From NCBI RefSeq assembly GCF_016907365.1, contig NZ_JAFBBV010000001.1, forward strand, positions 992,001 through 1,056,000: 64,000 nt of DNA, in the 5' to 3' direction. This DNA comes from Oerskovia paurometabola. GTDB lineage: Bacteria; Actinomycetota; Actinomycetes; Actinomycetales; Cellulomonadaceae. Positions 1 through 64,000 of this stretch are shown here, one piece after another. The translations under genes and the position numbers were made by a program. Under the pieces are notes generated by a model. That model was not told the origin of the DNA. It did no database searches and was given only the letters and a program-made list of their open reading frames with translations. Positions within the stretch are counted from its first letter, which is position 1; each line of letters opens with the position of its first letter.

Positions 1-581
1 TCCGAGGCGGCCGCGTCGGAGACCGTCTCGACGTCCCCGTGCGCCTCCTCAGCCTCGGTGATCGTCAGGGTCGGGGCGGGGAGGTCGAGGTCGTGCGGGT
101 CCTCGCCCTCGGCCGCGACCTGGACCCAGGCGGACTCGCCCTCCTGGCAGGTCTGGACGGTCGGGAAGACGAGGGTCTCGCCGACGGCGTCGGGGAGCTT
201 GGTCGACAGGACGAGGGCGTCCCGGTACCCGTCGGGCAGCGGCGTCCTCGCGGTGTAGACGATCTCGCCGACGCGCTCGGTGAGCTGGCCGCCGTGACCG
301 TCGTCGATCGGGGTCGCGAGGGTCACCATGACCTTCTCGACGTCCCAGCCGGGGTTGACCGTGGGGGTCACGCTCGTGATCGGCTCGGGGATCTGGATCG
401 AGACCTTCGTCGTCGACGACTCGCCGCAGCCGTGCGGGACGCCGAACGTCAGGAGGGCGTAGGAGCCCGCGGTGGTCGTGTCGGGGTTGACCGACACGTG
501 GGCGGACGCGCCGCTCGCGCCGAGCGCGAGGAGCAGGGTCGTCGCCGCGGCGACGGTGAGGAGCTTCGGTGAACGCTTCAT
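1..581 (-). CDS. YcnI-family (DUF1775) secreted copper-binding protein, 3' end outside window
   Basis: The frame opens at the ATG at 581 and stays open to the window edge, giving at least 193 residues. Residues 1-27 form a Sec signal peptide (KR start, AAATTLLLAL core, ASA cleavage site), so the mature protein should begin with His28. An N-terminal His after signal cleavage is the copper ligand in the YcnI family, and the following HVSVNP and the GCGES region fit that family. Family members usually carry a C-terminal membrane anchor, which would lie beyond the window. It probably binds Cu(II) outside the membrane. The upstream neighbour on the same strand is a small membrane protein, a frequent companion of YcnI in actinobacteria. 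Only the family assignment is firm; the physiological role is inferred. Confidence 0.8.
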   Translation of the reverse strand, partial: MKRSPKLLTVAAATTLLLALGASGASAHVSVNPDTTTAGSYALLTFGVPHGCGESSTTKVSIQIPEPITSVTPTVNPGWDVEKVMVTLATPIDDGHGGQLTERVGEIVYTARTPLPDGYRDALVLSTKLPDAVGETLVFPTVQTCQEGESAWVQVAAEGEDPHDLDLPAPTLTITEAEEAHGDVETVSDAAAS

Positions 582-736
582 GATCGGGGCACAGGCCTTC
601 CGTGGTCGAACGCAGGGTCGCTCCCGCCGCGGGCACGCGGGCCCCGCGGTCGCTGGACGCGTGGGGGTGCGGCTCGACGACGTGTGCGCCGTCGAGGCGG
701 CAGGGAGCGGGTCGCGGCAGGGAGCCGCGACCGAGG

Positions 737-1291
737 TCAAGGTGCTGCGTGGACCAGGACGGGAGGGGCGCGCCCCATGACCGCACCGCTGCCGGGGGCG
801 GCGGGGGCGGGGGACGTCGAGGCGAGGACGAGGACGCCCCGCCCCCGGGCAGCGGGAGGACGCAGGAGGCGCGGGACCGAGCGCATGGTCAGCCATGACC
901 ACAGGGCCCACAGCGCGCGGTCCGCGTGGGTCAGGAGCACCGAGACGACGAGCGTCGCGAGCACGTGCGCGGCGAGCATGGGCACGGGGTTCTCGGCGGA
1001 GTGCGCGTGCGCGGGCACCGGGGACGCCGCGAGGAGCGCGCACTGCTCGAACGTGTAGTGCAGGACGACCTGGCCCAGACCGAGCACGCCCAGCAGGAGC
1101 GGCAACGCCAGGCGGCGGCCCAGGATGCCGCGCAGCATCACGGCCGTGAGCATCACGAGGACCACGACCGGGACGGCTCCCGGTGCCGCGCCCCCGGCGA
1201 GGCGGTGCGAGACCAGGGACAGCCCGACGACCGCGGTGGCGAGCAACCCTGCTCGAACCCCGCGCAGCAGACCGACCGCCGGCGACAGCAC
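737..1291 (-). CDS. hypothetical multi-pass membrane protein
   Basis: 184 residues from a GTG start at 1291. Four hydrophobic segments are visible: about residues 12-27 (GLLATAVVGLSLV), 36-55 (PGAVPVVVLVMLTAVML), 60-80 (LALPLLLGVLGLGQVVLHY) and 103-125 (MLAAHVLATLVVSVLLTH). A short His-containing loop (AHAHSAE) lies between the third and fourth. The C-terminal 50 residues are Pro/Arg/Ala rich and look disordered. It lies 155 bp upstream of the YcnI-type gene on the same strand, so a shared role in copper handling at the membrane is possible but not shown by any motif. No clear Shine-Dalgarno precedes the GTG, so the start is uncertain. Confidence 0.6.
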   Translation of the reverse strand: MLSPAVGLLRGVRAGLLATAVVGLSLVSHRLAGGAAPGAVPVVVLVMLTAVMLRGILGRRLALPLLLGVLGLGQVVLHYTFEQCALLAASPVPAHAHSAENPVPMLAAHVLATLVVSVLLTHADRALWALWSWLTMRSVPRLLRPPAARGRGVLVLASTSPAPAAPGSGAVMGRAPPVLVHAAP

Positions 1292-1410
1292 GCGACGACT
1301 GTAGCGGGCAGAGCGTCAGAAAAGGACCCCGTGTCCAGGAACGGCCATCTGCGTGCGCCTCTCCAGGCAGGGACCCGTCCGCAGACCGGACTTTCTGCCA
1401 GGATGCACGG

Positions 1411-1941
1411 ATGGTGCATCCCATCGACCTCATCCCTGTGGACGCGGAGGGCTTTGACGCCCTCGAACCGCCCGTTCCGGACGAGGCGTCCGAGTCGGCC
1501 GGTGCGGCGGGACCACATGCTGCTCGGGTCTTCCCTCTCCTCGTGGCCGGGGTCTTGCTGCTCGGCGCCTCATCGCTGCTGAGGCACCTCGGGCGCGTGC
1601 TCCAGGCGTCCGCGGTCGACCGTCTCGGGAGCGTCGACCTCTCGAGCTGGCAGTGGTCGGTCGGCGAGGGGGCGTTCGCGGCGCACGTCCTGTCCGTCGG
1701 GGCGGGAGCGGCGGTGCTGACCGTGGCGGTGCTTCGAGCGGCGCGCCTCGTGGACTCCTTGGCGCGGCCCGACGTCGCCGCATCAGCCCGGCCGGCTCGG
1801 GCCCGGTGGTTGGTCGTCGTGGTGGCCTGTGTGGTCGCTGTGGCTGTGATGGTGGCCGTGGCCTTCCCACCGGGCCGTGTGCCGAGTCAGGTGATCGTCC
1901 AGGACGTCCAGACCGGTCGGCTCTCGGTCCTCGACGGCTGA
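1411..1941 (+). CDS. hypothetical membrane protein with three TM segments
   Basis: 176 residues from the ATG at 1411, chosen because CCAGGA lies 8 nt upstream, whereas the frame further upstream has no plausible start signal. The first 40 residues are acidic and soluble (DAEGFDALEPPVPDEAS). Membrane segments follow at about 41-58 (FPLLVAGVLLLGASSLL), 86-106 (HVLSVGAGAAVLTVAVL) and 131-151 (WLVVVVACVVAVAVMVAV). The C-terminus (PSQVIVQDVQTGRLSVLDG) is short and probably on the opposite face from the N-terminus. The layout resembles small DUF2975-like membrane proteins, but I do not recognise the family with confidence. The gene is monocistronic, ending at a strong hairpin shared with the converging gene. 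Confidence 0.65.
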   Translation: MVHPIDLIPVDAEGFDALEPPVPDEASESAGAAGPHAARVFPLLVAGVLLLGASSLLRHLGRVLQASAVDRLGSVDLSSWQWSVGEGAFAAHVLSVGAGAAVLTVAVLRAARLVDSLARPDVAASARPARARWLVVVVACVVAVAVMVAVAFPPGRVPSQVIVQDVQTGRLSVLDG

Positions 1942-1962
1942 CCCGCTCCGGGCGCACGCACG

Positions 1963-2000
1963 AGGTGGGCCCGGTCCCCGAGCGGGAACCGGGCCCACCT
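1963..2000. terminator. bidirectional intrinsic terminator hairpin
   Basis: An 18-bp stem with one mismatch (arms 1963-1980 and 1983-2000, loop of two bases) lies between the stop codon of the plus-strand membrane protein (1941) and the end of the converging minus-strand gene (2025). There is no T tract, as is common for actinobacterial terminators. Confidence 0.75.
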
Positions 2001-2024
2001 GGGCTCACGTCTCAGGTCATGGCG

Positions 2025-2357
2025 TCAGAGCACCCGGACCACTGGCCCGGTCACTGCGCCGAGGCGCCCGACGGCGAGCCCCTTGGTGACCGACCAGGCC
2101 GGTCCCTCGATCGTGAACGTGGTGACGTCGGTCGTCGAGGCCGACCGGGAGAGGTTGATGCCCCAGGCGTTGGCGGTCACCTCGAGGTGCACCCAGTCGC
2201 ACGTGCCGGCGTCGAGGCGGAACGTGTTCCCGGTGCGGGTCAGGTCGAACGTGCAGGGCCCGGCGTCGTAGGGGGCCGCGTTCGCGGCCGGCGCCAGGGC
2301 GACGGTGGCGGCGACGAGGGCTGAGACTGCCAGGGCGCGCTTCCCGGTGGTTCGCAT
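2025..2357 (-). CDS. small secreted protein of unknown function
   Basis: 110 residues from the ATG at 2357, preceded by AAGGAG at a 4-nt spacing. A longer frame extends upstream but lacks a start signal. Residues 1-27 are a clear Sec signal peptide (MRTTGKRALAVSALVAATVALA, cleavage after ANA). The mature part is about 83 residues with two cysteines (GPCTF and GTCDW) that could form one disulfide, and a high content of Thr, Ser and Val that suggests a small beta-sandwich. I do not recognise the family. It is monocistronic. Confidence 0.65.
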   Translation of the reverse strand: MRTTGKRALAVSALVAATVALAPAANAAPYDAGPCTFDLTRTGNTFRLDAGTCDWVHLEVTANAWGINLSRSASTTDVTTFTIEGPAWSVTKGLAVGRLGAVTGPVVRVL

Positions 2358-2484
2358 GGAGCTCCTTCGCTTCAGGTGAGGGGACGTCGTCGTCCCCCGG
2401 ACCTGTCCAGTCCATCCTGGACGCCGGTGCCAGGACATCCGTGAAAACCCTTCCATGGACATTTCACCCTGTACGGGGAATCCC

Positions 2485-3060
2485 TCACACGCCGCCCGCG
2501 AACCCCGTCTGTCGCCACGCCTCGTAGATTGCGATCGACGCGCTGTTGGTCAGGTTGAGCGACCGGCGCCCGGGCAGCATGGGGATCTTGACGTGGTCGG
2601 TGATCCGGGGGTGGGCCAGGACGTCGTCGGGGAGGCCGGTGGGTTCGGGGCCGAACAGCAGCACGTCGCCCGGGCGGTACTCGACGTCGGTGTGGCGGGT
2701 CGTGGCCTTGGTCGTGAAGGCGAAGACGCGTGCCTCGGGCATCGAGGCCAGGGCTGCGTCGAGGTCGGCGTGGACCTCCAGCGCGGCGAGGTCGTGGTAG
2801 TCGAGGCCCGCGCGGCGGAGCTTGGGCTCGTCGAGGTCGAAGCCCAGGGGTTCGACGAGGTGCAGGCGCGCGCCGGTAACGGCCGCGAGCCGGATCGCGT
2901 TGCCCGTGTTGCCGGGGATGCGCGGCTCGAAGAACACGAGGTGGGGCAGCGTCGGGGCGGGGCGCTCGGCGCCGGTGCCGAGGTGCGGGCGCCAGTCTTC
3001 TGCGCCGGTGACCCCGGGCGAGGGTGCGGGCACGGGGGAGGAGGGGACGTCGTCGGGCAT
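2485..3060 (-). CDS. trmL: tRNA (cytidine(34)-2'-O)-methyltransferase TrmL
   Basis: 191 residues. SpoU-class (SPOUT) RNA 2'-O-methyltransferase: the three class motifs are all visible, GNTGNAIRLA near residue 50, LLFGPEPTGLP near residue 135, and LNLTNSASIAIYEAWRQ near residue 167, which together form the deep trefoil knot that binds S-adenosylmethionine. The short length without an extra RNA-binding domain matches TrmL, which methylates the wobble nucleotide of tRNA-Leu species. The N-terminal 35 residues (PSSPVPAPSPG) are an unusual disordered extension. It lies 45 bp downstream of the sugar-operon hydroxyacid dehydrogenase on the same strand but is probably independent housekeeping. Confidence 0.9.
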   Translation of the reverse strand: MPDDVPSSPVPAPSPGVTGAEDWRPHLGTGAERPAPTLPHLVFFEPRIPGNTGNAIRLAAVTGARLHLVEPLGFDLDEPKLRRAGLDYHDLAALEVHADLDAALASMPEARVFAFTTKATTRHTDVEYRPGDVLLFGPEPTGLPDDVLAHPRITDHVKIPMLPGRRSLNLTNSASIAIYEAWRQTGFAGGV

Positions 3061-3105
3061 GGTCCCGATTCTCCCACCGCCCCGCGGCCGACGTGTCGGG
3101 GGGGC

Positions 3106-4131
3106 TCAGCCCATCTGGGTGAGCGCAGCCTCGTCGACCTCGTGCTGCAGCGGATCTCCCGCCAGGAAGCGCGCGATCTCCTCGACCACGATCGACCCCT
3201 GCCGCAGCCGCCCCTGGACCGTCGCGGCGGCGTGGTGCGGCGTGAGGAGCACGTTCGGCAGTGTCCGCAGCGGGTGGTCGACGGGCAGCGGCTCGGCGTC
3301 GAACACGTCGAGCGCAGCGTCGATCCGTCCGCTCGCGACCTCGCGCAGCAGGGCTTCCTCGTCGGTCAGCCAGGACCGGGCGGTGTTGACGAGCCCGGCG
3401 CCGTCGGGCATGAGCGCGAGCTCGCGCGCCCCGACGAGGTGGTGCGTCTCGGGCAGCGTGGGTGCGTGGAGCATGGTGATGCGGCTCGTCGCGAGCAGGT
3501 CGTCGAGGCTCAGGAGCGTGACGCCCAGCGCCTGGGCGTCCGTGGCCGACAGCGTCGGGTCCGCGACCACGACCTCGGCCCCGAGCGCGCGGAGCATCGT
3601 GATCGCCGCGCGCCCGGTCCGGGACGCGCCGATCACGCCGACGCGCGTGCCCGCGATCTCGAACCGCGGTGGCGCGTCCTCGGCGTCCTCCCACGAGGCG
3701 CCCGACGCGAGGCCGTGGTGGAACCGCGGGAGCTGGTGCAGCAGGGCCATGGCGAACACGACCGACACCTCGCCGACCGACTGCGCCATGCCCTGCCCGG
3801 CCTGCGTCACGCGCACGCCGCGCGCGAACAGCTCGGGCGTGACGAACGGCTTGACGCTCGCGCCCGTGTGCGCGACCAGCCGCAGGCCCGGCAGGCGGTC
3901 GAGCAGCGCGGCGTCGAGGCGCGGGGTGCCCCACGAGATGACGAGCACCTGAGCACGTGAGAGGCCCGACGGCGCAGCACCGGTCCGGGCGTCGAGCGTC
4001 GCGCCCAGCGTGGCCGGGTCGTCGACGAGGACGACGTCGGTCAGCGCCGTCAGAGTCTCCCATGCCGCGGGCGTGAAGAACTCGGCCCGCAGCGCGGGGG
4101 AGACGCTGACGACGCTCGTGGTGCGGCTCAT
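3106..4131 (-). CDS. D-isomer-specific 2-hydroxyacid dehydrogenase
   Basis: 341 residues from the ATG at 4131. It contains the NAD-binding Rossmann motif in variant form (GVIGASRTG, around residue 170) and the family catalytic residues: Arg in VNTARSW, Glu in FDAEPL and His in TPHHAA. It should interconvert a 2-hydroxy acid and a 2-oxo acid with NAD(H) in the cytoplasm. It is the last gene of the minus-strand sugar operon, starting 7 bp after the stop of the DapA-like gene, which suggests that it reduces or oxidises a pathway intermediate. The Rossmann glycine motif differs from canonical GxGxxG (Ser-Arg inserted between the conserved glycines), so cofactor preference is uncertain. A second, distinct member of the family lies at 31512. 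Confidence 0.85.
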   Translation of the reverse strand: MSRTTSVVSVSPALRAEFFTPAAWETLTALTDVVLVDDPATLGATLDARTGAAPSGLSRAQVLVISWGTPRLDAALLDRLPGLRLVAHTGASVKPFVTPELFARGVRVTQAGQGMAQSVGEVSVVFAMALLHQLPRFHHGLASGASWEDAEDAPPRFEIAGTRVGVIGASRTGRAAITMLRALGAEVVVADPTLSATDAQALGVTLLSLDDLLATSRITMLHAPTLPETHHLVGARELALMPDGAGLVNTARSWLTDEEALLREVASGRIDAALDVFDAEPLPVDHPLRTLPNVLLTPHHAAATVQGRLRQGSIVVEEIARFLAGDPLQHEVDEAALTQMG

Positions 4132-4138
4132 CGCAGGA

Positions 4139-5293
4139 TCATCCCAGCCACGCGTCGAGGTGCTCGGCGATGAACGCGTCGTCCGACGCACCGAGCCACG
4201 GGTACGCGGCCGTGACGCGCGTGAGCTCGTCGGCCTGCCCGGGCGACAACGTCTCGGCGGGGTCGAGGCACCAGATGCCCTCGAGCAGACCCTGGCGGCG
4301 CAGGACCTCGTGCACCCCCGCGATGACGCCCGCGAAGTCGTTCGCGGAGTCGAACACCGCGGCGTTGGCGTCGGTGAGCCCGGTCTGACGGGCGACCAGG
4401 AGGCGCAGGGCCGCGTCGTCGGGCACGGTGAGCGTGCCGTCGGACGTGACGCCGCGCGCGGCCTGCGCGAGGCGCAGGGTCTCGACCGCACCCCGCGTCC
4501 ACACGGCCCACTGGCCGAGCAGGCCGCCGACGAAGCGCGCGGTGTACGGGCTCGCGCTCCCCGCGACCGGGACGTCGACCTCGGAGACCAGGTCGGCGAT
4601 GATCGCGTCGTCGTTGCCCGTGTAGAGCGAGATCTGGTCGGCGCGGCCGGACTCGGCCACGCCGCGCAGCACGTCGATCGTCCGGTACCGGTCGAACGGC
4701 GCGGCCTTGACGGCCACCACGGCCTCGATCGACGCGAGCTCGCGCCAGAAGTCGACCGAGAGCCGCGGCCCGCCGATCGCCTCCTGGAGGTAGAAGCCGA
4801 TCACGGGCAGGACCTCGCCTACCGCCCTCGCGCGGTCGAGCAGGTAGCGCTCGACCTCCTCGCGCGTGCCGCCGAGCCCCGCGACACGAGGTGCGAGGAG
4901 CACCGCGTCGTAGCCGAGCTCGGCCGCGACCTGCGCCTCGGTCACGGCCTGGGCCGTGGGGCCCGCGGCTCCGGCGACCTGGACGAGCGGGCGCGGGTCG
5001 GTGACCGTGGACCCTGCGGGCGCGTGCCCACCCAGCGTCTCGCGCGAGACCTCGGCCGCCATCTCGAGCACGGGCCGGTAGAGCCCGACGTCGCGGATCT
5101 CGAACTGCGTCGTGTGCACGCCCACGGCCACGCCGCCCGCCCCGGCCGCGTGGTAGTACCGCGTCAGGGCGCGCTGGCGGCGCTCGTCGAAGCGGCGGTC
5201 CGCGGTCAGCGCGAGCGGCTGGGCCGGGATGACCGTGCCGGCGCGCAGGAGCGCGAGCGACTCGGGCTTCATGGCGTCGACCACCGAGCCCAT
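4139..5293 (-). CDS. dihydrodipicolinate synthase (DapA)-family aldolase/lyase
   Basis: 384 residues from the ATG at 5293, overlapping the upstream stop by one base (TGATG). The TIM-barrel of the DapA/NAL superfamily is recognisable: the Schiff-base lysine sits in VVAVKAAPFD and the partner tyrosine in IGFYLQEA. The usual GTTGE motif is replaced by GVHTTQF, and the protein is about 80 residues longer than DapA (about 295), so it is not the lysine-pathway enzyme. Members of this longer group occur in sugar catabolic operons, where a 2-keto-3-deoxy acid is a plausible substrate. Its place between an epimerase and a hydroxyacid dehydrogenase supports a catabolic lyase. The substrate is unknown. 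Confidence 0.75.
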   Translation of the reverse strand: MGSVVDAMKPESLALLRAGTVIPAQPLALTADRRFDERRQRALTRYYHAAGAGGVAVGVHTTQFEIRDVGLYRPVLEMAAEVSRETLGGHAPAGSTVTDPRPLVQVAGAAGPTAQAVTEAQVAAELGYDAVLLAPRVAGLGGTREEVERYLLDRARAVGEVLPVIGFYLQEAIGGPRLSVDFWRELASIEAVVAVKAAPFDRYRTIDVLRGVAESGRADQISLYTGNDDAIIADLVSEVDVPVAGSASPYTARFVGGLLGQWAVWTRGAVETLRLAQAARGVTSDGTLTVPDDAALRLLVARQTGLTDANAAVFDSANDFAGVIAGVHEVLRRQGLLEGIWCLDPAETLSPGQADELTRVTAAYPWLGASDDAFIAEHLDAWLG

Positions 5294-6399
5294 CAGAACT
5301 TCCCGTCGCGCACGGTGAACTTGGTGGCCTTGCCGCTCGTGGGCAGGCCCGCGGCGAGCCACTGCGCCTGCCAGTCGACGAGCGTGCGCAGCGAGACGTC
5401 GGGATACCCGAACAGCTCGTGGCACAGGCTCGCGTCGTTGAGCAGGGCCGTCCCCGCCTCGGCGCCCGTGAACGACACGTCGCGGTCCAGGCCCGCGCCG
5501 AGCAGCCCTGCTAGGCGACGCACCGACGCGGTCTCCGGACCCGTGAGGTTGACCGTGAACGCGGGGGACGACGCGTGGCCGAGCGCGCGCAGCGCGACCT
5601 CGTTCGCGTAGCCCTGCCACACGACGTTGACGTGGCTCGTGGTCAGGTCGACCGGCTCGCCCGCGAGGATCGGCGCCGCGACGTCGCACAGCACGCCGTA
5701 GCGCAGGTCGACCGCGTAGTTGAGGCGGATGTTCGCGACCTTGGTGCCGCGCGTGAGGGCCGCGTGCTGGAACAGGCGCTCGCGCCCGAGGCAGCTCATG
5801 GCGTACTCGCCGACCGGACCCGTCGGGTCGTCCTCGGAGCAGCCGCCCGAGGACACGGGCACGAGGGGGTAGACGTTCCCGGTCGAGAACGCGGCGATGG
5901 TCGAGTCCGCGTAGCGGCGCGCGACGTCGCTCACGAGCGCGGCGTTCGCGGCCCACGCGAGCGAGGGGGCCGACGACGTGCCGAACTTGGCGCCGACCAT
6001 GTAGACGACGTCGGCGCCGTCGGGCAGGCCGGCCAGGACGGCCGGGTCGCCCGTCATGAGGTCGGCCGTCACGACGTGCACGCCCGCGTCGCGCAGGTGG
6101 TCGGCCTGGGCCGGGTCCGACCAGCGCGAGACCGCGTGGACGGCGTCGCCCGTGCGGCCTGCGGCGTCGAGCGCGCGCCGGGCGAGGACCGTGAGGCTCG
6201 GGCCCATCTTGCCGCCCGCGCCCAGGACGACCAGGTCGCCCGAGCGGGCGGCCATGTCCGCGACGAGCGCGGGCGAGGGCGTGGTGAGAAGGTCCTCGAG
6301 CTCGGCGAGCGAGGAGGGACCGGCGGAGCGCCCGACGGCCGAGGCGCCGGCAGGAGCGACGGCGGCGGCGGGCAGGGGGCTGGGTGAGGTCGAAGACAC
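5293..6399 (-). CDS. NAD(P)-dependent epimerase/dehydratase-family protein
   Basis: 368 residues from a GTG at 6399, five bases after the permease stop, so translation is coupled. An extended-SDR Rossmann fold is indicated by LVVLGAGGKMGPSL near residue 50 (GAGGKMG variant of GxxGxxG) and by STGNVYPL, a typical epimerase strand. The canonical YxxxK is not obvious: SCLGRER follows the EYAM segment where Y-x-x-x-R/L would sit, so catalysis may be altered. Similar proteins accompany Gfo/Idh oxidoreductases and DapA-like enzymes in sugar catabolic operons. The first 35 residues are Ala/Pro rich. It probably acts on a nucleotide-free sugar or lactone, but this is inference. Confidence 0.7.
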   Translation of the reverse strand: MSSTSPSPLPAAAVAPAGASAVGRSAGPSSLAELEDLLTTPSPALVADMAARSGDLVVLGAGGKMGPSLTVLARRALDAAGRTGDAVHAVSRWSDPAQADHLRDAGVHVVTADLMTGDPAVLAGLPDGADVVYMVGAKFGTSSAPSLAWAANAALVSDVARRYADSTIAAFSTGNVYPLVPVSSGGCSEDDPTGPVGEYAMSCLGRERLFQHAALTRGTKVANIRLNYAVDLRYGVLCDVAAPILAGEPVDLTTSHVNVVWQGYANEVALRALGHASSPAFTVNLTGPETASVRRLAGLLGAGLDRDVSFTGAEAGTALLNDASLCHELFGYPDVSLRTLVDWQAQWLAAGLPTSGKATKFTVRDGKF

Positions 6400-6404
6400 G
6401 AGTG

Positions 6405-7331
6405 CTATCCCTTGATTCCGGACATGGTGACGCCTTCCTGGAAGTAGCGCTGGGCCACGAGGTAGGCGGCGAAGATCGGCACGAAGGAGATGGTCGCGCC
6501 GGCGAGGATCATGTTGAGCGGCACGTCCTGCTGCTGCAGCGACGCGATGCCCACGGTCAGGGTCCAGTGGTCGGTGCCCTGGCCCATGATGAGCGGCCAC
6601 AGGAAGTCGTTCCAGTGCCACAGGAAGACGAACGTGCCGAGCGTCGCGAGGATCGGCTTGCACAGCGGCAGCACGATGCGCGTGAAGATGCGCCACTCGG
6701 ACGCGCCGTCGAGCTTGGCCGCCTCGAAGAGGTCGTCGGGCATGTCCATGATGAACTGCCGCATGAGGAACACCGCCTGGGCGTTCGCGAGCGTCGGCAG
6801 GATCAGGCCCCAGTAGGTGTCCAGGCCGCCGACCTGCGCCATGAGGATGAAGGTCGGGATCAGGGTCACGTGGTACGGGACCATGACCATCGCGAGGAAC
6901 GACCAGAACATGGCCTCGCGGCCCGGGAACTTCTTCTTCGCGAACGCGTAGCCGGCCATCGCGGAGAACGCGAGGACCAGGACCACGGACACGACCGAGT
7001 AGATGAGCGTGTTCCCGAACCAGGTCCAGATGTTCCCCGCGCCGAGCACGCGGTCGTACGCCGCGAAGCCCAGGTTCGTGGGGATCAGGCTCTGCGGGAA
7101 CTGGATCGCCGCGGCCGGCTTGAGCGAGAGGACGACCATCGCGTAGAACGGGAAGATCGTCACGACCGCGGCGAGGCTCAGCACGACGTAGCGCACGACC
7201 TTGCCGCGCCACGTCAGGTCCATGCCCGAGCTCTTGCTGCGCCTGCGGCGTGGTGTCAGGGCAGGCGAGGTGGTGGTGCCGGCAGCGGTCCCGGGGTGCC
7301 CCGGGGTGCCGGGGGTGGCGAGCGTGGTCAC
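6405..7331 (-). CDS. carbohydrate ABC transporter permease (MalG/CUT1 type)
   Basis: 308 residues from a GTG at 7331 that overlaps the upstream permease stop by 4 bp (GTGA). Six membrane segments follow a 40-residue cytoplasmic N-terminus. The conserved permease EAA loop, EAAKLDGASEWRIF, around residues 205-218, contacts the ATPase. The C-terminal half (FVFLWHWNDFLWPL) is diagnostic of the MalG-like subunit of CUT1 sugar importers. It pairs with the MalF-like subunit just upstream. No ATPase gene is in the operon; in actinobacteria a shared MsiK-type ATPase often serves such importers. Confidence 0.93.
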   Translation of the reverse strand: MTTLATPGTPGHPGTAAGTTTSPALTPRRRRSKSSGMDLTWRGKVVRYVVLSLAAVVTIFPFYAMVVLSLKPAAAIQFPQSLIPTNLGFAAYDRVLGAGNIWTWFGNTLIYSVVSVVLVLAFSAMAGYAFAKKKFPGREAMFWSFLAMVMVPYHVTLIPTFILMAQVGGLDTYWGLILPTLANAQAVFLMRQFIMDMPDDLFEAAKLDGASEWRIFTRIVLPLCKPILATLGTFVFLWHWNDFLWPLIMGQGTDHWTLTVGIASLQQQDVPLNMILAGATISFVPIFAAYLVAQRYFQEGVTMSGIKG

Positions 7332-8341
7332 TTGTCCCTCCCGATGAGGCGACGCTGCACCAGCGCAACGACGATGGTGATGATGAACAGCGCTACGCCG
7401 AGCGTGCTGGCGTAGCCGAGGTCGAAGTACTTGAAGCCCTGGTCGTAGATCTGGTAGACGAGGCTGTAGCTCGCGCGGGCGGGCCCGCCGCCCGTCATGG
7501 TGTAGACCAGGTCGAAGATCTGGAACGACGCCGTGGTCTCGATGACCGCCAGGAAGAACAGCGTCGGCTTGAGCTGCGGCATGATGATGTGCCAGAACCG
7601 GTGCCAGGCGTTCGCGCCGTCGAGCGCCGCGGCCTCCTCGAGCTCACGCGGCAGGTCCTGCATGCGGGCCAGGAGGATGAGCATCCCGTACCCGAAGCGC
7701 GACCAGATCGACACGAGCGCCAGGGCCGGCAGGACCAGGGTCGTGCTCCCCAGCCACGAGTCGGTCGACAGGCCGATCAGTCCCATGAGCTGCGACCACG
7801 GGCCGCCCGTCGAGAAGACCCAGGTGAACACCGTCGCGGCGAGCACGAGGCTCGTGACGACCGGCAGGAAGAACACCGAGCGGTAGAAGCCCGAGCCGCG
7901 GAACGAGCGGCGGACCAGCAGCGCCATGAAGGTCGAGATCGCGAGCGACAACGGCACGATCAGGACGCTGAGGATCAGGGTCACGCGCATCGCGGACCAG
8001 AAGATCGGGTCGTTGACCATGCGCTCGAAGTTGTCGAGGCCGGTCCACTCGGCGGTGCCGCCGATCGTGTACTCGAAGAAGCTCAGCCCCACGCCCGCGA
8101 TCGCCGGACCGAAGCGGAACGCGAGGAAGAGCAGGAAGGCCGGGAGCGCGAAGAGCAGGCCGATCCGTGCCTCGCGGCGGGCCATGGTGCGGCGAAACGC
8201 TGATGGTCCTGTCGGGCGGGTCCCCTTCGACGGGCCCGAGGGCCCACCGGACGTGGAACGCGCGACGGACGCGGCGCCGTCGGGCACGGAGCCCTCGAGA
8301 CCTGGCCCGAGGACGTCTCCGGACGGGGTGGTTGCTGTCAT
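7328..8341 (-). CDS. carbohydrate ABC transporter permease (MalF/CUT1 type)
   Basis: 337 residues from the ATG at 8341. A 55-residue Ser/Pro/Gly-rich cytoplasmic tail precedes the first membrane helix (LLFALPAFLLFLAF). Six helices are expected. The EAA loop is EAAALDGANAWHRFWHI near residue 235, and the MalF-type end motif YTMTGGGP is present. It forms the importer channel with the downstream MalG-like subunit and receives substrate from the lipoprotein encoded 78 bp upstream. The preceding gap (8342-8419) shows an AAGGAGAAG ribosome-binding site. Confidence 0.93.
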   Translation of the reverse strand: MTATTPSGDVLGPGLEGSVPDGAASVARSTSGGPSGPSKGTRPTGPSAFRRTMARREARIGLLFALPAFLLFLAFRFGPAIAGVGLSFFEYTIGGTAEWTGLDNFERMVNDPIFWSAMRVTLILSVLIVPLSLAISTFMALLVRRSFRGSGFYRSVFFLPVVTSLVLAATVFTWVFSTGGPWSQLMGLIGLSTDSWLGSTTLVLPALALVSIWSRFGYGMLILLARMQDLPRELEEAAALDGANAWHRFWHIIMPQLKPTLFFLAVIETTASFQIFDLVYTMTGGGPARASYSLVYQIYDQGFKYFDLGYASTLGVALFIITIVVALVQRRLIGRDK

Positions 8342-8419
8342 GGGGTTCTTCTCCTTCGCCTCACCGGGCCGAGGGCCGCGTCAGCGGCGGCCACCCGGCC
8401 CGGTGGGTGTGGTGCGAGA

Positions 8420-9691
8420 TCAGCCGAGGAGCGGGTTCGCGGCAGCGGCCGCGTCCTTCATGGCCTGCTCAGGGGTCTTCTGGCCGATGAGCGCGGCCTG
8501 GATCTCCGGGGCGAGGATGCCCATGACCTCGCGCGACTTCTCGTTGAGGTCGCCGGAGGTCGTGGCGTCGAGCGTGGCCTCGAGCGCGGCCATGGTCGCG
8601 TCGTCGCCGTACAGGCCCGTCTGCGAGGTGTACGGCGTGAACCAGCCGGCCGCCTTCGCGTACTCGGCCGACGCCTCGGGGCGCGTCGCGAACGCGAGCC
8701 ACTTGCCCGCCGCGTCCAGGTTCTCGGCCTTCTTCATGAGGGCCAGCGAGCCGACCGTGCCGTAGCCGATCGACTCGGCCTGCTTGAGGGAGGGGAGCAC
8801 GACCGTGTTCTCCTCGCCCCAGAAGCTCGCGACGTCGCCGGGGCCCTGCTGCCACGTGCAGGCGATCTTGCCCTGCGCCGTGCGGGTCTGCTCGAACGCC
8901 GGGATGGTCGTCAGCAGGTCCTTCTCGACGAAGCCGCCCTCGGCGAGGTCCGTGACGAACTGGAGCGCCTCGACGCCCTCGGGGGAGTCGAACGCGACCT
9001 CCGTGCCGTCCTCGGAGAACACCGAGCCGCCCGCCTGCCACAGCAGCGGGTAGAAGGACTCGTTGAGCGTCGCGTCGACCGCGCCCCAGTAGTTCGTGAC
9101 GTCGTACCCGGCGTCCTTGAACTTCGGGGCCAAGGTCATCAGGTCGTCCCAGGTGGCCGGGTAGTTGCCCGACTCGCCGATCGCGTCGAACGCTGCGGCG
9201 TTGCACACGAGCGGCTTCGAGTTCATGATCAGCGGCGCGCCCATCATGGCCCCGTCGATGCTCACGGACTTCGCGGCGTTCTCGCGCAGGTCGCCCGTGT
9301 TGTCCGTGATGTAGTTGTCGACCGCCGCGAGGGACTTCGCGTACTTCGGGAGCTGGTCCGGGATGAGGTAGACGACGTCGGGGCCCTTGCCGCCCGCGAT
9401 GCCCGTCGCGAGCGTCTCGTCGCGACCCGCCCACGGGTAGATCTCGACCTTGACGTCGACGTCCGGGTTCTCCTTGGTGAACTCGGCGATCTGCTCGTCC
9501 CAGAACGCCTTGTGGGCCGCCTCGTCCGCGATGACGGGGTAGGTCCACATGGTGACGGACCCCGAGGCCGCGCCGTCCGAGGGGACGGGGGTCGAGCCGC
9601 CGGCCGCGTCGCCGCCGCCACAGGCCGTGAGAGCGCCGAGGGCGGTGATCGCTGCGAGAGCGGTCACCACGTGCTTCTTCGGCATGGTCAT
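8420..9691 (-). CDS. extracellular sugar-binding lipoprotein of an ABC importer
   Basis: 423 residues from the ATG at 9691, with AGGAG 7 nt upstream. A type II signal peptide ends in the lipobox LTAC (Cys24), so the protein is lipid-anchored on the outer face of the membrane. The body is a family 1 solute-binding protein (SBP_bac_1): VTMWTYPV at the start of the first lobe, a DLMTLAPKF hinge region and C-terminal EEAMKDAAAAANPLL-like helix. It captures the substrate for the two permeases encoded directly downstream. Ligand identity cannot be read from sequence; the linked enzymes suggest a sugar acid, oligosaccharide or modified sugar. Confidence 0.92.
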   Translation of the reverse strand: MTMPKKHVVTALAAITALGALTACGGGDAAGGSTPVPSDGAASGSVTMWTYPVIADEAAHKAFWDEQIAEFTKENPDVDVKVEIYPWAGRDETLATGIAGGKGPDVVYLIPDQLPKYAKSLAAVDNYITDNTGDLRENAAKSVSIDGAMMGAPLIMNSKPLVCNAAAFDAIGESGNYPATWDDLMTLAPKFKDAGYDVTNYWGAVDATLNESFYPLLWQAGGSVFSEDGTEVAFDSPEGVEALQFVTDLAEGGFVEKDLLTTIPAFEQTRTAQGKIACTWQQGPGDVASFWGEENTVVLPSLKQAESIGYGTVGSLALMKKAENLDAAGKWLAFATRPEASAEYAKAAGWFTPYTSQTGLYGDDATMAALEATLDATTSGDLNEKSREVMGILAPEIQAALIGQKTPEQAMKDAAAAANPLLG

Positions 9692-9793
9692 TTTCGTGCT
9701 CCTTTGACGTCGAATGATGACTACCGTGCTGGTTGATCCGTGTGGTGTTGAGCCCGCCCTGCGCGTCGTCGCGCGTGCGGGGTGCTGCTCTGC

Positions 9794-9817
9794 CCGGGCG
9801 GCCGGAGGGCCGCCCGG
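9794..9817 (-). terminator. hairpin between oxidoreductase and transporter genes
   Basis: Perfect 10-bp GC stem (9794-9803 with 9808-9817, loop GGAG) directly downstream of the Gfo/Idh stop codon and 100 bp upstream of the binding-protein gene. It could partly terminate transcription from the 11.2 kb promoter or stabilise one end of a processed mRNA. The 139-bp gap leaves room for a second promoter for the transporter, but no convincing -35/-10 pair is visible. Confidence 0.5.
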
Positions 9818-9830
9818 ACGGGACGTGCTG

Positions 9831-11123
9831 CTAACGGGCCGGGACCTCGACGACGGTGCGTGAGTGCCGCGACTCCTCGGCCGCGAACACGGCGAGGTGG
9901 CTCTGGAGGGACTCGACCGCGCCCGACCGGACGTGGCTCGGGTCGCCCGTCGCGACGGCGCGCACGAACGCGTCCATGACGCCCGAGTCGCCGCCGCCGT
10001 GGTCGTCGGCCGCGTTGGTCGCGCCGTGGTGCCCCGAGTCGTGGACCGTGACCGAGCCGTCCCGGAAGTCGGTGACCCGGATCTTCTCGCCGTCGCCGTC
10101 GAGGCAGCCGTGCGTCCCGAAGATCTGCGTCTTGCGGTGGTCCTGCTCCGAGAACGCCGTCATGGTGAACGTCGCCGCACCGCCGCCCTCGAGCTCCATC
10201 GCGACGACCTGGTGGTCCACGACGTCGTTGTCGGACGCGTAGACGCACCTCCCGTAGTCGCCCGTGCGCAGGGCCTCGACCACCGACGCCTCGTCCGTGC
10301 CGTCCGTGACGACCGTGACGGGCCAGATCGCGCCCTTCTCGCGCAGCGTGCCGAGGTACAGGCGGGGTGCCGAGTACGGGCACGTCGGTTCGAGCGGGCA
10401 GTCCAGGCAGCGGTCCGCAGCACCCGCCGGGCGCTCCTGCGGACGGAAGTGCTTGAGCGAGCCGAAGCTCGCGACGGTCTGGATGCGCTTGCCCGTGACG
10501 TACCGGATCCAGTCCAGGTCGTGGCTCGACTTGGCGAGCAGCATGGGGCTCGACGTCTTCTCCGAGCGCCACGGGCCACGCACGTAGGAGTGCGCGTCGT
10601 GCCACCAGCCGACCGGCTCCAGGTGCTGCACGTTGACGATCTCGCCCAGGACGCCCGAGTCCACGACCGACTTCATGAGGTCCGTGTACGGCATGTAGCG
10701 CATGACGTGGCACACGCCGAACAGGACGCCCGAGGCCTCGACCGCGTCGACGACGTCGCGGCACTCCTCGGCGCTCGGCGCGAGCGGCTTCTCGACCAGG
10801 ATCGCGTAGCCCTGGGCGGCGAGGGCCACGACCGGGTCGCGGTGCTCGCGGTCCTGCGTCGCGACGATGACCATGTCGGCGAGGCGGGCCGGGTTGCCCG
10901 CTGCGACCAGGTCCTCCCAGTCCGCGAACTGTGCGACGGGGGCGGCGTCGGGGTTCGCCGAGGCCGCGCCGTCGCTCACGAGGGACCGCTGGAACGGGCG
11001 CGGGTCTGCGACCGCGACCAGGCGCGCACGGTCGGGGTGCGCGGCGATCCAGCGTGCGTAGGTCTGACCACGGTTGCCGGCGCCCACGAGGGCGACGGTC
11101 ACGGGTGCATCATTGCGGGTCAC
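9831..11123 (-). CDS. Gfo/Idh/MocA-family oxidoreductase with a Cys cluster
   Basis: 430 residues from a GTG at 11123, with AAGGA 8 nt upstream. The N-terminal Rossmann motif is VALVGAGNRGQTYA; the family EKP motif is VEKPLAPS (about residue 118), and a HDLDW segment near residue 205 provides the usual active-site His/Asp. An insert of about residues 235-255 carries CLDCPLEPTC, a Cys-x2-Cys-x5-Cys cluster that could hold zinc; it recurs in a subset of this family. The enzyme should oxidise or epimerise a sugar or inositol with NAD(P). It is first in the operon behind the operator at 11228. Reverse preference and substrate are unknown. Confidence 0.85.
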   Translation of the reverse strand: MTRNDAPVTVALVGAGNRGQTYARWIAAHPDRARLVAVADPRPFQRSLVSDGAASANPDAAPVAQFADWEDLVAAGNPARLADMVIVATQDREHRDPVVALAAQGYAILVEKPLAPSAEECRDVVDAVEASGVLFGVCHVMRYMPYTDLMKSVVDSGVLGEIVNVQHLEPVGWWHDAHSYVRGPWRSEKTSSPMLLAKSSHDLDWIRYVTGKRIQTVASFGSLKHFRPQERPAGAADRCLDCPLEPTCPYSAPRLYLGTLREKGAIWPVTVVTDGTDEASVVEALRTGDYGRCVYASDNDVVDHQVVAMELEGGGAATFTMTAFSEQDHRKTQIFGTHGCLDGDGEKIRVTDFRDGSVTVHDSGHHGATNAADDHGGGDSGVMDAFVRAVATGDPSHVRSGAVESLQSHLAVFAAEESRHSRTVVEVPAR

Positions 11124-11227
11124 GAGCGGTCCTTGCGTCGTTGCGGGGGCTGCGGGGGAGAGCTGGTGGTGCGGGTCGAACGGTCGGTGCGGGCGGAGAG
11201 CCGGGCGAGTGCGGCTCCATTTGCTAT

Positions 11228-11239
11228 TTGCTATAGCAA
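11228..11239. promoter_or_regulatory. GntR-regulon operator TTGCTATAGCAA (copy 1)
   Basis: Perfect 12-bp palindrome about 105 bp upstream of the Gfo/Idh start. An extra half-site TTGCTAT precedes it at 11221. It belongs to a set of six sites around the local GntR gene. It controls the minus-strand importer/enzyme operon if the regulon idea holds. Confidence 0.75.
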
Positions 11240-11320
11240 CTATGACAGATGATCCTGCGCCCTGACAGCCCGTCAGGTCAACTTGCGACCGAGTCGTTAT
11301 CTTCGGCCGGTGCCGAGAAC

Positions 11321-11361
11321 GGGGTTGAGGTCGTCACATCACGGTTGACGACCTCAACCCC
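11321..11361. terminator. strong terminator of the beta-helix operon
   Basis: Perfect 16-bp inverted repeat (11321-11336 with 11346-11361, 9-nt loop). It lies 25 bp beyond the stop of the minus-strand gene ending at 11386 and separates that unit from the next minus-strand promoter at about 11.23 kb. Confidence 0.8.
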
Positions 11362-11385
11362 GTGGTCGAGGCTCGGCTGGCCGCG

Positions 11386-13641
11386 TCAGAGGATGAGCGT
11401 GCCTGCCGTCGAGACCGTCGGGCCGTCGGCCGGGATCGCGACGCGCTGCACGCCGGACTCGACGTTGCCGGTGTGCAGGAGGTAGGAGCCCGCGCCGAAC
11501 GCGCCGTCGGCGAGCTGGAGGCGGCCACCCGTGAAGGTGGACCCCACGGCCGACCAGCGATTGATACCTGTGTCTAGCTTCACGTGACCAGTGTCGCCCG
11601 ACGCGGCCACCGATCGTGCACCGTCCAGGTTCCAGGTGACCGGCTTGTCAGCCTTCGCCCGGCTCAGGAACGTGCCACCCGCGGGCGAGCCCTCGAGCCG
11701 CGCCCCGTCGCCGACACGCACGGTCTGCTCCGCGGTGCCCGCCGCGACGACCGCGACGTTGCGCACCACGCCGCCACGGATCGTCAGGCCTCCCGACGCC
11801 GTCACGGTGCCCTTGCCCTCGGCCGCCTCGAGCGTGCACTGGTCCAGGACCACCGGGCCCGAGCCCGCGAACGACGCACCCTCCAGCCCGTTCAAGGTCG
11901 TGCGGACCAGGTGCACGGGGTTGGTCACGTTGGCCTGCGTGATCGGCGTCCCCGGCAGGACGTTGAAGCGGGAGCCCTCGATGACGTTGGGGCGCTTCGA
12001 GCGGCTCGACGCCTGCGACACGATCAGGGTGTCGTCGGCCTGGCAGCCGCGCAGCTGGACGCCGTCGGCGTTGACCCACAGCATGCCCGAGCCCGCGAGG
12101 CCCTCCTTGCGGATGACCTGGACGTCCTCGAGCGTCAGGTCGGTGACCTTGACGCGCGCGACGAACCACGAGCACACGTGCTTGCTGACCGTGATGCGCT
12201 TGGCCGACGAGCCCCACGCCGCGCCCGAGTTGGCGAACGTCATGAGCCCCGAGTTCCCGACGTACGTCAGGTCGTGCTCGTACTGGCCGTGCGTGACGAA
12301 CGGGCCCTGGTCGTCGCCGTCGCCGTGGCAGTTCTCCACGAGGCCGTACGCCGAGGCCGTCCAGTCGTTGAGGTGGCGGCAGTTCGAGGTGTGGCAGTCG
12401 GACACGTGCCCGTACAGGCAGTAGATCTGCTGCGTGAGGTAGCCCGCGCCGCCCCACGTGATCGAGGCCGGGTTGGCGAGCGAGCAGCGCGTCGTCGTGA
12501 AGTACGTCGACCAGCGGCGCATCACCAGGGGCCAGAACGTCGCGACCCCGTGCACGTTCTCGACGTCGCAGCTCACCGCGTACTCGAACGCGAGCGGGTG
12601 CGACCCCGTGTACTGGTCGCCGCCCGCGACGCCCACGAACGACAGGTTGCGCACGTGCACCTGCTGCACGGGCTCGACCTTGGTCCACGTGAGCGTGCGC
12701 CCCGCGGCGAGCTCCCAGCCGTTGAGGTAGTTGACGCGCACGTGCGTCGCGTCGACGATCTGCGTGACCTGGACCTGGAGCTGCAGCTCGCGCTCCCACT
12801 TGCCCGCGAGGGCGTTGACCTCGAGCGCGTACCACTCGCCCACGGCGAACTGCGAGGAGTCGGCGACCTCGAAGTCGTCGCGCAGCTCGGGCATGACGGC
12901 CGTGAGCTTGTGGGTGCGGACGTCGTCGGTCACGGTGCCGCGGAAGAACAGGACGGCCGCGAACGGGTCGTCCTGCCCGGCCTTCTCGATGCCCTCGGTC
13001 GTCATGGTGTGCCCGCCGAAGTCGAGCTCGAGGTGCGAGCGCGTGAACCGGTGGCGGCGCACGAAGTTGAGGTCGGAGTGCGCCTTGATGCGGCTCACGG
13101 TCGGGTCGTTCACGAGCGCGTCGAGCGCGTCGTCGGCCGGGGTGTCCGTCCCGAACAGCCCGAACCAGCGGAAGTCGGCCGTGCCGGTGTGGAGCGTGTG
13201 CCACCGCCCCTTGCCCGGAGCGTCCTTCGGGGCCAGCACGGTGCCGCCGTTGGCCGCCGCCTCGCTCTTCGCGTCGTAGCGGACCAGGCGTGCGGCGCCG
13301 TCGCCCGGCGTGGCGTGGCCGAGGAGCTGGACGACCGTCCCGTCGTCGATCTTCTTCGCGCGCCAGCCCACGAGCTGGGCGACGGACGCCGCGACCAGGA
13401 CCTCGTCGTCGGGCTCGTCCTTCTTCAGGGGCAGCACGCCCGACGGCGCCGCGGCGGTCGGCGTGGCGGCTGCGGCCGGGTGCGTGCCCATCAGGGCGCC
13501 AGCGGCCACGAGGCCGCCGATCCCGGCGACGCGCAGCAGGTTGCGGCGCGAGGGGGCCTCGACCGTGGGGGCCTGGCGTGGCGAGATCGGCGTCGTCGCC
13601 GGTTCGCCGGGGGTCTGTCCGGACGGGAGGAGGTTCGTCAT
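11386..13641 (-). CDS. TAT-exported beta-helix-like protein, paralogue 1
   Basis: 751 residues from the ATG at 13641. Residues 31-62 form a twin-arginine signal (SRRNLLRVAG followed by GLVAAGALMG, cleavage near PAAAA), so it is exported folded. The remainder has repeated short beta-rich turns with Asn, Gly and Asp (for example NCRHLND, VENCHGDGDDQG, GNSGLMTFANSG, LTLEDVQVI), the look of a right-handed parallel beta-helix as in pectate-lyase and rhamnogalacturonase families. A cysteine-rich central part (SDCHTSNCRHLN) is shared with the paralogue. It probably binds or cleaves a polysaccharide outside the cell and feeds the importer. No catalytic residues can be assigned. It follows its paralogue by 56 bp in one operon. 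Confidence 0.7.
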   Translation of the reverse strand: MTNLLPSGQTPGEPATTPISPRQAPTVEAPSRRNLLRVAGIGGLVAAGALMGTHPAAAATPTAAAPSGVLPLKKDEPDDEVLVAASVAQLVGWRAKKIDDGTVVQLLGHATPGDGAARLVRYDAKSEAAANGGTVLAPKDAPGKGRWHTLHTGTADFRWFGLFGTDTPADDALDALVNDPTVSRIKAHSDLNFVRRHRFTRSHLELDFGGHTMTTEGIEKAGQDDPFAAVLFFRGTVTDDVRTHKLTAVMPELRDDFEVADSSQFAVGEWYALEVNALAGKWERELQLQVQVTQIVDATHVRVNYLNGWELAAGRTLTWTKVEPVQQVHVRNLSFVGVAGGDQYTGSHPLAFEYAVSCDVENVHGVATFWPLVMRRWSTYFTTTRCSLANPASITWGGAGYLTQQIYCLYGHVSDCHTSNCRHLNDWTASAYGLVENCHGDGDDQGPFVTHGQYEHDLTYVGNSGLMTFANSGAAWGSSAKRITVSKHVCSWFVARVKVTDLTLEDVQVIRKEGLAGSGMLWVNADGVQLRGCQADDTLIVSQASSRSKRPNVIEGSRFNVLPGTPITQANVTNPVHLVRTTLNGLEGASFAGSGPVVLDQCTLEAAEGKGTVTASGGLTIRGGVVRNVAVVAAGTAEQTVRVGDGARLEGSPAGGTFLSRAKADKPVTWNLDGARSVAASGDTGHVKLDTGINRWSAVGSTFTGGRLQLADGAFGAGSYLLHTGNVESGVQRVAIPADGPTVSTAGTLIL

Positions 13642-13697
13642 CTGCAGGGGCCTTTCATCAGGGGTTCTTCCGGGTGGGCAGGGGGAGCTCGTGCGGT

Positions 13698-15962
13698 TCA
13701 CAGCGCGAGCGAGTCGGTGACGAGGACGTGGTCGCCCTCGGGGAAGCCGGTGCGGTCGACGCCCTGCTCGACGCAGCCGGACTGGAGCACGCGCGTGGTC
13801 GGTGCCAGGTCGTAGCGACCGCCGCGCAGGCGCGTGCCGACCGCGGTCAGCGCGTCGGTGCCCGCGAGGGCGACGTGGGCAGTGGTCCCGCTCGCGGCGA
13901 GCGTCGCGCCCCGCAGGTCCACCTGGACCGTCCCGGGGCCAGGTGCCCGCGAGACCAGGGCGCCCGCCGTCGTCGTGCCGGAGACCGTCGCCCCACGGAC
14001 CGTGAGCCGCTGGTCGCGGACCCCGCTGAGATGGATGCCCGTGCCGGTGAGGGTCCCGCCGCTGATCGTGACGTCGGCCGACCCGACGAGCGCGGGGGCC
14101 GCGGGGGAGGCCTCGTCGGTCGAGCCCACGAACGTGCAGTCGGTGAACGTGACCGGGCCCGCGCCGCGCAGGATCGTGCCGTCGAACCCGGTGAAGCTCG
14201 TCCGGACGAAGTGGACCGGGTTGGCGACCGGGGTCTGGTGCAGCACGCTGGCGACCGGCAGCGAGAAGTGGCAGTCCTCGATGACGTTGGGCCGCTTCGA
14301 GAGGTTCGAGCGCTGCGCGACCGCGAAGAACGACGCGGTGCACCCGCGCATCTGCACGCCGTCGGCGTTGACCGTGAGGCTGCCCTGCTGGTCGAACGTC
14401 GAGCGCGCGACCACGTGCACGTCCTCCAGCGTCAGGTCCGTGATCTTGGTGCTCACCGTGAACCACGAGGCCACGTGCCCCTTGACCGTGATGCGCTTGG
14501 CGCTGATGCCCCACTGCGCCCCCGAGTTGGCGATGTCCATGAGGCCGCTGTTGCCCTGGAACACGAGGTCGTGCTCGTACTGGCCGTGCGTCGTGAAGGG
14601 GTTGCCGCCCTGGTCGTCGCCGTCGCCGTGGCAGTTCTCGACGAGGCAGTAGGCCGAGGCCGTGAGGTCGTTGAGGTGGCGGGCGTTGTGCGAGCGGCAG
14701 TCCGCGATCCGCCCGTACAGGCAGTAGATCTGCTGCGTGAGGTAGCCCGCGCCGCCGTAGAAGACCGTCGGCGGGTTCGCGACCGAGCAGCGCTCGGTCG
14801 CGAAGAACGTGTTCCAGCGGCGCATGATGACGGGCCACCACGTCCTGGAGCCGTGCACGTCCGACACGTCGCAGCGCACCGCGAACTCGTACGCGACCGG
14901 GTGCGAGCCGGTGTACTCGCGGTCGTCGGGCAGCTCGCCGTCGAGCGGGCCGTCGTAGGGGCCGGCCCCGACGAACGTCATGTTCCGCACGTGCACCTGC
15001 TCGACGGGCACGACCTTGCGCCACTCGAGCACGCGGCCCGGGGCGAGCTCCCAGCCGTTGCGGTAGTCGACGCGCACGTGCGCCGCATCGACGACCTCGG
15101 TGACCTGCACGAGGCGCTGGAGCTCGCGCTCGTCGCGCCCGCCGCCCGGCCGAGGGTCGACCTGCACGGTCCACCAGTCGCCGACCGCGAACGCGGACGA
15201 GTCCGCGACCTCGAACACGTCGCGCTGGTCGGGCAGGGTCTGGGCGAGCGTGCGCTGCTGGGCCACGTCGGTCACGGTCCCTTGGAAGAACAGCACGGCG
15301 CCGAACGGGTTGTCGTGCGCGTTGCGCTCGATGCCCTCGGTCGTGATCGTCCGGCCGCCGAAGTCGAGCTCGAGGTGCGAGCGTGCGTAGGTGTGGCGGC
15401 GCACGAAGTTGAGGTCCGTGTGCCCCTCGACGCGGCTCACGGTCGGGTCGTTCACGAGCGCGTCGAGCGCGTCGTCGGCGCTGCCCGCGGGGGCGTCTGC
15501 GCCGAAGATCCCGAACCAGCGGAAGTCGGCCGTGCCGGTGTGGAGCGTGTGCCACCGGCCGCGGCCGGCCGCGCCGAGGGGTGCCAGCACGGTGCCGCCG
15601 TTAGCCGCCGCCTCGCTCGTGGCGTCGTAGCGGACCAGGCGTGCGGCGCCGTCGCCGGGGGTCGCATGGCCGAGGAGCTGGACGACGGTCCCGTCGTCAA
15701 TCTTCTTCGCGTGCCAGCCCACGAGCTGGGCGACGGACGACGCGACGGTGAGCTCGTCGTCGGGCTCGTCCTTGCTCAGGCCCAGCGGTGCGGCGAGTGC
15801 CGACGGGGCGAGGCCCGTGGACAGAGCGAATGCGGTCGCGGTCAGCGCGCCCATGCCCGCGACGCGCAGCAGGCTGCGGCGCGAGGGGTCGGCGGGGGCT
15901 GCGGGGTCGGGGGAGAGGTCGGGGGCTGCCGCGCTGTCGCGGGCAGTCAGGGGGGTCTTCAC
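13698..15962 (-). CDS. TAT-exported beta-helix-like protein, paralogue 2
   Basis: 754 residues from the GTG at 15962, chosen because GAAGGG lies 8 nt upstream; another GTG at 15971 touches that same sequence and is less likely. A twin-arginine signal (SRRSLLRVAG, then TATAFALSTGLA, cleavage near SALAA) leads a body that aligns along its whole length with the downstream gene: KDEPDDE, SVAQLVGWHAKKIDDGTVV, WHTLHTGTADFRWFG, NFVRRH, GGAGYLTQQIYCLYG and NVIED are shared almost exactly. The pair arose by tandem duplication. Beta-helix character (GNSGLMDIANSGAQWG) suggests a secreted carbohydrate-active enzyme. It is the first gene behind the promoter and operator at 16.17-16.20 kb. Confidence 0.7.
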   Translation of the reverse strand: MKTPLTARDSAAAPDLSPDPAAPADPSRRSLLRVAGMGALTATAFALSTGLAPSALAAPLGLSKDEPDDELTVASSVAQLVGWHAKKIDDGTVVQLLGHATPGDGAARLVRYDATSEAAANGGTVLAPLGAAGRGRWHTLHTGTADFRWFGIFGADAPAGSADDALDALVNDPTVSRVEGHTDLNFVRRHTYARSHLELDFGGRTITTEGIERNAHDNPFGAVLFFQGTVTDVAQQRTLAQTLPDQRDVFEVADSSAFAVGDWWTVQVDPRPGGGRDERELQRLVQVTEVVDAAHVRVDYRNGWELAPGRVLEWRKVVPVEQVHVRNMTFVGAGPYDGPLDGELPDDREYTGSHPVAYEFAVRCDVSDVHGSRTWWPVIMRRWNTFFATERCSVANPPTVFYGGAGYLTQQIYCLYGRIADCRSHNARHLNDLTASAYCLVENCHGDGDDQGGNPFTTHGQYEHDLVFQGNSGLMDIANSGAQWGISAKRITVKGHVASWFTVSTKITDLTLEDVHVVARSTFDQQGSLTVNADGVQMRGCTASFFAVAQRSNLSKRPNVIEDCHFSLPVASVLHQTPVANPVHFVRTSFTGFDGTILRGAGPVTFTDCTFVGSTDEASPAAPALVGSADVTISGGTLTGTGIHLSGVRDQRLTVRGATVSGTTTAGALVSRAPGPGTVQVDLRGATLAASGTTAHVALAGTDALTAVGTRLRGGRYDLAPTTRVLQSGCVEQGVDRTGFPEGDHVLVTDSLAL

Positions 15963-16168
15963 GTGGGTCACCCTTCGGACAGGTCGATGAGACGGGTCCG
16001 TTCAGGCGTGGCCGACGCGCGGCAACGGGCGTGCGGGTGGAGTCCGGCGGGCCGGGGCTGCGGTCACCGAGGGACGGGGCGAGATGGACGGTTCAGGCTG
16101 TGTGCGGCAGGCCGCGACAGCAGGATGGATGCGCTTCGTTGCGTCCGGATGAACCGGGCATTTCCCGG

Positions 16169-16197
16169 AGATTAGGCCGGTGCTATAGCAATGTCAA
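16169..16197 (-). promoter_or_regulatory. promoter with embedded GntR operator (copy 2)
   Basis: On the minus strand TTGACA (16192-16197) and TAATCT (16169-16174) are separated by exactly 17 bp, and the palindrome TGCTATAGCA (16181-16190) fills the spacer. A repressor bound there would block RNA polymerase. The promoter faces the two beta-helix genes. The leader to the GTG is about 200 nt; the rest of the 297-bp gap (15963-16259) shows no gene. Confidence 0.75.
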
Positions 16198-16259
16198 GAG
16201 GTTGGTGACGACTCGCCAGGTCCGCCGGGCACGCCTGGGCAGCCGCGCCGGTGGCCGTC

Positions 16260-17321
16260 TCACAGGTAGTCGCCGGGCCAGTGGAAGCCTGCCGCGGGGC
16301 CGCCCGCCGCGGCGCGCAGGGCGTCGCTCTCCGCCGTCGAGCGCCGGACCGGGCGCAGCATCCCGGTCGCGTCGGACACCGTCTCGCGTCCGCCCGGCGT
16401 CAGCAGCGCGTCGGTGAGCACCGCCGTGGCCGGGATGTGCGGCAGGCGCACCTCGGCGCGGGCCACCCCGCGCTCGTGGGCCAGCGAACGTGCAGCGAGC
16501 GCGAGCACGTCGAGAGCGTCGCGATCCTCGGGGGACCGCGCCTCACCGTGCCCGACGGCGAGCTCCCGCACGCGCAGCACCTCGCCCTCGACCTCCACGA
16601 CCAGGTAGCCCACGATCGACCCGTCGGGGCGTCGCGCCGTGAGGAGCTCGGCCGACGAGTACCAGAGGGGGATCCGGCGCTGCCAGTGCTCGGCCGTGCG
16701 GCGCGTGGTCAGGGGGGCGTCGTGGAACGCGTCGTGCAGGGCCGCGAGGTCCCGCCACGGGAGGTCGGCGCCCCAGGCGGGGAACGTCGTGCGGACGGGG
16801 GACCCCGTGCGCAGCGGCCGCTCGTGGCGAGCGACGACCCCGGCCGAGCCGGGCCGCTCGGGGCGAGCGGCGCCGTCGGGCCGGAGGGGGCCACGGGTGA
16901 CGGGGACCTCGAAGACCTCCCAGCCGCTCGGTCGGTAGACGCCCGGCGTGCCCGTGAACAGGAGCGAGGCGTCCATGCCCGCAGCGTCCATGCGTGCGAC
17001 CGCCTCGGCGAGCGCGAGGCGGACCAGGCCGCGGCCGCGCACGTCGGGCGCCGAGGCGACGTTCGAGACGCCACCCACGGCCAGCGTGGTGGCTGCCCCG
17101 TCGGGGCCGGGGAGGCCCACGAGCGTGCGCGGGGTCCAGCAGACCGAGGCGACGACGCGGTCCGCGGCGGGGGTGGGGCCGGGAAGGACCGCGACGACCG
17201 TGCGGTCGAGCCGGCCGTCGTCGGTCTCGTAGACGGGGACCATGAGCGGCGCGTCGAACGCGGCGGCCCACAGCGCGTACAGCGACGGGACGTCGGCGGG
17301 CGTCGCGGTGCGGAATTCCAT
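16260..17321 (-). CDS. GNAT-family N-acetyltransferase (Eis-like)
   Basis: 353 residues from the ATG at 17321, with GAGGAG 4 nt upstream. The N-terminal acetyl-CoA-binding motif is VASAPDVRGRGLVRLALAEA (R-x-x-G-x-G/A type, RGRGL) around residues 90-110, followed by LLFTGTPGVYRPSGWEVF, which matches motif B of GNAT enzymes (F/Y near GF). The total length and a second domain after residue 170 resemble Eis-type proteins with a doubled GNAT core. It would acetylate an amine on a small molecule or protein; substrate unknown. A palindrome of the GntR regulon lies 80 bp upstream (17401), but the best promoter there points the other way. Confidence 0.8.
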   Translation of the reverse strand: MEFRTATPADVPSLYALWAAAFDAPLMVPVYETDDGRLDRTVVAVLPGPTPAADRVVASVCWTPRTLVGLPGPDGAATTLAVGGVSNVASAPDVRGRGLVRLALAEAVARMDAAGMDASLLFTGTPGVYRPSGWEVFEVPVTRGPLRPDGAARPERPGSAGVVARHERPLRTGSPVRTTFPAWGADLPWRDLAALHDAFHDAPLTTRRTAEHWQRRIPLWYSSAELLTARRPDGSIVGYLVVEVEGEVLRVRELAVGHGEARSPEDRDALDVLALAARSLAHERGVARAEVRLPHIPATAVLTDALLTPGGRETVSDATGMLRPVRRSTAESDALRAAAGGPAAGFHWPGDYL

Positions 17322-17392
17322 GGGGCTCCTCGGTGAGCGGGGGCGCGTCGGTGCAGGTGGGGCGTGTGCGCAGGGCGGTCGGCGGCCTCGCC

Positions 17393-17421
17393 TTGACGGT
17401 TTGCTATAGCAAGAATAGTCT
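17393..17421 (+). promoter_or_regulatory. promoter with embedded GntR operator (copy 3)
   Basis: TTGACG (17393-17398), a 17-bp spacer containing the perfect palindrome TTGCTATAGCAA (17401-17412), and TAGTCT (17416-17421) on the plus strand. The design is the same as at 16.18 kb. It would transcribe rightward toward the small ORF at 17596 and the gene at 17727; the same operator could also affect the divergent acetyltransferase gene. Confidence 0.65.
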
Positions 17422-17464
17422 CGCATCCACGTTCTCGAGTGAACGATGCACGGCAACGAAGCAC

Positions 17465-17490
17465 GTGCGAGGTCGGGCTGGACCTCGCAC
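17465..17490 (+). terminator. hairpin in the leader of the 17.6-18.2 kb transcript
   Basis: Perfect 10-bp stem (17465-17474 with 17481-17490, 6-nt loop) about 40 nt downstream of the expected transcription start. It is terminator-like and could attenuate the downstream genes. Confidence 0.4.
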
Positions 17491-17524
17491 GAAGTGTCCA
17501 TCCCTCGACCGTCCCCCTCGCTGC

Positions 17525-17580
17525 CGAACATGTGGTTACGGTCGTGAATCGCCCCGATTCCGACGCCCACCGCATGTTCG
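17525..17580. repeat. imperfect inverted repeat related to the 22.85 kb element
   Basis: The ends CGAACATG (17525-17532) and CATGTTCG (17573-17580) are perfect complements and the inner parts pair imperfectly (GTGGT with ACCGC/CCCAC). The pattern matches the perfect CGAGCATGCGGTT repeat at 22844. The related sequence GCATGTTCGA recurs at 17595. Function unknown. Confidence 0.4.
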
Positions 17581-17595
17581 AGGAGCGTTTTGCGC

Positions 17596-17730
17596 ATGTT
17601 CGACCATCGCCGCACCGTCCCCGGGGCGGTGCTCGTCGACCTCGACAACACCCTCGTCGCACGCAGCGTCCTGCGGGGGCTGCTGTGGCTCCGTGCCACC
17701 CTGGTCTCGACACCACAGGAGGGCGCATGA
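17596..17730 (+). CDS. small ORF with a HAD motif I, possibly a HAD hydrolase remnant
   Basis: 44 residues from the ATG at 17596; AGGAG lies 10 nt upstream. The peptide includes VLVDLDNTLVARSVL, which is the HAD-superfamily motif I (DxDNT, nucleophile Asp and acid Asp). The remaining HAD motifs are missing, since the frame stops after TPQEGA. The stop overlaps the next start (ATGA), so translation of the two is coupled. It may be a degraded HAD gene or a functional small leader ORF. Confidence in expression is low. Confidence 0.35.
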   Translation: MFDHRRTVPGAVLVDLDNTLVARSVLRGLLWLRATLVSTPQEGA

Positions 17731-18218
17731 ATGAGCTGGGCATCCGGACGCACATGGAGGCGTCCGGCTCCGGCGTGCTGTCGTATCGCGACGAGTGGAC
17801 TGTCGACGGCGGGACGCTCACCCGGCTCGTCGGTCGCGTGTCCCTTGCCGAGGGACCGGGAGGGCTTGCGGCCCCGCTGGTCGACCCGAGCCCGTTCCTG
17901 CCGACCACCGCGTCGGAGTACCTCGACGCGCTGCTCGGCGGCGGAGCCCCCGACGACGTGGGCCTCTTCGCCGACGGTCGTGTACCGCTGCTCGTCTGCC
18001 CGGTGTGCGCGGACCTCGGGTGCGGCGCGGTGAGTGCGCGGCTCGTGATCGGTCAGGGTGTCGTCGAGTGGCGCGACCTCGGCTGGCAGATCCCGCGCGA
18101 CCGTGCCGACGACGAGGTCGAGGACGTGCCGTTCACTCCGCCCCTGCACCTGGTCTTCGCGCGTGACGCGTACGAAGCCCTCGTCGCGCGACTGTTGCTC
18201 CGCTACCGGCAGGCCTGA
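17727..18218 (+). CDS. hypothetical protein with a CxxC zinc-like motif
   Basis: 163 residues from the ATG at 17727, with AGGAGGG 3-4 nt upstream. No transmembrane segment or signal peptide. A cysteine group, LLVCPVCADLGCGAVSARL near residues 98-115 (C-P-V-C ... G-C-G), could bind a metal. The segment GVVEWRDLGWQIPRD and the C-terminal FARDAYEALVARLLLRY are compact and well conserved in style, typical of small actinobacterial cytoplasmic proteins of unknown function that carry this CPVCADLGCG motif. It is coupled to the preceding HAD-like small ORF and lies behind the operator at 17401. No function can be assigned. Confidence 0.65.
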   Translation: MNELGIRTHMEASGSGVLSYRDEWTVDGGTLTRLVGRVSLAEGPGGLAAPLVDPSPFLPTTASEYLDALLGGGAPDDVGLFADGRVPLLVCPVCADLGCGAVSARLVIGQGVVEWRDLGWQIPRDRADDEVEDVPFTPPLHLVFARDAYEALVARLLLRYRQA

Positions 18219-18246
18219 ATCGGCGGCGCCCACGCCGCAGCCCCGG

Positions 18247-18951
18247 TCAGGCGCCGCCGGCCTCCTCCGTGGGTTCCTCGGCGACGTCGCCGTCCTCGGT
18301 GTGGCTCTCGAGCCGTGCCGCGGCCTCGCCGATGTGCTCGGCCATGACGGCCCGCGCCCGCTCGGGGTTGCCGCTCGCGATCGCGTCGATGATGAGGTTG
18401 TGCGTCTCGGCGTGCGCGACGCGGGCCTCGGGGTCCAGCGCGACGTTCGCGGCGCGCAGGAAGCCCGTGATCCGGGAGCGGAGCTGGGACGTGATGGTCA
18501 TGAGCATGCGGTGGTCGGCGAGCTCCCAGAGCTGCTCGTGGAAGCGGCGGTCGAGCTCGAACACGCGCGCCGAGCTGCCGCGCTCGGCGGCGTCGACCAT
18601 CTGCTGCACGGTCTTGCGCAGGCGGGCCTCGGTCTTGGCGTCCCACTCGGCCTGGACGCGCACGACGACGAACTGCTCCAGGAGCGTGCGCAGGCTCGAG
18701 ATCTCCTCGAGGTCGCGGCTCGTGAGCGCGGCGACGCGGGCGCCCCGGTGGGGGAGGCGTTCGACGAGCCCTTCCTCGGTGAGGCGGGTCAGGGCCTCGC
18801 GCACGGGGATGTGGCTCGTGCCGAGGCGTTCGGCGAGCTTGCGCTCGACGAGGCGCGAACCGGGCGCGAGGTCGCCGCTGAAGATCGCCTCTCGCAGCTC
18901 GACGGTCACGCGGTCGGCGACGTTCAGGTCGGGCACGCTCTTGAGCGCCAT
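18247..18951 (-). CDS. GntR-family regulator, FadR subfamily (FCD domain)
   Basis: 234 residues from the ATG at 18951 (GGAG 5 nt upstream). The N-terminal winged helix-turn-helix is ADRVTVELREAIFSGDLAPG ... ERLGTSHIPVREALTRL, the GntR signature, with the recognition helix HIPVREAL. Residues 80-215 form an all-helical FCD effector domain (ELDRRFHEQLW, HNLIIDAI), where His side chains usually bind a metal and a carboxylated ligand. Ligands of this subfamily are often sugar acids or their keto-deoxy products, which fits the linked enzymes. It is divergent from the 19.2-23.9 kb operon and is the obvious candidate to bind the six TTGCTATAGCAA-type sites. It probably represses and is released by the inducer. 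Confidence 0.88.
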   Translation of the reverse strand: MALKSVPDLNVADRVTVELREAIFSGDLAPGSRLVERKLAERLGTSHIPVREALTRLTEEGLVERLPHRGARVAALTSRDLEEISSLRTLLEQFVVVRVQAEWDAKTEARLRKTVQQMVDAAERGSSARVFELDRRFHEQLWELADHRMLMTITSQLRSRITGFLRAANVALDPEARVAHAETHNLIIDAIASGNPERARAVMAEHIGEAAARLESHTEDGDVAEEPTEEAGGA

Positions 18952-19124
18952 GGGTTCTCCGTAGTGTTCTGCGGTCCGATCCGGGAGGTGCCCCGAAGGA
19001 TAGCGGTCGGCGAACTGGGCCCGGCTGCCCGCCCGCGGTGCGTGCCGGGGCGAGGGCTGTGCGGGGCGCACCGTTGTGCCACCATCGAGGCGAAGGGCCA
19101 CCGGACGGCTTGCCCCCTCCCTAC

Positions 19125-19136
19125 ATGCTATAGCAT
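19125..19136. promoter_or_regulatory. GntR-regulon operator ATGCTATAGCAT (copy 4)
   Basis: Perfect 12-bp palindrome, 33 bp upstream of the ATG at 19170 and within the divergent region of the GntR gene (18952-19169). Its centre TGCTATAGC resembles an extended -10 element, so binding would cover the start region of the plus-strand operon and might also autoregulate the GntR gene. Confidence 0.7.
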
Positions 19137-19169
19137 TCGAGGGTTGACGCACAGGCTCGAGGAGGATCC

Positions 19170-20810
19170 ATGGTGTCCCTGCACGACCAGGTGAAGGTGC
19201 CTGGTTTCCGCGGACTGGCGGGCGTCGCCCGCCGAGACGTCACGCCGCCCGTGGGCATCCGCGCCCGCAACTGGGGGCCCGCCGACTGGAACGCCTCGCA
19301 GGGCACGCACCGCGCGATGACCCTCACCGCGATCGCCCTCGGGCAGGAGACGCCCGGCAGCGCGTCGTCGCGCCCCACGCCCGACGGCGCCGCTCACCCC
19401 GAGCCCCCTGCTCCCCCTGAGCACCCCGATGTTCCCCACGCCGACCCGCTCGTGATGATCACCGTGGACGCCACGTGGTGGCGCCGCGTCGACGACGAGC
19501 GCGGCGTCCGGGACGCGGTCCTCGCGGGCCTCGGCCTGCCGCCCGAGCGGCTGCTCGTCTCGTTGTCCCACACGCACGCGGGCCCGGTGCTGTGCAGCCA
19601 CGACGCCGACCTCGAAGGTGGCGAGCTCGTCCCCGCCTACCTCGAGCACCTCGCGGCGCAGGCCGTCGACGCGGGCCGCGAGGCCGTCGCCTCGCTCGCC
19701 CCCGCGACGCTCGAGTGGACGACCGGGCGCTGCTCGCTCGCGGCCGACCGCGAGCTGATCCTCGGCGCGGGCGGGTCGCACGGCGAACCCGTCGTCACGG
19801 CACCCGACGCGTCCGGTGCCACGGCGTCCGCCGGTCCCGGCGCCCCGGTGGACGTGACCGAGGACTTCGGGCTCCCCGTGATCGGCTTCAACCCGACGGT
19901 TCCGCGGGCCGCCGTCGACGACACCGTCGTGATCGGCCGCCTCAGCCGGATCGAGCCCGGGCCCACCGGAGAGCCCCTGCCGACCACGACGCCTCTCGCG
20001 ACCATCGTCAACTATGCGTGCCACCCCACGACGCTCGCGTGGCAGAACACCCTGGTCTCCCCGGACTACGTGGGCGCGATGCGCGACCTCGTCGAGGAGT
20101 CGACCGGGGCCCCCGTCGCGTTCTTCCAGGGCGCCTCGGGCGAGCTGGCCCCGCGCGAGCAGTACACGGGGGACGTGGCGGTCGCCGACCGGCACGGCAC
20201 CTCGCTGGGGCACGCGGTCCTCGCGGCGCTCGCCGAGCTGCCGCCGCCCGGCACGGCTCTCGAGCTCACGCGCGTCGTGCAGTCCGGAGCGCCGCTGGGC
20301 GTGTGGGAGCCGCGCCCCGTCGAGGGCTCACGCGTGCTGCGCGCGGTGAGCGACGTCGTCGTGCTGGAGCTGCGGGACCTGCCGAGCCTCGCGCAGATGG
20401 AGGCCGAGTGGGCCGACATCGACCCGCGCAGCCGCGACGAGCGGCTGCGACGCGCGCGCAACCTGCGCGACGGCTACGTGACCGGCCCGACCGTCCAGCA
20501 CCCCACGTGGGTGTGGCAGATCGGGGACGGGTTCCTCGTCGCGCACCCGGGCGAGGCCTACTCGCGCTTCCAGCGCACTGTCCGCGAGCACGCGGGCGAC
20601 CGTCCGGTCGTGGTCGCGAACCTGACCAACGGCCCCGGCTTCGTGTACCTGCCGACCGACCAGGCGTACGTGCGGGGCGCCTACCAGGCGTGGCAGTCGC
20701 CGCTCGCGCCCGGCTCGCTCGCACGGCTCGAGCAGCACGCGAACCACCTCATCGACACCCTGACGGCGGCGACGCCGGCACCCGCGCAGACTTCCACGGA
20801 GGACCAGTGA
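19170..20810 (+). CDS. neutral/alkaline ceramidase-like hydrolase
   Basis: 546 residues from the ATG at 19170 (GGAGG 4 nt upstream). It matches the N-terminal catalytic region of the neutral ceramidase family: GVARRDVTPPVGI at the start, LLVSLSHTHAGP (metal-binding His pair, about residue 130), NYACHPTTL (about residue 283, zinc-ligand His) and FFQGASGELAPR (about residue 315). There is no signal peptide, so it is intracellular, unlike true ceramidases. Bacterial relatives lie in carbohydrate operons, where they may cleave an ester, lactone or amide. It is the first gene of a four-gene operon with 4-bp overlaps throughout. Substrate unknown. Confidence 0.8.
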   Translation: MVSLHDQVKVPGFRGLAGVARRDVTPPVGIRARNWGPADWNASQGTHRAMTLTAIALGQETPGSASSRPTPDGAAHPEPPAPPEHPDVPHADPLVMITVDATWWRRVDDERGVRDAVLAGLGLPPERLLVSLSHTHAGPVLCSHDADLEGGELVPAYLEHLAAQAVDAGREAVASLAPATLEWTTGRCSLAADRELILGAGGSHGEPVVTAPDASGATASAGPGAPVDVTEDFGLPVIGFNPTVPRAAVDDTVVIGRLSRIEPGPTGEPLPTTTPLATIVNYACHPTTLAWQNTLVSPDYVGAMRDLVEESTGAPVAFFQGASGELAPREQYTGDVAVADRHGTSLGHAVLAALAELPPPGTALELTRVVQSGAPLGVWEPRPVEGSRVLRAVSDVVVLELRDLPSLAQMEAEWADIDPRSRDERLRRARNLRDGYVTGPTVQHPTWVWQIGDGFLVAHPGEAYSRFQRTVREHAGDRPVVVANLTNGPGFVYLPTDQAYVRGAYQAWQSPLAPGSLARLEQHANHLIDTLTAATPAPAQTSTEDQ

Positions 20811-21619
20811 GCACCACGACCACCCCGACCGGCACGCCCGCGGGCAACCCGCTCCGCACCGCGATCGTCACGGGCGGCGCCGCGGGCATCGGCCGACAGA
20901 TCGCCGAGCGGCTCGCGGCCGACGGCCACCGCGTGGTGTGCGCGGACGTCGTCCAGCACGACCTGCCCGCGCTCGACCTCGCGGCCCTGCCCGCCGAGCC
21001 GAGCCTGGTCTGGATGCCCCTCGACGTCACGGACCACGCGGCCGTGGGGGCGGCGTTCGACGCGGTCGCCGCCGCGACGGGCAGCATCGACGTCCTGGTC
21101 AACAACGCCGGGATCCAGCGTCACCGCGGCATCGAGGACCTGAGCTGGGACGAGTGGAAGGCCGTGGTCGACGTCAACCTGCACGGCGTCTTCACCTGCC
21201 TCCAGGCTGCGGCGCGGCACATGCTCGCCGCGGGCCGCGGCGCGATCGTCAACATCTCGTCGGTCTCGGCGCGCGGCTCCGCGGGCAGGGCCCCGTACTC
21301 GACGACCAAGGCGGCCGTGATCGGCCTGACCTCGACCGCGGGGGCCGAGTGGGCCGCGCGCGGGGTGCGGGTCAACGCGGTCGCGCCCGGGTACATCGAC
21401 ACGGGCGTCTTCCGCCAGGGCGTCGCGGCCGGGACGCTCAAGGAGGAGACGATCCTCGCGCGCATCCCTGCGGGCCGCCTCGCCGACGCCTCGGAGATCG
21501 CGAACGCCGTGAGCTGGCTCGTGTCCGACCAGTCGCAGTACGTGATCGGCCAGACCCTCTACGTCGACGGCGGGTTCATCGTCGACTACGGCGTCCCGCT
21601 CGCGAAGAAGCCGGAATGA
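20807..21619 (+). CDS. SDR-family dehydrogenase
   Basis: 270 residues from the GTG at 20807, overlapping the previous stop by 4 bp (GTGA). Classical short-chain dehydrogenase: TGGAAGIG cofactor loop near residue 22, NNAG near 100, catalytic Ser in NISSVS, and YSTTK (Tyr, Lys) near residue 165. The loop end (CADVV after the second strand, acidic Asp) suggests NAD rather than NADP. In this context it may oxidise a sugar or a 2-keto-3-deoxy sugar acid. The C-terminal YVDGGFIVDYG is typical of sugar-type SDRs. Confidence 0.88.
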   Translation: MSTTTTPTGTPAGNPLRTAIVTGGAAGIGRQIAERLAADGHRVVCADVVQHDLPALDLAALPAEPSLVWMPLDVTDHAAVGAAFDAVAAATGSIDVLVNNAGIQRHRGIEDLSWDEWKAVVDVNLHGVFTCLQAAARHMLAAGRGAIVNISSVSARGSAGRAPYSTTKAAVIGLTSTAGAEWAARGVRVNAVAPGYIDTGVFRQGVAAGTLKEETILARIPAGRLADASEIANAVSWLVSDQSQYVIGQTLYVDGGFIVDYGVPLAKKPE

Positions 21620-22941
21620 CGAGCCGAGCAACGAGCCCGGGCGGGCTCGCGCGCATCACCGAGGTCCGCACGTCGACGACCGTGGTCGCCCTGCCGCAGC
21701 CCCTGCAGCTCGGGGCCATGACGGTCACGCGCCGCGAGTACGTGGGCGTCCAGGTCCGAGCGGTGCTGCCGGACGGCACCGAGGTCACGGGCGTCTCGTA
21801 CGCCCTGACGCGCGAGGCGCCCATGGCCGAGATCGTCGAGCGCCTCGTCGCACCGCACGTCGTGGGCCGCGACCTCCCGGTCGACGACCCGGCCGCAGGG
21901 GTGCGCGCGGCGTGGGACGCCGCGCTGCGCGGCTCGGCGATCGTGGGGCGCGTGGGCCTGGTCCGCCGGGCGATCGGTCTGGTCGACGTCGCGCTGTGGG
22001 ACGTCGCGGGCAAGGTCGCGGGCGTCCCGGTGTGGCGCCTCCTGGAGTCCGGCCCGGTCGCGCCCTCGGCCCGCCCGGCGATCCTCGTCGCGGCCTACCC
22101 GACCCCGGGACGTACGGCCCGCGCCGTCGCCGACGAGGTGCTCGACCGTGCCCGCGCCGGCTGGCCGCTGCTCAAGATCTCCCGATCCCCCGACCGCGAC
22201 CTCATGCGCGACCTGCTTGCGATCCTTCGCGCCGAGCTGCCCGGGGTGACGGGCCGTGAGACCGAGGCCGGTCGCAGCGGTGTCGTCGTGGACGTGGGCT
22301 TCGGCTGGCGCGACGCGGACGACGCGCTCGCCGACCTGGACGCGTGGGGGATCGGCGGTCCCGCAGGGGCGGGAGCGCCTGCGCTCGCCTGGCTCGAGGA
22401 CCCCGTGCTGCCCGAGGACGCCGACGGCGCCGCGCGCATCCGTGAGGTCACGGGACTGCCGCTCGCGATCGGCGACGAGGTCACGGACCCCGAGGTCTTC
22501 GCGCGGCTCGCTGCGCTCGGTGCGCTCGACGTGGCGCGCGTGGACGTGGTCGGGATCGGCGGCCTCACGGCGGCCGACCCCCTGGTCCGGTCGTGGCAGG
22601 ACGCGGGGCTCGTGACGTCGAGCCACGTGTACCCCGAGGTCAGCGTGCACCTCGGTGGCGCCCAGGGGATCGGGGTCGAGACGTTCGAGCGCTCGCCGCA
22701 GGGCAACCCCTACGACCCGGCGCCGCTGCTCGTCGAGGGCGGCCCCGAGTTCTCGGCCGGCACGGCGCTGCCGCCCGAGGTCCCCGGCCTGGGCTTCACC
22801 CTCTCGCCCACGTACTTCACGTTCGAGCCCGCCCCCTCGCTGCCGAGCATGCGGTTGGCGTCCGAAACGGGCCCCGGGACGACGCCAACCGCATGCTCGA
22901 CCGACGACAACCGCATGCTCGGCGACCAGGAGGACCGATGA
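21616..22941 (+). CDS. enolase-superfamily sugar-acid dehydratase (mandelate racemase subgroup)
   Basis: 441 residues from the ATG at 21616 (ATGA overlap). The capping domain occupies residues 1-125 and the TIM barrel follows. Catalytic features: Lys in PLLKISRS on the second strand, metal ligands Asp in VVVDVGFGW, Glu in WLEDPV and Glu/Asp in AIGDEV, and the His/Asp dyad in ARVDVVGIGG and SSHVYPEV. These are as expected for acid-sugar dehydratases that make 2-keto-3-deoxy acids. About 30 C-terminal residues (after PAPSLPS) are encoded by a perfect inverted repeat and are probably not part of the fold. It lies between two SDR genes in one operon. Confidence 0.85.
   Translation: MTSRATSPGGLARITEVRTSTTVVALPQPLQLGAMTVTRREYVGVQVRAVLPDGTEVTGVSYALTREAPMAEIVERLVAPHVVGRDLPVDDPAAGVRAAWDAALRGSAIVGRVGLVRRAIGLVDVALWDVAGKVAGVPVWRLLESGPVAPSARPAILVAAYPTPGRTARAVADEVLDRARAGWPLLKISRSPDRDLMRDLLAILRAELPGVTGRETEAGRSGVVVDVGFGWRDADDALADLDAWGIGGPAGAGAPALAWLEDPVLPEDADGAARIREVTGLPLAIGDEVTDPEVFARLAALGALDVARVDVVGIGGLTAADPLVRSWQDAGLVTSSHVYPEVSVHLGGAQGIGVETFERSPQGNPYDPAPLLVEGGPEFSAGTALPPEVPGLGFTLSPTYFTFEPAPSLPSMRLASETGPGTTPTACSTDDNRMLGDQEDR
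22844..22899. repeat. 19-bp perfect inverted repeat inside the dehydratase 3' end
   Basis: CGAGCATGCGGTTGGCGTC (22844-22862) is repeated in inverse orientation at 22881-22899 with an 18-bp spacer. A third, partial copy (CAACCGCATGCTCGG) follows at 22908-22922. The repeat lies within the reading frame and 40 bp before the next start codon. It could fold as an mRNA hairpin that limits expression of the last gene of the operon. Confidence 0.75.
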
Positions 22942-23861
22942 CCGACCCGACCAGCACGCCCCGGGCGGGCTCCGTCGTCGGGCACGACGACGAGCGAGGA
23001 CCGGTGTCCGCCCAGAACCCGACCGGACAAGCCTCCGTGCCAGGACCAGCCGCGACCCGCAGCGTCGTGGTGACCGGGAGCGGCAAGGGCATCGGCCGTG
23101 CCATCGCGGCGCGGCTGACCGCGGACGGCTGGACCGTCGTCGGGCTCGAACGGAGCGCCGGCTCGGGGACCGTCGAGGAGGGCGTCTGCGCGGCCGTCGT
23201 GCTCGCCGACTCGCGCGACCGTGAGTCGCATCGCGAGGCCGCGCGCGTCGCCCGGGCCCTCGCGCCGCTCGCGGGCTGGGTCAACAACGCGGGTATCACC
23301 CGGACCACGCCGCTGCACGCGCTCGGCGACCCCGCGCGCGCCGCGGAGATCGAGCGCACGGCACGAGACATCGTCGAGATCAACGGCCTGGGCTACCTCT
23401 GGGGGGCCGCCGCCGCGGTCGAGGCGTTCACCGACCAGGTGAGCGGCGGGTCGATCGTGAACGTCGGGTCGATCCACGGGCGGTCCTCGTTCGTCGACCA
23501 CGCGGCCTACGAGCTGACCAAGGGCGGGATCGACGCCCTCGCACGCAGCGTCGCCGTCACGTACGGGCGGTACGGCATCCGGGCCAACACGGTCGCGCCG
23601 GGCGGGGTCCGCACGCCGCACCTCGACGCGCAGATCGCGAACGCCGTCGACCCCGAGGCGGAGGAGCGCGGGCTCGCCGAGGGCCCGCCGCTCGGCCGCA
23701 TCGCCGAGTCGGCCGAGATCGCGGCCGTGGTCGCGTTCCTGCTCTCGGACGAGTCGTCGTACGTCTCCGGTCAGTCGATCGCGGCCGACGGCGCGTGGAC
23801 CGCGTCGTTCGGGACGCTGCCGCACGACGCCGGGCTCGACGCGCGGTACGGGCTCGACTGA
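22938..23861 (+). CDS. SDR-family dehydrogenase
   Basis: 307 residues from the ATG at 22938 (AGGAGGA 5 nt upstream, ATGA overlap with the dehydratase). The first 40 residues are a hydrophilic extension absent from most SDRs. The core shows TGSGKGIG, WVNNAG, the catalytic Ser in NVGSIHG, and YELTK (Tyr, Lys). The C-terminus SYVSGQSIAADGAW is typical. It probably acts on the keto-deoxy product of the dehydratase, for example oxidising a 2-keto-3-deoxy acid to a diketo acid that the hydrolase at 32558 could cleave. This pairing is inference. Confidence 0.87.
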   Translation: MTDPTSTPRAGSVVGHDDERGPVSAQNPTGQASVPGPAATRSVVVTGSGKGIGRAIAARLTADGWTVVGLERSAGSGTVEEGVCAAVVLADSRDRESHREAARVARALAPLAGWVNNAGITRTTPLHALGDPARAAEIERTARDIVEINGLGYLWGAAAAVEAFTDQVSGGSIVNVGSIHGRSSFVDHAAYELTKGGIDALARSVAVTYGRYGIRANTVAPGGVRTPHLDAQIANAVDPEAEERGLAEGPPLGRIAESAEIAAVVAFLLSDESSYVSGQSIAADGAWTASFGTLPHDAGLDARYGLD

Positions 23862-23870
23862 GACCGGCTG

Positions 23871-23906
23871 AGTACACGCTTTTCTGGATTCAGGATCCCG
23901 TGTACT
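23871..23906. promoter_or_regulatory. candidate ArsR operator
   Basis: Interrupted palindrome AGTACACG (23871-23878) and CGTGTACT (23899-23906), ending 9 bp before the ArsR start. Such long-armed palindromes next to SmtB/ArsR genes are usual autoregulatory sites. Metal binding would release the repressor. Confidence 0.55.
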
Positions 23907-23915
23907 GTCCGACGC

Positions 23916-24248
23916 ATGGAGACCGTCACCCTCACGCACACGGCAGCGCTCGCGCGCCTCGGGCACGCGCTGTCCGACGAGACCCGCGCGCGCATCCTGC
24001 TCACGCTGCGCGAGGCGCCCGCCTACCCCTCGGACCTCGCAGACGCGCTCGGCGTCTCCCGCCAGGTCATGTCCAACCAGCTCGCGTGCCTGCGCGGCTG
24101 CGGGCTCGTCGAGGCGATCCCCGACGGTCGCCGCACCTGGTACCGCCTGGCCGACAGCCACCTCGCGCCCGCCCTCGACGACCTGCTCCGCCTCGTGGTC
24201 ACGGTCGACCCGACGTGCTGCTCGCCCGACGGGTGCACGTGCTCATGA
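23916..24248 (+). CDS. ArsR/SmtB-family metal-sensing repressor
   Basis: 110 residues. Winged helix with recognition helix SDLADALGVSRQVMSNQL. The CACLRGCGLVEA-like segment (Cys in QLACLRGCG near residues 58-62) corresponds in position to the metal-binding cysteines of the CmtR-type cadmium/lead sensor, and the C-terminus adds more cysteines (TCCSPDGCTC). It probably senses a soft divalent metal and represses itself and the downstream efflux gene, with which it overlaps by 4 bp (ATGA). Confidence 0.87.
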   Translation: METVTLTHTAALARLGHALSDETRARILLTLREAPAYPSDLADALGVSRQVMSNQLACLRGCGLVEAIPDGRRTWYRLADSHLAPALDDLLRLVVTVDPTCCSPDGCTCS

Positions 24249-25033
24249 CCTCGGTGTCGATCGGTCCTCGGCCGCCCGCAGGCCTCGCCCCCGCCCGCAG
24301 GGCCCTCCTCGAGCGCCGCGTGCGCTGGATCGTCTCGGCGACGATCGCCTACAACGTGGTCGAGGCGGTCGTCGCGATCACCGCCGGGCGCATCGCGTCA
24401 TCGGCCGCGCTCGTCGGGTTCGGCCTCGACTCGGTGGTCGAGGTGCTGTCCGCCGCAGCCGTGGCGTGGCAGTTCGCGGCCCCCGACCCGCACCGCCGCG
24501 AGCGGACCGCGATGCGCCTCATCGCGGTGTCGTTCTTCGGTCTCGCGGTCTTCGTGAGCGTCGACGCGGTGCGCACCCTGCTGGGAGCCTCCGAGCCCGA
24601 CCACTCGACCGTCGGGATCGTGCTCGCGGCCGTGAGCCTCGCGATCATGCCGTTCCTGTCCTGGTTCGAGCGTCGCACGGGCCGTGAGCTGGGCTCGGCC
24701 TCGGCCGTCGCGGACTCGCGCCAGACGCTGCTGTGCACCTACCTGTCCGCGGTGCTGCTCGTGGGCCTGCTGCTCAGCTCGACCCTGGGCTGGACGTGGG
24801 CCGACCCGATCGCGGCCCTCGTCATCGCCGCCGTCGCGATCAAGGAGGGCGTCGAGGCCTGGCGCGGGGACGCGTGCTGCTCGCCGGTCGCCGGCCTGCA
24901 CACCGATGTCGCCGCGGCGCACCACGCGCCGGGTGCACGCCACCAGAGCGGGGAGGCTGCGCCGTCGGGCACGGCCGCTCGCCCGGACGGCGCAGCGACC
25001 GCCGCGGACGGCTGCACCTGCTGCGCCGACTGA
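24245..25033 (+). CDS. cation diffusion facilitator-like metal efflux transporter
   Basis: 262 residues. Six hydrophobic segments of a CDF core: the second has GFGLDSVVEVLSA and the fifth SAVADSRQTLLCTYLS with DPIAALVIAAVAI, giving the Asp pairs of the CDF metal site. The expected large cytoplasmic C-terminal domain is replaced by a short tail with HTD, HH, H and clusters of Cys (DACCS, CTCCAD), which may scavenge the metal. It is coupled to the ArsR sensor and should export the sensed cation with proton exchange. The metal is not known; Cys-rich ends favour Cd, Pb or Zn. Confidence 0.82.
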   Translation: MTSVSIGPRPPAGLAPARRALLERRVRWIVSATIAYNVVEAVVAITAGRIASSAALVGFGLDSVVEVLSAAAVAWQFAAPDPHRRERTAMRLIAVSFFGLAVFVSVDAVRTLLGASEPDHSTVGIVLAAVSLAIMPFLSWFERRTGRELGSASAVADSRQTLLCTYLSAVLLVGLLLSSTLGWTWADPIAALVIAAVAIKEGVEAWRGDACCSPVAGLHTDVAAAHHAPGARHQSGEAAPSGTAARPDGAATAADGCTCCAD

Positions 25034-25142
25034 GCCCGGCTGAGCCGGCTCCGATGGCGGCCCCGGACGACCCGACCTACGGTCGAGGAGGACCCGCCCG
25101 GACCGGACGGCGTCCTGCGAGTACCGACGACGGAACGAGGCT

Positions 25143-25643
25143 GTGGTGGCAACACTGACCGTGTGGAAGTTCGAGACTCCCGAGGGCGCGCAGCAGGCGG
25201 AGGACGCCCTGCTGGCGCTGCAGAAGCAGGAGCTCATCCAGGTGCAGGACGCGGCGATCGTGTCGTGGGAGGAGGGGAAGAAGAAGCCCAAGACGCACCA
25301 GTCGAACAACACGACGGGCATCGGCGCGCTGGGCGGCGCGTTCTGGGGCCTGCTGTTCGGGATCATCTTCTTCATCCCGCTCATCGGCGTCGCGATCGGC
25401 GCGGCGTCCGGGGCGCTCGCGGGGTCGCTGACCGACGTGGGCATCGACGACGACTTCATCGACTCGGTGCGGTCCAAGGTGACGCCCGGGACGTCGGCGC
25501 TGTTCGTCATGACGTCCGGTGGGGTCATGGACCGGGTGCACGACTCGCTCAAGGCGCAGGGCATCCACGGCGAGCTCATCCAGACGAACCTGTCGGCCGA
25601 CGAGGAGGCCAAGCTCCGCGCGGCCTTCGACGACGCGGTCTGA
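25143..25643 (+). CDS. DUF1269-like membrane protein
   Basis: 166 residues from a GTG at 25143 (a second GTG follows at 25146). The N-terminal domain (VWKFETPEGAQQAEDALLALQKQ) is a small alpha/beta fold with a conserved EEGKKKPKTHQ, followed by a Gly-rich membrane hairpin (GGAFWGLLFGIIFFIPLIGVAIGAASGALAG, about residues 63-95) and a soluble C-terminal domain (KVTPGTSALFVM). This is the DUF1269 pattern, common in actinobacteria and of unknown function, often stress-related. Monocistronic, with a strong terminator after the stop. Confidence 0.85.
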   Translation: MVATLTVWKFETPEGAQQAEDALLALQKQELIQVQDAAIVSWEEGKKKPKTHQSNNTTGIGALGGAFWGLLFGIIFFIPLIGVAIGAASGALAGSLTDVGIDDDFIDSVRSKVTPGTSALFVMTSGGVMDRVHDSLKAQGIHGELIQTNLSADEEAKLRAAFDDAV

Positions 25644-25666
25644 GAACCTCCGCACCCGCGAGACGT

Positions 25667-25697
25667 ACGGCCCCGGTCCTTCGCGGACCGGGGCCGT
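25667..25697 (+). terminator. intrinsic terminator
   Basis: Perfect 13-bp stem (25667-25679 with 25685-25697, loop TTCGC), 24 bp beyond the DUF1269 stop codon. Confidence 0.8.
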
Positions 25698-25774
25698 CGT
25701 CGTGGGTCCGACCCACACGCAACCTGCACGTCGGCGCGCCCGGCGCGCTGCCGGATCGGGCGTAGCGTCGAAGC

Positions 25775-26401
25775 ATGTCCGGAAACGACACGCACGGACC
25801 GGCTGGAACCCTCCGCAGCGGGGGACGGGGTGCGCTCGCGGAGCCGCCCGGTGCGGCCGCGTGGAGCCCTCTCGAGGAGGTCGCCCCGGCCGACGAGGAC
25901 GACGCGACCCGGGACTGGGACAACGAGGGCGGGCACGAGCGCGGGCACGTCGCCCACCACCCGCCGGCCTCCGACCGGGAGACCGCGCGGCCGCCCGACG
26001 CCTTGTGGCTGACCGGCGTCCTGGCGACGGCGCTGCCCCCCGAGATCGGCACGCCTCACGAGCCCGTCACGTACACCGTCCCGGCGGTCTTCTCCCGGCG
26101 GGTCACCCGCGAGGAGCAGGACGTGATCGAGGGAGACGCGGTCCGGCATCGCCTCGCGGACGCCGGCTTCGAGGACGTCGAGCTGAGGGTCTCGGACCGT
26201 CGGCTGCTCATCGAGCACACGAGTCTCGCAGCGCTGAGAGGAGGCCTCGCGCACGAGATCGCGCAGACCCTGCGTGACCTCGGCCGGGACCTCGTCGCCG
26301 AGCACGACCGCCTGGCGGCCGAGATCGCGGAGCTGCAGAAGGAGGAGGACCGGCGCGCCGCCGCCGTCCTCGTCGAGGCGGAGCAGATCCGCTTCGAGTG
26401 A
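25775..26401 (+). CDS. hypothetical protein with C-terminal coiled coil
   Basis: 208 residues from the ATG at 25775. Residues 1-75 are disordered and acidic/His rich (EEVAPADEDDATRDWDNEG, HERGHVAHHPP). A middle part (VTYTVPAVFSRRVTREEQDVIEGD) is followed by an alpha-helical stretch from about residue 135 that ends in a coiled coil (AEHDRLAAEIAELQKEEDRRAAAV). No recognised domain. It is 43 bp upstream of the desaturase on the same strand and may be co-transcribed. Confidence 0.55.
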   Translation: MSGNDTHGPAGTLRSGGRGALAEPPGAAAWSPLEEVAPADEDDATRDWDNEGGHERGHVAHHPPASDRETARPPDALWLTGVLATALPPEIGTPHEPVTYTVPAVFSRRVTREEQDVIEGDAVRHRLADAGFEDVELRVSDRRLLIEHTSLAALRGGLAHEIAQTLRDLGRDLVAEHDRLAAEIAELQKEEDRRAAAVLVEAEQIRFE

Positions 26402-26443
26402 CCGACAGCGGTCGTCGAGCGGCCGTCGAGTGATGAGGACCCC

Positions 26444-27523
26444 ATGGACACCGTGCCGAGCGACCCCCCGGGAGCGCGGCCTGCCGCCCGCCGGGGGACG
26501 AACGAGTACTCGGCGCTGGCCCGGCTCGTCCGGGAGACGGGCCTGCTCCGCCGCCGCTACGGGTACTACTGGACGCGGCTCGTCCTCGCGGTGCTGGCCT
26601 TCGGGGGGATCTGGGTCGCGGTCGCGTTCGTCGGGAACTCGTGGTGGCAGCTCGTCCTGGCGGCCGCGATGGCCGTGGTCGTGACGCAGATCGCGTTCCT
26701 GGGGCACGACAGCGCGCACCGGCAGATCTTCCGGTCCAGGGCCTGGAACGACTGGACGGCCCGCGTGCTCGCGGGCGGGTTCGTGGGCCTGAGCTACGGC
26801 TGGTGGCGGACCAAGCACGAGCAGCACCACTCGGCCCCCAACCAGGAGGGCCAGGACCCCGACATCTCGCCCGGCGTCATCGCGTTCACCCCTACGGCCC
26901 TGGCGGCGAGGACGGGGTGGCGGTCGTGGTTCGCCCACCACCAGGGGTGGTTCTTCTTCCCCCTGCTGACTCTCGAAGGCCTGAACCTGCACGTCGCGAG
27001 CGTGCGGACCGTGCTGCGCAGGGGATCGGTGCCCCACCGTGGGGTCGAGGCGCCCCTGGTGCTCGGAAGGCTCGCCGTGTACGTGGGGGTGCTCGCGCTG
27101 CTCCTGCCTCCGGGGAAGGCCGCGGCCTTCCTGGGGGTGCAGCTCGCCGTGTTCGGGGTGCTGCTCGGCGGGTCCTTCGCCCCGAACCACAAGGGCATGC
27201 CGATCGTGCCACCGGACCTGACGCTGGACTTCCTGCGGCGCCAGGTCCTCATGTCGCGCAACGTGCGCGGCGGGTACGCGGTCGATGCGGTGATGGGGGG
27301 CCTCAACTACCAGATCGAGCACCATCTCTTCCCGAGCATGCCGCGGCCCAACCTCAGGAAGGTGCGACCGATCGTGCACTCCTACTGCGAGGACGTGGGG
27401 GTGCCGTACACCGAGGTGGGGCTGTTCCGGTCGTACGGGATCGTCGTGCGGTACCTCAACCGCGTGGGCCTGCGGGCGCAGGAGCCGTTCACGTGCCCGC
27501 TCGCGGCGTCGCTGGGGAGGTAG
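26444..27523 (+). CDS. membrane fatty-acid desaturase
   Basis: 359 residues. The three histidine boxes of membrane di-iron desaturases are present: HDSAH (about residue 88), HEQHH (about residue 125) and QIEHH (about residue 287). The Q in the third box is typical of front-end/linoleoyl-CoA-type desaturases such as actinobacterial DesA3. Four membrane helices flank the boxes (LVLAVLAFGGIWVAVAFV, LVLAAAMAVVVTQIAFL, and two near residues 200-240). It should introduce a double bond into acyl-CoA or phospholipid acyl chains at the cytoplasmic face using O2 and reduced ferredoxin. No reductase gene is adjacent. Confidence 0.92.
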   Translation: MDTVPSDPPGARPAARRGTNEYSALARLVRETGLLRRRYGYYWTRLVLAVLAFGGIWVAVAFVGNSWWQLVLAAAMAVVVTQIAFLGHDSAHRQIFRSRAWNDWTARVLAGGFVGLSYGWWRTKHEQHHSAPNQEGQDPDISPGVIAFTPTALAARTGWRSWFAHHQGWFFFPLLTLEGLNLHVASVRTVLRRGSVPHRGVEAPLVLGRLAVYVGVLALLLPPGKAAAFLGVQLAVFGVLLGGSFAPNHKGMPIVPPDLTLDFLRRQVLMSRNVRGGYAVDAVMGGLNYQIEHHLFPSMPRPNLRKVRPIVHSYCEDVGVPYTEVGLFRSYGIVVRYLNRVGLRAQEPFTCPLAASLGR

Positions 27524-27591
27524 TGCGCCTCCTCGTCGCGCCTGCCGGACGCCGGGGTCGTCATCGTGCGGGGCGCCGGGGACGCACCGTG

Positions 27592-28257
27592 CTACGAGCG
27601 CACGAGCGTGATCGCCTGCGCCCGGTCGCGTACCCCGAGCTTCGCGAAGATCGCGTTGATGTGGGTCTTGACGGTCGTCATACCGACGACGAGCCGCTCG
27701 GCGATCTCGGTGTTGCTCAACCCCTGCCCCACCAGCTCCAGGACCTCGCGCTCCCGGGCGGTCAGGGCGGGGAACCGCCGGGACAGCGGCAGCGGGGCGG
27801 GTGTGGCCGAGACGGTCCCCACGTGACGCCCGGTCAGCGACCCGACGAGCACCTCGCTGACCGCGGGCGCCAGGAGCGTCTGACCGAGCGCGACCGTGCG
27901 GATCGCGTGCGCGACCTCGGCCCGTCCGGCGTCCTTGGTCAGGTAGCCGCGGGCCCCGGCACGCAGCGCGCCGAGGATCGACTCGTCGTCGGCATGGGTC
28001 GTCAGGACGAGGACGGCGGTGGCCGGGTGCTCGGCGAGGATCCGGGTCGTGGCCTCGACCCCGTCGACCCCCGGCATGCGCAGGTCCATGAGGATCACGT
28101 CGGGGTGCAGGCTCGCGGCGAGCCGCACGGCCTGCCCGCCGTCGGAGGCCTCGCCGACCACCTCGAAGTCGGGGACGAGCGACAGGACCGTCACCAGGCC
28201 GTCCCGCACGATCGCCTGGTCGTCGACGACCAGGAGCCGGATGCGTTCGCCGGTCAT
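27592..28257 (-). CDS. NarL/LuxR-family response regulator
   Basis: 221 residues from the ATG at 28257, overlapping the kinase stop by 4 bp. Receiver domain with the acidic pair DD12-13, phospho-acceptor Asp58 (ILMDLRMPG), Thr in LVLTTH and Lys in LTKDAG. The C-terminal LuxR-type helix-turn-helix is LTAREREVLELVGQGLSNTEIAERL ... VKTHINAIFAKL. It is paired with the sensor kinase encoded directly upstream. Target genes unknown; the nearest candidates are the membrane protein in the same operon and the converging desaturase. Confidence 0.92.
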   Translation of the reverse strand: MTGERIRLLVVDDQAIVRDGLVTVLSLVPDFEVVGEASDGGQAVRLAASLHPDVILMDLRMPGVDGVEATTRILAEHPATAVLVLTTHADDESILGALRAGARGYLTKDAGRAEVAHAIRTVALGQTLLAPAVSEVLVGSLTGRHVGTVSATPAPLPLSRRFPALTAREREVLELVGQGLSNTEIAERLVVGMTTVKTHINAIFAKLGVRDRAQAITLVRS

Positions 28258-29474
28258 CGCAGGGACACGGCGACCGTGACGGTGAACGTCTCGGCGCCGT
28301 CGTCGACGTGGACGGCACCGCCGAGCGGGAGGGCGGCGACGCGGGCGCGCATCCCTGCCAGTCCGTGACCGGCCCCCGTCCCGGCGAGGGAGGGGTGGGG
28401 GCCCGGCGCGCGGGGAGTGGTGAGCGTGAGGAGCACGCGAGCATCGTCCCAGACGATCGTCGCCCGGACCGGCATCCCGGGGGCGTGCTTGCGCGCGTTG
28501 CTGAGCCCCTCCTGCAGCGCCCGGCGGAGCGCGGCCGACTGGCGCTCGTCGAGGGTGCGAGGATCGCCCGACTCGACCAGGCTCACCGTGCCGCCGAGGT
28601 CCCGATGATCGGCGAGGAGCGAGTCGAGGTCGTCCTCGGGACGCGCGAGGGGTGCGAGGGTGCTGACGACGGAACGCGCCTCCCGCAGGCCCGACGCGGC
28701 CAGCCGTCGTCCGGCCGAGACGCGGGACGTCGCTCCGGCCACGTCCCCCACCTCGAGCAGCGCCTCGATCGCGTCGAGCTGGACGACGAGACCCCCCAGG
28801 CTGTGCGCCAGGACGTCGTGGATGTCCCGGGCGATCCGGGCGCGCTCCTCGAGGGCTGCGGAGCGGACGCGGTCGTGCGCGGCGACGAGCCGCTCGGCCG
28901 CGAGGAGCTGGGCTCCGGCGGTCGCGAGGCGCGACTGTCGACGGCTGAACCCGAGCGTCGCCGCGAGCACGAAGATCGCGACCATCCCGAGCACGAGCAC
29001 CGCGGGGAAGTCGCCGTGGACGACCAGGAACGTTCCCTGGAGTGCGACGGCCGTCGCGGCGAGCCCGATCCCGTAGCCCAGAGGGCGGGCGGGTCGGCCG
29101 ATCGCCATGACGACGGCCGCGAAGGCGGGGGCGATCGTGAGGCCGCCCGTAGGCACCACGACGAGCGCGCCGCAGACCGTCATCACGACCTCGGCCGCCG
29201 CGACGACGCCGACGCGCCGCAGCGGGACGAGCACACGGACGACCCAGGCGGTCACCGCGGCCAGCCCCAGCCACAGGACGAGGGAGGGGAGGGGCTGAGC
29301 GGGGGGCCGCACGAGCTGGGTCACGAGCACGTAGGCGACCACCGCGGCGCCGGCCAGGTTCAGGATCTGCCCGGTCCGGCTGTGCCCGGTGTCGGCCGCG
29401 AGGACCTGCTGCCGCAGGGTGGTCTCACCACGGGGCGTCACGGGGATGTCCTCGGCGAGGGTGGGCGTGCTCAC
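28254..29474 (-). CDS. membrane sensor histidine kinase (HisKA_3 type)
   Basis: 406 residues if started at the GTG at 29474 (STPTLAEDIP); the frame continues upstream and the ribosome-binding site is weak, so the start is uncertain. Five or six membrane segments span residues 50-200. The phospho-acceptor is in EERARIARDIHDVLAHSLGG, the HisKA_3 motif, and the ATPase domain has the N box (ALQEGLSNARKHA) and a G box (GTGAGHGLAGMRAR). It phosphorylates the NarL-type regulator encoded downstream. The signal is unknown; no extracellular domain of note is present, so it may sense the membrane itself, which would fit the neighbouring desaturase. Confidence 0.9.
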   Translation of the reverse strand: MSTPTLAEDIPVTPRGETTLRQQVLAADTGHSRTGQILNLAGAAVVAYVLVTQLVRPPAQPLPSLVLWLGLAAVTAWVVRVLVPLRRVGVVAAAEVVMTVCGALVVVPTGGLTIAPAFAAVVMAIGRPARPLGYGIGLAATAVALQGTFLVVHGDFPAVLVLGMVAIFVLAATLGFSRRQSRLATAGAQLLAAERLVAAHDRVRSAALEERARIARDIHDVLAHSLGGLVVQLDAIEALLEVGDVAGATSRVSAGRRLAASGLREARSVVSTLAPLARPEDDLDSLLADHRDLGGTVSLVESGDPRTLDERQSAALRRALQEGLSNARKHAPGMPVRATIVWDDARVLLTLTTPRAPGPHPSLAGTGAGHGLAGMRARVAALPLGGAVHVDDGAETFTVTVAVSLR

Positions 29475-29481
29475 CCGACCA

Positions 29482-30069
29482 TCATGCGACCTGCGCGGGA
29501 GTGCGCAGGCCCGCACCCCGAGCGGCGGACGCACCGTGCTCGCGTTCGACGCGCCCTGCCCGTGCGCTCACGACCAGGACACGGGCGGCTCGGTTGGCCG
29601 CGAGGAGCAGCAGGATCACGCCGGCCGAGGCCGCGAGGTGCGCGCCGGCGGCGCCTGCGAGGATGCCGGTCACGAGGCGTGCGACGACGAGCGCGATCCA
29701 CAGTGCCAGCGCCGCCCAGCCGGCGCGGGCCTCGAGCGTCGCCCCCGCGGCGACCGCGCGGGCCCGACGGCGGGCCGCCACCCCCGGGGCAGGTGCGGCG
29801 GCCATGTCGATCGCCCGGAACGAGGTCATCATCCCGATCAGGGCGCCGACGCCGACCGAGACCACGAGCTCGCTCGTGACCACGACCAGGTCGAGCGCGG
29901 TCGGTCGGACGGTGATCGCGGACGAGAGCGCCAGCAGCCCGACCGCTCCCAGGACCGCGGGGAGCGTCCACATGCGCGCCGAGACCGCACGCCAGGTCGT
30001 CTGGCGGTAGCCGAGCCAGCAGAGGACGGCGACGGCGATCAGTGCGGGCTCGAGGTTCTCGGAGTTCAC
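29482..30069 (-). CDS. hypothetical membrane protein in the two-component operon
   Basis: 195 residues from the GTG at 30069, with AGGAG 6 nt upstream. Five hydrophobic segments: residues 7-20 (ALIAVAVLCWLGY), 35-52 (LPAVLGAVGLLALSSAI), 58-80 (ALDLVVVTSELVVSVGVGALIG), 117-137 (GWAALALWIALVVARLVTGIL) and 140-160 (AAGAHLAASAGVILLLLAAN). It resembles DUF1453/CcdC-like proteins in layout, but I cannot confirm the family. It ends 7 bp before the kinase start and is probably co-transcribed, perhaps as a sensor accessory protein. Confidence 0.65.
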   Translation of the reverse strand: MNSENLEPALIAVAVLCWLGYRQTTWRAVSARMWTLPAVLGAVGLLALSSAITVRPTALDLVVVTSELVVSVGVGALIGMMTSFRAIDMAAAPAPGVAARRRARAVAAGATLEARAGWAALALWIALVVARLVTGILAGAAGAHLAASAGVILLLLAANRAARVLVVSARAGRVEREHGASAARGAGLRTPAQVA

Positions 30070-30215
30070 GGTGGGCTCCTGGGGCGAGGCGGGACGACGT
30101 CGTCAGCCTGCCCGGTCGGTGCTCGGCCGCACACGGCCCGTGGGTGGAGATCTGGGTGGAGATCCTGGCCGTGGCCAGGTGGAGACGCAGCCTGCGCAGG
30201 GTGCGTCCGGGCAGA

Positions 30216-30258
30216 GCGAAGCCCGGCCGATCAAGGGGGGTGACCGACCGGGCTCCGC
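30216..30258 (-). terminator. terminator hairpin of the SDR/SnoaL unit
   Basis: An 11-bp stem with one mismatch (30216-30226 with 30248-30258) downstream of the minus-strand stop at 30272. The 202-bp gap 30070-30271 also holds the unmarked promoter of the membrane protein at 30069; no other feature is visible. Confidence 0.6.
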
Positions 30259-30271
30259 GTCCGTGGGGGCG

Positions 30272-30610
30272 TCAGGCCTTGAGCATGCTCGCCCGGGTGA
30301 TGACGCCGTCCTGGACCTCGAAGGTGGCGATGGTCTCGCCCGACCCGTTCGAGGTCGACACGATCTCGCGTGCGACCACCCATCGCTCACCGTACGCCAC
30401 GGAGGCGTCGATTGTGCAATGCACATCGCCCGTTGCAAGGCGGGGGCCGTAGAAGGCGCGCAGCGCGTCCTTGCCGACGATCGGCTCGGGTGTCACGCCG
30501 ACGACCACGACGTCCTGCGCGTAGGTCGCGAGGAATCGCTCGAGGTCGTGCGCGTTGAACGCGTCGACCTGCTCGGTGACCACGGCGTGGGCGGTCGGGT
30601 GCTGCGGCAT
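30272..30610 (-). CDS. SnoaL-like (NTF2-fold) protein
   Basis: 112 residues from the ATG at 30610 with AGGA upstream. The NTF2-like cone fold is indicated by VTEQVDAFNAHDLERFLATYAQDVVVV and the later GERWVVAREIVSTSNGSGETIATFEV. Members are small isomerases, dehydratases or ligand carriers, and the active-site residues vary too much to assign a reaction. It follows the SDR gene by 42 bp in the unit controlled from 31.43 kb, so it may isomerise a pathway intermediate. Confidence 0.8.
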   Translation of the reverse strand: MPQHPTAHAVVTEQVDAFNAHDLERFLATYAQDVVVVGVTPEPIVGKDALRAFYGPRLATGDVHCTIDASVAYGERWVVAREIVSTSNGSGETIATFEVQDGVITRASMLKA

Positions 30611-30652
30611 GGGAGTCCTCGTCTCGTGGGGGGCGTCGTGCGGGCCGGTCGG

Positions 30653-31420
30653 TCAGTCGATGCGGACGCCGCCGTTGATGTCGTACGTGGCGCCCGTGAC
30701 GAACCCGGCCCGCGGGGAGGCGAGGGACGCGATGACCCAGGCGACGTCGTCGGGCGTGCCGAACTTCCCCAGCGGGATCGAGGACGTGAGGGCCTCGCGG
30801 CCCGCGTCGTCGAGCTGGTTCGTGATGTTGCTCGTGACCGGGCCGGGCGTGACCGCGTTCGCGCGGATGCCCTCGGCGGCCAGGAGGCGCGCGAAGCTCC
30901 GCGTGATCGCGAGGAGTGCGCCCTTGCTCGCGGCGTAGTGGACGCCGGTCTTGAGCGCGCCCTGCTGGCCCGCGATCGAGGCGACGTTGACGATGCTTCG
31001 GTCGACCGGCTCCTCGCCCTCGGGGGCGGCGGCCGCCCGCAGGAGGGGGAGCGCGGCCCGCGAGAGGACGAAGGTGCCGCGCGCGTTGGTCTCCATGACG
31101 GCGTCCCACTCGTCGAGCTCGATGTCGTCGAGCGCGCGGTAGGGGCACATGCCGCCGTTGTTGACCAGGACGTGGAGCCTGCCCCAGCGTCGGGTGACCT
31201 GGGTGACGAGCCTGTCGACGGACGTGACGTCGCGCAGGTCGAGGCGCGAGACGTGGCAGCTCGCGCCCAGCTCGGTCGCGAGGTCCGCGGTGGTGCGGGC
31301 CCCGAGCTCGTCGTGGGCGTAGGTGAGCCAGAGGTCGTATCCGTCACGGGCGAGCTGGAGGGCGGTCGCGGAACCGATCCCGGAGCTGGCGCCCGTGATC
31401 AGCGCAAGTCGTCGAGCCAT
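30653..31420 (-). CDS. SDR-family dehydrogenase
   Basis: 255 residues from the ATG at 31420. Motifs: TGASSGIG at residue 8, NNGG in place of NNAG (VLVNNGGMCPY), Ser in NVASIAG, and YAASK (Tyr, Lys) near residue 165; C-terminal YDINGGVRID. The operator core TATAGC sits only 9 bp upstream of the ATG and no Shine-Dalgarno is present, so the mRNA is probably leaderless. It is divergent from the hydroxyacid dehydrogenase at 31512 and likely performs an oxidation step of the same pathway. Confidence 0.87.
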   Translation of the reverse strand: MARRLALITGASSGIGSATALQLARDGYDLWLTYAHDELGARTTADLATELGASCHVSRLDLRDVTSVDRLVTQVTRRWGRLHVLVNNGGMCPYRALDDIELDEWDAVMETNARGTFVLSRAALPLLRAAAAPEGEEPVDRSIVNVASIAGQQGALKTGVHYAASKGALLAITRSFARLLAAEGIRANAVTPGPVTSNITNQLDDAGREALTSSIPLGKFGTPDDVAWVIASLASPRAGFVTGATYDINGGVRID

Positions 31421-31428
31421 GACGTGAA

Positions 31429-31438
31429 CGCTATAGCA
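31429..31438. promoter_or_regulatory. GntR-regulon operator CGCTATAGCA (copy 5, one arm degenerate)
   Basis: The right arm TATAGCAAA matches the consensus and the left arm is degenerate. It lies 9 bp upstream of the SDR start on the minus strand and overlaps its expected -10 (TATAGC). Confidence 0.6.
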
Positions 31439-31491
31439 AATTGCGGGTACCGCAAGCGTCCTGTCCATGGACGCTGGCCGTCAGTTGCTAG

Positions 31492-31503
31492 ATGCTATAG
31501 CAT
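31492..31503. promoter_or_regulatory. GntR-regulon operator ATGCTATAGCAT (copy 6)
   Basis: Perfect palindrome ending 8 bp before the ATG at 31512, identical to the site at 19125. The core overlaps the expected -10, giving a leaderless or nearly leaderless transcript of the hydroxyacid dehydrogenase. With the site at 31429 it makes a divergent control region of 91 bp. Confidence 0.75.
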
Positions 31504-31511
31504 TTCGGCTC

Positions 31512-32516
31512 ATGAACCCCGACACCGTCGTCATCACCGACTGCGACCTCCCGGGCACCGCGTGCGAAGACACCGTCACGGCCGCCGGCCTCGGTGTCGT
31601 GCGCGGGACGGCCCGCACGGAGGACGACGTCATCGCCCTCGTCCGCGACGCCGCGGCCGCAGGTGCCGCCCCGTCCGCCCTGGTCGTCCAGTGGGCGCCA
31701 CTCACCGCCCGCGTCCTCGACGAGATCGAGGGCGTGCGCTTCGTCAGCCGCATGGGCATCGGCTACGACATGGTCGACGTCGCCGCCGCGACCGAGCGCG
31801 GCATCGCCGTCGCCAACACCCCGACCTACTGCATCGAGGAGGTCGCGTCCCACACCGTCGCGATGGTCCTCGGCCTCAGCCGCGGGCTCGTCGGCTACGA
31901 CCGTGCCGTGCGTGACGGCGTCTGGGCCGCGACCGCCCCGCGCCCCATGGCCGCGCGCCTGTCCGCGACCACCGTGTCCGTGATCGGCTACGGCCGGATC
32001 GGGTCGCTCGTCGCGCGCAGCTGCGCCGCGCTCGGCTACCGCGTCCTGGTCCACGACCCCTTCGTGCCCGACGTCGACGTCGCCGCCGCCGGCTACCTGC
32101 CCGTGACCCGTGAGCAGGCCGTGGCCGAGGCCGACGTGCTGAGCCTGCACGCCCCGCTCAGCGAGGCCACCCGCCACCTGCTCGACGCCGCGTCGATCGC
32201 GACCATGAAGCCGGGCGCCGTCGTGGTCAACACGTGCCGCGGCCCGCTGATCGACGAGGACGCGCTCGCCGACGCTCTCGAGGCCGGCCACCTCGGGGCC
32301 GCGGCCCTCGACGTGTTCTCGCACGAGCCGCTGCCCGCCGACTCGCGCCTGCGCACGCTCGACCAGGTGCTGCTCAGCCCGCACGCCGCGTGGTTCTCGC
32401 CCGAGGCCATGGCCGACCTGCCCGTGCACACCGCGCAGAACGCGATCGAGTTCCTCGCGGGCCGTCCCGTCGGCTCGATCGTCAACCCGGGCTACGCGCG
32501 CGCCCTGGCACGCTGA
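31512..32516 (+). CDS. D-isomer-specific 2-hydroxyacid dehydrogenase (C-terminal binding protein-like)
   Basis: 334 residues from the ATG at 31512; a longer frame exists but would run through the operator. Rossmann motif SVIGYGRIGSLVA near residue 155, catalytic Arg in NTCRGPLI, Glu in FSHEPLP and His in LSPHAAWFS. The SPHAAWFSPE ending resembles the CtBP/phosphoglycerate dehydrogenase group. It is NAD dependent and probably reduces or oxidises a 2-oxo acid produced in the pathway, such as a product of the downstream FAH-family hydrolase. No ribosome-binding site precedes it (see the operator entry). Confidence 0.88.
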   Translation: MNPDTVVITDCDLPGTACEDTVTAAGLGVVRGTARTEDDVIALVRDAAAAGAAPSALVVQWAPLTARVLDEIEGVRFVSRMGIGYDMVDVAAATERGIAVANTPTYCIEEVASHTVAMVLGLSRGLVGYDRAVRDGVWAATAPRPMAARLSATTVSVIGYGRIGSLVARSCAALGYRVLVHDPFVPDVDVAAAGYLPVTREQAVAEADVLSLHAPLSEATRHLLDAASIATMKPGAVVVNTCRGPLIDEDALADALEAGHLGAAALDVFSHEPLPADSRLRTLDQVLLSPHAAWFSPEAMADLPVHTAQNAIEFLAGRPVGSIVNPGYARALAR

Positions 32517-32557
32517 CGTCCTGTTTCATCCCTGAAGACGACCTCCTGGAGCACCCC

Positions 32558-33415
32558 GTGCAGCTCATGCGCCTCGGCCTCCCCGGCCACGAACGTCCCG
32601 TCGTCCGCACCGCGGACGGCACCACCTACTCGCTCGACTCCTTGACCCGCGACGTCGACGGCGAGTTCCTCGCGGCCGACGGGATCGCGCGCACCCGGGC
32701 CGCCCTCGACGCGGGCGAGCTGCCCGTCGTCGCGGACGCCGACGCGCTGCGCGTCGGGGCCCCGGTCGCCCGCCCCACGGCCGTCGTGTGCGTCGGCATG
32801 AACTACGCCGCGCACGCCGCCGAGTCCGGCTCCGAGCCGCCGACCGTCCCGATCATCTTCTGGAAGCACTCCAACACCGTCGTCGGGCCCGACGACGACG
32901 TCCTGCTCCCCCCGGGCGCGCAGAAGGTCGACTGGGAGGTCGAGCTCGCGATCGTCATCGGGAAGAAGGCCCGCTACCTCGCGTCCCCCGCGGACTCGGC
33001 CGCGCACGTCGCCGGGTACACCGTGTCCAACGACGTGTCCGAGCGTGACTACCAGATGGCTGTCTCGGGCGGCCAGTGGTCCAAGGGCAAGAGCTGCGAG
33101 ACGTTCAACCCGATGGGTCCCGCGCTCGTCCCGGCCGACCAGGTCGACGCCTCGAACCTGCGCCTGCGCTCGTGGGTCAACGGGGAGATCCGCCAGGACT
33201 CCTCGACGGCCGACATGATCTTCGACGTCGACTTCCTCGTGTGGCACCTGTCGCAGTACATGGTGCTCGAGCCGGGCGACGTCATCAACACCGGGACGCC
33301 GCAGGGCGTCGCCCTCTCGGGGCGCTTCCCCTACCTGGTCGACGGCGACGTCATGGCCGTCGAGATCGAGGGCCTGGGACGCTGCGAGCAGAAGGTCCGT
33401 GACGCGGTCGTGTGA
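32558..33415 (+). CDS. fumarylacetoacetate hydrolase-family protein, probable diketo-acid hydrolase
   Basis: 285 residues from the GTG at 32558 (GGAG 6 nt upstream). The N-terminal domain (MRLGLPGHERPVV) and the catalytic core fit the FAH family: VGMNYAAHAAE, metal-binding Glu residues in DWEVELAIVIG, Asp in SNDVSERDYQ, and INTGTPQGVAL. Proteins with this N-terminal domain include 2,4-diketo-3-deoxy-L-fuconate hydrolase, which splits a diketo acid into pyruvate plus a hydroxyacid, here perhaps followed by the hydroxyacid dehydrogenase encoded 41 bp upstream. The exact substrate is inferred from context. Confidence 0.85.
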   Translation: MQLMRLGLPGHERPVVRTADGTTYSLDSLTRDVDGEFLAADGIARTRAALDAGELPVVADADALRVGAPVARPTAVVCVGMNYAAHAAESGSEPPTVPIIFWKHSNTVVGPDDDVLLPPGAQKVDWEVELAIVIGKKARYLASPADSAAHVAGYTVSNDVSERDYQMAVSGGQWSKGKSCETFNPMGPALVPADQVDASNLRLRSWVNGEIRQDSSTADMIFDVDFLVWHLSQYMVLEPGDVINTGTPQGVALSGRFPYLVDGDVMAVEIEGLGRCEQKVRDAVV

Positions 33416-33427
33416 TCCCGTCCTGCG

Positions 33428-33495
33428 CCCGCCGAGATGCTGCTCGTGGTCGCCCCGCCCACCACGGCGGCGACCACGAGCAGCATCTCGGCGGG
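33428..33495. terminator. very strong bidirectional terminator
   Basis: Perfect 27-bp inverted repeat (33428-33454 with 33469-33495, 14-nt loop) between the convergent FAH-family gene and the SMP-30 gene. It covers nearly the whole 82-bp gap. Confidence 0.85.
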
Positions 33496-33497
33496 GA

Positions 33498-34367
33498 TCA
33501 GCCCGCGAACGGCAGGACCGGCAGGCCCCGCACACCCGGGACGACCCGGAAGACCGACCCCGCGTCGAGCTCGGGCTCGAACGGCTCGCGAATCATGAGC
33601 CGTGACGTCGTGATGAACAGCTCGTCGAGGTCCTCGCCGCCAAAGGTGCACGCCGTGACGTGCGAGGCGGGCAGCTCGACCACCGCGGTCAGCGTCCCGT
33701 CCGGCGCGTAGCGGCGCACCGCGCTGCCGCCCCACAGCGCGACCCACACGCCCCCCTCGGCATCGACCGTGAGCCCGTCGGGCAGACCGTCCTCGCGCGG
33801 GATCTCGACCAGGACCCGCCGGTTCGCGAGGGGCTCGGGCGCTCCCGCGTCGTAGTCGAACACGTCGACCCGGCACGTGAGCGTGTCCACGTAGTAGGCC
33901 AGCGTCCCGTCGGGCGAGAAACCCAGCCCGTTCGAGCACGTGACGCCCGACAGCACGAGGCGCGCGGCGCCGTCGGGCTCGACGCGGAACAGGGCGCCCG
34001 CGCCCGACCGGTCGTCGAACGGCATGGACCCCGCGTAGAACGCGCCGTCCGGGGTGGTCGAACCGTCGTTGAGGCGGACCGTCGGGTCGCTCCACAGCTC
34101 GGGGAAGGGACGCACGGGGGAGTCGGGCGCCTCGTCGTCCACGAGCGCGAGCCCCCGCTCCAGCCCGACGACGTAGCCCCCCTGGGAGCGCGGGCGCACC
34201 ATGGTCGCGTAGTCGCCCACGTGGCGGCGGGTCACCGTGGCGTCGGGCTGGAGGGTCAGGAGGTCGCCGGCCATCATGTCGACGAACCGCAGCCCGCCCC
34301 AGGTCGGGGACCACACGGGCCCCTCGCCGTGGTGGGCGACTGGACCGGTGATGTTCTCGGCGCGCAT
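33498..34367 (-). CDS. SMP-30/gluconolactonase-family lactonase
   Basis: 289 residues from the ATG at 34367. Six-bladed beta-propeller of the SMP-30 family: metal-binding Glu in HHGEGPVW near residue 15, Asn in VRLNDGSTTPDG (about 100), Asn in CSNGLGFSPDG (about 145), and Asp in LPDGLTVDAEGG (about 195), all conserved. It hydrolyses sugar lactones with a divalent metal. In the pathway it would open the lactone formed by a sugar dehydrogenase (one of the SDR or Gfo/Idh enzymes) before dehydration. No regulon operator is visible in its upstream region, which it shares with trpS. Confidence 0.87.
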   Translation of the reverse strand: MRAENITGPVAHHGEGPVWSPTWGGLRFVDMMAGDLLTLQPDATVTRRHVGDYATMVRPRSQGGYVVGLERGLALVDDEAPDSPVRPFPELWSDPTVRLNDGSTTPDGAFYAGSMPFDDRSGAGALFRVEPDGAARLVLSGVTCSNGLGFSPDGTLAYYVDTLTCRVDVFDYDAGAPEPLANRRVLVEIPREDGLPDGLTVDAEGGVWVALWGGSAVRRYAPDGTLTAVVELPASHVTACTFGGEDLDELFITTSRLMIREPFEPELDAGSVFRVVPGVRGLPVLPFAG

Positions 34368-34419
34368 GAGGCTATTGTCCCGGACCGCCGCGGGTGACAC
34401 GAGGCGTACCCTTGGCCCC

Positions 34420-34461
34420 ATGACAATGCGCAACTGGTGGTGGCTGCCCTCGCAGCCGTGA
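34420..34461 (+). CDS. Trp-rich leader peptide of trpS
   Basis: 13 codons, MTMRNWWWLPSQP, with three consecutive TGG codons at 34435-34443 and a TGA stop. It lies 93 bp upstream of the trpS start on the same strand. Consecutive Trp codons in a short leader ORF are the hallmark of ribosome-mediated attenuation: a ribosome stalls there when charged tRNA-Trp is scarce. No strong Shine-Dalgarno precedes it, so the mRNA may be leaderless or nearly so at this ORF. Confidence 0.75.
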   Translation: MTMRNWWWLPSQP

Positions 34462-34475
34462 CCAGTCGTGTCCCC

Positions 34476-34550
34476 GAGCTGCCCTGCGTGCAGCCCGGGT
34501 CGGCCCTCCGTCGCCTCCGGCGAACGAGGGCGGCTCCTGACTCCAGGAGC
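34476..34550 (+). promoter_or_regulatory. trpS attenuator: SD-masking hairpin and alternative pairing
   Basis: GCTCCTG (34533-34539) pairs perfectly with CAGGAGC (34544-34550, loop ACTC), hiding the trpS Shine-Dalgarno AGGAG (34545-34549). GAGCTGCCCT (34476-34485) can instead pair with AGGGCGGCTC (34527-34536; nine Watson-Crick pairs and one G-U), which breaks the masking stem. Stalling at the leader Trp codons would favour the open form. The lack of a T tract argues for translational control. A third pairing (34503-34515 with 34518-34530) could oppose the alternative one. Confidence 0.6.
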
Positions 34551-34553
34551 ACC

Positions 34554-35696
34554 ATGACCCTCACCAGCGCGGCCACCGCCGCAGCCACCACCCCTGCCCA
34601 GGGGACCCGCCCGCCCGAGGCGCGCTCCGCCGTCGGGACCCTCGACGCGGCCCGCGCCCGCAGCCGCGCGGTCGAAGCACGGATCGCCGCCGACCCTGCG
34701 GAGTTCCGCGTCCTCACGGGCGAGCGACCGACGGGCGCCCTGCACATCGGGCACTACTTCGGGACCGTCGCCAACCGCGTGCGGCTCCAGCAGGCAGGCG
34801 TCGAGGTCTTCCTGATCCTCGCCGACTACCAGGTCATCACCGACCGCGACGAAGCCGGAGACCTGCGCGGGACCGTGCGCGAGATCCTGCTCGACTACCT
34901 GGCGGCCGGGATCGACCCGGACCGGACCACGGTCTTCACGCACAGCGCCGTCCCCGCGCTCAACCAGCTCCTGCTGCCGTTCCTGAGCCTCGTGAGCGTC
35001 GCCGAGCTCGACCGCAACCCGACCGTCAAGGCCGAGACCGCAGCGACCGGCGGGCGGGCCATGAGCGGACTCATGCTCACCTACCCCGTGCACCAGGCCG
35101 CCGACATCCTGTTCTGCCACGCCAACCTCGTGCCCGTCGGGCAGGACCAGCTGCCGCACCTCGAGACGACGCGCACCGTCGCGCGCCGCTTCAACCAGCG
35201 GTACGCCGCCGCGAACCCGTACTTCCCGGAGCCCGACGCGCTGCTCGCGCCCTCGCCCACGATCCTCGGGACCGACGGGACCAAGATGAGCAAGAGCCGC
35301 GGGAACACGCTGCCGCTCGGGGCGAGCGAGGACGAGACGGCCCGGTGGGTCAAGCGGGCCAAGACCGACGCCGAGCGGGCCATCACCTACGAGCCCGAGA
35401 CCCGACCCGAGGTCGCGAACCTCCTGACGATCGCGTCGCTGTGCACCGGACGGGCCCCGGAGGAGATCGCCGACGAGGTCGGCAGCGCGGGGGCGGGAAG
35501 GCTCAAGGCCCTCGTGACCGAGGCTCTCGTCGAGCACCTGCGGCCGATACGGGCTCGGCGGGCGGCGCTCGCGGCGGGCGACGGTCCCGAGGTGCTCGAC
35601 ATCCTCGCGCGCGGCAACGCACGGGCCAACGAGATCGCGGACCGCACGCTCGACGACGTGCGCGAGCTGATGGGCATGGTCTACCGCCGAGGGTGA
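34554..35696 (+). CDS. trpS: tryptophanyl-tRNA synthetase
   Basis: 380 residues from the ATG at 34554 (AGGAG 4 nt upstream, inside the hairpin described above). Class I aminoacyl-tRNA synthetase: the HIGH motif is [10 protein letters not shown] near residue 65 and KMSKS is [12 protein letters not shown] near residue 245. The N-terminal 45 residues are an Ala/Thr-rich extension. [10 protein letters not shown] and the NPYF segment are typical of bacterial TrpRS. It charges tRNA-Trp with tryptophan in the cytoplasm. The leader peptide shows that it is regulated by charging level, so this may be an inducible or the sole copy. Confidence 0.95.
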
Positions 35697-35719
35697 CGTG
35701 GCTGACCGGGTGACGCGAA

Positions 35720-35760
35720 CGCCCGCCGAGGGTGACATCAGATGTCACCCTCGGCGGGCG
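35720..35760. repeat. 20-bp perfect inverted repeat at the trpS / cheA-remnant junction
   Basis: Arms 35720-35739 and 35741-35760 are separated by a single base. The 14-bp core CCGCCGAGGGTGAC also forms the 3' end of trpS (35684-35697), so there are two direct copies and one inverted copy, plus a partial inverted copy at 35766-35775. It can act as the trpS terminator, and it marks the point where cheA similarity begins. Confidence 0.8.
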
Positions 35761-35984
35761 CGTCGGTCACCCTCGACATCGTCGAGGACGACGCCCGGCT
35801 GCACAGCGACATCGACGACAACGGGCTGGTCGGTTCGACCGTCCTCGACCAGCGCGTCACCGAGCTGCTCGACGTCCGCAGCGCCGTCCGCGCCGCGGAC
35901 GCAGGCTTCTTCGACGACGACCATCCTGACGGCCTCGCCGACCGGGCGGCCTTCGACGACGACCTCCTGGCAGGTGTGCGATGA
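35742..35984 (+). pseudogene. cheA: C-terminal remnant of cheA
   Basis: 80 codons. After eight residues encoded by the hairpin arm, the frame reads [12 protein letters not shown] ... [26 protein letters not shown], which matches the segment after the CheW-like (P5) domain at the C-terminus of actinobacterial CheA (GS-V-D-x-x-TELLDV). The ATPase, dimerisation and Hpt domains are missing, and the frame upstream belongs to trpS. The remnant still ends in the ATGA overlap with cheW, as expected of the native cheA-cheW junction. The ATG at 35742 is within a hairpin and has no ribosome-binding site. Probably a truncated gene; a complete cheA would have to be elsewhere. Confidence 0.65.
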
Positions 35985-36391
35985 GCACGAGACTCGTGAC
36001 CTTCACGCTGGGCGACCGGCTCTGCGGGATCCCCGTCGACAGGGTCCAGGAGGTCCTGCCGAGCCGCCCACGCACGCGGGTGCCCCTCGCGCCGGACGAC
36101 GTCGCGGGCCTCGTCAACCTTCGCGGCCAGGTCGTGCTCACGGTCGACCTCCGACGACGGCTCGGCATGCCCGCGCACGACGGCGAGCAGATGATGGCCG
36201 TCGTCTTCGTGGGCGACGAGACCGTGAGCCTGCTCGTCGACCGGATCGGCGACGTGCTCGTGGTCGACGAGGAACAGTTCGAGCTGCCTCCCCAGACCCT
36301 GTCCGAGGCGCTGCGCGCCGTGATCCTCGGCACCTACAAGCTCTCCGACCAGCTCCTGCTCGCGCTCGACGTCGACGCCGTGGCGTCGTGA
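35981..36391 (+). CDS. cheW: chemotaxis coupling protein CheW
   Basis: 136 residues from the ATG at 35981. The CheW beta-barrel is clear: [42 protein letters not shown] (the VxNLRG motif) and [14 protein letters not shown]. It links chemoreceptors to the kinase CheA. It is coupled to the cheA remnant upstream and precedes the three receptor genes. A short hairpin (GACTCG-CGAGTC at 36395-36409) follows the stop in the 110-bp gap to the first receptor. Confidence 0.93.
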
Positions 36392-36501
36392 GCCGACTCG
36401 TGACGAGTCCCGCGAGCCAGCCCGCCAGCCGGCCCGCGACCAGGCCCGCAGGTCGAGCCAGCACCCCCCTCCCCGTTCATCACACCGCCCAGGAGTCCCC
36501 C

Positions 36502-38115
36502 ATGTCCTCGTCCCTGACGCCCCCGACCGTTCGGGCACGCCGCTCCCGATTCGGCGACCTCTCGGTCCGGACCCGGATCATCGTCGCGCTCGGCGTCCTC
36601 GTCCTCGTGCTCGTCGCGACCGTCGCCGTCGCCCTGCAGGGCCTGCGCTCGACCCTCGACGACACGGCGACCGTCGCGGACGTGGGCAACACCGCGCTGC
36701 GCCTCAATGCTCAGATCGACCACGGTGCCCAGGAGGCCTGGCGGCTGACGTACCAGTACGACCTCGTCGAGGGGTCGGCCCGGTCCGCCGTCGTCGCGCA
36801 GATGGACGCGACGGACGCGGACCTCGAGGCGGACATCGCCGCGTACGACACGATGCTGGGGACGATGACCGAGCCGAACTGGGAGGCGTTCAAGACGGCG
36901 TGGGCCGACTGGGTCGCCTACCGCGACTCGACCCTCATGCCGGCGGTCGAGGACAAGGCCGTGACGCCGGAGATCCAGTCGCGCAACGACGCTCTCATCG
37001 CCGCCCACGTCGCCGCTCTGTCGCGCGCCGGTGACGCGGCGAACGAGTACGCCGCGTCGATCGCCGACGAGGCCACGGAGCACGCGAACCGCACCGTCGC
37101 CATGATGGTCGTCCTCGGGCTGGTCGGCCTGGTGATCGCCCTGGTCGTCGCGCTCGTGGTCGCGAACGGGATCCGCCGGTCGGCCGAGAAGGTGCGACGC
37201 TCCCTGGTCGCGCTCTCCGAGGGCGACCTGACGGTCCGCGCCGACGTGGACAGCCGGGACGAGATCGGTCAGATGGCCGTGGCTCTCACGACCGCGCAGA
37301 CGAGCCTGCGGGCCATCATCTCCACGGTCGCCGGCACGGCCCAGGAGGTGGCTGGTGCAGCCGACCGCCTGTCCTACGCGGGCGCCCAGTTCTCGGCGTC
37401 GTCGGAGGAGACGGCGGCGCAGTCGGGGGTGGTGGCGGCTGCTGCGGAGCAGGTGTCGCAGAACGTGCGGACGGTGGCTGCGGGGGCGGAGCAGATGGGG
37501 GCCTCTATTCGGGAGATCGCGCAGAACTCGAACGAGGCGGCGAAGGTGGCTAATCGTGCGACGGATCGTGCGGCGTCGACGAATGTGACGGTGCAGAAGC
37601 TGGGGACGAGCTCGCAGGAGATCGGTGATGTGGTGAAGGTGATCACGTCGATCGCTGAGCAGACGAACTTGTTGGCGTTGAACGCGACGATCGAGGCGGC
37701 TCGTGCGGGGGAGGCGGGCAAGGGGTTCGCGGTGGTGGCTTCTGAGGTCAAGGAGCTGGCGCAGGAGACGGCGAAGGCGACGGAGGACATCGCTCGTCGG
37801 GTGGAGGCGATCCAGGACGACACGTCGAGTGCGGTGGGGGCGATCGGTGAGATCGCGGACATCATCGGGCGGATCAACGACTATCAGCTGACGATCGCCT
37901 CGGCGGTGGAGGAGCAGACCGCGACGACGACGGAGATGTCTCGTGGGGTGCAGGAGTCCGCGACGGGGGCCTCGGAGATCGCGGGCAACATCACAGGCAT
38001 CGCGACCGCCGCGTCGTCGACCGCGGAAGCGATCCAGCAGATGAACGACTCGATCGCCGAGCTCGCCCGGATGAGTGCCGACCTGCAGTCGGACGCCGCG
38101 AAGTTCGTCTACTGA
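36502..38115 (+). CDS. methyl-accepting chemotaxis protein 1
   Basis: 537 residues from the ATG at 36502 (AGGAG 6 nt upstream). Membrane helix 1 at about 27-47, a periplasmic-type four-helix sensor domain to about 195 (rich in Ala and Asp), helix 2 at about 197-217 ([18 protein letters not shown]), HAMP domain at about 218-270 ([20 protein letters not shown]), then a signalling helical hairpin with the conserved tip [29 protein letters not shown] sequence. Residues about 296-504 are encoded by a DNA block nearly identical to the two following genes. The C-terminus (SDAAKFVY) differs from them, so conversion stopped before it. No C-terminal pentapeptide for CheR is visible. Confidence 0.95.
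37387..38013 (+). repeat. MCP signalling cassette, copy A (627 bp)
   Basis: By eye this block differs from the corresponding parts of copies B and C (39200-39826 in B) at two positions only (near 37503 and 37995). Its codon use (GCT, CGT, TCT, TTG) is unlike the flanking NNC-rich sequence. Confidence 0.85.
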
Positions 38116-38164
38116 CCCGCTCCCCACGACCCGCCGCAGTCAGCTCCAGAGGAAGGACCAGCCC

Positions 38165-39928
38165 GTGAACCGGCAGAGCGAAGCACCCGACGACCTCGCA
38201 CCCACGCTCGAGCACGCGCCCGAGGTGTTCGTCGAGCCCTACCCCGACGGCCTGTCCGACCTCGGCGCGACGTCGGGCGAGGTGTCCGACGTGGACCCCG
38301 CGCAGGGAGCAGGAGAGCGGACGGCACACGCCGCAGGGGGCAGCGTCCTGCGCTCGGTCCGCACCAGGATCCTGGGCCTCGTCGCGGTCCTCGTGGTCGC
38401 GATGATCGTGCTGGGCGCGGTGGCCGTCTCGACCACGGTCTCGCTCCGGGAGCGCACGGAGACGATCGCGACGATCCAGAGCACCCTCAACGCGCGCGTC
38501 ATGGCTCTTCAGAGCTCCGTGTGGTCGTACCGGCTCGCGACCGGAGGCCTGGGCGACTACATGGGGGAGCCCGAGGAGGCAGGCCCGCAGTTCGTCGCGA
38601 TCGACGGGGCCCACGGCGCCGTCACGGCCGAGATGCGGGCGTTCGAGGACATCTACGCGGGCATCGGCGAGCCGGTGCCGGACCAGTACGGATCGTTCGC
38701 GCTGTCCGTGAACGAGTACATCTCGATCGTCGAGGAGCGCAAGCTGCCGGCCTTCGAGGCCGGGGACCGCGCGGCGTTCCGGTCCGCGGACACGGACCTC
38801 GACAACGTCGGTCAGCAGATGGGCGGCGCGCTGGACCGCCTCCAGTCGTACATCGACGACATCCTCGCGGGAGAGACGGAAGCGGCCGCGAGCGAGGCGT
38901 CGACGGCGATCGTCACGCTCGTCGTGATCATCGCGGTCGGCGCGCTCGGAGGGTTGGCGTTCGGCTGGATCACCTCGGGACGGATCAAGAGAGCGATCGT
39001 CGGGGTGCAGCGCACGGTCGAGGCGATCGCGGACGGCGACCTGACCCACGAGCCCGACGTCCGCGGCCGGGACGAGCTGGGGGACATGGCCCGCGCCCTG
39101 TCCTCGGCCCAGGCGTCGCTGCGCGCCACGCTCGCTGGTGTCCTCGAGTCGTCGGTGACGATCGCGTCGAGTGCGGAGTCGTTGGCGGGGGTGTCGTCGC
39201 AGTTCTCGGCGTCGTCGGAGGAGACGGCGGCGCAGTCGGGGGTGGTGGCGGCTGCTGCGGAGCAGGTGTCGCAGAACGTGCGGACGGTGGCTGCGGGGGC
39301 GGAGCAGATGGGGGCTTCTATTCGGGAGATCGCGCAGAACTCGAACGAGGCGGCGAAGGTGGCTAATCGTGCGACGGATCGTGCGGCGTCGACGAATGTG
39401 ACGGTGCAGAAGCTGGGGACGAGCTCGCAGGAGATCGGTGATGTGGTGAAGGTGATCACGTCGATCGCTGAGCAGACGAACTTGTTGGCGTTGAACGCGA
39501 CGATCGAGGCGGCTCGTGCGGGGGAGGCGGGCAAGGGGTTCGCGGTGGTGGCTTCTGAGGTCAAGGAGCTGGCGCAGGAGACGGCGAAGGCGACGGAGGA
39601 CATCGCTCGTCGGGTGGAGGCGATCCAGGACGACACGTCGAGTGCGGTGGGGGCGATCGGTGAGATCGCGGACATCATCGGGCGGATCAACGACTATCAG
39701 CTGACGATCGCCTCGGCGGTGGAGGAGCAGACCGCGACGACGACGGAGATGTCTCGTGGGGTGCAGGAGTCCGCGACGGGGGCCTCGGAGATCGCGGGCA
39801 ACATCACGGGCATCGCGACCGCCGCGCAGGAGAGCGCGGCGACCATGCAGCGGATGAGCGTCGCGGTCGACGAGCTGGCCCAGGTCTCGGTCGAGCTGCG
39901 CACCCGCGTCGCCCAGTTCCGGATCTGA
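38165..39928 (+). CDS. methyl-accepting chemotaxis protein 2
   Basis: 587 residues from the GTG at 38165 (GGAAGGA 7 nt upstream). A 60-residue hydrophilic cytoplasmic N-terminus (rich in Asp, Glu, Ala) precedes membrane helix 1 ([20 protein letters not shown], about 73-92). The sensor domain spans to about 250, helix 2 is at about 255-277 ([23 protein letters not shown]), and a HAMP domain follows ([24 protein letters not shown]). The signalling domain is the shared cassette, and the last 35 residues ([19 protein letters not shown] ...) are identical with receptor 3. The sensor domain is unlike those of receptors 1 and 3, so the ligand should differ. Confidence 0.94.
39144..39928 (+). repeat. 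MCP signalling cassette, copy B (785 bp)
   Basis: Identical by eye to 40906-41690 over the full 785 bp, including the stop codon. The homology begins abruptly at TCGAGTCGTCGGTGACG within the linker after HAMP. Confidence 0.88.
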
Positions 39929-40088
39929 CGCGGCCCCCAGCACCTCGCACCTCAGCACGACACGTACCACCCGCATCACCGGAACGGATCAGCACGACCT
40001 CGGGGCTCTCGCCCCCAGGCAACCGACTCGGCCGCCACGCGCGGCCGCCAGCAGGGGACACGGGTCCCCCCAGATCGAGAGGCGAGCG

Positions 40089-41690
40089 ATGAGCGAGCAG
40101 CAGAACGCACCGCGCCGGCTGTGGGCCGACCGCCCGGTGCTGGTCAAGATCGTCATGTCCGTCCTTCTCATGGTGGTGGTGACTGCGGTCGTCACCGCGT
40201 TCGCGCTCAGCTCGATGCGTACGCTGCGGGCAGACGCCGCGCTGATGTACAGCGGCAACGTCGTCCCGCTCCAACAGCTCACGGAGATCCAGCGCGCCTA
40301 CCAGGGCGACCGGGCCCGGGTCGTCCAGTACGGCATCGCCGACGAGGAGACCCGCGGGACGCTCGTGGACGAGCTGGCCGAGCGCAAGGTCGACCTCCAC
40401 TCGCAGATCGAGGCCTATCGCCCCAACGCGGTGGACGAGGCCGACGTCGACGCTCTGGTCGCCGCGCTCGACACGTACTACGCAGCGGCCGAGGGGACGC
40501 TGTTCCCGTTCGCGGACGAGGGCGACGCCGAAGGGTTCGCCACGTACTTCGACGAGACCATCCGTCCGTTGACGACGGGTGTCCTCGACGCCATGCAGGT
40601 GGAGACCGTCTCGCAGGGCGAGGAGGCGGCCGCGCTCGCCGACGAGACGGATGCCGTGGCGGCACGATCGATCCTCCTCACGATCCTGGTCGCGGCGCTC
40701 GGTGCGGTTGCGGCGTCCGCCCTGGCCTACGTCGTGGCTCGCAACATCGCCCGCCGGATCGGCGCGGTGTCCTCTGCCCTGGCAGCGGTGGGCGACGGCG
40801 ACCTGACGGTCTCCTCCGGCGTGACCGGGCGTGACGAGATCGGCACCCTGGCCGTCGACCTCGAACGCACGCAGGCGAACCTGCGTGCTCTCATCACGGG
40901 AGTGGTCGAGTCGTCGGTGACGATCGCGTCGAGTGCGGAGTCGTTGGCGGGGGTGTCGTCGCAGTTCTCGGCGTCGTCGGAGGAGACGGCGGCGCAGTCG
41001 GGGGTGGTGGCGGCTGCTGCGGAGCAGGTGTCGCAGAACGTGCGGACGGTGGCTGCGGGGGCGGAGCAGATGGGGGCTTCTATTCGGGAGATCGCGCAGA
41101 ACTCGAACGAGGCGGCGAAGGTGGCTAATCGTGCGACGGATCGTGCGGCGTCGACGAATGTGACGGTGCAGAAGCTGGGGACGAGCTCGCAGGAGATCGG
41201 TGATGTGGTGAAGGTGATCACGTCGATCGCTGAGCAGACGAACTTGTTGGCGTTGAACGCGACGATCGAGGCGGCTCGTGCGGGGGAGGCGGGCAAGGGG
41301 TTCGCGGTGGTGGCTTCTGAGGTCAAGGAGCTGGCGCAGGAGACGGCGAAGGCGACGGAGGACATCGCTCGTCGGGTGGAGGCGATCCAGGACGACACGT
41401 CGAGTGCGGTGGGGGCGATCGGTGAGATCGCGGACATCATCGGGCGGATCAACGACTATCAGCTGACGATCGCCTCGGCGGTGGAGGAGCAGACCGCGAC
41501 GACGACGGAGATGTCTCGTGGGGTGCAGGAGTCCGCGACGGGGGCCTCGGAGATCGCGGGCAACATCACGGGCATCGCGACCGCCGCGCAGGAGAGCGCG
41601 GCGACCATGCAGCGGATGAGCGTCGCGGTCGACGAGCTGGCCCAGGTCTCGGTCGAGCTGCGCACCCGCGTCGCCCAGTTCCGGATCTGA
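40089..41690 (+). CDS. methyl-accepting chemotaxis protein 3
   Basis: 533 residues from the ATG at 40089 (GAGAGG upstream). Helix 1 at about 20-40 ([25 protein letters not shown]), a four-helix-bundle sensor domain of the MCP_4HB type ([24 protein letters not shown]), helix 2 at about 197-217 ([22 protein letters not shown]), HAMP ([22 protein letters not shown]) and the shared signalling domain to the end. It has the same C-terminus as receptor 2. The 160-bp gap before it shows no other gene. Confidence 0.95.
40906..41690 (+). repeat. MCP signalling cassette, copy C (785 bp)
   Basis: Direct repeat of 39144-39928, offset by 1762 bp. The pair is a target for gene conversion or for deletion of one receptor by homologous recombination. 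Confidence 0.88.
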
Positions 41691-41793
41691 GCCCGCCGGT
41701 GAAGCACAGCCCGTCGACCGTGCGTCCGGCCGCGAGCACCGCGAGGTGCCCGGCCGGACGCACGGCCTCGTCCACGGCCCCAGGAGGTCACGC

Positions 41794-42858
41794 GTGATCC
41801 GCGTGCTCGTCGTGGACGACTCGGTCGTCATCCGACGCCTCGTCACGCAGACCCTCGAGCGCGACCCCGAGATCACGGTCGTGGGGACCGCCGCCGACGG
41901 CCGCCTCGCCCTGGCGAAGGTCGAGCAGCTCGAGCCCGACCTGATCACGCTCGACATCGAGATGCCCGTGCTCGACGGCATCGAGACGGTGCGCGCCCTG
42001 CGTGCCGCGGGGCGGCGGATGCCGGTCATCATGTTCTCGACGCTCACCGAGCGCGGAGCAGGGGCGACGCTCGACGCGCTCACGGCCGGGGCCACGGACT
42101 ACGTGACCAAGCCCAGCGGCACGGGCTCCGTGCAGACCGCACTCGAACGGGTCGGGCTCGAGCTCGTCCCCAAGATCAAGGCGCTCGTGCCCGGTGCCCG
42201 CCTGCCCGCGGCGGCCCGGTCAGGAGGGGCTGCCCCGGTCGCCGTGCCGACCACGCGCAGGGCGGCGCCGAGACGTCCGGTCCGCGCCGTCGTCGTCGGC
42301 TCCTCGACCGGAGGGCCCGACGCGTTGCGACGGGTCTTCTCGGCGATCCGCGAGCCGTTGCCCGTGCCGGTCCTCGTGGTCCAGCACATGCCGCCCGTCT
42401 TCACCCGCCAGCTCGCGGAACGACTCGACCGCGAAGGGCCGACGACCGTGGTCGAGGCCACCGGGGGCGAGATCCTCGTACCGGGCCACGCCTACCTCGC
42501 GCCCGGGGGACGGCACCTCGAGGTCGTGCGGCGGGGCGCGAGCCTGGCGACCGCCGTCACGGACGGTCCGCCGGTCAACTTCACGCGCCCCTCGGTCGAC
42601 GTCCTGTTCCGGTCAGCGGTCCAGGTGCTCGGTGGGGACCTGCTCGCGCTCGTGCTGACCGGCATGGGCTCGGACGGGCGCGACGGCGCCGGAGCGGTCG
42701 CAGGGGCCGGGGGGCACGTCATCACCCAGGACGAGCAGTCGTCCGTCGTGTGGGGGATGCCTGGTGCCGTGGCCACCGCGGGGCACGCCCACCAGATCCT
42801 CCCGCTCGACCACCTCGCCCGCGCCGTCGTCTCGGCGCTCGAAGGAGCACGCGCATGA
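41794..42858 (+). CDS. cheB: chemotaxis response regulator / protein-glutamate methylesterase CheB
   Basis: 354 residues from the GTG at 41794 (AGGAGG 7 nt upstream). Receiver domain with DD8-9 and phospho-acceptor Asp54 (LDIEMPVLDG), then a Pro/Arg/Ala-rich linker and the methylesterase domain with catalytic Ser (GSSTGGPDAL), His (VVQHMP) and Asp (GMGSDGRDG). It removes methyl groups from receptor glutamates and deamidates glutamines after phosphorylation by CheA. It is coupled with cheR by an ATGA overlap. Confidence 0.95.
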   Translation: MIRVLVVDDSVVIRRLVTQTLERDPEITVVGTAADGRLALAKVEQLEPDLITLDIEMPVLDGIETVRALRAAGRRMPVIMFSTLTERGAGATLDALTAGATDYVTKPSGTGSVQTALERVGLELVPKIKALVPGARLPAAARSGGAAPVAVPTTRRAAPRRPVRAVVVGSSTGGPDALRRVFSAIREPLPVPVLVVQHMPPVFTRQLAERLDREGPTTVVEATGGEILVPGHAYLAPGGRHLEVVRRGASLATAVTDGPPVNFTRPSVDVLFRSAVQVLGGDLLALVLTGMGSDGRDGAGAVAGAGGHVITQDEQSSVVWGMPGAVATAGHAHQILPLDHLARAVVSALEGARA

Positions 42859-43667
42859 CCGTGTCCACCCAGTCGTTCTCGTTCGTGAGCGACCTGGTCC
42901 GCCGGCACAGCGCGATCCAGCTCGCGCCCGGCAAGGAGTACCTCGTCGAGTCTCGTCTCGGACCGCTGGCCCGGGAGAAGGGTCTCCACGGCATCGACGC
43001 CGTCGAGCAGTACGTGCAGAGGTACGTGCGCACCGGCTCGAGCGGTGAGATCGTGCGCGTGGTCGAGGCCATGACGACCAACGAGACGTCGTGGTTCCGT
43101 GACACCTCGCCGTTCACGGCCCTGCGACGGGTCGTGCTGCCGGCCCACGGCGACGGTGACCTGTCGATCTGGTCCGCGGCGTGCTCGACGGGCCAGGAGC
43201 CCTACAGCATCGCGATGGTCCTGGCCGAGCAGGGGCACCAGCGCTTCCGGATCCTCGCGACCGACATCAACGCGCAGGTGCTCGACCGTGCCCGTGGGGG
43301 GCGGTACAGCCAGCTCGAGGTCAACCGGGGGCTGCCCGCCCCGATGCTCGTCCGCCACTTCCGGCGGGCCGGCGCGGAGTGGGAGGTCGACCCGGCCCTG
43401 CGCCGCAACCTGACGTTCGAGAAGCACAACCTGCTCACGCCGCCTCCCGGCGTCGGGACGTTCGACGTGGTCTTCCTGCGCAACGTCCTCATCTACTTCG
43501 ACATGCCCACCAAGCAGTCGATCCTCGCCCGGCTCCGTAGCCGGGTGAGACCCGGCGGCTACCTGATCCTGGGTGCCGCCGAGACGACCGTCGGTGTCGA
43601 TCCCGCGTGGGAACGCGTCGACGGCGCACACGGCTCCATCTACCGACTCCGAGGAGGCAGCGCATGA
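42855..43667 (+). CDS. cheR: chemotaxis protein methyltransferase CheR
   Basis: 270 residues. N-terminal helical domain (LVRRHSAIQLAPGKEYLVESRL), TTNETSWFRD motif, S-adenosylmethionine-binding loop (IWSAACSTGQEPYSIAM), the GRYSQLEVNRGLP segment, and the NVLIYFD motif. It methylates receptor glutamates in opposition to CheB. The stop overlaps the cheY start (ATGA). Confidence 0.95.
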   Translation: MTVSTQSFSFVSDLVRRHSAIQLAPGKEYLVESRLGPLAREKGLHGIDAVEQYVQRYVRTGSSGEIVRVVEAMTTNETSWFRDTSPFTALRRVVLPAHGDGDLSIWSAACSTGQEPYSIAMVLAEQGHQRFRILATDINAQVLDRARGGRYSQLEVNRGLPAPMLVRHFRRAGAEWEVDPALRRNLTFEKHNLLTPPPGVGTFDVVFLRNVLIYFDMPTKQSILARLRSRVRPGGYLILGAAETTVGVDPAWERVDGAHGSIYRLRGGSA

Positions 43668-44047
43668 GAGCGCTGGTGATCGACGACTCGCGCGTGATGC
43701 GCCGCATCGTCGCGTCGACGTTGAAGGGTCTCGGCTTCGAGATCGCCGAGGCCGGGGACGGGCGCGCGGCGCTCGACCTGCTCGAGGCCGGTGAACGCTT
43801 CGACCTGGCGTGCGTCGACTGGAACATGCCCGTCATGGACGGCCTGGAGCTGGTGCAGGAGGTCCGCAAGCGCCGGGACTGGCGCGACCTCACGCTCATG
43901 ATGGTCACGACCGAGTCCGAGCAGAACCAGATCGTGCGTGCCCTCGCGGCCGGAGCGCACGAGTACCTCATCAAGCCGTTCACCCCTGATGCGCTCGAGG
44001 CCAAGCTCGACATGCTCGGGCTGCTGCCGCAGAAGGAGCTCGCATGA
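43664..44047 (+). CDS. cheY: CheY-type response regulator 1
   Basis: 127 residues, a stand-alone receiver with DD7-8, phospho-acceptor Asp52 (CVDWNMPVMDG), Thr in MVTTES and Lys in LIKPFTPD. The pattern RALVIDDSRVMRRIV is typical of the CheY that binds the flagellar switch FliM. Start GAGGAGG lies upstream. The product is dephosphorylated probably by the CheX-like protein encoded next. Confidence 0.93.
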   Translation: MRALVIDDSRVMRRIVASTLKGLGFEIAEAGDGRAALDLLEAGERFDLACVDWNMPVMDGLELVQEVRKRRDWRDLTLMMVTTESEQNQIVRALAAGAHEYLIKPFTPDALEAKLDMLGLLPQKELA

Positions 44048-44514
44048 CCGACACCACCTGGACGCTCGCACAGAGCGTCGTCCCGATGGCGCAGGACCTG
44101 TTCACGGCGATGGTCGACGGCGAGCCGGGGCTCCTCCTGCCCATGGAGGCCCTGGAGGAGCCGATCGCCGACCCCCTGTACGCCTGGGTCGACATCGTGG
44201 GGCCGGCGGTCTCTCGCACGCTGGTCGTCACGGCCCGCGAGACCGCGGACCGTCTCGCCCGCTCGCTCCTGCTCAAGGAGGACGACGAGCCCGTGACGCT
44301 CGAGGACGTCCAGGACGCGCTCGGGGAGGTCGCGAACGTCGTCGGCGGGAACCTCAAGGCCATGATGCCCGAGGGGTCCTCGCTGACGCTGCCCGTGGTC
44401 GAGCACTCCGAGCCCTCGGCCTCCCGCCCGGCCGACCACGAGCAGGCGCTGCTCTGGTGGGGCGGCCCGATCCTCATCCAGCTGTGGACCTCGACGAACG
44501 GAGAAGACCTGTGA
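44044..44514 (+). CDS. cheX: CheX-like chemotaxis phosphatase
   Basis: 156 residues, start overlapping the cheY stop (ATGA). The helix VTLEDVQDALGEVANVVGGNLKAMMPE carries the CheC/CheX/FliY signature E-x2-N (EVANVVGGN), which inserts at the CheY active site to remove the phosphate. Only one such helix is present, which fits the dimeric CheX type rather than CheC. The sandwiched position between two cheY genes supports the role. Confidence 0.83.
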   Translation: MTDTTWTLAQSVVPMAQDLFTAMVDGEPGLLLPMEALEEPIADPLYAWVDIVGPAVSRTLVVTARETADRLARSLLLKEDDEPVTLEDVQDALGEVANVVGGNLKAMMPEGSSLTLPVVEHSEPSASRPADHEQALLWWGGPILIQLWTSTNGEDL

Positions 44515-44873
44515 GAGTCCTCGTGGCGGACGACAGCCGCGTCATGCGACAGATCGTCCTGCGGACCCTGCGCCAGGCGGGCTTCGGCGACTGGGACGTC
44601 GTCCAGGCCGGTGACGGCGCCGAGGCGCTCGCCCTGACCCGCGCGGAGAAGCCCGACCTCGTCCTGTCGGACTGGAACATGCCCGAGATGAACGGGATCG
44701 ACTTCCTGCGTGCCCTGCGCGCGGGCGGTTCGAGCGTCCCGTTCGGCTTCGTCACGTCGGAGGGCTCGCCGCAGATGCGCGAGCTCGCGGAGAGCGAGGG
44801 GGCGCTGTTCCTCATCGCCAAGCCCTTCGACGCCGGCACGTTCGAGTCGGCGTTGCGCCCGCACTTCCGCTGA
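44511..44873 (+). CDS. CheY-type response regulator 2
   Basis: 120 residues from the GTG at 44511 (GTGA overlap). Receiver with DD7-8, Asp54 (LSDWNMPEMNG), Thr in FVTSEG and Lys in IAKPFDAG. It begins RVLVADDSRVMRQIV, similar to the first CheY but clearly divergent. It may be a phosphate sink or the second output of the pathway, as in organisms with two CheY proteins. Confidence 0.92.
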   Translation: MRVLVADDSRVMRQIVLRTLRQAGFGDWDVVQAGDGAEALALTRAEKPDLVLSDWNMPEMNGIDFLRALRAGGSSVPFGFVTSEGSPQMRELAESEGALFLIAKPFDAGTFESALRPHFR

Positions 44874-44932
44874 CCTCATCCACGCGCACCCCCAGCGCAC
44901 CACCCACCGAGAGACCCCGGAGGACCCCACTC

Positions 44933-45418
44933 GTGACCACCACGCCCCTGCCCCAGCTCAAGGAGATCAAGGACCTGTACGCGGGCCTGGTCGGCCGTGC
45001 GTGCACGGCCGTGCCGGCCGGCCGGCTCATGACGCCCGAGACGAAGGGACTCGTCGTGGCCACGTACCTGAGCAACCGCGGCCAGGTCGAGGCCGTGGTC
45101 GCGGTCGACGTCCCGCTGGGCGCGTACCTGGGCGCGTCGATCGGGCTCATGCCTCCCGGACCGGCGAAGGACGCCGCGGCGGACGGGCGTCTCAGCGACG
45201 TCCTGCTCGAGAACGTCTCCGAGGTCCTCAACGTCACGGCCGGGCTGTTCAACACCGAGGACGCCCCGCACCTGGTGCTCGCCGACGTGTTCGACTCGAC
45301 GAGGGCCGCCCTGCCCGGCACCGCCGTGTCGTTCCTGCGCAGCACGGGACGCCGGCTCGACGCCGAGGTGGAGGTCGCGGGCTACGGCGGGGGCGCGTAC
45401 ACGGTCGTCCTGCGGTAG
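44933..45418 (+). CDS. chemotaxis-operon protein, distantly CheX-like
   Basis: 161 residues from the GTG at 44933 (CGGAGGA upstream). No signal or membrane segment. The helix DVLLENVSEVLNVTAGLFN has an E-x-x-x-N pattern similar in spacing to the CheX motif, and the flanking strands (LVVATYLSNRGQVEAVVAVDVPLGAYLGASIGLMPP) fit an alpha/beta sandwich. I cannot assign it firmly; it may be a degenerate phosphatase or a scaffold. It is last in the che operon, before a strong terminator. Confidence 0.6.
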   Translation: MTTTPLPQLKEIKDLYAGLVGRACTAVPAGRLMTPETKGLVVATYLSNRGQVEAVVAVDVPLGAYLGASIGLMPPGPAKDAAADGRLSDVLLENVSEVLNVTAGLFNTEDAPHLVLADVFDSTRAALPGTAVSFLRSTGRRLDAEVEVAGYGGGAYTVVLR

Positions 45419-45432
45419 TCGTCACGTCTCCA

Positions 45433-45481
45433 CGCACGAAGAGAGGCCCGTCCGGGAACCGGACGGGCCTCTCTTCGTGCG
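45433..45481. terminator. very strong bidirectional terminator
   Basis: Perfect 23-bp stem (45433-45455 with 45459-45481, loop GAA) between the che operon and the converging fliW end. A short GTGCGTC/GTCGTGC tandem pattern follows (45478-45500). No csrA gene is present in this 125-bp gap. Confidence 0.9.
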
Positions 45482-45543
45482 TCGTGCGTCGTGCGTCGAG
45501 CGGGGGTGGACGAGCAGAGCGCCCGGTGCGGTGCGGACGGCGG

Positions 45544-45909
45544 TCAGGCCGGGACGAGCTCCCGACGAAGGTCGAGGCCCTGGCCGTCGAGGATCGTCTG
45601 GATCGCGGCACCGGTGTCCGGGTGCACCAGGACCGGGGCCATGAGGTTGACGCTCACGACCCCGTCCCGTGCGGTCGCGACCACGAGGACCACGGGGTCC
45701 TCGTCGGTCGCCCCGATGAGGTCGAGGTCGCCCGCCGGGATGGCGGGCGCGTAGTCGGGCACCCAGCGGCTCGGGTCGACGACGAGCAGGTCGACTCCAG
45801 GGGTGTCGAGCGCCGCGAGCGTGTAGACACCGTCCGTCTGCTCCTCGAGCAGCTCGAACCGGCGGGCCGCGAGGCCGGGGGGCGGGGTCACGAAGGTGAT
45901 GGTGGTCAT
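45544..45909 (-). CDS. fliW: flagellar assembly factor FliW
   Basis: 121 residues from the ATG at 45909, touching the flgL stop by one base. FliW fold: TITFVTPPPGLAARRFELLE, the segment GVYTLAALDTPGVDLLVVDP, and VVATARDGVVSVNLMAPVLVHPDTG. In Bacillus subtilis FliW binds either flagellin or the translational repressor CsrA, so that flagellin accumulation shuts down hag translation. A csrA gene, usually adjacent, is not in the window. It is the last gene of flgN-flgK-flgL-fliW. Confidence 0.92.
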   Translation of the reverse strand: MTTITFVTPPPGLAARRFELLEEQTDGVYTLAALDTPGVDLLVVDPSRWVPDYAPAIPAGDLDLIGATDEDPVVLVVATARDGVVSVNLMAPVLVHPDTGAAIQTILDGQGLDLRRELVPA

Positions 45910-46784
45910 CAGCGGAGGTAGTCCATGAGAGTGGGCTGCAGGAGGTTGGACCCGATGCTCAGGGTCGCCTGGTAGGCGACCTGCTTGAGCTGGAGGTCGA
46001 TCGCGATCTCGGCGATGTCGGCGTCCTCGATCCCGGCGCGCTGCGTCTTGAGCGCGAGCTGAGAGTCGGCGTTGGTGTCCGTGGCGCGTTCGAGCTGGTT
46101 CTGCCGTGCGCCGACGGTGGTGTGCTGGGTCAGGACGGCGGACAGCCGGGAGTCCACGGCCCCGAGGTGGCTCCGGACGTTCGTGCCGGCCCGCAGGTCG
46201 GCCACGACCGTGTCGAGGAGGGCGAAGACGGAGCCCGCTCCGGCGCCGAAGACCGCGGCCCCGTCGATGTCGACCTGGACGGTCGAGTCGGCACCGATAC
46301 GGCGCTCGACGCTGCTGCCGGGGACACCGGTGAAGGTGTAGTCGTCACGGAACGCGACCCCCTCGTCGGACGTGCCGGCGAACACGTTGCGCCCCAGGTA
46401 GGTGGTGTTCGACTGGCGCAGCAGCTCGGAGCGGAGCTCGTCGAGCTCGACCGCGATGGCTTCGCGCGCGTCGGGCGACGCCGTGTCCGAGGCCCCTTGC
46501 ATCACGAGGTCGCGCACGCGCTGGACGACGTCCGTGACGGACCGCAGCGCCGAGTCGAGCGTCGAGAGCCAGCCGTCGCCGTTCTCGATGTTGCGCTGGT
46601 ACTGCTTCTCGGTGGCGAGCTGGTTGCGCACGGACAGGGCGTCGGCCGCCGCAGAAGGGTCGCTCGACGCACGGACGAGCTTGCGTCCGGACGTGCCCTG
46701 CTCCTGGAGCTCGGCCATCCGGGCGAGGTTGGCCTGCATGCTTCGTGTGACGAACGAGGCCTGCATCTGGTTGGTGATGCGCAC
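45909..46784 (-). CDS. flgL: flagellar hook-filament junction protein FlgL
   Basis: 291 residues from the GTG at 46784 (GGGGAGA 3 nt upstream). Flagellin-like ends: MRITNQMQASFVTRSMQANL at the N-terminus with LSVRNQLATEKQYQRN, and the C-terminal helix ADIAEIAIDLQLKQVAYQATLSIGSNLLQPTLMDYL. The middle is a small beta domain. It joins the hook-associated FlgK to the filament. Confidence 0.93.
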   Translation of the reverse strand: MRITNQMQASFVTRSMQANLARMAELQEQGTSGRKLVRASSDPSAAADALSVRNQLATEKQYQRNIENGDGWLSTLDSALRSVTDVVQRVRDLVMQGASDTASPDAREAIAVELDELRSELLRQSNTTYLGRNVFAGTSDEGVAFRDDYTFTGVPGSSVERRIGADSTVQVDIDGAAVFGAGAGSVFALLDTVVADLRAGTNVRSHLGAVDSRLSAVLTQHTTVGARQNQLERATDTNADSQLALKTQRAGIEDADIAEIAIDLQLKQVAYQATLSIGSNLLQPTLMDYLR

Positions 46785-46843
46785 GGTTCTCCCCTAGGAG
46801 GCGGGCGGGCCGGCGGGCCGGCGCGGCGGACGGTTCTGGTGGG

Positions 46844-48262
46844 TCACAGGCCGACGCGGCCCGTGCGGTTGATGAGCTGGTCGAGCATCTCGTCGACCGC
46901 GGTGAGGACGCGCGCGGCCCCCTGGTAGGCGTGCTGGTACTGGACGAGGTTCACGGTCTCCTCGTCGAGCGAGACGGCCGAGTTGGACAGCAGGTCGGAG
47001 AACGCCGCGGTGGACGCGATGGTCGCGAGCTTCGCGTCGTACGTCGCCGAGCTCGACTTCACGGCGATCGTCGCGACGTGCGCGGACCAGCCGGCATCGG
47101 GACCGTCGGACGCGACGCCGAGTCGTGCGATCTTGTCCGCGACGGACCCGTCGAGCGCGCCACCGCCGCCGCCAGCGGCGACCTGCGAGGGGTCGGTGAC
47201 GGCGACCTTGATGCCCGACGCCGGGGGCTTGCCCGCGTCGAAGACGAAGAAGGGACCGCCCGGCGCGCCCGTCGTCGTCTGGGCCGTCGTGTGGAGCGCG
47301 TTGACCTGGGCGGCGATCGTCGAGGCGAGGGCGTCGTAGCCCGCCGCGGCCTGGGCGTACACGCCACCGGACGACGCGGGCGCCAGGGCGGACAGGTGCC
47401 CCGCGAGGTCCCCGCCCTCGAGGGCGACCTGCGCGCCTGCGCGGTGCGCCCACTCGAGGCGGACAGGGTCCGTGGTCGCGCCGTCCATCGACTGCGACCC
47501 GGCCAGCTTGACCGGGTTGGTCGTGGTGCCGTCGACGAGCAGGTTGCCGCCCAGCAGGACGCTGACCGTGCCGTCCGGGTTCATGCTGGCCTGGGCGCCG
47601 GCGACCTGCGCGAGCGAGGCCGTCACCTGGTTCCGGTGGTCCACGAGCTCGTTGGTCGAGACACCCTGACCTGCGGCGTCGCGGATCTGTGCGTTGAGGG
47701 CCGCGACCTTGTCCGCCATCGCGTTGACCTCCGAGACGAGGGAGGTCGCGCTCGTGCGGGACTGCTGCCACTGCCCGGCGACCTCCGCGCGACCCGCGAC
47801 GAGCCGGTCGACGATGCCCACCGCGCGCTCGATGACCACGCGCGCCTGGGCCTCCTTCCCGGGGGCGTTCGCGACGTCCTGCCAACCGCTCCAGAACGAC
47901 TGCAGGGTCGCGGACATGCCCGTGTCCGAGGGCTCGCCGTGGATGTCCTCGACCGCGTTGAAGGCCGTGGCGCGCACCACGGAGTACCCCTCGTTCGACG
48001 CGGTCTGCCGCACCCGGGACTCGAGGAACAGGTTCCCGAGCCGTGCGACGCCGTCGATGCTCACGCCCTGGCCGTTGCGCACGGGCTGGGCGAAGCGCGC
48101 CAGGCCCATCTCGGCCAGCGGGGAGACGGACGACTGCTGGATGCGCTGACGCGTGTAGCCGTTCGTGTTGAGGTTGGCCACGTTCTGACCGGTCACGTCG
48201 ATACCGGCCTGTGCGGCGTTCAGGCCCTGACGGGCGGTGTTGAGGATGGCGAACGAGCTCAT
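46844..48262 (-). CDS. flgK: flagellar hook-associated protein 1 FlgK
   Basis: 472 residues from the ATG at 48262. N-terminal rod-type motif FAILNTARQGLNAAQAGIDVTGQNVANLNTNGYTRQ, the axial-protein signature ANxNTxGYTRQ, and the C-terminal helix VSLDEETVNLVQYQHAYQGAARVLTAVDEMLDQLIN. It forms the first junction ring between hook and filament. Length is within the usual range (450-650). Confidence 0.94.
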   Translation of the reverse strand: MSSFAILNTARQGLNAAQAGIDVTGQNVANLNTNGYTRQRIQQSSVSPLAEMGLARFAQPVRNGQGVSIDGVARLGNLFLESRVRQTASNEGYSVVRATAFNAVEDIHGEPSDTGMSATLQSFWSGWQDVANAPGKEAQARVVIERAVGIVDRLVAGRAEVAGQWQQSRTSATSLVSEVNAMADKVAALNAQIRDAAGQGVSTNELVDHRNQVTASLAQVAGAQASMNPDGTVSVLLGGNLLVDGTTTNPVKLAGSQSMDGATTDPVRLEWAHRAGAQVALEGGDLAGHLSALAPASSGGVYAQAAAGYDALASTIAAQVNALHTTAQTTTGAPGGPFFVFDAGKPPASGIKVAVTDPSQVAAGGGGGALDGSVADKIARLGVASDGPDAGWSAHVATIAVKSSSATYDAKLATIASTAAFSDLLSNSAVSLDEETVNLVQYQHAYQGAARVLTAVDEMLDQLINRTGRVGL

Positions 48263-48274
48263 GGGCGCGGTTCC

Positions 48275-48763
48275 TTACAGGATCGTGTCGAAGAGGCGGG
48301 CGACGGCGGACTGCGCCGTGGCGGCGCCGGTCGCGTCGTAGGTCCGCGCCTCACCGCCGAGCGTCGCGAGGGTCTCCTGCGTCGAACGTGAGGCGTGGTT
48401 GACGATCTGGGTGTTGGTGTCCCGGACGGTCTTGATGCGCACGGTCAGCTCGGTCAGGCCGGCGAGGTGCCCCTCGAAGATCTCGCGCCACGGTCCGGTG
48501 CTCTGCGCGGCCGCCGCGATCTCACGCAGCGTGGCGTCGGGGGACAACCCCCAGGACGAGGCGACCGTCTCGGAGGCGACGGTGCGCACGAGGGTCGCCT
48601 CGCGCACCTTCTCCATGACGGTCTCGACCTCACGGTTGGCGTGCGCGAGCCAGCGGGTGCGGCCGGCCGTGAGGAGCAGCTGCTCCTCCTCGAGCTTGAA
48701 GAGCAGCATCTCCAACAGCTCACGCTCTCGCCACAACAGGGTCGACAGCTCCTGAGGGCCCAA
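48275..48763 (-). CDS. flgN: FlgN-family flagellar export chaperone
   Basis: 162 residues from a TTG start at 48763, with AAGGGAG 8 nt upstream. All-helical: LSTLLWRERELLEMLLFKLEEEQLLLTAGRTRWLAHANREVETVMEKV is the FlgN pattern. It guards FlgK and FlgL before export, which fits the gene order flgN-flgK-flgL, with 12 bp to flgK. The first gene of the operon behind the GCCGACAGT-like promoter at 48.83 kb. Confidence 0.85.
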   Translation of the reverse strand: MGPQELSTLLWRERELLEMLLFKLEEEQLLLTAGRTRWLAHANREVETVMEKVREATLVRTVASETVASSWGLSPDATLREIAAAAQSTGPWREIFEGHLAGLTELTVRIKTVRDTNTQIVNHASRSTQETLATLGGEARTYDATGAATAQSAVARLFDTIL

Positions 48764-48829
48764 TGCGGCTCTCCCTTACGTGCGGCGTGGTCGGTCGGGA
48801 CGGCGGGCCGCGAGGCCCGCTCGGAGACC

Positions 48830-48838
48830 ACTGTCGGT
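48830..48838 (-). promoter_or_regulatory. candidate sigma-28 promoter of flgN operon
   Basis: ACCGACAGT on the minus strand, 66 nt before the flgN start. The same element (GCCGACAGT) lies 67 nt before each flagellin start. It resembles the sigma-28 -10 consensus GCCGATAA. No conserved -35 can be defined. The 233-bp divergent region to the sigma-factor gene shows no gene. Confidence 0.5.
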
Positions 48839-48996
48839 CGCTGCGGCGCGGATGTGGCGACTGATCGTCGACCGATCCGCATGGGAGTCCTTGACGCGGT
48901 CGCTACCGCGTACCTCGCAGCGTCCTCCCCGGTGCCCACCCGGGGCGGTGCGACGCAGGGTGCCCCAGCAGATGCCCAGCAGAAAGGTGCTTCGGC

Positions 48997-49797
48997 GTGA
49001 ACCTCTCCGAGCGCAACGCTCTCGTCGTCGACAACCTTGCCCTCGTCGGCTTCCTCGTGTCCGACCTGTGCGCCCGAGCGGACCACCTCTCGCGGGAGGA
49101 CCTCGCGTCGGTGGGGGCGATCGCGCTGACGACGGCCGCGACGGCGTACGACCCGGCCCGGGGGGTGCCCTTCGGTGCGTACGCCCGACGCCGCATCGTC
49201 GGCGCCCTGTCGGACGAGCTGCGGTCCCAGGACTGGGCGCCCCGGTCGGCGCGCAAGCGGATCAAGGAGCTCACCGCGGTCGAGGCCACGCTGACGGCGT
49301 CGCTGGGCCGGGAGCCGACCGACGCCCAGGTCGCCGAGGCGATGGGCGTCGTGGTCGCGGACGTCCGGGCGATCCGCGACGACGCCGGCCGCTCGATCGT
49401 CGCGGTCGACGACACGATGTACGAGCACGTGGTCCTCGACGCACCGAGCCCCGAGGAGCAGGTGCTCGCGACCGAGGAGCGGCACGTCGTGCGCGAGGCC
49501 GTCGCGGCCTTGCCCGAGCAGCTGCGGTACATCGTGGAGGAGGTCTACTTCGGCGGCCGTACCGTGGGCGCGCTCGCCGAGGAGCTCGGCATCGGGCACT
49601 CGACGGTCTCCCACGCGCGGATCGAGGCGGTCCGCCTGCTGCGGGAGGGGCTCGAGGCGCACTACTCGGACCGGGAGGCACGGGGCTCGACGGCGCCGCT
49701 GTCCGCACGCCGTCGCGAGTACCTGGCCGACGTGGGGGACAGGGTCGCCGGTGGCGCGACCCGCCGTGCCGCCTGGTCCACCCCCGCGGCCTCCTGA
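48997..49797 (+). CDS. fliA: FliA-type (sigma-28-like) RNA polymerase sigma factor
   Basis: 266 residues from the GTG at 48997 (AAAGGTG upstream). Region 2: LSREDLASVGAIALTTAATAYDPARGVPFGAYARRRIVGALSDELRSQDW; region 3: VEATLTASLGREPTDAQVAEAMGV; region 4: LPEQLRYIVEEVYFGGRTVGALAEELGIGHSTVSHARIEAVRLL. The order and the RIVGALSDELR motif fit the flagellar sigma factor. It should direct transcription of late flagellar genes, most likely the flagellin and flgN units. The C-terminal 35 residues are low-complexity. No anti-sigma FlgM was recognised nearby. Confidence 0.85.
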   Translation: MNLSERNALVVDNLALVGFLVSDLCARADHLSREDLASVGAIALTTAATAYDPARGVPFGAYARRRIVGALSDELRSQDWAPRSARKRIKELTAVEATLTASLGREPTDAQVAEAMGVVVADVRAIRDDAGRSIVAVDDTMYEHVVLDAPSPEEQVLATEERHVVREAVAALPEQLRYIVEEVYFGGRTVGALAEELGIGHSTVSHARIEAVRLLREGLEAHYSDREARGSTAPLSARRREYLADVGDRVAGGATRRAAWSTPAAS

Positions 49798-49866
49798 CCC
49801 CGAGGTCGCGGCGACGACCTGCGGCGAGATCTCACCCGCTCGGTGCCAGACGACGGCGCGATCCGT

Positions 49867-49942
49867 GCCGACAGTCGTGGTCGACCGGCCCATGGATGGG
49901 CTGGGGGACCATCTTTCTCGCCCGTCTCACGGAGGACTCATC
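49867..49942 (+). promoter_or_regulatory. flagellin 1 promoter and leader hairpin
   Basis: GCCGACAGT (49867-49875) with a 67-nt gap to the ATG. A 9-bp stem (49885-49893 with 49896-49904, one G-U pair) presents GGA (49894-49896) at its tip near the expected mRNA 5' end. A second GGA overlaps the Shine-Dalgarno GGAGGA (49931-49936). The leader is nearly identical in all three flagellin genes. Confidence 0.65.
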
Positions 49943-50797
49943 ATGGGCTTCAGCGTCAACACGAACGTCTCTGCACTGAACACGTTCCGTAACCTGACGA
50001 ACACGCAGAACAGCCAGAGCAAGTCGCTCGAGAAGCTGTCGTCGGGTCTTCGTATCAACCGCGCGGCCGACGACGCGGCGGGTCTGTCGATCGCGGAGGG
50101 CCTCAAGGCTCAGGTCAACGGCTACTCGGTCGCTGCTCGTAACGCGCAGGACGGCATCAGCGTCGTGCAGGCTGCTGAAGGTGCGCTGGGCGAGTCCCAG
50201 TCGATCCTGCAGCGCATGCGTGACCTCGCGGTCCAGGCGTCCTCGGACACGAACAACGCCGACGCCCGCACGGCGATCAAGTCCGAGCTCGACGAGCTCG
50301 CGAACGAGCTCACCCGCGTCGTGCAGTCGACGAACTTCAACGGCATCAACCTGCTGACCGCCGCGGCGACGGACCTCACGGTCCAGGTCGGGGCGGAGGG
50401 CGCCGGCAGCGGCAACACCATCACCATCGCGCTCGCAGCCAACGACCTCGAGACCATCATCGGGGCCGGGATCTCCGCCGCCGGTGGTGGGTCGTCGCTG
50501 ACGGTCGCCACGGCGGCGAACGGTCAGGCCGCGATCGAGACGATCGACACGGCGCTCAAGGCCGTCTCGACGGCTCGTTCGAACTTCGGTGCGACGCAGA
50601 ACCGTCTGGAGTACGCGATCTCCAACATCAACGTGGCCGCGGAGAACCTGACGTCTGCGGAGTCGCGCATCCGCGACGTCGACATGGCCAAGGAGATGAT
50701 GAACTACTCGCGCACCAACATCCTGTCCCAGGCCGGGACCGCGATGCTGGCCCAGGCCAACCAGTCCAACGCCGGAGTCCTGCAGCTCCTCGGCTGA
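49943..50797 (+). CDS. fliC: flagellin 1
   Basis: 284 residues. N-terminal D0/D1 helices (MGFSVNTNVSALNTFRNL, LSSGLRINRAADDAAGLSI) and C-terminal D1/D0 helices (NRLEYAISNINVAAENL, NILSQAGTAMLAQANQSNAGVLQLLG) are standard. The short middle domain (residues about 150-190: VGAEGAGSGNTITIALAAN, GGGSSLTV) is the only part that differs from flagellins 2 and 3. Its DNA is nearly identical to flagellin 2 for the first 450 bp. Exported by the type III apparatus with FliS as chaperone. Confidence 0.97.
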   Translation: MGFSVNTNVSALNTFRNLTNTQNSQSKSLEKLSSGLRINRAADDAAGLSIAEGLKAQVNGYSVAARNAQDGISVVQAAEGALGESQSILQRMRDLAVQASSDTNNADARTAIKSELDELANELTRVVQSTNFNGINLLTAAATDLTVQVGAEGAGSGNTITIALAANDLETIIGAGISAAGGGSSLTVATAANGQAAIETIDTALKAVSTARSNFGATQNRLEYAISNINVAAENLTSAESRIRDVDMAKEMMNYSRTNILSQAGTAMLAQANQSNAGVLQLLG

Positions 50798-50837
50798 GAC
50801 TGACAGCCACTGGCGGTAGCCCTGAGGGGACCCGCCG

Positions 50838-50877
50838 ACGACGGCGCCGCACCGGAGACCCGGTGCGGCGCCGTCGT
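50838..50877. terminator. flagellin 1 terminator
   Basis: Perfect 18-bp stem (50838-50855 with 50860-50877, loop AGAC). The identical sequence recurs after flagellin 2 at 51989. Confidence 0.9.
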
Positions 50878-50984
50878 GCGTCCCGGGACGGCCACGGTGG
50901 GCCTCTGCCGACGTGCGCGCCGGGAGCCAGGCACCGGGACCGGCACCGATTCACCCGATCCCCGCTCACGCCGGTGCCCGTGAT

Positions 50985-51060
50985 GCCGACAGTGGTGGAT
51001 GACCGGCCCATGGATGGGCTGGGGGACCATTCTTCTCGCCCGTCTCACGGAGGACTCATC
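50985..51060 (+). promoter_or_regulatory. flagellin 2 promoter and leader hairpin
   Basis: GCCGACAGT (50985-50993), stem 51003-51022 with GGA at the tip, and GGAGGA before the ATG, in the same spacing as for flagellin 1. The 263-bp gap 50798-51060 holds only the terminator and this promoter. Confidence 0.65.
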
Positions 51061-51948
51061 ATGGGCTTCAGCGTCAACACGAACGTCTCTGCACTGAACA
51101 CGTTCCGTAACCTGACGAACACGCAGAACAGCCAGAGCAAGTCGCTCGAGAAGCTGTCGTCGGGTCTTCGTATCAACCGCGCGGCCGACGACGCGGCGGG
51201 TCTGTCGATCGCGGAGGGCCTCAAGGCTCAGGTCAACGGCTACTCGGTCGCTGCTCGTAACGCGCAGGACGGCATCAGCGTCGTGCAGGCTGCTGAAGGT
51301 GCGCTGGGCGAGTCCCAGTCGATCCTGCAGCGCATGCGTGACCTCGCGGTCCAGGCGTCCTCGGACACGAACAACGCCGACGCCCGCATCGCGATCAAGT
51401 CCGAGCTCGACGAGCTCGCGAACGAGCTCACCCGCGTCGTGCAGTCGACGAACTTCAACGGCATCAACCTGCTGACCGCCGCGGCGACGGACCTCACGGT
51501 CCAGGTCGGCGCCGAGGGCGTGGCCGGTGGTGGCAACACCATCACCATCGCGCTCGCAGCCAACGACCTCGAGACGATCCTCGGGGACGCCGCAGGAAGC
51601 ATCTTCTTCGCCACGGGCGCCGCTGCAGGCACCGCCCCCGGGACCGGCCTGACCGTCGACACCGGGGCCAACGCCCGGACGTCGATCGAGACGATCGACA
51701 CGGCGCTCAAGGCCGTCTCGACGGCTCGTTCGAACTTCGGTGCGACGCAGAACCGTCTGGAGTACGCGATCTCCAACATCAACGTCGCCGCGGAGAACCT
51801 GACCTCGGCGGAGTCGCGCATCCGCGACGTCGACATGGCCAAGGAGATGATGAATTACTCGCGCACCAACATCCTGTCCCAGGCCGGGACCGCGATGCTG
51901 GCCCAGGCCAACCAGTCCAACGCCGGAGTCCTGCAGCTCCTCGGCTGA
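51061..51948 (+). CDS. fliC: flagellin 2
   Basis: 295 residues, the longest of the three. The terminal helices are identical in protein sequence to flagellin 1 except one position near residue 109 (RTAIKS versus RIAIKS). The variable region is about 10 residues longer and includes GSIFFATGAAAGTAPGTGLT, richer in Ala and Phe. Together the three proteins may form a mixed filament or allow a change of surface properties. Confidence 0.97.
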   Translation: MGFSVNTNVSALNTFRNLTNTQNSQSKSLEKLSSGLRINRAADDAAGLSIAEGLKAQVNGYSVAARNAQDGISVVQAAEGALGESQSILQRMRDLAVQASSDTNNADARIAIKSELDELANELTRVVQSTNFNGINLLTAAATDLTVQVGAEGVAGGGNTITIALAANDLETILGDAAGSIFFATGAAAGTAPGTGLTVDTGANARTSIETIDTALKAVSTARSNFGATQNRLEYAISNINVAAENLTSAESRIRDVDMAKEMMNYSRTNILSQAGTAMLAQANQSNAGVLQLLG

Positions 51949-51988
51949 GACTGACAGCCACCCGACGGGCCCCTGACGGGGCCTGCCG

Positions 51989-52028
51989 ACGACGGCGCCG
52001 CACCGGAGACCCGGTGCGGCGCCGTCGT
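51989..52028. terminator. flagellin 2 terminator
   Basis: Perfect 18-bp stem (51989-52006 with 52011-52028), sequence-identical to the flagellin 1 terminator, so the whole promoter-gene-terminator unit was duplicated. Confidence 0.9.
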
Positions 52029-52065
52029 GCGTCCGGAACTCACCCCCCACGGTGGTGCCGGTGCT

Positions 52066-52141
52066 GCCGACAGTGGTGGGTGACCGGCCCATGGATGGGC
52101 TGGGGGACCATTCTTCTCGCCCGTCTCACGGAGGACTCATC
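52066..52141 (+). promoter_or_regulatory. flagellin 3 promoter and leader hairpin
   Basis: GCCGACAGT (52066-52074), stem 52084-52103 with GGA at the tip, and GGAGGA before the ATG, in identical spacing to the other two. Confidence 0.65.
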
Positions 52142-53002
52142 ATGGGCTTCAGCGTCAACACGAACGTCTCTGCACTGAACACGTTCCGTAACCTGACGAA
52201 CACGCAGAACAGCCAGAGCAAGTCGCTCGAGAAGCTGTCGTCGGGTCTTCGTATCAACCGTGCCGCGGACGACGCGGCGGGTCTGTCGATCGCGGAGGGC
52301 CTCAAGGCTCAGGTCAACGGTTACTCGGTCGCTGCTCGTAACGCGCAGGACGGCATCAGCGTCGTGCAGGCTGCTGAAGGTGCGCTGGGCGAGGCCCAGT
52401 CGATCCTGCAGCGCATGCGTGACCTCGCGGTCCAGGCGTCCTCGGACACCAACAACGCCGACGCCCGCACCGCGATCAGCTCGGAGCTCGACGAGCTCGC
52501 GAACGAGCTCAACCGCGTCGTCGACTCGACGAACTTCAACGGCATCAACCTGCTCACCGACGCTGCCGCGGACCTCACGGTCCAGGTCAGCGCGGAGGGC
52601 GCCGGCAGCGGCAACACCATCACCATCGCCCTCGCAGCCAACAACCTGCAGGACATCATCAAGGACACGGTGTACGACGACGCGGGAGCCGGCGGCACCG
52701 CGCTGAACGTCGCGGACGCCACGAACGCCCGGACGTCGATCGAGACGATCGACACGGCGCTCAAGGCCGTGTCGACGGCTCGTTCGAACTTCGGTGCGAC
52801 GCAGAACCGTCTGGAGTACGCGATCTCCAACATCAACGTGGCCGCGGAGAACCTGACGTCTGCGGAGTCGCGCATCCGCGACGTCGACATGGCCAAGGAG
52901 ATGATGAACTACTCGCGCACCAACATCCTGTCCCAGGCCGGGACCGCGATGCTGGCCCAGGCCAACCAGTCCAACGCCGGAGTCCTGCAGCTCCTCGGCT
53001 GA
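52142..53002 (+). CDS. fliC: flagellin 3
   Basis: 286 residues. The ends are as in flagellins 1 and 2, but the DNA shows more differences in the first 450 bp (for example GEAQSI for GESQSI, AISSEL for AIKSEL, NRVVDSTN for TRVVQSTN), so it is the older copy. The variable region contains NNLQDIIKDTVYDDAGAGG. It has the same promoter and leader but a different terminator. Confidence 0.97.
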   Translation: MGFSVNTNVSALNTFRNLTNTQNSQSKSLEKLSSGLRINRAADDAAGLSIAEGLKAQVNGYSVAARNAQDGISVVQAAEGALGEAQSILQRMRDLAVQASSDTNNADARTAISSELDELANELNRVVDSTNFNGINLLTDAAADLTVQVSAEGAGSGNTITIALAANNLQDIIKDTVYDDAGAGGTALNVADATNARTSIETIDTALKAVSTARSNFGATQNRLEYAISNINVAAENLTSAESRIRDVDMAKEMMNYSRTNILSQAGTAMLAQANQSNAGVLQLLG

Positions 53003-53012
53003 GACTGACAGC

Positions 53013-53058
53013 CACCCGACGGGCGGCGGCGTCCGCACAGGTCGCCGTCCGTCGGGTG
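53013..53058 (+). terminator. flagellin 3 terminator
   Basis: Stem of 17 bp including G-U pairs (53013-53029 with 53042-53058), different in sequence from those after flagellins 1 and 2. Confidence 0.75.
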
Positions 53059-53122
53059 CTCTTCCCTCACCGACCTGATCCTGGCTGACCCAGCCGACCC
53101 CAACGTCCTGGAGGCTTTTCCC

Positions 53123-54493
53123 GTGGGCATCACTCTCTCCGGCCTGACGTCGAGCGGTCTCGACGTCAAGGCGCTGGTGGCGGACCTCATGAAGGTCGAA
53201 TCGATCCCCCAGCTCAACCTCCAGGCCAAGGTCAAGCTCCAGCGCACCGAGATCACGGCGCTCCAGGACCTCAACACGCGCATCGCCGCGCTCGCGAAGT
53301 CCGCCAAGGACCTCACGTCTCCCAACGCCCTCGCGCAGTTCAAGGCGACGAGCTCGTCGGACGCCGTCGCGGTGACGGCCAAGCCGGCGGCCGGAGCGGG
53401 CACGATCGACCTCGTCGTCGACTCGGTCGCCGCGGGCCAGAAGTCCGTGACCGGTGCCATGAGCACGGCCCCCGGCACGAAGTTCACGATCACCGACGCC
53501 AAGGGCGCGCACACCGAGGTCACGGCGGCTTCCTCCTCGCTCGACGACGTCGTCACGGCCCTCAACGGGTCGGACACGGGCGTCCGTGCCGTCAAGGTGT
53601 CCGCCGGCACCGACCCCGGCACGGGCGAGAAGCTCTACCGCCTGCAGCTCACGTCGACCGAGACCGGTGCCGAGAACGCGTTCTCGTTCCACGCCGGGAC
53701 CGCGGCCGAGGTGGACGGCGGCACCGCGACCGACCTCCTCACCGCCCCGGGGGCGGCGACCGTGACGGCCGCCGCCGACTCGAAGGTGCGCCTGTGGGCA
53801 GGGACGCCCGCCGAGCAGACCGTGACGTCGTCCACCGCGGTCTTCACGGATCTGCTCCCGGGCGTGGACGTCACGGTCGCCAAGGCCTCCGCCAACCCGG
53901 TGACCATCACGGTCAACGAGGACACCGAGGCACGGACCGCCACGGTCAAGGGCTTCGTCGACTCGGTCCAGTCGATCCTGTCCCGCATGGCCGCGCTGAC
54001 CAAGGTCACGATCGCGGCCGACGGATCGACGACGGGCGCGACGCTGGCCGGGGAGTCCGTCGTGCGCAACGCGCGCCAGATGCTGACCGACGCCGCGTCC
54101 TACCCGATCGACGGCGAGTCGCTGTCCGCGATCGGCATCGAGATCACGCGTACCGGCGAGGTCGTGTTCGACCCCAAGAAGCTCGACGCAGCCCTGGCCG
54201 CGGACCCGAACAAGGTCACGGCCACGTTCAACAAGGTCGCTGCCCGCGTCCAGGAGGCCGCGGAGTCGCTGTCGGACAAGTACGACGGCCAGCTGACCAC
54301 CTCGATCCAGAACCGCGAGACCAACGCGAAGCGGATGGACGAGCAGATCGTCCGGTGGGACACGCGCCTCGAGCAGCGTTACAACCGGCTCAGCGCGCAG
54401 TTCACCTCGATGGAGGTGCAGCTCGCGAAGCTCGACTCCCAGCAGCAGTGGCTCACGGGACAGCTCAACGCCCTGAACCCGTCCAAGCGCTGA
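53123..54493 (+). CDS. fliD: flagellar filament cap protein FliD
   Basis: 456 residues from the GTG at 53123 (GGAGG upstream). N-terminal FliD domain (ITLSGLTSSGLDVKALVADLMKVESIPQ), central domains with beta-rich Thr/Val sequence, and the C-terminal helix pair LDAALAADPNKVTATFNKVAARVQEAAESLSDKYDGQL with the end RYNRLSAQFTSMEVQLAKLDSQQQWLTGQLNAL. It caps the filament and helps flagellin subunits fold at the tip. It is followed by fliS. Confidence 0.94.
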   Translation: MGITLSGLTSSGLDVKALVADLMKVESIPQLNLQAKVKLQRTEITALQDLNTRIAALAKSAKDLTSPNALAQFKATSSSDAVAVTAKPAAGAGTIDLVVDSVAAGQKSVTGAMSTAPGTKFTITDAKGAHTEVTAASSSLDDVVTALNGSDTGVRAVKVSAGTDPGTGEKLYRLQLTSTETGAENAFSFHAGTAAEVDGGTATDLLTAPGAATVTAAADSKVRLWAGTPAEQTVTSSTAVFTDLLPGVDVTVAKASANPVTITVNEDTEARTATVKGFVDSVQSILSRMAALTKVTIAADGSTTGATLAGESVVRNARQMLTDAASYPIDGESLSAIGIEITRTGEVVFDPKKLDAALAADPNKVTATFNKVAARVQEAAESLSDKYDGQLTTSIQNRETNAKRMDEQIVRWDTRLEQRYNRLSAQFTSMEVQLAKLDSQQQWLTGQLNALNPSKR

Positions 54494-54514
54494 CCCTCCC
54501 GCGAAGGAAACCCC

Positions 54515-54940
54515 GTGACCAACCTCGCCCAGAGCGCCTACGGGCGCGACGCCATCCTCACCGCGTCGCCGGCGCGTCTGCTGACCATGCTCTACGACCG
54601 GCTGGTGCTCGACCTGCGCCGGGCCGAGGTCGCGCAGGGCGAGGAGCGCTGGACGGCGGCCTCCGAGCAGCTCCTGCACGCGCAGGCGATCGTCGCGGAG
54701 CTCATGGGCTCGCTCGACACCTCCGTCTGGGACGGCGGCGAGGACCTCCTCGCCGTGTACGTCTACGTGCACGAGGCGCTGGTCGCGGCGAACGTCCACC
54801 GGGACATCGCGCGCACGCACGAGGTGCTCGAGCTCGTCCTGCCGCTGCAGGAGACGTGGCGCCAGGCTGCGGAGGTGCTCCCGGCGGGGCACGACAGCAC
54901 CTCGTCCGTCCGCACGGGCGGTGTGTCCGGTGTCGCCTGA
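54515..54940 (+). CDS. fliS: flagellin export chaperone FliS
   Basis: 141 residues from the GTG at 54515 (AAGGAAA upstream). All-helical: QSAYGRDAILTASPARLLTMLYDRLVLDLRRAE is the FliS signature (ASPxxLLxMLYDRL), followed by LLHAQAIVAELMGSLDTSVW. It binds the C-terminal helix of flagellin before export. It overlaps the next gene. Confidence 0.94.
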   Translation: MTNLAQSAYGRDAILTASPARLLTMLYDRLVLDLRRAEVAQGEERWTAASEQLLHAQAIVAELMGSLDTSVWDGGEDLLAVYVYVHEALVAANVHRDIARTHEVLELVLPLQETWRQAAEVLPAGHDSTSSVRTGGVSGVA

Positions 54941-55427
54941 CTCGCAGCTCGTGGCTGCCAGGCCAGGGACGACGGCACCGGCGGCACCGGCGGTGTGGGA
55001 GCCCTCGCGGATGCAGGGCGCCCCGCCCCTCGCGGACGCGCCCGAACCGCCGGCCGCTCCCGAGCCGGACCCCGCCCTCGACCTTCGCGGAGCCCTCGAC
55101 CCGCACGGTGACACCGACGCGGCCGCGGACCCGCACGCCGCCTGGTCCCGCGTCCTGGACGACCTCGCGGCGATGGCGGCGGGCGCGGGCCCCGACGCCG
55201 GCGGCGAGGTCATGGGCAGGCTCGTCCTGTGGACCCCGCCGACCGACCTGGGGCGTCTGCCCGCCTCCCTGGTGGACCGCGCGCTCGAGGTCCTGGCGGG
55301 CCATGCGCACGTCGTCGACCACTTGCACGACGCGGTCGCGGAGAACCGCCGGCACGCGCGAGCGCTGTCCGCCGTGCCGACCGTGCACGACGCACCGGTC
55401 GCTGCCTACCTCGACGTCGAGGCCTGA
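54930..55427 (+). CDS. flagellar-operon protein at the FliT position
   Basis: 165 residues if started at the GTG at 54930, overlapping the fliS stop; a GTG at 54921 is equally possible. Residues 1-75 are Pro/Ala rich (PAAPAVWEPS, PPAAPEPDPAL). The C-terminal part (WSRVLDDLAAMAAGAG, ASLVDRALEVLAGHAHVVDHLHDAVAENRRHARALSAV) is helical. Gene position after fliS suggests a FliT-like export chaperone, but there is no diagnostic motif. Function inferred from position only. Confidence 0.5.
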   Translation: MSPDSQLVAARPGTTAPAAPAVWEPSRMQGAPPLADAPEPPAAPEPDPALDLRGALDPHGDTDAAADPHAAWSRVLDDLAAMAAGAGPDAGGEVMGRLVLWTPPTDLGRLPASLVDRALEVLAGHAHVVDHLHDAVAENRRHARALSAVPTVHDAPVAAYLDVEA

Positions 55428-55693
55428 CCGTTCCGTTCCGCGCGCTCGACGACGCCGCCCGGCGCGCCCGACGCCTCCGCGCACGCCGCCACGCGGTCGA
55501 CGACGACTGACTCCCCGCAGCCCTGCATAGGGCTCGAAGTGACACGACGACGCATCACCTCACCCGCGACCCGGGTCAGGGTGCGCGACGCACGACGGCC
55601 GCGGAGCGGCCGAGAGGTCATGGTGAGCACGGACCGCTCACTCCGCAGGCCATGGGACGGCCGACACACCTTCGACGTGGGGATACCGCGAAC

Positions 55694-56035
55694 GTGTTCG
55701 ACTCCGTGACCTCCTTGGCGCTCCAGAGCGCGCTCGACGGGCTCTCCGCCCGTCAACGCGTGATCGCGGAGAACATCGCCAACATCAACACCCCCGGGTA
55801 CACCGCCAAGCGGGTGCAGTTCGAGCAGGCGTTGGCCTCCTCCGTCGCCTCGGGCGAGGGACGTGTGGCGTTCAGCGTGGCGCGCTCGCTCGAGCCGACC
55901 CAGCTCAACGGCTCGAACGTCAACCTGGACACCGAGACCCTCTCGAACATCGACACCGTGCTGCGCTACCAGTTCGCGACGCAGGCCGTCGGTGGCGAGG
56001 CGGCCTCGCTGCGCGCGGCGATGAGGACGAGCTGA
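55694..56035 (+). CDS. flgB: flagellar basal-body rod protein FlgB
   Basis: 113 residues from the GTG at 55694. The rod-protein motif is in ALQSALDGLSARQRVIAENIANINTPGYTAKRVQFEQAL (ANxNTPGY), and the C-terminal helix SNIDTVLRYQFATQAVGGEAASL is typical. It forms the proximal rod with FlgC and FliE. Upstream, 55428-55693 (266 bp) holds no confident gene; a GCCGACAC element at 55660-55667 may be the promoter, 26 nt before the start. A short GC-rich frame ending at 55510 is probably not a gene. Confidence 0.92.
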   Translation: MFDSVTSLALQSALDGLSARQRVIAENIANINTPGYTAKRVQFEQALASSVASGEGRVAFSVARSLEPTQLNGSNVNLDTETLSNIDTVLRYQFATQAVGGEAASLRAAMRTS

Positions 56036-56036
56036 G

Positions 56037-56429
56037 ATGACCTTCGACGCGATCGGCATCGCCGGCTCCGGCCTGACAGTGCACCGCAAGTGGCTCGACG
56101 CGGTCGCCGACAACCTCTCCAACGTGAACACCGTGACGTCGACCGACGACGCCGCGTTCCGCGCCCGCTACGTGACCGTCCAGGAGGGTGGCAACGACAG
56201 CCCCGGAGCGTTCGTCGCGGGCGCCGCCTGGGGCAGCGAGGAGGGGCGCGTCACGTACGAGCCGGACCACCCGCTCGCCGACGAGGACGGGTACGTGCGC
56301 TATCCGGACATCGACATGTCCGAGCAGATGGGGCATCTCATCCTGGCCCAGCGCGGGTACCAGGCGAACGCGGCGGTCGTCGACCGGGCCAAGACGGCCT
56401 ACGAAGCAGCACTCCAGATCGGGAAGTGA
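56037..56429 (+). CDS. flgC: flagellar basal-body rod protein FlgC
   Basis: 130 residues. IAGSGLTVHRKWLDAVADNLSNVNTVTSTDDAAFRARY is the FlgC N-terminus, and the C-terminus MSEQMGHLILAQRGYQANAAVVDRAKTAYEAALQIGK is diagnostic (QRGYQANAAV). It lies one base after the flgB stop. Confidence 0.94.
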   Translation: MTFDAIGIAGSGLTVHRKWLDAVADNLSNVNTVTSTDDAAFRARYVTVQEGGNDSPGAFVAGAAWGSEEGRVTYEPDHPLADEDGYVRYPDIDMSEQMGHLILAQRGYQANAAVVDRAKTAYEAALQIGK

Positions 56430-56434
56430 GCCCC

Positions 56435-56776
56435 ATGCCTGTGTCTCCCATCGAGCCCACGACCGCGACCGGCTACCTGTCGGGCGCCGAGGCGGCGTCC
56501 GCCCTGTCCGCCCTGTCGCCGGCCACGGCCCCCGCGTCGACCGGACAGGTGGGCGCGAGCGCGTTCGCCTCGGCCCTCGGCGGCGCGGTCGACAACACCC
56601 AGCAGCTGCAGGCGGCGTCCAACGAGCTGACGATCGCCGCCGTCTCGGGCGACCTGGCGGACATCCACCAGGCGACGATCGCCTCGACGCGTGCCGCGAC
56701 CACCCTCGAGCTCGTCGCCACCGTGCGCAACAAGGCGGTCGACGCGTTCAACGAGATCATGAGGATGCAGGCCTGA
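56435..56776 (+). CDS. fliE: flagellar hook-basal body protein FliE
   Basis: 113 residues from the ATG at 56435. The C-terminal two-helix FliE domain is clear: FASALGGAVDNTQQLQAASNELTIAAVSGDLADIHQATIASTRAATTLELVATVRNKAVDAFNEIMRMQ. The first 45 residues are Ala/Ser rich. It joins the MS ring to the rod. Confidence 0.93.
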   Translation: MPVSPIEPTTATGYLSGAEAASALSALSPATAPASTGQVGASAFASALGGAVDNTQQLQAASNELTIAAVSGDLADIHQATIASTRAATTLELVATVRNKAVDAFNEIMRMQA

Positions 56777-56777
56777 C

Positions 56778-58403
56778 ATGCCGGAGAAGATCAAGTCGTC
56801 GTTCGGGCGCGCGTTCGGCGCCGTCCGCGACTTCACGATCGCGCAGCGCACGCTCGCGGTCCTCGCCCTCGCGATCCTCGTGGTCGCCGTGGTCGGCCTC
56901 GTGTCCTGGGTGTCGCGTCCGAGCTACGCGCCCCTGTACTCGGGCATGTCGAGCGCGGACGCCTCGGCGATCGTGGACCAGCTCCGGTCGCAGGGCGTCC
57001 CCTACCAGCTGTCCGACGGCGGAGCGACGGTGCTCGTCCCCGAGGAGCAGGTGTACGAGCAGCGGCTCGCGGCCGCCGCGGCGGGGCTGCCCGCCGACGA
57101 GTCGACCGGCGGGTACTCGCTGCTCGACGAGATGGGCGTGACGTCGAGCGAGTTCCAGCAGGACGTGACGTACAAGCGTGCGCTCGAGGGCGAGCTGGCG
57201 CGCACGATCGGCGCCATGGACAACGTCTCGACCGCGACCGTGCAGCTCGCGATCCCGGAGGCCACGGTCTTCGCCGCGGAGAAGGGCACCCCGACGGCGT
57301 CGGTGTTCGTGGCCCCGACCCGTGGGAAGTCGCTGGCCCCCGAGCAGGTGGAGGCCATGGTGCACCTGGTGTCGGCCTCGATCGACGGCATGTCGCCCAC
57401 CGACGTCGCGGTCGTGGACCAGAGCGGCGCGGTCCTCTCGGAGGTCGGCGTGGGCACCCGGTCGTCGGGCAAGCAGAGCTCGGAGTACGAGGAGCGCACG
57501 GCCCGCGCGGTGCAGGCCATGCTCGACCGCGTCGTCGGTGCGGGGAACTCGACCGTCGCGGTGACCGCCGAGATGGACGTGTCGAGCTCGGAGCGTCTCG
57601 AGGAGACGTTCACCGCTCCCGAGAACGCGCCGGTGCTCAACGAGTCGACCACGACCGAGGAGTACACCGGAATGGGAGGCGGCGGCGCGGGAGTGCTGGG
57701 GCCGGACAACATCGCGGTCCCCAACGGCGGCACCGGTGACAGCAGCTACACGTCGCAGGACGCGACGCGCAACAACGCGATCGACAAGACCACGGAGACG
57801 ACGACGCGGCCCGCGGGCGCCCTGACGCGCCAGACGGTGTCGGTCGCGCTCAACGCCGACGCGGCCGGGGCGGGCAACACCGCGGCGATCACGAGCCTCG
57901 TGGCGGCTGCGGCCGGCATCAACGCGGAGCGCGGGGACGTGATCGAGGTCGAGCGTCTCGTCTTCGACACGGGGGCTGCGGATGCCGCCCAGGCCGCGCT
58001 CGCCGCTGCCGAGGCGGCAGCGGCCGCCGAGCAACAGGGCCAGATGCTGAGGACCGGGGCGGTCGTCACGGGCATCCTCCTGCTCGTCGTCCTGGGTCTC
58101 GTGGTCTGGTCACGGGCCCGCCGGCGCCGGGAGCGCCGCGAGACGGTCGACATCGCGGACCTCGAGCTGCGCCCCGTGCACGACGGCCTCGACGAGTTCG
58201 GGCCGGTGCGCGGCGGTCGTGACGACGGCGACGGTCTGCTCGAGCCGGTGCCCACGCGCCCCGAGATCCAGCCTCCGACGCCCCGCTTCTCGAGCCTGGA
58301 CCAGCGTCGGGCCGAGGTGGACGCGCTCGCCGGGGCCGACCCGGACAAGACGGCCGAGTACCTGCGCGTGCTGCTGGCCGAGGACCGGTCGGTGCGGCGA
58401 TGA
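56778..58403 (+). CDS. fliF: flagellar MS-ring protein FliF
   Basis: 541 residues. Membrane segments at about 25-47 and 433-455. N-terminal ring-building motif (YAPLYSGMSSADASAIVDQLRSQGVPYQLSDGG), then the secretin-like RBM domains (KRALEGELARTIGAMDNVSTATVQLAIPE) and a C-terminal cytoplasmic FliG-binding tail (DPDKTAEYLRVLLAEDRSVRR). The MS ring is the base on which the motor assembles. It overlaps fliG by 4 bp. Confidence 0.96.
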   Translation: MPEKIKSSFGRAFGAVRDFTIAQRTLAVLALAILVVAVVGLVSWVSRPSYAPLYSGMSSADASAIVDQLRSQGVPYQLSDGGATVLVPEEQVYEQRLAAAAAGLPADESTGGYSLLDEMGVTSSEFQQDVTYKRALEGELARTIGAMDNVSTATVQLAIPEATVFAAEKGTPTASVFVAPTRGKSLAPEQVEAMVHLVSASIDGMSPTDVAVVDQSGAVLSEVGVGTRSSGKQSSEYEERTARAVQAMLDRVVGAGNSTVAVTAEMDVSSSERLEETFTAPENAPVLNESTTTEEYTGMGGGGAGVLGPDNIAVPNGGTGDSSYTSQDATRNNAIDKTTETTTRPAGALTRQTVSVALNADAAGAGNTAAITSLVAAAAGINAERGDVIEVERLVFDTGAADAAQAALAAAEAAAAAEQQGQMLRTGAVVTGILLLVVLGLVVWSRARRRRERRETVDIADLELRPVHDGLDEFGPVRGGRDDGDGLLEPVPTRPEIQPPTPRFSSLDQRRAEVDALAGADPDKTAEYLRVLLAEDRSVRR

Positions 58404-59557
58404 CGATCACGACGAACGCGCCGGGCACCGGCGTGCAGGATGCACCGGCGGGGACGGTCGGCACCTCGGGGGCGGGCGTGACGCAGACGATCACGGTCGA
58501 CGCCCCGGCCTCCGGGGAGCCGCAGCTCCCTGTCGAGACGGTGCGCAGGATCGCCGGCATGTCCGGTGTCCAGAAGGTCGCGCTCGTCCTCATGCAGATG
58601 AGCCAGGAGCGTGCGGCCACGGTCATGTCGCTGTTCTCCGAGGAGGAGACGGGCGAGGTCGCGGCGGAGATCATGCGCACCCAGGTCGTCGACCCGGACC
58701 TCGCGGTCGCTGCGCTCGACGAGTTCTACGACATGGCGCTGTCCGGCAGCCCTCGCCCGCGAGGAGGCAAGGACCTCGCGGTGGGCCTGCTCGAGGCCTC
58801 CTTGGGAGTCGACAAGGCTGCCGACGTCGTCGAGCGCCTCGTGGCGAGCATGCAGGGCAAGGCCTTCGAGTACCTGGACGGGACCGAGCCGGGGCAGATC
58901 ATCTCGCTGCTCGACGGTGAGCACCCGCAGACCGTCGCCCTCGTGCTCGCGCACCTGAGCGCGACCGTCGCGTCGTCGGTGCTGGCCAACCTCGCCGACG
59001 ACTACCGCACCGACGTGGCGCAGGCGCTGGCCACGATGGGTACGGCGTCCCCCGAGGCGGTCAAGCTCGTCTCGGACCAGTTCCGCGCCCGGATGGGGGC
59101 GAGCATCGCGCCTCGGCAGCCGGTCGAGATCATCGGCGGCGTCCAGCCGCTCGTCGACATCATCAACCGTTCGGACGTCGCGACGGAGAAGGCGCTGCTC
59201 GAGGGCCTCGAGGCGCGGGACCCTGCCCTCGCCGACGAGGTGCGCTCGCGCATGCTGACGTTCGAGGACATCGCCTCGTTCGAGGCGCGCGACGTCCAGA
59301 TCATCCTGCGGGGCGTGGAGATGTCCGTGCTCGCGCTCGCGATGAAGGGGACGACCGCGCGGGTCGTCGAGGCCGTCACGACCAACATCTCGGCGCGCAA
59401 CCGCACGCTCCTCGACGAGGAGATCGCGGGCCTGGGTGGCGTGCGCGTGAGCCAGGTCGAGGAGGCACGAGCCGAGATCGTCCGCATCGTCCGGGACCTC
59501 GAGGCCGACGAGAAGATCACGATCCACCGCACGGACGGGGACGAGCTTGTCTACTGA
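58400..59557 (+). CDS. fliG: flagellar motor switch protein FliG
   Basis: 385 residues from the ATG at 58400. The first 50 residues are a Thr/Gly/Pro-rich extension. FliG middle and C-terminal domains follow: GVQKVALVLMQMSQERAATVM, LLDGEHPQTVALVLAHLSATVAS (the EHPQTxAxxL motif), and the motor domain MLTFEDIASFEARDVQIILRGVE. The charged residues that meet the stator lie in this last part. Rotation direction depends on CheY-P acting on the FliM/FliN switch, which is not in the window. Confidence 0.96.
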   Translation: MTITTNAPGTGVQDAPAGTVGTSGAGVTQTITVDAPASGEPQLPVETVRRIAGMSGVQKVALVLMQMSQERAATVMSLFSEEETGEVAAEIMRTQVVDPDLAVAALDEFYDMALSGSPRPRGGKDLAVGLLEASLGVDKAADVVERLVASMQGKAFEYLDGTEPGQIISLLDGEHPQTVALVLAHLSATVASSVLANLADDYRTDVAQALATMGTASPEAVKLVSDQFRARMGASIAPRQPVEIIGGVQPLVDIINRSDVATEKALLEGLEARDPALADEVRSRMLTFEDIASFEARDVQIILRGVEMSVLALAMKGTTARVVEAVTTNISARNRTLLDEEIAGLGGVRVSQVEEARAEIVRIVRDLEADEKITIHRTDGDELVY

Positions 59558-60236
59558 GTCGGCGTTCGTCCCGAACGCGGTCCCGGTGCTGCACAGCTCG
59601 CGGGCCCAGGAGGTCGAGGCGGCCGCGTCCGCCCGCGGGTACGCCGCGGGGTACGCCGCGGGCGCCCGTGCTGCACAGGAGGGCGTGGACCGGCTGCGGG
59701 CCTCCCTCGAGGAGGAGCACGCACGCCGGGCGGCCGAGCAGGTCGAGAGCATCCGTCGCACGGTCGTGCTGCTGCACGAGGCCGCGCGAGCGCTCGCCGA
59801 GCGGGCGGTGCCGGTCGTCGAGGCCGCGCAGGAGGCGACCCTGCGCGGGGCGCTGGACCTCGCCGAGGCGATCGTCGGCCTGCAGCTCGCCGATCGCTCC
59901 CTGGCCGCGCACGCGGCTCTCGCCCGCGTGACGTCGAGCGCCGAGGCTGCGATCGTCGAGGTCCGCCTGCACCCGGACGACGTGCGCCTGCTCACCGAGG
60001 CCGGTGTCCGGGAGCCCGTGCTCGTGCCCGACGCGTCGCTCCGTCGTGGCGACGCCGTGGCGGACCTCGAGAAGGGCTACCTCGACGCCCGCGTCGGGGC
60101 GGCGGTCGAGCGCGCCCGGGCCGAGCTCGCGACCCTCGTCGAGGCGGCGGAGCACCCCGGGACGGGTGGGTTCGACGGCTCGGCCGAGGGGCGCCACCCG
60201 GGCCGACGGCCCGGTGCCGGGAGGGCCGTGGCATGA
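59547..60236 (+). CDS. fliH: flagellar assembly protein FliH
   Basis: 229 residues from a TTG at 59547, overlapping fliG by 11 bp. The GxxxG-like repeats ARGYAAGYAAGARAAQ near residue 30 are typical of FliH, as is the coiled coil (LRASLEEEHARRAAEQVESIRR). The C-terminal domain (VTSSAEAAIVEVRLHPDDVRLL ... SLRRGDAVADLEKGYLDARV) binds the ATPase FliI. It regulates FliI at the export gate. Confidence 0.9.
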   Translation: MSTESAFVPNAVPVLHSSRAQEVEAAASARGYAAGYAAGARAAQEGVDRLRASLEEEHARRAAEQVESIRRTVVLLHEAARALAERAVPVVEAAQEATLRGALDLAEAIVGLQLADRSLAAHAALARVTSSAEAAIVEVRLHPDDVRLLTEAGVREPVLVPDASLRRGDAVADLEKGYLDARVGAAVERARAELATLVEAAEHPGTGGFDGSAEGRHPGRRPGAGRAVA

Positions 60237-61636
60237 CCGCGACCGACGTGGCCGAGAAGCCGTCCGGGCCCGCACCTGGCGCTCCGTCAGCGCCGGCCCA
60301 CGCCCTCGGGCGGGCCTCGTGGCGCCCTGCCGCGCTCGACGCGCTGGCCGCGGCCGCCCGCCCCGAGCGGGTCGGGGTCGTGTCGTCGGCGGTCGGTCTG
60401 AGCGTCGAGGTCGCGGGTCTGCGGTGCGCCCTGGGCGACCTGGTGCACATCGGGGACGCGCCGCACGGTGTCGCGGCCGAGGTCGTGGCGACGTCGCAGG
60501 GGCTGGCCCGGTGCATGCCGCTGGGCAGGCTGACCGGGGTGGGTGCCGGCGCCCCCGTGCGCACGAGCGGGACGGGCATCCTCGTCCCCACGGGTCGCGG
60601 CCTGTTCGGCCGCGTCATCGACGCGCTCGGGCGCCCGGTCGACGGGCTGGGACCGATCGTCAGCGACGCGCGGGTGCCGGTCGACAACGAGGCGCCCTCG
60701 GCGATGGATCGTGCCCGCATCGACACGCCGCTCCAGACGGGCGTGCGCGTGCTCGACTCGCTCGTGACCCTCGGGCGCGGGCAGCGCATCGGCCTGTTCG
60801 CGGGCTCGGGCGTGGGCAAGTCGTCGCTGCTGTCGATGGTGGCGCGCGGGACCGACGCCGAGGTCTCGGTCATCGCCCTCGTCGGCGAGCGCGGTCGTGA
60901 GGTCCGCGAGTTCCTCGAGGACGACCTGGGGCCCGAAGGCCTGGCCCGGTCGGTCGTGGTGGTCGCGACGTCGGACGAGCCGGCCATGATGCGCCGTCGG
61001 GCTGCGTTCACGGCGACCCGGATCGCCGAGGCGTTCCGGGACGAGGGCGCGCACGTCGTCCTCATGATGGACTCGCTCACGCGCGTGTCCATGGCGCAGC
61101 GCGAGATCGGGCTGTCGGTCGGCGAGCCACCCGCGACGCGGGGCTACCCGCCGTCGACCTTCTCCCTCATGGCGAACCTGCTCGAGCGGGCCGGCACGGG
61201 CGTGCGCGGTTCGGTGACGGGGATCTACACGGTCCTGGTCGACGGGGACGACCACAACGAGCCGATCGCCGACCAGGCGCGCTCGATCCTCGACGGGCAC
61301 GTGGTGCTCGACCGGGCCATCGCGGTGTCGGGCCACTACCCGGCCGTGGACCCGCTCGGGTCGATCTCGCGCGTCGCGTCGCGCGTGACGACTCCCGAGC
61401 AGAGGTCGCTCGCGCTGACCCTGCGCAAGGTGCTCGCGGCACGTCGCAAGGCCCAGGACATCCTCGACATCGGGGCCTACAAGAAGGGCACCGACCAGCT
61501 CGTGGACGCGGCGATCGCGCACGAGCGCGCGATCGACGCCTTTCTCCAGCAAGCCATGACGGACGGCACACCGGCCGAGGAGACGTGGTCGCGCCTCGCG
61601 CGGCTGACCGAGGCCCTGATCGACGGGGAGGCGTGA
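60233..61636 (+). CDS. fliI: flagellum-specific ATPase FliI
   Basis: 467 residues. Walker A is GSGVGKSSL (about residue 197), Walker B is HVVLMMDSLTR, with the family signature PSTFSLMANLLERAG and the catalytic Glu in VGERGREVREFLEDDLG. It hydrolyses ATP to unfold and deliver substrates to the type III export gate. The N-terminal 30 residues are an extension. Coupled to fliH and fliJ by 4-bp and 1-bp overlaps. Confidence 0.96.
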   Translation: MTATDVAEKPSGPAPGAPSAPAHALGRASWRPAALDALAAAARPERVGVVSSAVGLSVEVAGLRCALGDLVHIGDAPHGVAAEVVATSQGLARCMPLGRLTGVGAGAPVRTSGTGILVPTGRGLFGRVIDALGRPVDGLGPIVSDARVPVDNEAPSAMDRARIDTPLQTGVRVLDSLVTLGRGQRIGLFAGSGVGKSSLLSMVARGTDAEVSVIALVGERGREVREFLEDDLGPEGLARSVVVVATSDEPAMMRRRAAFTATRIAEAFRDEGAHVVLMMDSLTRVSMAQREIGLSVGEPPATRGYPPSTFSLMANLLERAGTGVRGSVTGIYTVLVDGDDHNEPIADQARSILDGHVVLDRAIAVSGHYPAVDPLGSISRVASRVTTPEQRSLALTLRKVLAARRKAQDILDIGAYKKGTDQLVDAAIAHERAIDAFLQQAMTDGTPAEETWSRLARLTEALIDGEA

Positions 61637-62073
61637 TGAGCACCAAGTTCCGGCTCGCGGGGGTGCTGCGGCTGCGGCGGCTCGAGGAGGACACGGCCAA
61701 GGCACGGCTCGCGAGCGCCCACGCGGACCTCGCGCAGACCGTCGAGGAGGCGGGCGGGCTCTCGGCGTACCTCGAGTCGTCGCCCGACCGTGCGACGACG
61801 GGGGCGTCCCTCGCCGCCATCGCGGCCTCGCGGGCCGCCACGAGCGCGATGTTCGCGGCTCTCGAGGCCGAGGCGCGACGGAAGTCGGCCGAGGTCGACG
61901 CGGCGTTCAGCGGGCTCCAGGGAGCGCGGACCGCGCGCCTCGGGCTCGAGAAGCTCGAGGACCGCCACGACCAGGACGTCGCGCGCGCCGAGGGCCGCGC
62001 CGAGCAGGTCACGCTCGACGAGGTCGCCTCGTCGACGTGGCGACCGACCACCGGAAGGACCACCGGAGCATGA
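61636..62073 (+). CDS. fliJ: flagellar export protein FliJ
   Basis: 145 residues from the ATG at 61636, one base overlapping the fliI stop. Starts FRLAGVLRLRRLEEDTAKARLASAHADL, the FliJ-type antiparallel coiled coil, continuing to LGLEKLEDRHDQDVARAEGRAEQVTLDEVAS. It links FliI to the gate protein FlhA. The coupling and order fliH-fliI-fliJ are standard. Confidence 0.88.
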   Translation: MSTKFRLAGVLRLRRLEEDTAKARLASAHADLAQTVEEAGGLSAYLESSPDRATTGASLAAIAASRAATSAMFAALEAEARRKSAEVDAAFSGLQGARTARLGLEKLEDRHDQDVARAEGRAEQVTLDEVASSTWRPTTGRTTGA

Positions 62074-62819
62074 GCATGACCCAGGCCCTGGCTCGCGTCG
62101 GGGAGATCCGCACCGAGATCGCGACCCTCCAGGACCCCACGGCGACGCGCAGCACGTCGACGTCCGGGACGGGCACCACCTCGGGCACGGGCGCGACGGG
62201 CGCGACCGACTTCGCGTCGGTCCTCGCCGCCGTCGGCGCGGGGGAGGGGGCCGGCTCGTCCGACCTGTTCGGCAGCCTGTTGTCCTCGCTCGGCGGGTCC
62301 GCCACGGGCACCGGGACGGGGACGGGGACGCTCGACCTCGCGGGGCTGTTCTCGTCGCTCGCCGGGACGGGGCGCGCGACCACGGCGGGCGCGACCGCTG
62401 CCGTGTCCCCGGCGTCGGGGGCCCCGGCCGCCGGCACGGGTGCCACGGGCAGCGCGGGAGCGATCCTCGAGACCGCCAAGCAGTATCTGGGGGTGCCGTA
62501 CGTCTGGGGAGGGGAGAGCCTGGCCGAGGGCGGTCTCGACTGCTCGGGACTCGTCCAGCTCGTGTTCGGCGCGCACGGCATCGACCTCCCGCGGGTCGCG
62601 CGCGACCAGATGCGTCAGGGCACCGAGGTCGCGTCGCTCGCGCAGGCGCAGCCCGGCGACCTGATCGTCCAGCGGGGTGGCAAGCACATCGGCATCTACC
62701 TGGGCGACGGGCAGATGATCCACTCGCCCAAGCCCGGGCAGACGGTCGAGATCACCTCGGTCACGGACGCGTCCGTGACCACGATCCGTCGGGTGCTGGG
62801 CGCGGGGGTGGCGGCATGA
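62070..62819 (+). CDS. NlpC/P60 peptidoglycan hydrolase of the flagellar operon
   Basis: 249 residues from the ATG at 62070 (ATGA overlap with fliJ). The N-terminal 25 residues (MTQALARVGEIRTEIATLQ) form a helix, then a Ser/Thr/Gly-rich linker to about residue 130. The C-terminal NlpC/P60 domain has the catalytic Cys in GGLDCSGLVQLVF, His in GGKHIGIYLGDG and the IHSP segment. It should cut peptidoglycan cross-links. There is no signal peptide, so export through the flagellar system itself is likely. It probably opens the wall for the rod, the task of the FlgJ muramidase in Proteobacteria. Confidence 0.85.
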   Translation: MSMTQALARVGEIRTEIATLQDPTATRSTSTSGTGTTSGTGATGATDFASVLAAVGAGEGAGSSDLFGSLLSSLGGSATGTGTGTGTLDLAGLFSSLAGTGRATTAGATAAVSPASGAPAAGTGATGSAGAILETAKQYLGVPYVWGGESLAEGGLDCSGLVQLVFGAHGIDLPRVARDQMRQGTEVASLAQAQPGDLIVQRGGKHIGIYLGDGQMIHSPKPGQTVEITSVTDASVTTIRRVLGAGVAA

Positions 62820-64000
62820 CCGCGGTCACGTCGTCGCTCGCGAGCATCCTCGCGCCCGCTGCCGCGCCCGGTGCGCGCCGCGGTGCCGGGGACTCCTCGG
62901 ACGCGTTCGGCCGGTCGCTCGCCGCGGCGTCGGACGAGGCCGCCGGGCCGGGGGACGCACCGACCTCCGGTGAGGGGTCGAGCGTCGTGGGCACCCTGCC
63001 CGACGGCGCCGCGCACCCGGGGCGTCCCGGCCTGCCCGGGTCCTCGGGCGGACAGGCGAGCACGCCAGTCGACGGGGGCCAGGGGTGGGGGCCGGGGGCG
63101 GACGGGACGGTGGCCGACGGTCTCGTCGGGGCCGGAGGCGCTGCGGGGTCCGGTGGCGCAGCTGGCGCTGCCGGGGCCGACGGCACCGACGGGTCCGACG
63201 GGTGGAGCGGCGTCGAGGGGGCCGGGACGCTCGACGGTCAGGCGGCCGCCGTGCTCCTGCCCGTCGTCCCCGTGCTGCCGGGACCGACCGGCACGCTGGA
63301 CGAGGTGGGCACGGCGGGGAGCGCCGGCGTCCCCGGCCTTCTCGGCGCTGCGGGCGGCCACGTGGACGTCGGCGGGCCCGCCTCGTCAGGACCGGAAGAG
63401 CAGGCCAGCGCGCCCGTGCCACCGGTCGGCGGCGCGGGGGAGCCTGCGGACGGCGTCGGCCGGACGGCGGAGCAGATCGCCGGGCAGGGCGTCGCTCCGA
63501 GCGGGACCTCGACAGGGGCGACCGCGCCGGGTACCGCTCCGACCGACGCCCCGCCCCTCGGTGCCGCGACCGCTCCCACCACCGCCGGGCAGAGCTCCGG
63601 CGGGGCGGGCTCCTCGTCGGGCGGCGGGCAGCAGCACCCCGGCGCTGCCGTGACGGTGACGTCGACGGGGTCGCCGACCTCCGGAACGGCACCGGCCGCG
63701 ACCGCTCCCGGCTCCGGCGCGGCTCTCCCGACCGGCGCGGCCGAGGTCGCCCCCGAGCCGACGGCGGCGCCCGGCCAGGTCGTCCCCGCGCCGGTGCCGG
63801 TGGTGCAGGCCCCGGTGAGCGGCGCCGTCGGGCAGGTCGTCCCTGCCCCCGCCACGCCCCAGGCGACGCCCACGCTCCACGCCCAGGTCTCCGGACCCGT
63901 GTTCCAGCTCCTCGACGCGGGCGACGGCGACCACGTGCTCACGTTGTCGGTGACCCCCGACAACCTGGGCCCCGTGACCGTCCGGGCCCACATCGCGGGC
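62816..64000 (+). CDS. fliK: flagellar hook-length control protein FliK, 3' end outside window
   Basis: Open from the ATG at 62816 (ATGA overlap) to the window edge, at least 395 residues. The long N-terminal part is Gly, Ala, Pro, Ser and Thr rich and almost without charged or aromatic residues, as in many FliK proteins. Near the edge the sequence becomes VFQLLDAGDGDHVLTLSVTPDNLGPVTVRAHI, which is the start of the Flg_hook domain (L-x-P-x-x-L-G-x-V) that switches export specificity. Assignment is based on that segment and gene order. Confidence 0.82.
   Translation, partial: MTAVTSSLASILAPAAAPGARRGAGDSSDAFGRSLAAASDEAAGPGDAPTSGEGSSVVGTLPDGAAHPGRPGLPGSSGGQASTPVDGGQGWGPGADGTVADGLVGAGGAAGSGGAAGAAGADGTDGSDGWSGVEGAGTLDGQAAAVLLPVVPVLPGPTGTLDEVGTAGSAGVPGLLGAAGGHVDVGGPASSGPEEQASAPVPPVGGAGEPADGVGRTAEQIAGQGVAPSGTSTGATAPGTAPTDAPPLGAATAPTTAGQSSGGAGSSSGGGQQHPGAAVTVTSTGSPTSGTAPAATAPGSGAALPTGAAEVAPEPTAAPGQVVPAPVPVVQAPVSGAVGQVVPAPATPQATPTLHAQVSGPVFQLLDAGDGDHVLTLSVTPDNLGPVTVRAHIAG

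Follow-up and report, generated by a model that had tools for sequence, protein, structure and literature searches.

A tryptophan leader peptide and a covarying RNA pairing beside the Shine-Dalgarno sequence suggest attenuation of an auxiliary trpS gene in Oerskovia paurometabola

In this study, a stretch of 64,000 nucleotides from the Oerskovia paurometabola genome (contig NZ_JAFBBV010000001.1, positions 992,001 to 1,056,000), referred to as the window, was analysed around a trpS gene located at 34554–35696 on the plus strand. The gene encodes a protein of 380 amino acids, in which the HIGH (HIGHYFG) and KMSKS motifs were read by eye, and the TIGR00233 trpS profile scored 236 bits against a cut-off of 177, indicating an intact tryptophanyl-tRNA synthetase (TrpRS). 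The 4.33-Mb genome holds a second trpS (C1:3023301-3024293), 35% identical to the window copy; the window gene is named type II and the other copy type I. The type-II protein shares 94% identity with its counterpart in Oerskovia enterophila DSM 43852 and 92–96% with those of five further Oerskovia genomes. In the family Cellulomonadaceae, type I was found in 216 of 221 genomes (E ≤ 1e-70) and type II in 81 of 221 (E ≤ 1e-80), and 6 of the 7 Oerskovia genomes examined had type II, the exception being G003. The window gene is the auxiliary, type-II member of the pair, and the genome has a housekeeping trpS as well. The earlier note had described it as a synthetase under control of its own tRNA charging; the conserved Trp leader described below agrees with this, but the gene is not simply "the synthetase" of the organism. 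Partial type-II matches in genomes G124, G137, G204 and G206 were left out of the locus set, and locus L212 ends at a contig edge. Type-II trpS genes of 60–64% identity were also seen in metagenome-assembled genomes labelled Acidobacteria, Myxococcales and Thermoleophilia (L144, L155 and L158), which may reflect transfer or wrong binning.

Upstream of trpS lies a leader ORF of 13 codons plus stop (MTMRNWWWLPSQP; 34420–34461, plus strand), reading ATG ACA ATG CGC AAC TGG TGG TGG CTG CCC TCG CAG CCG TGA. Its three tandem Trp codons (34435–34443), read from the sequence and conserved in relatives, are the presumed stall site. The ORF was present as the earlier note had it, upstream of the trpS ATG at 34554, with a gap of 92 nt instead of the 93 bp given there. 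A −10-like box, TACCCT (34407–34412, plus strand), is situated 7 nt before the leader ATG. Comparison with relatives showed a TANNNT box ending 6–8 nt 5′ of a leader start codon in 89 of 91 unique leaders, compared with 11 of 1820 control positions; any in-frame leader start and spacers of 4–10 nt were allowed in this test, the controls being single upstream positions with the same spacers. From this placement, the leader mRNA is probably leaderless, with a transcript start on the leader ATG or right beside it. Since a sigma-70 consensus scan of 34300–35800 returned no −35 element and no full promoter, it is the TANNNT box that carries this reading. The box 7 nt before the leader start also makes it unlikely that trpS transcription begins downstream of 34461, an outcome which the earlier note had held to speak against a leader. 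Leaderless transcription of the trpS leader is reported for Streptomyces lividans in the accessible text of PMC8079986.

The leaders of the five other Oerskovia genomes with type-II trpS read MTTRNWWW(L/P)PSQP. In other genera of the family, leaders such as MITRAWWWLPQQP, MFTQSWWWLPPQP and MTHGLNWWRLHSQP precede type-II trpS, and beyond Cellulomonadaceae forms such as MKSLVLVWWLPS (a separate family, f36) and MNRTACLGWWPS (Actinomadura madurae, L160) were found, so that Trp pairs or WxW occur in leaders across Cellulomonadaceae and other Actinobacteria. Under a uniform rule (TANNNT 6–8 nt before a 7–25-codon ORF containing Trp), a leader was present at 74 of 78 loci within Cellulomonadaceae and absent at L022, L062, L082 and L089. 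Where the genome had two trpS genes, a leader preceded 107 of the 115 type-II copies, compared with 3 of 14 sole type-II copies (Fisher p 8.5e-9, with relatedness ignored and species not independent). The rule counts loci, so that G032 with its two type-II copies enters twice, and the second match in G048 is weak; four tandem-Trp leaders with a different −10 box (L181, L187, L192 and L202) were skipped by the rule and the count of 107/115 was kept. Sole type-II copies lacking a Trp leader were spread over several families, and the exceptions with a leader despite a sole trpS were G179 and G181 (Sanguibacter) and G473. Judged from its link to two-trpS genomes, the leader element appears to be mostly tied to backup synthetases, where the ORF probably senses tryptophan shortage.

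The two Sanguibacter genomes (loci L032 and L033) had no housekeeping trpS match and seem to depend solely on the leader-controlled type-II copy. In G032, both type-II copies (L010 and L053) have a Trp leader. A trp-operon-like leader elsewhere in the O. paurometabola genome was also considered and dropped, as its five PF00425 loci, which presumably include trpE, had no leader-like tandem-Trp ORF (7–30 aa) within 1.5 kb before the domain match; a single chance ORF, MWWAILGSNQ, was seen before L218 in this upstream scan.

Folding of 34400–34560, suggested in the earlier note, gave a structure far more stable than those of shuffled sequences (z −4.28, 0/200). The leader consists of four consecutive hairpins, at 34428–34471, 34473–34499, 34503–34531 and 34533–34550, which beat 200, 198, 200 and 199 of 200 shuffles, respectively. 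The first, 1:2 (34428–34471, plus strand; −27.2 kcal/mol, 0/200 shuffles, z −5.0), pairs segment 1, formed by the Trp codons and GGCTGC, with the GCAGCC of segment 2. Segment 2 (GCAGCCGTGAC; 34452–34462, plus strand) is in turn complementary to segment 3, giving an antiterminator-like 2:3 duplex of −13.0 kcal/mol in L001. Of 91 leaders, 17 have the GCAGCC-like sequence spanning or following the stop codon and 53 have it inside the ORF, the pattern being unmatched in 21; where it falls outside the reading frame, its conservation must be at the RNA level. The second hairpin, 3:4 (34473–34499, plus strand; CCCGAGCTGC...GCAGCCCGGG), is attenuator-like without a U-tract, with 2 of 200 shuffles as good. 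Its stability was −15.7 kcal/mol in the window, and in the comparison of leaders, where L001 had −16.7 kcal/mol, the Oerskovia 3:4 was among the weakest; relatives retain 3:4 with different outer stems, and in some of them a U-rich tail follows it.

Hairpins 1:2 and 3:4, with 2:3 as the alternative, have the plan of a classical trp attenuator, which was absent from the earlier account of this leader. As complementarity, the mutually exclusive 1:2, 2:3 and 3:4 were found with ribosome-sized spacing. A ribosome on the leader stop codon would extend to about 34471, and 3:4 begins at 34473. The third hairpin (34503–34531, plus strand; GCCCTC...GAGGGC; −18.3 kcal/mol, 0/200 shuffles) is extra to this plan; its 3′ arm occupies half of segment 5, described below, and so competes with the pairing of that segment to segment 3. 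In some leaders of genus g7, a GCCCG...CGGGC counterpart was noticed by eye. All six Oerskovia genomes with type-II trpS keep the WWW leader, 3:4, a Shine-Dalgarno (SD) hairpin and the 3:5 pairing, apart from minor differences, for example a mismatch in L007. A T-box or another known RNA family was rejected, as no T-box architecture was seen and an Rfam scan of the window gave no family at the gathering level; within the leader, the two hits obtained (E 0.65 and 4.6) were no better than chance.

The SD sequence of trpS, AGGAG (34545–34549, plus strand, read from the sequence), lies in the 3′ arm of the fourth hairpin, 5:6 (34533–34550, plus strand; −12.7 kcal/mol, 1/200 shuffles), in which 34533–34539 and 34544–34550 form 7 perfect base pairs, exactly as had been claimed. 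GCTC just 5′ of the SD was found in 58 of 88 leader-bearing trpS genes; among genes with a comparable SD, it was seen in 16 of 229 that flank such loci and in 4 of 46 from the window. The SD half of 5:6 hardly varies among leaders; support for 5:6 comes from GCTC enrichment and stability. In family f36, a longer SD hairpin was seen by eye, with its left arm overlapping segment 5.

Segment 5 (AGGGCGGCTC; 34527–34536, plus strand) can pair either through its GCTC with the SD side or with segment 3. The part of segment 3 concerned (34476–34485, plus strand) comprises GAGCTGC and nucleotides of the 3:4 loop, its end falling in the loop region. The 10-bp pairing pointed out in the earlier note exists, with 9 Watson-Crick pairs and one U-G. 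The comparison of this 3:5 pairing started from 91 unique leaders of loci L001–L172, 16 of which had no segment 3 or SD by pattern, giving 75 leaders (72 unique). In the 72 unique leaders, the mean complementarity score was 26.1 with their own partners, 21.9 with swapped partners (sd 0.39, maximum 23.0 of 2000) and 15.6 with shuffled zones, the last being single-base shuffles. In 70 of 72, the best partner ended 7–14 nt upstream of the SD, compared with 23% for shuffles, and 3:5 beat at least 95% of a leader's own shuffles in 56 of 72 but fell short in 16. Leaders of the family with weak or missing 3:5 included L009, L032, L033, L036, L086–L088 and L090.

Covariation was assessed in the 57 loci (45 unique) with GCTC at the SD, out of 91, so that 34 were left out; the anchor fixes the first four pairs only. 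The covariation score of these 45 rows was 0.188, compared with 0.122 (sd 0.012) after shuffling (0/500). Standard pairs made up 82.1% of cells (shuffled 78.1, 0/500), and 39 cells had changed on both sides (shuffled 23.8, 0/500); two of the five covariation measures were less extreme, with 50/500 and 19/500 shuffles. Registers slid by 1–3 gave at most 48.0% standard pairs and a covariation of no more than 0.118. At position 10, the 45 rows had AU in 9, UA in 8, GC in 7, GU in 6, CG in 1 and no pair in 14. Some of the rows left out by the anchor have a strong 3:5 (L083, L038 and L010), for example GGGCTGCATGG with CCATGCAGCCC in L083 and GCTGCGCACCG with CGGTGCGCGGC in L038, and some a weak one (L032 and L033). 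In family f36 (18 loci, 8 unique rows), own partners were likewise better than swapped ones, with 60 of 5000 permutations as good. An automated survey, weak overall, gave a 3:5 of 17 interrupted pairs in L158 and one of 10 pairs in L207; its hairpin finder, run on 111 leaders, had a median z of −0.9, with 13 leaders at 0/100 shuffles and 32 at 5 or fewer, and often picked the wrong hairpin. In L158, a Trp leader and a 3:5 of 13/14 pairs were also seen by eye.

As judged from these alignments, the 3:5 pairing beside the SD is conserved and covarying across genera, and it may switch translation on. The TGG run is kept across genera as well, so that the refuting outcome named in the earlier note, in which related genomes have neither feature, does not hold. 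The idea that 3:5 is a by-product of 3:4 was ruled out, since the covarying positions 8–11 are loop or junction in 3:4 and 3:4 cannot cause their covariation. In terms of stability, the 3:5 duplex was stronger than 2:3 in 71 of 73 leaders, and 3:4 was stronger than 3:5 in 51 of 73.

Whether transcription or translation is the output was addressed by examining the sequence after 3:4. As stated in the earlier note, a U tract is lacking: none follows any hairpin of the window leader, and a scan of 34300–35800 for intrinsic terminators (3:4 with a U-tract) found no terminator-like site. The six Oerskovia leaders have no more than 2 U in the 8 nt after 3:4. Measurements of U-tails and duplexes were obtained for 73 of the 75 leaders, L017 and L069 having no match for segment 4, and 22 of these 73 had at least 4 U within 8 nt after 3:4. 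Ten g7 leaders (L047, L049–L052, L054, L055, L057, L058 and L060) had 5–7 U there and also carried an 11-nt 3:5 (10 pairs in L049 and L058) together with the anti-SD; U-rich tails after 3:4 were also found at Actinomadura loci. The leader family therefore mixes terminator-tailed and tail-less members, with 3:5 and anti-SD in both. The 22 relatives with U-rich tails suggest that transcription termination probably belongs to the leader family. In Oerskovia, no output other than SD release is evident from the sequence. Because actinobacterial terminators can lack U-runs, termination may also occur in Oerskovia.

One explanation is that attenuation is purely transcriptional, 3:4 terminating in Oerskovia without a U-tract or with Rho, and that the SD hairpin and 3:5 are secondary. 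The presence of 3:4 in the measured leaders and the U-rich tails in 22 of 73 agree with it, and transcriptional attenuation has reportedly been shown by experiment for S. coelicolor trpRS1. It is consistent, too, with PMC1262725, the accessible text of which predicts an attenuator before S. avermitilis trpS2 and calls the Streptomyces trpS elements classical attenuators, and with that of PMC8079986, where the trpS leader peptide of S. lividans is listed and treated as an attenuator despite having no uridine-rich stretch after it. However, the window leader has no terminator-like site and the Oerskovia 3:4 is among the weakest, and termination alone leaves unexplained why the 3:4 loop covaries with a stretch immediately upstream of the SD. 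We consider this explanation unlikely, while giving it some weight. Both outputs could also act together in Oerskovia, some transcripts ending weakly at 3:4 and the read-through being gated at the SD by 5:6 versus 3:5. The g7 leaders, combining a U-rich tail, 3:5 and anti-SD, indicate that such features coexist in relatives, but the low U count after 3:4 in all six Oerskovia leaders makes this combination quite improbable for the present genus. The earlier proposal that translation start rather than transcription is controlled can be kept only in part: the Trp leader, anti-SD and 3:5 are conserved, but the classical 1:2/2:3/3:4 plan is present and relatives have U-rich tails.

The explanation that we favour, and regard as moderately probable, is a ribosome-mediated attenuator in which scarcity of charged tRNA-Trp turns on the auxiliary type-II TrpRS, with a conserved SD-release arm added to it. 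Transcription would begin at or beside the leader ATG and the 13-codon leader would be translated immediately. With ample Trp-tRNA, the ribosome would get to the stop codon and mask segments 1 and 2, and 3:4 would close; segment 5 would then be free to pair with the SD as 5:6, turning translation off. In those relatives that have a U-tract, 3:4 would terminate transcription as well. If the ribosome stalled on the Trp codons, segment 2 would be exposed and capture segment 3 as 2:3, blocking 3:4. The nucleotides of the would-be 3:4 loop, being open, could then serve as a foothold from which segment 5 displaces segment 2 from segment 3, and the resulting 3:5 would leave the SD free. Such a strand exchange from 2:3 to 3:5, possible after a stall and not once 3:4 has closed, is suggested by the covarying nucleotides of segment 3, which are shut in closed 3:4 and open when 2:3 is formed.

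Folding calculations did not reproduce this switch in Oerskovia. At equilibrium, P(3:5) was 0.00 and the SD was fully paired in the Oerskovia leader with the ribosome at any of four positions (the stop codon and each Trp codon), and P(2:3) was no more than 0.01. A ribosome on the stop codon gave a P(3:4) of only 0.03, the RNA pairing with the trpS start instead, and a stalled ribosome gave about 0.9, which is opposite to the proposed model. A co-transcriptional simulation, crude and heuristic, was run on 12 leaders hand-picked from the 75. A ribosome placed on the stop codon allowed 3:4 to form in 12/12 (only 3 pairs in L083); placing it on the first Trp codon abolished 3:4 in 5/12, yielded a 3:5 of at least 10 pairs in 2/12 (L055 and L067) and gave an unpaired SD in 1/12 (L043). 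The simulated Oerskovia leaders L001 and L003 showed no change on stalling, the SD remaining paired. As neither equilibrium nor crude kinetic folding gives an ON state, the switch itself is something that we infer for Oerskovia. Release of the SD by the 10-bp pairing, as put forward in the earlier note, accordingly has the covariation of the pairing on its side and these calculations against it.

The same calculations, in giving no working ON state, would suit a leader with no regulatory role in Oerskovia, its hairpins and ORF being left over from an attenuator of an ancestor or arising merely from high G+C content. This seems hard to reconcile with the retention of the WWW leader, 3:4, SD hairpin and 3:5 in all six Oerskovia genomes with type-II trpS and with the high stability of 34400–34560 relative to shuffles, and we regard it as highly improbable. 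Extending the favoured attenuator model beyond Oerskovia, actinobacterial auxiliary trpS genes might share an attenuator of six segments in which the terminator loop is also the foothold for a segment beside the SD and one stalled ribosome, through exchange of 2:3 for 3:5, sets both termination and translation, Oerskovia being among the lineages that have lost the terminator tail and use SD release alone. This extension is tentative, and we hold it to be somewhat doubtful.

Control of this kind was compared with known systems. The attenuator of the auxiliary trpS of Streptomyces (trpRS1/trpS2) resembles that of Oerskovia in having a Trp-codon leader ORF, a leaderless start and hairpins before trpS, whereas no SD-sequestering arm or 3:5 is mentioned for Streptomyces in the accessible text of PMC1262725 and PMC8079986. 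The Trp leaders of Streptomyces sp. HmicA12 (L162) and Kitasatospora (L135) were read directly in our comparison; their TrpRS proteins are 60% and 68% identical, respectively, to the window protein over the best segment, and they are presumed orthologues of the published trpRS1. The trp operon attenuator (trpL) of E. coli, Corynebacterium and Streptomyces likewise has tandem Trp codons and the 1:2/2:3/3:4 plan, whereas the Oerskovia element lacks a U-tract, controls a synthetase and has two extra segments (5 and 6) at the SD. In the anti-TRAP leader rtpLP of Bacillus subtilis, which likewise combines three Trp codons in tandem with control of an SD further downstream, the ribosome itself blocks the nearby SD; in Oerskovia the stop codon is 92 nt from the trpS start, so that RNA pairing must carry the signal. 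Translational attenuation of the erm type shares SD release by stalling on a leader peptide, the stall being drug-induced in erm and presumably due to codon-specific starvation in Oerskovia. Actinobacterial ileS T-boxes, for which translational control by an SD sequestor and anti-sequestor is predicted in the accessible text of PMC1262725, are also found at a synthetase gene with an SD sequestor, but their sensor is a tRNA-binding T-box, for which the Rfam scan gave no match here.

A limited search of the open literature turned up no paper describing SD release in a trpS leader, and the combination of a Trp leader, 3:4, a covarying 3:5 and an anti-SD in more than one family was not found in print in an incomplete library. 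Attenuation of auxiliary trpS is a known kind of control, to which the leaders described here add a conserved, putative SD-release arm. The earlier note called the mode uncommon; Trp-leader attenuation of trpS as such is in print for Streptomyces (PMC1262725 and PMC8079986, accessible text). If the model is true, the leaders would represent an attenuator moving from termination to translation control with the same leader and core hairpins, and related genera would hold living intermediates. It would also provide a rule for strand exchange, the terminator loop being the foothold. The auxiliary Streptomyces TrpRS is resistant to indolmycin according to the accessible text of PMC9437257 and PMC6804068, in which the title of a cited reference mentions induced expression. 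As the Streptomyces backup enzyme can withstand a compound that inhibits the main TrpRS (PMC9437257, accessible text), the model suggests that backup synthetases may be silenced by two locks answering to one signal.

Two further observations were made next to the gene. At and after the trpS stop codon (35687–35776), CCGAGGGTGAC occurs four times, twice on each strand, one of the copies having a mismatch. The sequence recurs around trpS in other Oerskovia, four times in L003 and seven times in L007 and L094, as if a short repeat family sat in these Oerskovia intergenic regions; its count in the whole window, 9 with at most 1 mismatch, is unremarkable (5 of 100 shuffles reach it), and it is the clustering that is striking. 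Further downstream (35698–39979), two adjacent genes resembling chemotaxis receptors were noticed by eye, and the long identical stretches shared by their antisense reading frames point to a perhaps recent tandem duplication.
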